From an uncultured Holophagaceae bacterium (GTDB lineage: Bacteria; Acidobacteriota; Holophagae; Holophagales; Holophagaceae), in the NCBI GenBank assembly GCA_903927605.1, contig CAIYNT010000287.1, forward strand, positions 1-12,135: a stretch of DNA of 12,135 nucleotides, given 5' to 3'. A program made the position numbers and the translations under genes. The notes below the pieces were generated by a model. It was not told the origin of the DNA. It worked only from the letters and a program-made list of their open reading frames with translations, and searched no databases. Position 1 is the stretch's first letter. Each line of letters starts with the position of its first letter. Positions 1 to 12,135 of the stretch are shown here, in pieces.

Positions 1-1
1 G

Positions 2-1653
<1,652 letters not shown>

Positions 1654-1657
<4 letters not shown>

Positions 1658-2283
1658 AGATGGCTGCCTCCCGTGCTTCCGGCTTGGTCCTTCTGACGGT
1701 TGTGACCGGCTTTATTCTGGGCGGTGCAGGCCTATGGCTGGGGATAGCGGAAGGCATCATCGCCCTCTGGGGGTTTGGTATCGCCTGCTTCCTGCAGGTG
1801 CCTCCCGCCTTGAGTCTCCGTGGACGCATCAGTGGAGGGCTTGGCAACATTGGGTTGGAACGCGAACGCGTGACCTTGCGGGTCGTCAGCCACCTCCTGC
1901 GCCTCCTGGCCCTGGGCATGGCCCTGGCTTCCATCGCGGCGCTGATGGGTGATGGTCCTCCCCCTCCCCAAGCCAGCCTCATCACCCTGGGTCTGGCAAC
2001 TCTGGCCCCGGGACTCCTGGCGGCCCTCTGGCTAGCCAAGCGGGACCTCACTGGGATCCATCCGGCCCTGGACCTGGACGCCGCCCGGACCCGCACCCTG
2101 CTCGAACTGGCCGTCCTGCTGCTGGCGGGCAGTCTCCTGGGCCGCTGGTTCCCCTGGGCAGACGCGGTCACCGGCCTGCTGCTTGCCCTGCGTCTGTTCC
2201 TCGAGGGGCGCACCCTGGCCAAGGGATCTACCCTCCCAGCCGCTGCGTGTGGTGGCTGCGGGAGTGGCTGCGGCTGCGGGTAA
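1654..2283 (+). CDS. Small membrane protein resembling a degenerate cation diffusion facilitator, with Cys/Gly-rich tail
   Basis: A 209-aa protein with about six hydrophobic segments (roughly 8-28, 31-53, 78-100, 107-128, 147-166, 169-184), the number found in the membrane domain of CDF metal transporters. The last two helices (A-A-R-T-R-T-L-L-E, then FPWADAVTGLLLALRLFLEG) follow the CDF TM5/TM6 pattern in which a 'DP.aGlliAl' helix follows the metal-site helix. The Asp/His residues expected at the CDF zinc sites are not visible: TM2 reads EGIIALWGFG and TM5 RTRTLLE. There is no cytoplasmic C-terminal CDF domain. The protein ends in a short tail with four cysteines (199, 202, 206, 208) among glycines, a plausible metal-binding motif. 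The start at 1654 overlaps the ettA stop, with a weak GGAA about 9 bases upstream. CDF kinship is inferred from the helix pattern; transport activity is doubtful and the function unknown. Confidence 0.75.
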
Positions 2284-3140
2284 TGAAGGTTCTTGAACTT
2301 TTCTCCGGGCTGGGCGGTTGGCGCTGCGCCCTCCGGGACCGTGGCAGCATCGTCGCGGCCTATGACGTGAGCGAGGCCGCCAACGCCACCTACGCCCTCA
2401 ATCACGGACATGAGCCCAGAACCAGAGAACTGGCCACGCTGCCTGCAAAGGAACTGGTGGGGCTTGGGGCCGATACTTGGCTTCTGAGTCCGCCCTGTCA
2501 GCCCTTCTGCCGCATGGGGAACCATCAGGGGCTTGCGGATCTGCGGTCCAAGGCCTTCTGCCACCTCATGGATCTCTTCCGACAAGCACCGCCGGACCGC
2601 CTAGTGCTGGAAAATGTAGGGGGATTCCTGGGCTCTGATGCCCATCTCCTGTTGTCGGAGCGCATTCATGCCCACGGCATGCATCGGCTCGATCTTCAAG
2701 CCTGCCCTAGCCGTTTCGGCGTGCCCAACCAGCGACCCCGCGTATTTATCGTGGCGTCTCAAAGGGGCCTGAAAGCGCTTCCAATGCCGGATCTGCAACC
2801 TGGCCCCCTGGCGGATTTCCTGGATGCTGAGGAGGACGGACGACTCTACCTGGGGCTCGAAATTTTGGCCCGCCATCGCCACGGGATGGATCTGGTGGTG
2901 CCCGGTGATCGTCGCAGCACCTGCTTCATCGGTGGCTATGGCCGGCGTTTCGTGGGTAGCGGACCCTTTCTGAAGACGGATCGAGGGGTGCGGCGCTTCT
3001 CCCCCGCTGAAGTTGCGCGTCTCCTTGGACTGCCGGTTGGATTCCGGTTTCCGGAATCCCTGTCTTTCGAGTCCCGCTATCGGCTGCTGGGCAATGGGTT
3101 GTCCATCCCGGTTGCAGCCTGGGTACTGGACCACCTGTAG
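2283..3140 (+). CDS. C5-cytosine methyltransferase of the Dnmt2 (tRNA m5C38 methyltransferase) type
   Basis: SAM-dependent cytosine-C5 methyltransferase, 285 aa. Motif I LELFSGLGG 4-12; motif IV SPPCQPF 69-75 with catalytic Cys72; motif VI LENVGGF 109-115; motif VIII NQRPR 149-153; motif X RYRLLGN 265-271. Three things point to Dnmt2 rather than a restriction methylase: the very short variable region, the CFIGGYG block (214-220; animal Dnmt2 has CFTKGYG) followed by G-S-G, and the SPPCQPFxRxG form of motif IV. Dnmt2 enzymes methylate C38 of certain tRNAs, and a Geobacter homologue has been reported to act on tRNA-Glu. The ATG at 2283 was chosen because the Met begins directly at motif I; an in-frame ATG at 2247 would add a 12-residue Trp/Arg-rich leader lying over the previous gene's tail. 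The start overlaps the preceding stop as TAATG. No endonuclease gene is adjacent. DNA methylation remains possible. Confidence 0.9.
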   Translation: MKVLELFSGLGGWRCALRDRGSIVAAYDVSEAANATYALNHGHEPRTRELATLPAKELVGLGADTWLLSPPCQPFCRMGNHQGLADLRSKAFCHLMDLFRQAPPDRLVLENVGGFLGSDAHLLLSERIHAHGMHRLDLQACPSRFGVPNQRPRVFIVASQRGLKALPMPDLQPGPLADFLDAEEDGRLYLGLEILARHRHGMDLVVPGDRRSTCFIGGYGRRFVGSGPFLKTDRGVRRFSPAEVARLLGLPVGFRFPESLSFESRYRLLGNGLSIPVAAWVLDHL

Positions 3141-3149
3141 AATCACATC

Positions 3150-3731
3150 ATGCGTCTCCTGCTGTCTGCCTTCGCTCCTGAACTGGGGCCTCTTGTCAGC
3201 CATCCACCGAAGGGTTGGGAGGCGGCTACCGTGGGCGTGGGAGCCGTCGCAGCGGCGGCGGCCACGGCACGGTTGCTGACGGAAAGACAGCCTGAGGCCG
3301 TCATGTTCCTAGGCACCTGTGGGCGCTATGACAATCGCCTTGGGATGTTCGAGATGCTGTGGGCCTCCGAGGCCATCGCCACCTCCCTGGAGGAATTGGG
3401 CGGCAACGCCTACCGCCCTGGGATCGAACGGGTACATTGGCCTTCGACCTTGGCCGGGCCACTCCAGCTCCAGGTAGTGGCCGTTCCGCCCGCCATCACG
3501 AAGACGCTGGAGGGCGCAGCTCTGCTGGCTTCCGTTGCGCCCGTGGAGCATCTGGAACTCACGGGTGTCTTCGCTGCCTGTCAGGGGGCGGGTGTGCCCT
3601 GTGGCGGGGCCCTGGTGGTAGTGAATGATGTGGGCCCTGAGGCTCAGGCCCAGTGGACTGCCAACCATGCCGAAGGCAGCCGAAGGCTGGTGGAGTGCCT
3701 CAGGGCATCGGGTTTCTTCGAAAAGGCGTGA
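3150..3731 (+). CDS. Nucleoside phosphorylase / nucleosidase superfamily protein (MTAN- or futalosine hydrolase-like)
   Basis: A 193-aa protein with the landmarks of the purine nucleoside phosphorylase/nucleosidase fold: a GVG turn at 29-31 followed by an Ala-rich helix; a glycine strand MFLGTCGRY (52-60) in place of the usual 'GtAG'; VEHLELTGVFAAC (132-144) where the family has 'vEmEgaava.ac'; and VVVNDVG (156-162), whose Asp160 sits where the family's catalytic Asp is found. These enzymes cleave the N-glycosidic bond of nucleosides such as methylthioadenosine, S-adenosylhomocysteine or futalosine. The protein is shorter than typical MTAN (about 230 aa), and the substrate cannot be told from sequence. 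It begins 9 bp after the methyltransferase stop, with no clear Shine-Dalgarno, so it is probably read from the same transcript. An S-adenosylhomocysteine nucleosidase next to a methyltransferase would make sense, but that is inference. Its 3' end overlaps convergent comEC by 32 bp. Confidence 0.78.
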   Translation: MRLLLSAFAPELGPLVSHPPKGWEAATVGVGAVAAAAATARLLTERQPEAVMFLGTCGRYDNRLGMFEMLWASEAIATSLEELGGNAYRPGIERVHWPSTLAGPLQLQVVAVPPAITKTLEGAALLASVAPVEHLELTGVFAACQGAGVPCGGALVVVNDVGPEAQAQWTANHAEGSRRLVECLRASGFFEKA

Positions 3732-6030
3732 AGGCTGCGGCGCCATCACCGGTTTCGATGCCCCATCCACTGGTCAGGGCGGAGACGCGGACGCCGCAGG
3801 AGGGTCCCGTGATCCAGGGCGTCAGGCCCTCGCGGCGAAAGGTCTCCAGCGTTTCCGGATGGGGATGCTCGAAGGGATTTCGGAAGCCTGCGGGGATGAT
3901 GGCAACCTCCGGTTTCAGCGCCGTGACCCAGGCCGGATCCGAAGCGTTGCGGCTGCCGTGATGCCCCGCCTTCAGGAGACGGTGCGCAGATGGGCCCGGT
4001 TCACCAAGGTCCAGCAGGTCCCGCTCCTGGATGGCCAGGGCATCGCCCATGAGCCATAGTTCCCGATCCCGCCAGGTGACCCGCAGTACGGTGGACACCA
4101 TGTTGGCATCGGGCAGCGCGAAAGCCCGGGCAGGCCATCGCACGCTGAAGGCCGCCTCGCCACGGATCCAGGAGTCTCCTCGTAGCAATCCCCAAGGATC
4201 CACCCCCGCAGAAGGACGGTACGGGAGCCATGGATCTTCATCATCGGCGGTGGCTGGTACGGAGGTCGTGCTGATCGGCCAAAGCCGCGACAGAGTGGCC
4301 CAGCCGCCGGCGTGATCGCCGTGGGGGTGGGTGATCACTAGGTGGACGGGTTCGCGTACGCCTCGTCGGCTCAGCACCCGGGCCAAGCGCCGGCCTGTCC
4401 AGGGGCCCAGCCCTGTATCGATCAGGGTGGCATCTCCGCCCGGCACCCGCAGCAGCAGTGCATCCCCCTGGCCGATGTCCACGGCTTCGAGAGAGAGGGT
4501 GTCTGGCCTCCGCCCTGTGCCCCGGAACAGGAAGAAGCCAAGAGAGGTGAGCACCAATCCCACGGTCAAGGCCCGCGTACGTTTCAGGTTTCCCTGGAGG
4601 TGGGCCAGGGCCAGCCAGCCCAGAGCCAGCAGCAACCAGGGCCAGAGAATCCCCGTTCCCAGTGGTGCGATGCCCGTGAGGGCCGGGACGAGGCGGTCTC
4701 CCATCCAGGTCAGAATCAAGGCCGCACCCTGGGTGATGCCCGGCAGAGGCAGCAGGATCAGGGCGAGGCAGAGGGGCGTGAGGAAGGCTACCAGCGGAAG
4801 CACGAGTAGGTTGGCCAGGATGCCCCACCAGGGCGCGCCGCCGTGAAGCAGGGCCAGCAGTGGCATGGTAGACAGCCAGGGAGCCGCCAATCGCCCCAAG
4901 GGCAGGGCCAGGCGTCCCAGCAGAGGCGATAGCAGACCGGCCAGTGGCTCCGCGCCCCAGAACACGCCCAGGAGTGCCCACCAGGCCAACAGGAAACCGG
5001 GTTCCACGCCTGCGGCTGGATGGCCCAGCAGCCAGAGCAGAAGGGCAAGGTGCAGCCCAGCTGACGGCGGGAGCTTCCACCCACTGCTGCGACCGACGGC
5101 CCAGGCCACGCCCATGAAGAGACCGCGCCAGACTGGCGCCGAAAAACCCACCAGCACCGAATACAGCAAACCTGCAGCGATGGATCCGATGGCCGCACCG
5201 CGTGCGCGCAGTCGGCGCAGCAGCGCCTCCACGGCGGCCATGACCAGGGTCACCTGCAATCCCGACACCACCAGAATATGGATGGTGCCGCTTTCGGCAA
5301 ACACGCTGAAGTGGGCTTCATCCGCGGGCGGGATGCCCAGAGCTAGGGCACCCCATAGGTCCTTGGCAGTGGGCCCCAGGGGCAGGGCCTCGAAGCGACG
5401 TCGGGCAAAAGTCTGTAGCCGGAGCAATGGCGAGGGCTGGGCTGGACCGATGACTTGCATCAGCTGGGCCGAAGTCAGGTGGATTCGCCGGAGTGATTCA
5501 TCGCTGCGGGCCCGCCAGAGCGGCCGCTCAGCCAGGAAGATCGGGGCCGGCCGGACCGGTCGCAATTCAGCTCGGAGCCGGACCGGGGTGCCGGGTTCGG
5601 GGGGTGCCTGTTCGCCATCAGCGGGCACCGTGAGGGGTACCCTGAGGCCTCTCATGGAATCAGGGGCAGACAGGTCGATCTGGCTGTGCAACCTTTCGCC
5701 CTGCAGAGACCACGGGGCGGTGATGCGGCCTTCCAATTCCTGGAAGCCAACGGGCAGGGCTGTTTCCCAGCGAGCCTTGTGAGCAAGACCGAGGAACGTG
5801 AACCCCGCCAAGCCGAGTGCCAAAGGCACAACGGCCCAGCGGCGGTTCCGGGCCAACGGAAGGCTGGAAAGCCAGATCCCTCCGCCGATGAGTGGCCAGG
5901 GAAGTGTCAAATGCCCATCCCACCGCTCGGGTACCAGCCAGGGGACCGCACACGCAATGACAAGGGCCCAAGCCAAGGGCCAGAAAGAGGCGCCAGAAAG
6001 GCGCTGCCAAAGGTTGGATCTGGAAAGCAT
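3700..6030 (-). CDS. comEC: ComEC/Rec2 family DNA-uptake channel with C-terminal metallo-beta-lactamase domain
   Basis: Inner-membrane protein of natural transformation, which passes single-stranded DNA into the cytoplasm. From Met at 6030 it is 776 aa, the usual size. The order is N-terminal helices (about 15-85), a soluble OB-like segment (about 90-200), the polytopic Competence domain (about 220-505) and a metallo-beta-lactamase domain (about 510-760). In the Competence domain the usual SGLHV reads SGLQV (256-260), a His-to-Gln change. The MBL domain keeps DIGQGDA (518-524), LIDTG (536-540), THPHGDHAGG (567-576), MGDA (661-664), the GHHGS block (689-693) and EHPH (721-724). The metal ligands therefore look intact and the nuclease function attributed to this domain is plausible. 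The frame is open to 6270, but that extension runs into the divergent regulator and looks non-coding. Met at 6051 is an alternative start with AGGGAG almost touching it. No other competence gene is in the window. Confidence 0.95.
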   Translation of the reverse strand: MLSRSNLWQRLSGASFWPLAWALVIACAVPWLVPERWDGHLTLPWPLIGGGIWLSSLPLARNRRWAVVPLALGLAGFTFLGLAHKARWETALPVGFQELEGRITAPWSLQGERLHSQIDLSAPDSMRGLRVPLTVPADGEQAPPEPGTPVRLRAELRPVRPAPIFLAERPLWRARSDESLRRIHLTSAQLMQVIGPAQPSPLLRLQTFARRRFEALPLGPTAKDLWGALALGIPPADEAHFSVFAESGTIHILVVSGLQVTLVMAAVEALLRRLRARGAAIGSIAAGLLYSVLVGFSAPVWRGLFMGVAWAVGRSSGWKLPPSAGLHLALLLWLLGHPAAGVEPGFLLAWWALLGVFWGAEPLAGLLSPLLGRLALPLGRLAAPWLSTMPLLALLHGGAPWWGILANLLVLPLVAFLTPLCLALILLPLPGITQGAALILTWMGDRLVPALTGIAPLGTGILWPWLLLALGWLALAHLQGNLKRTRALTVGLVLTSLGFFLFRGTGRRPDTLSLEAVDIGQGDALLLRVPGGDATLIDTGLGPWTGRRLARVLSRRGVREPVHLVITHPHGDHAGGWATLSRLWPISTTSVPATADDEDPWLPYRPSAGVDPWGLLRGDSWIRGEAAFSVRWPARAFALPDANMVSTVLRVTWRDRELWLMGDALAIQERDLLDLGEPGPSAHRLLKAGHHGSRNASDPAWVTALKPEVAIIPAGFRNPFEHPHPETLETFRREGLTPWITGPSCGVRVSALTSGWGIETGDGAAAFTPFRRNPMP

Positions 6031-6054
6031 GCGGATTAAGTCTACCTTCATTCT

Positions 6055-6076
6055 CCCTGTCCAAACCTTGACAGGG
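6055..6076. promoter_or_regulatory. Inverted repeat in the divergent comEC / response-regulator intergenic region (candidate operator)
   Basis: CCCTGTC (6055-6061) and GACAGGG (6070-6076) form a perfect 7-bp inverted repeat around an 8-base spacer, midway in the 73-bp gap between the divergent starts. A further CCCTG at 6086-6090 pairs with the CAGGG half at 6072-6076. The right arm overlaps TTGACA (6069-6074), a perfect sigma-70 -35 hexamer for the rightward gene, but no convincing -10 lies 16-18 bp downstream. It could be an operator read by either direction, a hairpin in the leader RNA, or chance. Low certainty. Confidence 0.35.
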
Positions 6077-6103
6077 AACCTCAAACCCTGGACTCTGACA
6101 GAC

Positions 6104-7516
6104 ATGAACCCGGCCCGGGCCCTGTTGGTGGACGACGACCCCACCATCCTTGAGGTGGTGGGTACGCTGCTGTCTCGGCACGGCCACGAAGTGGTTGGGA
6201 CCGGATCCGGCTTGCGTGGGGCCCAGTTCCTTCGTGGCGAGCACTTCGACCTGGCCGTGGTGGACCTCATGCTGCCGGATCTGAGCGGCCTCGAGTTGGC
6301 CCGTCAGGCCGTGGCCAAGCCCGACACGGTGGTGGTGGTGCTGTCGGGCTCCACGTCCGTGGAGACGGCCCTCCAGGCCGTAAAGATGGGCATCTACGAC
6401 TACGTGCCCAAGCCCTTTCGTGCGGAGGAACTGGAACACACCCTGCTACGTGCCATTGAGAAATCGCAATTGAACCAGGAGAACAAGCGGCTGAGGGAAC
6501 AGATCCAGGGGCAGACGCCGGGACCCAAGATGGTGGGGCGTTCTGAAACATGGCAGAACCTCCAGAATCTGTTGCACCGGGTTGCACCCTCGCCTTCTAC
6601 GGTGCTCATCACGGGCCCTTCGGGCACCGGGAAGGAGCTGGCGGCCAAGGCCATCCACCAGTGGAGTCCGCGGGCCCAGGGGCCCTTCGTGGCCATCCAC
6701 TGCGGGGCCATCCCGGAGAACCTCCTGGAGGATGAACTGTTCGGTCATGTGCGCGGGGCCTACACGGATGCCCGCACGGACCGGCCTGGCCGGTTCCAAC
6801 AGGCCGAGGGTGGAACCCTGTTCCTCGACGAGATCGGCACCATGCCGATGAACCTCCAAGTGAAGCTGTTGCGCGTCATCCAAGAGCGGGAGTTCACACC
6901 GCTCGGTTCGACGCGGACCATAAAGGCTGACTTCCGCCTGCTGGCCGCCACAAACGAAGATCTAGGAACCCTCGTGGAGCAGAAGCGCTTCCGTGAGGAC
7001 CTCTTCTACCGTCTGAACGTCATTCCCGTGCAGTTGCATCCGCTCAAGGAACACCCCCAGGACATCCCCGTCCTGGTGGCGCACTTTGCGCGCAAGTTCT
7101 CACGGGAGTTGGGCCTTCCCCTGAAGCAGGTGGAGCCCGCTGCTTTGCAGGCGCTGGAGGCCTACGGCTGGCCGGGTAATGTGCGAGAGCTGGAGAATGC
7201 CGTGGAGCGGGCCATGGCGCTGGGATCCGATCCCGAGCGACTGCTGCTCCAGGATCTTCCCGCTTCCATTGCCGGCGTCATGCCTTCCGTGGCTTTCCCG
7301 AGGCTGCCTCAACATCGGGACCTGGGACGATTCCTGGAGGACCTGGAGCGCCACCTGATCTTGGAATCCCTTCAAGCCACAGGTTGGAACAAGAGTGAGA
7401 CGGCACGGCGTCTCGGCATGCGCCGGACCACGCTTCTGCACCGGTTACGCGCCCTGGGCATCCCCTCGGATCCCATGGGCGAGGCAGAATCCACACTGGC
7501 GCGGGAGCCACGTTGA
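6104..7516 (+). CDS. Sigma-54-dependent response regulator, NtrC family (REC - AAA+ - Fis HTH)
   Basis: A 470-aa cytosolic transcription activator that, when phosphorylated, hydrolyses ATP to open sigma-54 promoters. The receiver domain (1-120) has the acidic pocket D10-D12, phospho-acceptor Asp54 in VVDLMLPDLSG and Lys103 in VPKPF. The AAA+ domain (about 143-370) has Walker A GPSGTGKE (171-178), Walker B LFLDEIG (239-245), RFREDLFYRLNV carrying the arginine-finger region (295-306) and the WPGNVREL sensor II block (356-363). The sigma-54 contact loop reads GAYTDA (218-223) instead of GAFTGA. A Fis-type helix-turn-helix lies at about 425-452. The Met at 6104 is where the receiver fold starts; the frame is open back to 5798, but that extension is antisense to comEC and low-complexity. 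The Shine-Dalgarno is weak. No sensor kinase or rpoN is in the window, so the signal and regulon are unknown. It overlaps the next gene at TTGA. Confidence 0.95.
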   Translation: MNPARALLVDDDPTILEVVGTLLSRHGHEVVGTGSGLRGAQFLRGEHFDLAVVDLMLPDLSGLELARQAVAKPDTVVVVLSGSTSVETALQAVKMGIYDYVPKPFRAEELEHTLLRAIEKSQLNQENKRLREQIQGQTPGPKMVGRSETWQNLQNLLHRVAPSPSTVLITGPSGTGKELAAKAIHQWSPRAQGPFVAIHCGAIPENLLEDELFGHVRGAYTDARTDRPGRFQQAEGGTLFLDEIGTMPMNLQVKLLRVIQEREFTPLGSTRTIKADFRLLAATNEDLGTLVEQKRFREDLFYRLNVIPVQLHPLKEHPQDIPVLVAHFARKFSRELGLPLKQVEPAALQALEAYGWPGNVRELENAVERAMALGSDPERLLLQDLPASIAGVMPSVAFPRLPQHRDLGRFLEDLERHLILESLQATGWNKSETARRLGMRRTTLLHRLRALGIPSDPMGEAESTLAREPR

Positions 7517-8184
7517 TCCGCCTCCTTCCTCGTCCAGTGCTGGTTCTGCTCCTGAGCTGCTGCCCGATGTGGGCCTGGTCTCCGAAAGTCCACGAAGCAC
7601 AGACGGCCAAGGCCATCCGCCTGTTGCCACGCCGCATGGCAGCTCTGCTGCGGGCCTACCCGCAGGCTCTGCTTGAGGGTGCTCGCGGTGTGGCCAACGA
7701 CCAGCCCCCCACGGTGGAACAGGTGGAAGCGCAATTCCGCACGCTTCTGCGTCTCAGCGAGGAACACCGTCGTCCCGAGGAGATCGTCCGCGATCTCGGG
7801 GTGCTGGCGCATCAGGTCCAACTGCTGACTGATCCCTCGGCCCTGGAAGGGGTGAGCCCTCTTCGGGAACAATTCGAGGCCTACGCCGACGAACACCTGG
7901 CCCACCTGCTGGTGGCCCAGGAGCCGTACTGGGCATCCACGGGTGCCCTGGATCCCGGCCCGCCCCTTCGCCGGTGGATGACCATCAAACAGGAACGCAA
8001 CAGGCGCCTAAGGGAATGCTTTGACGAAGGCACGGGTCGGCGGATCGGACCCTGGGATGAGCTGTCACTTCCCTTTGCCCAGCTGCAGTTGGCCTTCTCC
8101 AACGGCGTTCATGCCACCACCAACCTCTGGATCCTGGTCTGGCGGGCCGCCGGGGATCAGTGGGAAATCCCGGCGGGACCGTGA
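7513..8184 (+). CDS. Exported protein, possible divergent zinc phospholipase C / S1-P1 nuclease superfamily member
   Basis: A 223-aa protein starting with TTG at 7513, whose last two bases lie in the regulator's TGA stop (TTGA), so translation is likely coupled. Residues 1-21 form a signal peptide: Arg/Pro-rich start, VLVLLLSCC core, then M-W-A. Cleavage after Ala21 would leave Trp22 as the new N-terminus, followed by SPKVHEA with His27. In the zinc phospholipase C / P1 nuclease fold an N-terminal Trp and a nearby His bind zinc. Other candidate ligands are LAHQVQLLTDP (99-108; His100, Asp107), His128 and His200; the 'H......D' helix resembles the family's HyxgDxxqP motif. The protein is mostly helical, as that fold is. 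Family assignment rests on these sparse motifs and could be wrong. A lipoprotein reading (LLSC) is an alternative. Its pairing with the regulator suggests shared expression. Confidence 0.72.
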   Translation: MIRLLPRPVLVLLLSCCPMWAWSPKVHEAQTAKAIRLLPRRMAALLRAYPQALLEGARGVANDQPPTVEQVEAQFRTLLRLSEEHRRPEEIVRDLGVLAHQVQLLTDPSALEGVSPLREQFEAYADEHLAHLLVAQEPYWASTGALDPGPPLRRWMTIKQERNRRLRECFDEGTGRRIGPWDELSLPFAQLQLAFSNGVHATTNLWILVWRAAGDQWEIPAGP

Positions 8185-8261
8185 TCACAGAGCACAGCAC
8201 CCTCAGTTCGATGTGCTAGGCGAAACACGACTTTCGAGCTATCTTTCCAAGCATTACCTTT

Positions 8262-8265
8262 GGAG
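8262..8265 (+). promoter_or_regulatory. Shine-Dalgarno GGAG... (TGGAG context) deciding the ATG start at 8272
   Basis: GGAG sits 6 bases before the ATG at 8272, ideal spacing. It overlaps an alternative in-frame TTG at 8260 that has no ribosome site of its own, so the ATG is preferred. The 87-bp gap upstream (8185-8271) contains TATCTT (8240-8245), a fair -10 hexamer, but no recognisable -35 about 17 bp before it, so no promoter is called. Confidence 0.6.
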
Positions 8266-8271
8266 TTGGAC

Positions 8272-10095
8272 ATGGGCACCTACACTCGCCTCGGGTCCTA
8301 CCTGCTGGCCTCAGAGCTGGCCAGTGATCCTTTTGGTGCCGTTCATCGCGCGGTCGTCATCACTGGTAGCAACTTCGATCGCCATGTGCTGGTGCGAACT
8401 TTCTCGGAGGAGCTGGTTCAGGCGGGCATGGGCGTCCGACTGGCTGAGGCGGGCCGGGTAGCGACTCTTCTAGGTGGCTCAAAGATCTTCGGACTGGGTT
8501 ACCGGATCGAAAGCGGGAAGACGCCCCTTGTTGCCTGGGATCATGTGCCGGGTCGTAGTCTCGCGCAGCTCATCGACAAGGCGAAACAGGAACAGATCCC
8601 CTTCGGTGTGGATCACGCCCTCACCGTGATCCAGGGCGTGGCCCAGGGTATCGTGCAGATGCAGGCCAAGGGTGTCAGTCACGGCGTACTCAGCCCCCAC
8701 AGCGTGTGGGTGAGCTTTGAGGGGACCACCCAACTCGTGGATGCGCCCTTTGCCGCGCTGGCTAAGGGCATGCTGGCCAAGGCACCCTCCGCCAAGCACA
8801 AACTGGCCCCCTACCTCCAGGGGCCTGACAACGAAGCGCTTCAACAGGATTTGTTTGCCCTGGGTGCCGTGCTCTACGAGCTCCTCACCTTTGAATACCT
8901 GCCTGTTGGAGGTGACCTCCAAGCGGTATTGGACCAAGCCACCCTCAAGGCTGCCCAGGAGGATGCCCCCCTCCCCGCAGAGATCCGCGCCTTCCTGGGT
9001 CGGCTGCTGCTGGGCCGCCAGTCCTTTACCACGATGGAAGCCTTCAATGCAGAGCTTGAACGCGTGCTCTACGAGGGCGAGTACAGTCCTACTACCTTCA
9101 ACATGGCTTTCTTCATGCACACACTGTTCCGGGAGGAGAACGACCGGGACGCCACCGCCATGAAGGCGGAGCAGGGTGACAACTACCTCGCCTACACTGC
9201 TGCCGGTGAGGCATTGCGCAGTGGCGCTACCCGCATCGAGCCAGGCTTTGACCAAGCCGGGGGACCGGAAGTCAATCCAGAGAAAGTCCTTGTCAAGACC
9301 GCTGCCATGGTCATCGGAGGAGTACTCGCCCTCGCGGCGGTTCTCGGGTCGGGCTACTTCTTCTTTGGCCGCTCCAAGCCAGATTCCAACATGCAACAAC
9401 AGTTGGCGGAACTTCAGCTTAAACTCACGAAATTTGAACAGGATAAGGCCGACCTGGACGCCAAGGCCAAAGCCGAAGGAGAAAAGACCACCCAACTGCA
9501 GAAACAGTTGACTGAAACCAAATCCGCCGAGGAGAAGGCGAAAATCCAGAAGCAGATTGAGGAGGCGCAGCAGCGCAAGCTGGATCTGGAACGTCAACAG
9601 AAGGCTGCCGAGCAGAGGCTGGCCGAGCAGAGGCAGAACGAGCAGAGGCTGGCCGAGCAGAAACAGGCTTCGGAAAGCAAGCCCGCAGTGCCGCCACCAC
9701 CGGCACCTGAGATCCCCAAACCTCAGCCCGTGCCAGAATCGCCGAAGCCCGCGCCGTCGATGACACCCACGGCTTCGCAGCCTGCACCTGCCACCGCCCC
9801 CGTCTACGAATCCGCCCGCATCGTGAACCAGTCTGCCCCGATCTATCCTCAGCGGGCGATCCAGATGCGCTGGGGAACCAACCAGGATCAGAAGGTGCGA
9901 TTAAAAGTCTTTGTGGGCGAACAGGGTCAAGCCCTCAAGGTGTCCGTGATCGAAGGTGTATCGGGCTCCTTCGGGTTCGAGGAGGCTGCCATCGAAGCCG
10001 CCAACAAATCAACCTTCAGCCCAGCCACGCGCGACGGTAAGCCGGTACGCGGGTGGACGCCGGAAATCGTCTACAAGTTCCAGAAGCGCAACTGA
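8272..10095 (+). CDS. Pseudokinase - transmembrane - coiled coil - TonB C-terminal domain fusion protein
   Basis: A 607-aa inner-membrane protein. Residues about 5-268 follow the Ser/Thr protein kinase fold: FGAVHRA (21-27) as the nucleotide loop end, a catalytic-loop equivalent HGVLSPHSVWV (137-147), VDAP (156-159) at the DFG position, LAPYLQG (178-184) at the APE position and DLFALGAVLYELLT (193-206) as subdomain IX. Catalytic residues are gone: the beta-3 Lys is Arg42 (VLVRTF), the HRD Asp is Val139, and the loop Lys and Asn are both Ser. Only Asp157 of DFG remains, so it is a pseudokinase. One membrane helix spans about 341-365. A long Gln/Glu/Lys coiled coil (about 372-468) follows, then a Pro-rich linker (470-510). 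A TonB_C-like domain closes it (about 513-607; APIYPQRA near 522, FEEAAIEA 569-576, FSPATRDGKPV 582-592). The topology implied is kinase-like domain inside and TonB domain in the periplasm. No exbB/exbD is nearby. Confidence 0.88.
   Translation: MGTYTRLGSYLLASELASDPFGAVHRAVVITGSNFDRHVLVRTFSEELVQAGMGVRLAEAGRVATLLGGSKIFGLGYRIESGKTPLVAWDHVPGRSLAQLIDKAKQEQIPFGVDHALTVIQGVAQGIVQMQAKGVSHGVLSPHSVWVSFEGTTQLVDAPFAALAKGMLAKAPSAKHKLAPYLQGPDNEALQQDLFALGAVLYELLTFEYLPVGGDLQAVLDQATLKAAQEDAPLPAEIRAFLGRLLLGRQSFTTMEAFNAELERVLYEGEYSPTTFNMAFFMHTLFREENDRDATAMKAEQGDNYLAYTAAGEALRSGATRIEPGFDQAGGPEVNPEKVLVKTAAMVIGGVLALAAVLGSGYFFFGRSKPDSNMQQQLAELQLKLTKFEQDKADLDAKAKAEGEKTTQLQKQLTETKSAEEKAKIQKQIEEAQQRKLDLERQQKAAEQRLAEQRQNEQRLAEQKQASESKPAVPPPPAPEIPKPQPVPESPKPAPSMTPTASQPAPATAPVYESARIVNQSAPIYPQRAIQMRWGTNQDQKVRLKVFVGEQGQALKVSVIEGVSGSFGFEEAAIEAANKSTFSPATRDGKPVRGWTPEIVYKFQKRN
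9607..9666 (+). repeat. Four tandem 15-bp units inside the coiled coil of the pseudokinase-TonB gene
   Basis: Units start at 9607, 9622, 9637 and 9652. Each is a variant of GCCGAGCAGAGGCTG encoding (A/N)EQ(R/K)(L/Q). Units 1 and 3 differ only in their first two bases. Because the unit is a multiple of three, expansion or loss would change coiled-coil length without a frameshift. Confidence 0.85.
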
Positions 10096-10116
10096 GCCAA
10101 AGCATTTCCTGAGGTC

Positions 10117-10137
10117 GGGCCCCCTGCGAGGGGGCCC
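10117..10137. terminator. GC-rich hairpin, probable bidirectional terminator between convergent genes
   Basis: GGGCCCCC (10117-10124), loop TGCGA, GGGGGCCC (10130-10137): an 8-bp perfect stem in the 44-bp gap between the pseudokinase-TonB stop (10095) and the rnhA stop (10140, - strand). The flanking bases are only weakly T-rich (ATTCAT on the right), so it is not a textbook intrinsic terminator. Its position serves both strands. Confidence 0.75.
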
Positions 10138-10139
10138 AT

Positions 10140-10580
10140 TCATGCCTGCTGGGCAGCCTCATTGGCGAGACGATCCACGCGTTCGTTCTCCGCGTGCCCC
10201 GCGTGGCCCTTCACCCAGCGCGCTTCCACTCTGTGCCGTGCGAGCTGTGCATCCAGGGCCTGCCAGAGGTCCGCGTTCAGCACGGGCTTGCCGTCGGCCT
10301 TCTTCCATCCGCGCCGCTTCCAGTCCTTCAGCCAGGACGTGATGCCCTTCACCACGTACTGGCTGTCGCTCTGGAGCAGCACCTGGCAGGGTTTCGTGAG
10401 TGCCCCCAGACCTTGGATGGCTGCCATCAGCTCCATGCGGTTGTTGGTGGTGTCCGCCTCGGGACCCGAGCCTTCCTTCTCCTGGATGCCCGTGGCGAGA
10501 TGCACTCTTAACAGGTACCCCCACCCGCCCGGACCGGGATTGCCCAGGCATGCGCCATCACAGTAGAGCTCGATCTTCAT
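10140..10580 (-). CDS. rnhA: Ribonuclease HI
   Basis: Cytosolic endonuclease that cuts the RNA strand of RNA-DNA hybrids (primers, R-loops). The 146 aa cover a complete single-domain enzyme of normal length. All catalytic positions are present: Asp8 in [16 protein letters not shown], Glu50 in NNRMEL, Asp72 in SDSQYV, His126 in [14 protein letters not shown] and Asp136. The basic handle region [12 protein letters not shown] (83-94), which binds the hybrid in E. coli-type enzymes, is also kept. The start overlaps the upstream lat stop as ATGA, so the two are probably one transcript. A GGTGGG lies almost against the ATG, too close to be a good ribosome site, which points to coupling with lat translation. 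It ends at the hairpin shared with the convergent gene. Confidence 0.97.
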
Positions 10581-11917
10581 CCCACCAGGGTAGACGCAGA
10601 CACCGAAATTCCCGCCACAGCCTTGCGGAGCAACTCTACGCCCAGGTCCAGATCTTCCGTGCAGAGATTCAGGGCAGGGCGGAAGCGCAGGCCCTTCACA
10701 CCGGTGGAGAGGATCATCATGCCCAGTTCGTGTCCCTTGGCCACCACGGCGTTGCGCAACTCCGGCGTGGCAATATCCAAGGCGCAGAAGAGGCCGCGGC
10801 CGCGGGGGTTCGAGGTGAACTCCGGGAAGTCGCGATGGATCTCCTGCAGACCTTTGAGCAGGCGTTCGCCCTGCTTCACGCCGTGGTCCAGCAGGTTCTC
10901 CTCGCGGATGACCTCGATGATTCGCGTGCCGCGCACCATGTCCACCAGGTTGCCGCCCCAGGTGCTGCTGATGCGGCTGGGCACCTTGAATACGCCTTCC
11001 ACTTCGTCCAGGCGCCTGCTGGCAGCGATACCGCAGGTCTGGGTCTTCTTACCGAAGGCGATGATGTCCGGCCGCACATCGAACCACTGGTGTGCCCACC
11101 ACTTGCCGGTGGCGCCGAAACCTGTTTGCACTTCGTCGAAGATCAGTAGAAAATTATGACGATCCGCTAGGGCGCGCAGCCGGCGGAGGAACTCGCCCCG
11201 GAAATGGTTGTCGCCCCCTTCGCCCTGAATGGGCTCGATGATGAGGCAGGCGATGTCATCGGGATCCCTGGCCACGGCGGCTTCGATGGCGGCGATGGCT
11301 TTCGCTTCCGCCGCTTCGGTTTTGGCGAGGTCCACTGGAAATTCCAGCTTGGGGTTTGGCACGCGGGGCCAGGGGAACTTGGGGAAGTACTGGTGCTTGC
11401 GGGGATCGGCGGTGTTCGTGAGGCTCAGGGTGTAGCCCGTGCGGCCATGGAAAGCCTCCTGGAAGTGGATCACCTGGGTGCCTTTTTCGCCTTTGCCGGC
11501 CGCCAGGTTCTTCCGCACCTTCCAGTCGAAGGCCGCCTTGAGGGCGTTCTCGACCGCCAGGGCGCCGCCATCGATCCAGAATAAGTGGGGCAGGTAGTCC
11601 GGTGCCGCATGGGTGCCAAAGGCCTCCACCCACTCGGCAAATGCTGTAGTGTAGACGTCCGAATTGGCGGGCTTGTTGACGGCGATCTCGCCCAGGCGCT
11701 GCACGAAGGCGGCCTCCCTCAGGCGGGGGTGGTTATGGCCCAAGGGGGTGGTGGCGAAGAAAGTATAGAAATCCAGATATTTGCGGCCGTCCCGGGCGTC
11801 CACGATCCAGGATCCGTGGGACTTCTCCAGGTCCATCACCAGGTGGAAACCGTCCACCAACATGTGGCGGCCCAGGGTGTCGAAGACGGCGTTCGGATCA
11901 ATGTGCGGACTGGCCAT
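10577..11917 (-). CDS. lat: L-lysine 6-transaminase (lysine epsilon-aminotransferase)
   Basis: PLP enzyme of the class III aminotransferases. It moves the epsilon-amino group of L-lysine to 2-oxoglutarate, giving 2-aminoadipate 6-semialdehyde (which cyclises to piperideine-6-carboxylate) and glutamate. The 446 aa match the family's roughly 450. Landmarks: [16 protein letters not shown] (49-64), the [10 protein letters not shown] block (81-90), [17 protein letters not shown] (117-133), [14 protein letters not shown] (156-169), EPIQGEGGD (228-236), FDEVQTG (260-266) with Asp261 against the PLP ring nitrogen, and FGKKTQTCG (288-296) with Lys290 as the Schiff-base lysine. Several of these blocks are specific to lysine 6-transaminase as remembered from the Mycobacterium tuberculosis enzyme, separating it from ornithine or GABA aminotransferases. 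The start at 11917 is supported by GAGG with 6-base spacing. It is divergent from moaE. No saccharopine or aminoadipate dehydrogenase gene is visible, so the role (catabolism or osmolyte/stress) is open. Confidence 0.94.
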
Positions 11918-11923
11918 GGCGAA

Positions 11924-11927
11924 CCTC
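11924..11927 (-). promoter_or_regulatory. Shine-Dalgarno of lat
   Basis: Read on the minus strand, GAGG lies 6 bases before the ATG at 11917, fixing that start. The 54-bp gap to moaE (11918-11971) must hold promoter elements for both divergent genes unless they lie inside coding sequence; no clear -35/-10 pair was seen in either direction. Confidence 0.6.
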
Positions 11928-11961
11928 GGAAAACGGTTCAGTGTATGGTTGGCATTGAAGC

Positions 11962-11965
11962 GGAG
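11962..11965 (+). promoter_or_regulatory. Shine-Dalgarno of moaE
   Basis: GGAG with 6 bases to the ATG at 11972, good spacing. It supports the partial gene at the right edge as real. Confidence 0.6.
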
Positions 11966-11971
11966 ACACGC

Positions 11972-12135
11972 ATGATTCCCTGGATAGCGGTTCAGGAAGC
12001 GCCTCTGGACGCGATGGCTTTACGAAGTGTCATGGAGGATCCCCATGCCGGGGCCCTTGTCCTCTTTGAAGGCCGGGCCCGGGACCACCACGAAGGGCGG
12101 TCTGTGCTGGAACTGGCCTACGAGGCCTATGTGCC
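11972..12135 (+). CDS. moaE: Molybdopterin synthase catalytic subunit MoaE, 3' end cut by window edge
   Basis: Only the first 54 codons are visible. They begin MIPWIAVQEAPLD, then H-A-G-A-L-V-L-F-E-G-R-A-R-D-H-H-E-G-R and L-E-L-A-Y-E-A-Y. This follows the MoaE N-terminus: an 'i..ePld' start, the GA.v.F.G.vRd...gr strand-turn and the L.YEaY strand. MoaE, with the sulfur carrier MoaD, converts cyclic pyranopterin monophosphate to molybdopterin, the second step of molybdenum cofactor synthesis, in the cytosol. The catalytic lysines lie in the missing C-terminal part, so integrity cannot be judged. The usual 'VR' of the motif is A-R here. It is divergently transcribed from lat, and any moaD or moaA neighbours would be to the right of the window. 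Confidence 0.85.
   Translation, partial: MIPWIAVQEAPLDAMALRSVMEDPHAGALVLFEGRARDHHEGRSVLELAYEAYV

What the first reader, a model, noticed from the sequence alone, without database searches (positions are those of the whole stretch)
8272..10095. Kinase-dead protein kinase domain fused across the membrane to a TonB C-terminal domain
One polypeptide carries a full kinase-fold pattern with the VAIK Lys, HRD Asp and catalytic-loop Lys/Asn all replaced, then a single TM helix, coiled coil, Pro-rich linker and TonB_C domain. TonB normally has only a short cytoplasmic N-terminus and draws energy from ExbB/ExbD. Here the cytoplasmic side is a large pseudokinase and no exbBD is adjacent. It may couple a cytosolic ligand or signal to an outer-membrane receptor or periplasmic partner, or be a scaffold that reuses the TonB fold. 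I know of no characterised protein of this architecture, but cannot search.
Basis: partly seen in the sequence, partly recalled or inferred. Interest (0 to 1): 0.78.

Follow-up and report, generated by a model that had tools for sequence, protein, structure and literature searches.

The report
Pseudokinase–TonB membrane protein of Acidobacteriota
This bacterial gene makes a membrane protein with a dead protein kinase inside the cell and a TonB-type arm that reaches toward the outer membrane; it belongs to a large, conserved, apparently undescribed family that usually occurs together with a live kinase of similar build.

Summary
Confirmed and extended. Window 8272-10095 encodes 607 aa: kinase fold (residues 5-290), one TM helix (about 339-363), long helices, Pro-rich linker, TonB C-terminal domain (515-603); both folds are supported by structure prediction and PDB comparison. 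Catalytic loss is not local: the HRD Asp is kept in 0 of 125, 0 of 143 and 2 of 118 aligned relatives, yet the kinase domain is under purifying selection (dN/dS 0.065-0.16). By my sorting the family (class i) is in 49 of 149 sampled Acidobacteriota genomes (46 near full length, 3 partial). New here: 47 of those 49 also match a second protein (class ii): receiver domain, intact kinase, TM and, outside Holophagaceae, its own TonB_C. In 9 of 21 genomes examined a TonB-dependent receptor lies 3-4 kb downstream of class ii, in what look like B12-uptake clusters (cobalamin riboswitch in 8 of 10 loci searched). In Holophagaceae, the window's lineage, class ii lacks TonB_C, so class i would supply it. 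Best reading: class i is the non-catalytic, outer-membrane-docking subunit of a kinase-pseudokinase-TonB complex. Architecture is well supported; partnership and function are inference. New variant of a known kind (TonB-like transducers with cytosolic signalling heads, such as GltG).

The parts
8272..10095 (+). CDS, 607 aa pseudokinase-TM-TonB_C protein (class i)
8262..8265 (+). GGAG, likely ribosome-binding site 6 nt before the ATG
   Evidence: read from sequence
8284..9141 (+). pseudokinase domain, residues 5-290 (cytoplasmic side inferred)
   Evidence: Pfam kinase models below cut-off
8395..8397 (+). R42 in place of the VAIK Lys (R in 123 of 125 close rows, K in 1, gap in 1)
8680..8703 (+). 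HGVLSPHS (137-144) in place of HRDxKPxN; Asp, Lys, Asn all replaced
8740..8748 (+). DAP (157-159) in place of DFG; D157 and P159 invariant in 125 of 125 close rows
9082..9138 (+). juxtamembrane motif YSPTTFNMAFFMHTLFREE (271-289), family hallmark, near invariant
   Evidence: not found by motif in L138, L143, L147
9286..9360 (+). single transmembrane helix, residues about 339-363
9385..9672 (+). two long predicted helices, residues 372-467, presumed periplasmic coiled coil
9673..9807 (+). Pro/Ala-rich linker, low confidence in the model
9814..10080 (+). TonB C-terminal domain, residues 515-603
7513..8184 (+). conserved upstream neighbour, probable secreted protein (signal-like N-terminus, then AWSPxxHE), function unknown; present directly upstream in 46 of the 48 loci (the other two loci begin at or just before the gene)
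   Evidence: no Pfam (87), no convincing PDB relative (81)

Best explanation
The gene encodes the non-catalytic subunit of a trans-envelope kinase complex. SHOWN by computation: a kinase fold without catalytic residues on one side of a TM helix and a TonB C-terminal domain on a long span on the other; frequent co-occurrence with an intact receiver-kinase-TM protein that in most aligned members has its own TonB_C. INFERRED: the two proteins assemble through their kinase domains and TM/juxtamembrane segments; the TonB_C arm docks on outer-membrane partners (TonB-dependent receptors; in several lineages probably the receptor encoded near class ii); occupancy of the arm changes the pseudokinase and so the activity of the partner kinase, or the kinase phosphorylates the pseudokinase and thereby tunes the arm. 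In Holophagaceae, where the active kinase stops right after its TM helix, the window protein would be the pair's only outer-membrane contact.
For: Folds. HRD Asp kept in 0 of 125, 0 of 143, 2 of 118. Selection: pseudokinase dN/dS 0.065-0.159 in 10 pairs, TonB_C 0.065-0.218 (dS often near or above 1, so rough). Same domain order in distant members (Pfam TonB_C over cut-off in 8 of 8 tested, Pkinase over cut-off in 5 of 8; alignment). Class ii: Pkinase 134-150 bits in 9 of 9, TonB_C in 6 of 9, receiver domain over cut-off in 3 of 9; VAIK Lys, HRD and DFG invariant in 19 of 19 rows. Co-occurrence: class i in 49, class ii in 56, both in 47 of 149 genomes (my sorting; count). Class ii without TonB_C: 4 of 19 rows, L080, L125, L126, L127; and in the 12 genomes whose class i is at least 46% identical to the window's, the class ii match ends by model position 761 of 980. 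Receptor plug domain within 5 kb downstream of class ii, same strand, in 9 of 21 genomes (my reading); FecCD-type permease in 10 of 22 class ii loci; cobalamin riboswitch between class ii and the permease in 8 of those 10. Precedent: pseudokinases that activate or scaffold partner kinases, MviN-PknB-FhaA (PMC12599244: passages; sections 6-9).
Against: No physical interaction was tested. Co-occurrence is not corrected for phylogeny; both genes may simply mark the same old lineages. Only 8 or 5 best candidates per genome were scored, so absences are soft. Nine genomes have class ii without class i, two (G111, G147) the reverse; in G147 no class ii appeared even when all 36 candidates were scored. 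Class i and class ii were not adjacent in the loci read. The receptor link belongs to class ii, is seen in part of the lineages, and the riboswitch implies separate transcription of the uptake genes; class i has no receptor neighbour in the window.
Confidence: 0.45

Rival explanations
1. It is an ExbBD-powered TonB paralogue: the pseudokinase is only a regulatory or anchoring head, and the protein delivers motor force to TonB-dependent receptors like ordinary TonB.
For: TonB_C is closest to true TonB C-terminal domains solved with receptors. 21 of 21 genomes tested carry ExbD-family and receptor plug domains. In G016 (1.9 Mb, possibly incomplete) the only two TonB_C proteins found are class i and class ii.
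Against: 20 of 21 genomes hold other TonB_C proteins, and in G001 one stands beside ExbB. No exbBD near class i in the window. No His in the most hydrophobic 21-residue stretch of 228 of 228 scored members (5 of 233 could not be scored), although TolA/TonB bind the motor through an SxHxLxS motif (PMC12204202, passage); but that scan picks hydrophobic windows, and the TonBs beside ExbB in five Geothrix-type loci show no His in it either, so this does not decide.
Confidence: 0.25
2. It is a structural or cell-wall scaffold in the manner of GltG/GltJ, SjdR or MviN: the TonB_C arm and the pseudokinase hold an envelope machine together, with no part in nutrient uptake.
For: GltG is FHA-TM-TonB_C in the Myxococcus Agl-Glt motor (PMC3169522, passages; PMC5349195, passages). 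SjdR is a TonB-like protein shaping septa; a section title says it is not involved in transport of the endogenous siderophore (PMC8262864, abstract and outline only). Class i lies beside an MltG/YceG homologue in 6 of 38 class i loci compared (Pfam-checked in 2).
Against: The MltG neighbour occurs in a minority; other loci have what I read as ATP synthase (2) or glnA (4) genes beside class i (names recalled from sequence). No Agl/Glt-type genes were recognised in the window. The class ii neighbourhood points to uptake.
Confidence: 0.22
3. A decaying kinase without function.
For: Loss of catalytic residues.
Against: dN/dS about 0.1, invariant HG.L and near-invariant juxtamembrane motifs across distant members, class i on one side of the kinase tree.
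Confidence: 0.02

Closest known systems
GltG (PglI) and GltJ (AgmX) of the Myxococcus Agl-Glt gliding machine
   Same: cytosolic domain, single TM, periplasmic helical region, TonB_C (PMC3169522 and PMC5349195, passages); the TonB_C of class ii L120 scores 38.8 bits against a cut-off of 40 with NCBIfam's AgmX/PglI tail model
   Different: FHA in GltG instead of a pseudokinase; dedicated AglRQS motor; gliding
TonB of ExbB-ExbD-TonB
   Same: TonB_C fold, single TM, Pro-rich periplasmic span
   Different: about 338 residues with a pseudokinase before the TM instead of a short tail; no exbBD beside it; other TonB_C proteins exist in parallel
Bacterial transmembrane pseudokinases (MviN/ActPs3, EssB/YukC, GLW, ActPs2)
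   Same: kinase fold without catalysis, TM region C-terminal to it in several; ActPs2 shares the beta3 Lys-to-Arg change (PMC12599244)
   Different: different motif (HG.L.P), Acidobacteriota, TonB_C on the other side of the membrane; a term search of the review's main text gives 0 for TonB and 0 for Acidobacteri
PknB/StkP-type receptor Ser/Thr kinases
   Same: fold and best sequence matches in the PDB; kinase, one TM, extracytoplasmic domain (the last two recalled)
   Different: catalytically dead here; TonB_C instead of PASTA (recalled)

Membership tests
TonB energy transducer | TonB C-terminal domain | tested here: met
TonB energy transducer | short cytoplasmic N-terminus before the TM | tested here: not met
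   about 338 residues precede the TM
TonB energy transducer | linked to exbBD | tested here: not met
   none recognised in the window; at least about 49 kb away in 12 related genomes
TonB energy transducer | SxHxLxS motor-binding motif in the TM | tested here: inconclusive
   no His in 228 of 228 scored windows; ExbB-linked TonBs of five related loci show none either, and the scan favours hydrophobic stretches
TonB energy transducer | pmf-dependent receptor energisation | not testable with these tools
   needs experiment
Active Hanks-type Ser/Thr kinase | kinase fold | tested here: met
Active Hanks-type Ser/Thr kinase | catalytic HRD Asp and beta3 Lys | tested here: not met
   V139 and R42
GLW pseudokinases | GLW replaces HRD; poly-Leu/Trp replaces beta3 Lys | tested here: not met
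   HGV and VLVR here; definition from PMC12599244 section 9
ActPs2 pseudokinases | HRD Asp to Asn with beta3 Lys to Arg | tested here: not met
   V139; only the Arg change is shared (definition)
Bacterial pseudokinase families of PMC12599244 | match to the authors' family profiles | not tested
   profiles not on hand
GltG | cytosolic FHA domain | tested here: not met
   no FHA among the Pfam matches at E<=1
GltG | single TM, periplasmic helical region, TonB_C | tested here: met

The most novel reading that the evidence does not exclude
A kinase-pseudokinase receptor pair that uses TonB arms as its sensors: the state of TonB-dependent outer-membrane receptors is read directly by Ser/Thr phosphorylation in the cytosol (or phosphorylation gates TonB action), a two-protein envelope signalling system found across several lineages of Acidobacteriota.
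Probability: 0.35. Interest if true: 0.87.

Novelty: new variant of a known kind. Interest (0 to 1): 0.72.

Why it matters
TonB is normally a force arm with almost nothing in the cytosol. A conserved family that puts a pseudokinase on the inner end, and a companion with a live kinase on the same kind of arm, would link outer-membrane transport to protein phosphorylation in one step. It adds a large, apparently undescribed pseudokinase family (1,020 hits at E<=1e-5 in one profile search, 120 of them seen) and gives a concrete test of what some of the many Acidobacteriota Ser/Thr kinases do.

Tried and rejected
Local loss of catalysis: rejected. One conserved operon across the phylum: not found; neighbours change by lineage. 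TM-His test against TonB: not decisive. Upstream gene 7513-8184 as a zinc phospholipase/S1-P1 nuclease (recalled idea from a W-start mature end): no Pfam match, no PDB match better than E 0.36, and the Trp is not invariant (Phe in L035), so not claimed. L079 (active kinase-PEGA-TonB_C) as the ancestor: its kinase falls with other kinases, away from class i and class ii, so probably an independent fusion.

Literature, by search listing unless said: pseudokinase+TonB, 20 papers, none relevant by title; TonB C-terminal domain + kinase domain + Acidobacteri, none; GltJ+TonB+GltG, 4 papers (passages of two); bacterial pseudokinase, 62 papers, 15 listed (passages and sections 6-9 of one); pseudokinase+Acidobacteri, 4 papers; kinase/TonB/Acidobacteri/receiver, 2 papers; TonB/M56/BlaR1/Bacteroid, none; Geothrix+TonB+protein kinase, 1 paper (passages; not on this); AgmX/GYF/TonB/focal adhesion, 166 papers, 8 listed (passages of PMC12204202; abstract and outline of PMC8262864). 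The library lacks most subscription papers.

Limits: other phyla were not searched genome by genome. Source names are Acidobacteriota or unplaced except one 'Polyangia' entry (P0111); titles include one 'Bacillota' (L042) and one 'Deltaproteobacteria' (L045) MAG that carry Holophagaceae-type neighbours and are probably mislabelled. Sorting into class i and ii was by my reading of hit span and open-frame length, whose match lists are capped and which scored only 8 and 5 candidates per genome. Of the 49 class i genomes G109, G111 and G137 are partial; G075 and G113 hold partial class i-like hits not counted; three rows (L138, L143, L147) lack the exact juxtamembrane motif, and L143 differs by one Ser. 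G054, G042, G079, G101 and G109 are weak or partial class ii. The G111 receiver-domain hit may be a class ii split by a contig end. B12 naming rests on the riboswitch and on best NCBIfam matches that are below the curated cut-offs (only a general TroA-like model passes for the two BtuF-like proteins).

Full report

Catalysis is gone throughout the family. In 125 aligned close relatives HRD Arg is Gly in 125, HRD Asp is kept in none, and the beta3 Lys is Arg in 123. In 143 rows spanning more lineages (23 diverse members plus 120 profile hits; hit P0122 is identical to the L095 row) HRD Asp is kept in none, the Lys in 3, the DFG Asp in 7. In 118 further hits around a lineage with a stronger kinase signal, HRD Asp is kept in 2 (P0305, P0311, as HGD), the DFG Asp in none, but the beta3 Lys in 57. 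So loss of the catalytic Asp is near universal, loss of the Lys is not. Pairwise dN/dS of the pseudokinase is 0.065-0.159 in 10 pairs, TonB_C 0.065-0.218, and the TM/coil/linker 0.176-0.429; dS is often near saturation, so these are rough. Beyond the kinase the signature is a juxtamembrane segment, YSPTTFNxAFFMHxLFRE: T282, F283 and A286 are invariant and N284 nearly so in 23 diverse rows (numbering of the first row), and TFNxAF/Y is present in 119 of 120 profile hits. It was not matched exactly in three class i loci, L138, L143 and L147.

How wide. P0001 alone matches 50 of 149 sampled genomes of the phylum at E<=1e-12 (a few of these are other kinases). A 23-row profile gives class i hits in 49 by my sorting on span and frame length: 46 near full length and 3 partial (G109, G111, G137). 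Only 8 candidates per genome were scored, so 49 is a floor. One search of the protein database reports 1,020 proteins at E<=1e-5 among 7,996 scored; the 120 listed all carry TonB_C in the precomputed Pfam column. Source names are Acidobacteriota, Thermoanaerobaculia or Holophagaceae where given, except a 'Polyangia' partial entry 74% identical to the window protein. The window itself is Holophagaceae-like: its gene block recurs in Geothrix.

A companion with a live kinase. The profile also hit a second, usually longer protein: receiver domain, linker, intact kinase (HRD[VI]SP[QK]N, DFG), TM, and in most members a TonB_C. In 19 aligned members the VAIK Lys, HRD and DFG are invariant; TonB_C is present in 15 and absent in L080, L125, L126 and L127, which end right after a TM helix. 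In the 12 sampled genomes whose class i is at least 46% identical to the window's the class ii match always ends by model position 761 of 980, before TonB_C. A profile of class ii finds it in 56 of 149 genomes at E<=1e-85 (5 candidates per genome scored). Overlap with class i: 47 both, 2 class i only, 9 class ii only, 91 neither (Fisher p 5e-27, not corrected for shared ancestry). Of the two exceptions, G111 holds a receiver-domain hit that may be a split class ii; G147 shows none with all candidates scored. In a tree of 62 kinase domains class i lies on one side and class ii with the other kinases on the other (support 0.996; midpoint rooting); 12 of the 20 'other' kinases taken and loci fall inside class ii and are evidently class ii members or near relatives. 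The class ii segment after the kinase resembles the class i juxtamembrane motif by eye.

Neighbourhood. In Holophagaceae the gene sits in a fixed block; the putative secreted protein at 7513-8184 is directly upstream in 46 of the 48 loci, the other two (L036, L044) starting at or just before the gene. Outside that family class i has no constant neighbour: what I read as ATP synthase genes (2 loci) and glnA (4), and MltG/YceG homologues (6 of 38; Pfam-checked in 2). Class ii is more telling. Ten of 22 loci have a FecCD-type permease downstream. L120 and L109 read through as BtuF-like, BtuC/FecCD-like, ATPase and a TonB-dependent receptor (the NCBIfam matches are best matches below the curated cut-offs). 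A cobalamin riboswitch lies between class ii and the permease in 8 of those 10 loci and is absent in L111 and L113. Nine of 21 genomes have a receptor plug domain within 5 kb downstream on the same strand (my reading). The riboswitch means the uptake genes are a separate regulatory unit, and these genomes are partly related, so this is linkage, not proof.

Mechanism. Shown: the folds, the catalytic loss, the selection, the companion. Inferred: heteromeric assembly of class i with class ii; docking of the TonB_C arm(s) on outer-membrane receptors; allosteric or phospho-dependent coupling between arm and kinase. The absence of TonB_C from Holophagaceae class ii, while class i keeps it, is what one would expect if one arm per complex suffices. 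Precedents are MviN, a pseudokinase phosphorylated by PknB that recruits an FHA protein, and pseudokinases that activate partner kinases (PMC12599244: passages by term search, and sections 6-9). The nearest architectural precedent is GltG, FHA-TM-TonB_C, which interacts with the motor protein AglR in a two-hybrid assay (PMC3169522, passages). The ExbBD-powered alternative stays open: 21 of 21 genomes tested have ExbD-family genes, one genome shows no TonB_C protein other than class i and class ii (G016), and the TM-His criterion does not discriminate in this group.

Verdict. I file it as a new variant of TonB-like transducers with cytosolic signalling heads, not as a member of TonB proper (short N-terminus and exbBD linkage not met), nor of the GLW or ActPs2 pseudokinases (motifs not met). 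No paper on it turned up, within a library that omits most subscription journals.

Noticed in passing
L109-L123, L128, L144, L145 (class ii loci with TonB_C): Receiver-kinase-TM-TonB_C proteins; ten of the 22 class ii loci read have a FecCD-type permease downstream, eight of these with a cobalamin riboswitch in between, and several with a TonB-dependent receptor: a candidate signalling TonB for B12 uptake.
   Followed up: partly
L079:1280-3448 (-), genome G012: An active Ser/Thr kinase-TM-PEGA-TonB_C protein whose kinase groups away from classes i and ii: apparently an independent kinase-TonB_C fusion.
   Followed up: partly
window 7513-8184: Conserved probable secreted protein (AWSPxxHE... 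LGxLxHxVQ) directly upstream of the pseudokinase gene in 46 of 48 loci; no Pfam match, no convincing PDB relative.
   Followed up: partly
P0305, P0311: Two class i relatives that keep the HRD Asp (HGDVTPSNV), possible intermediates between live kinase and pseudokinase.
   Followed up: no
G030:C151:3502-3720, G119:C129:2750-2968, G145:C26:6993-7214: A second, shorter TonB_C protein encoded immediately upstream of class i in this lineage.
   Followed up: no
L095, L098, L100, L129, L133, L134: Class i beside an MltG/YceG homologue, in four of them with a RuvX homologue too; a possible peptidoglycan link.
   Followed up: partly
L089 (genome G125): A second, divergent class i copy (34% identical to P0001) beside the ordinary one in the same genome.
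   Followed up: no
L042, L045, P0111: Entries named Bacillota, Deltaproteobacteria and Polyangia that carry Holophagaceae-type genes; probably misbinned or misnamed.
   Followed up: partly
window 2247-3140: A C-5 cytosine DNA methylase gene (Pfam) inside an otherwise housekeeping block, found in 33 of 48 related loci.
   Followed up: no
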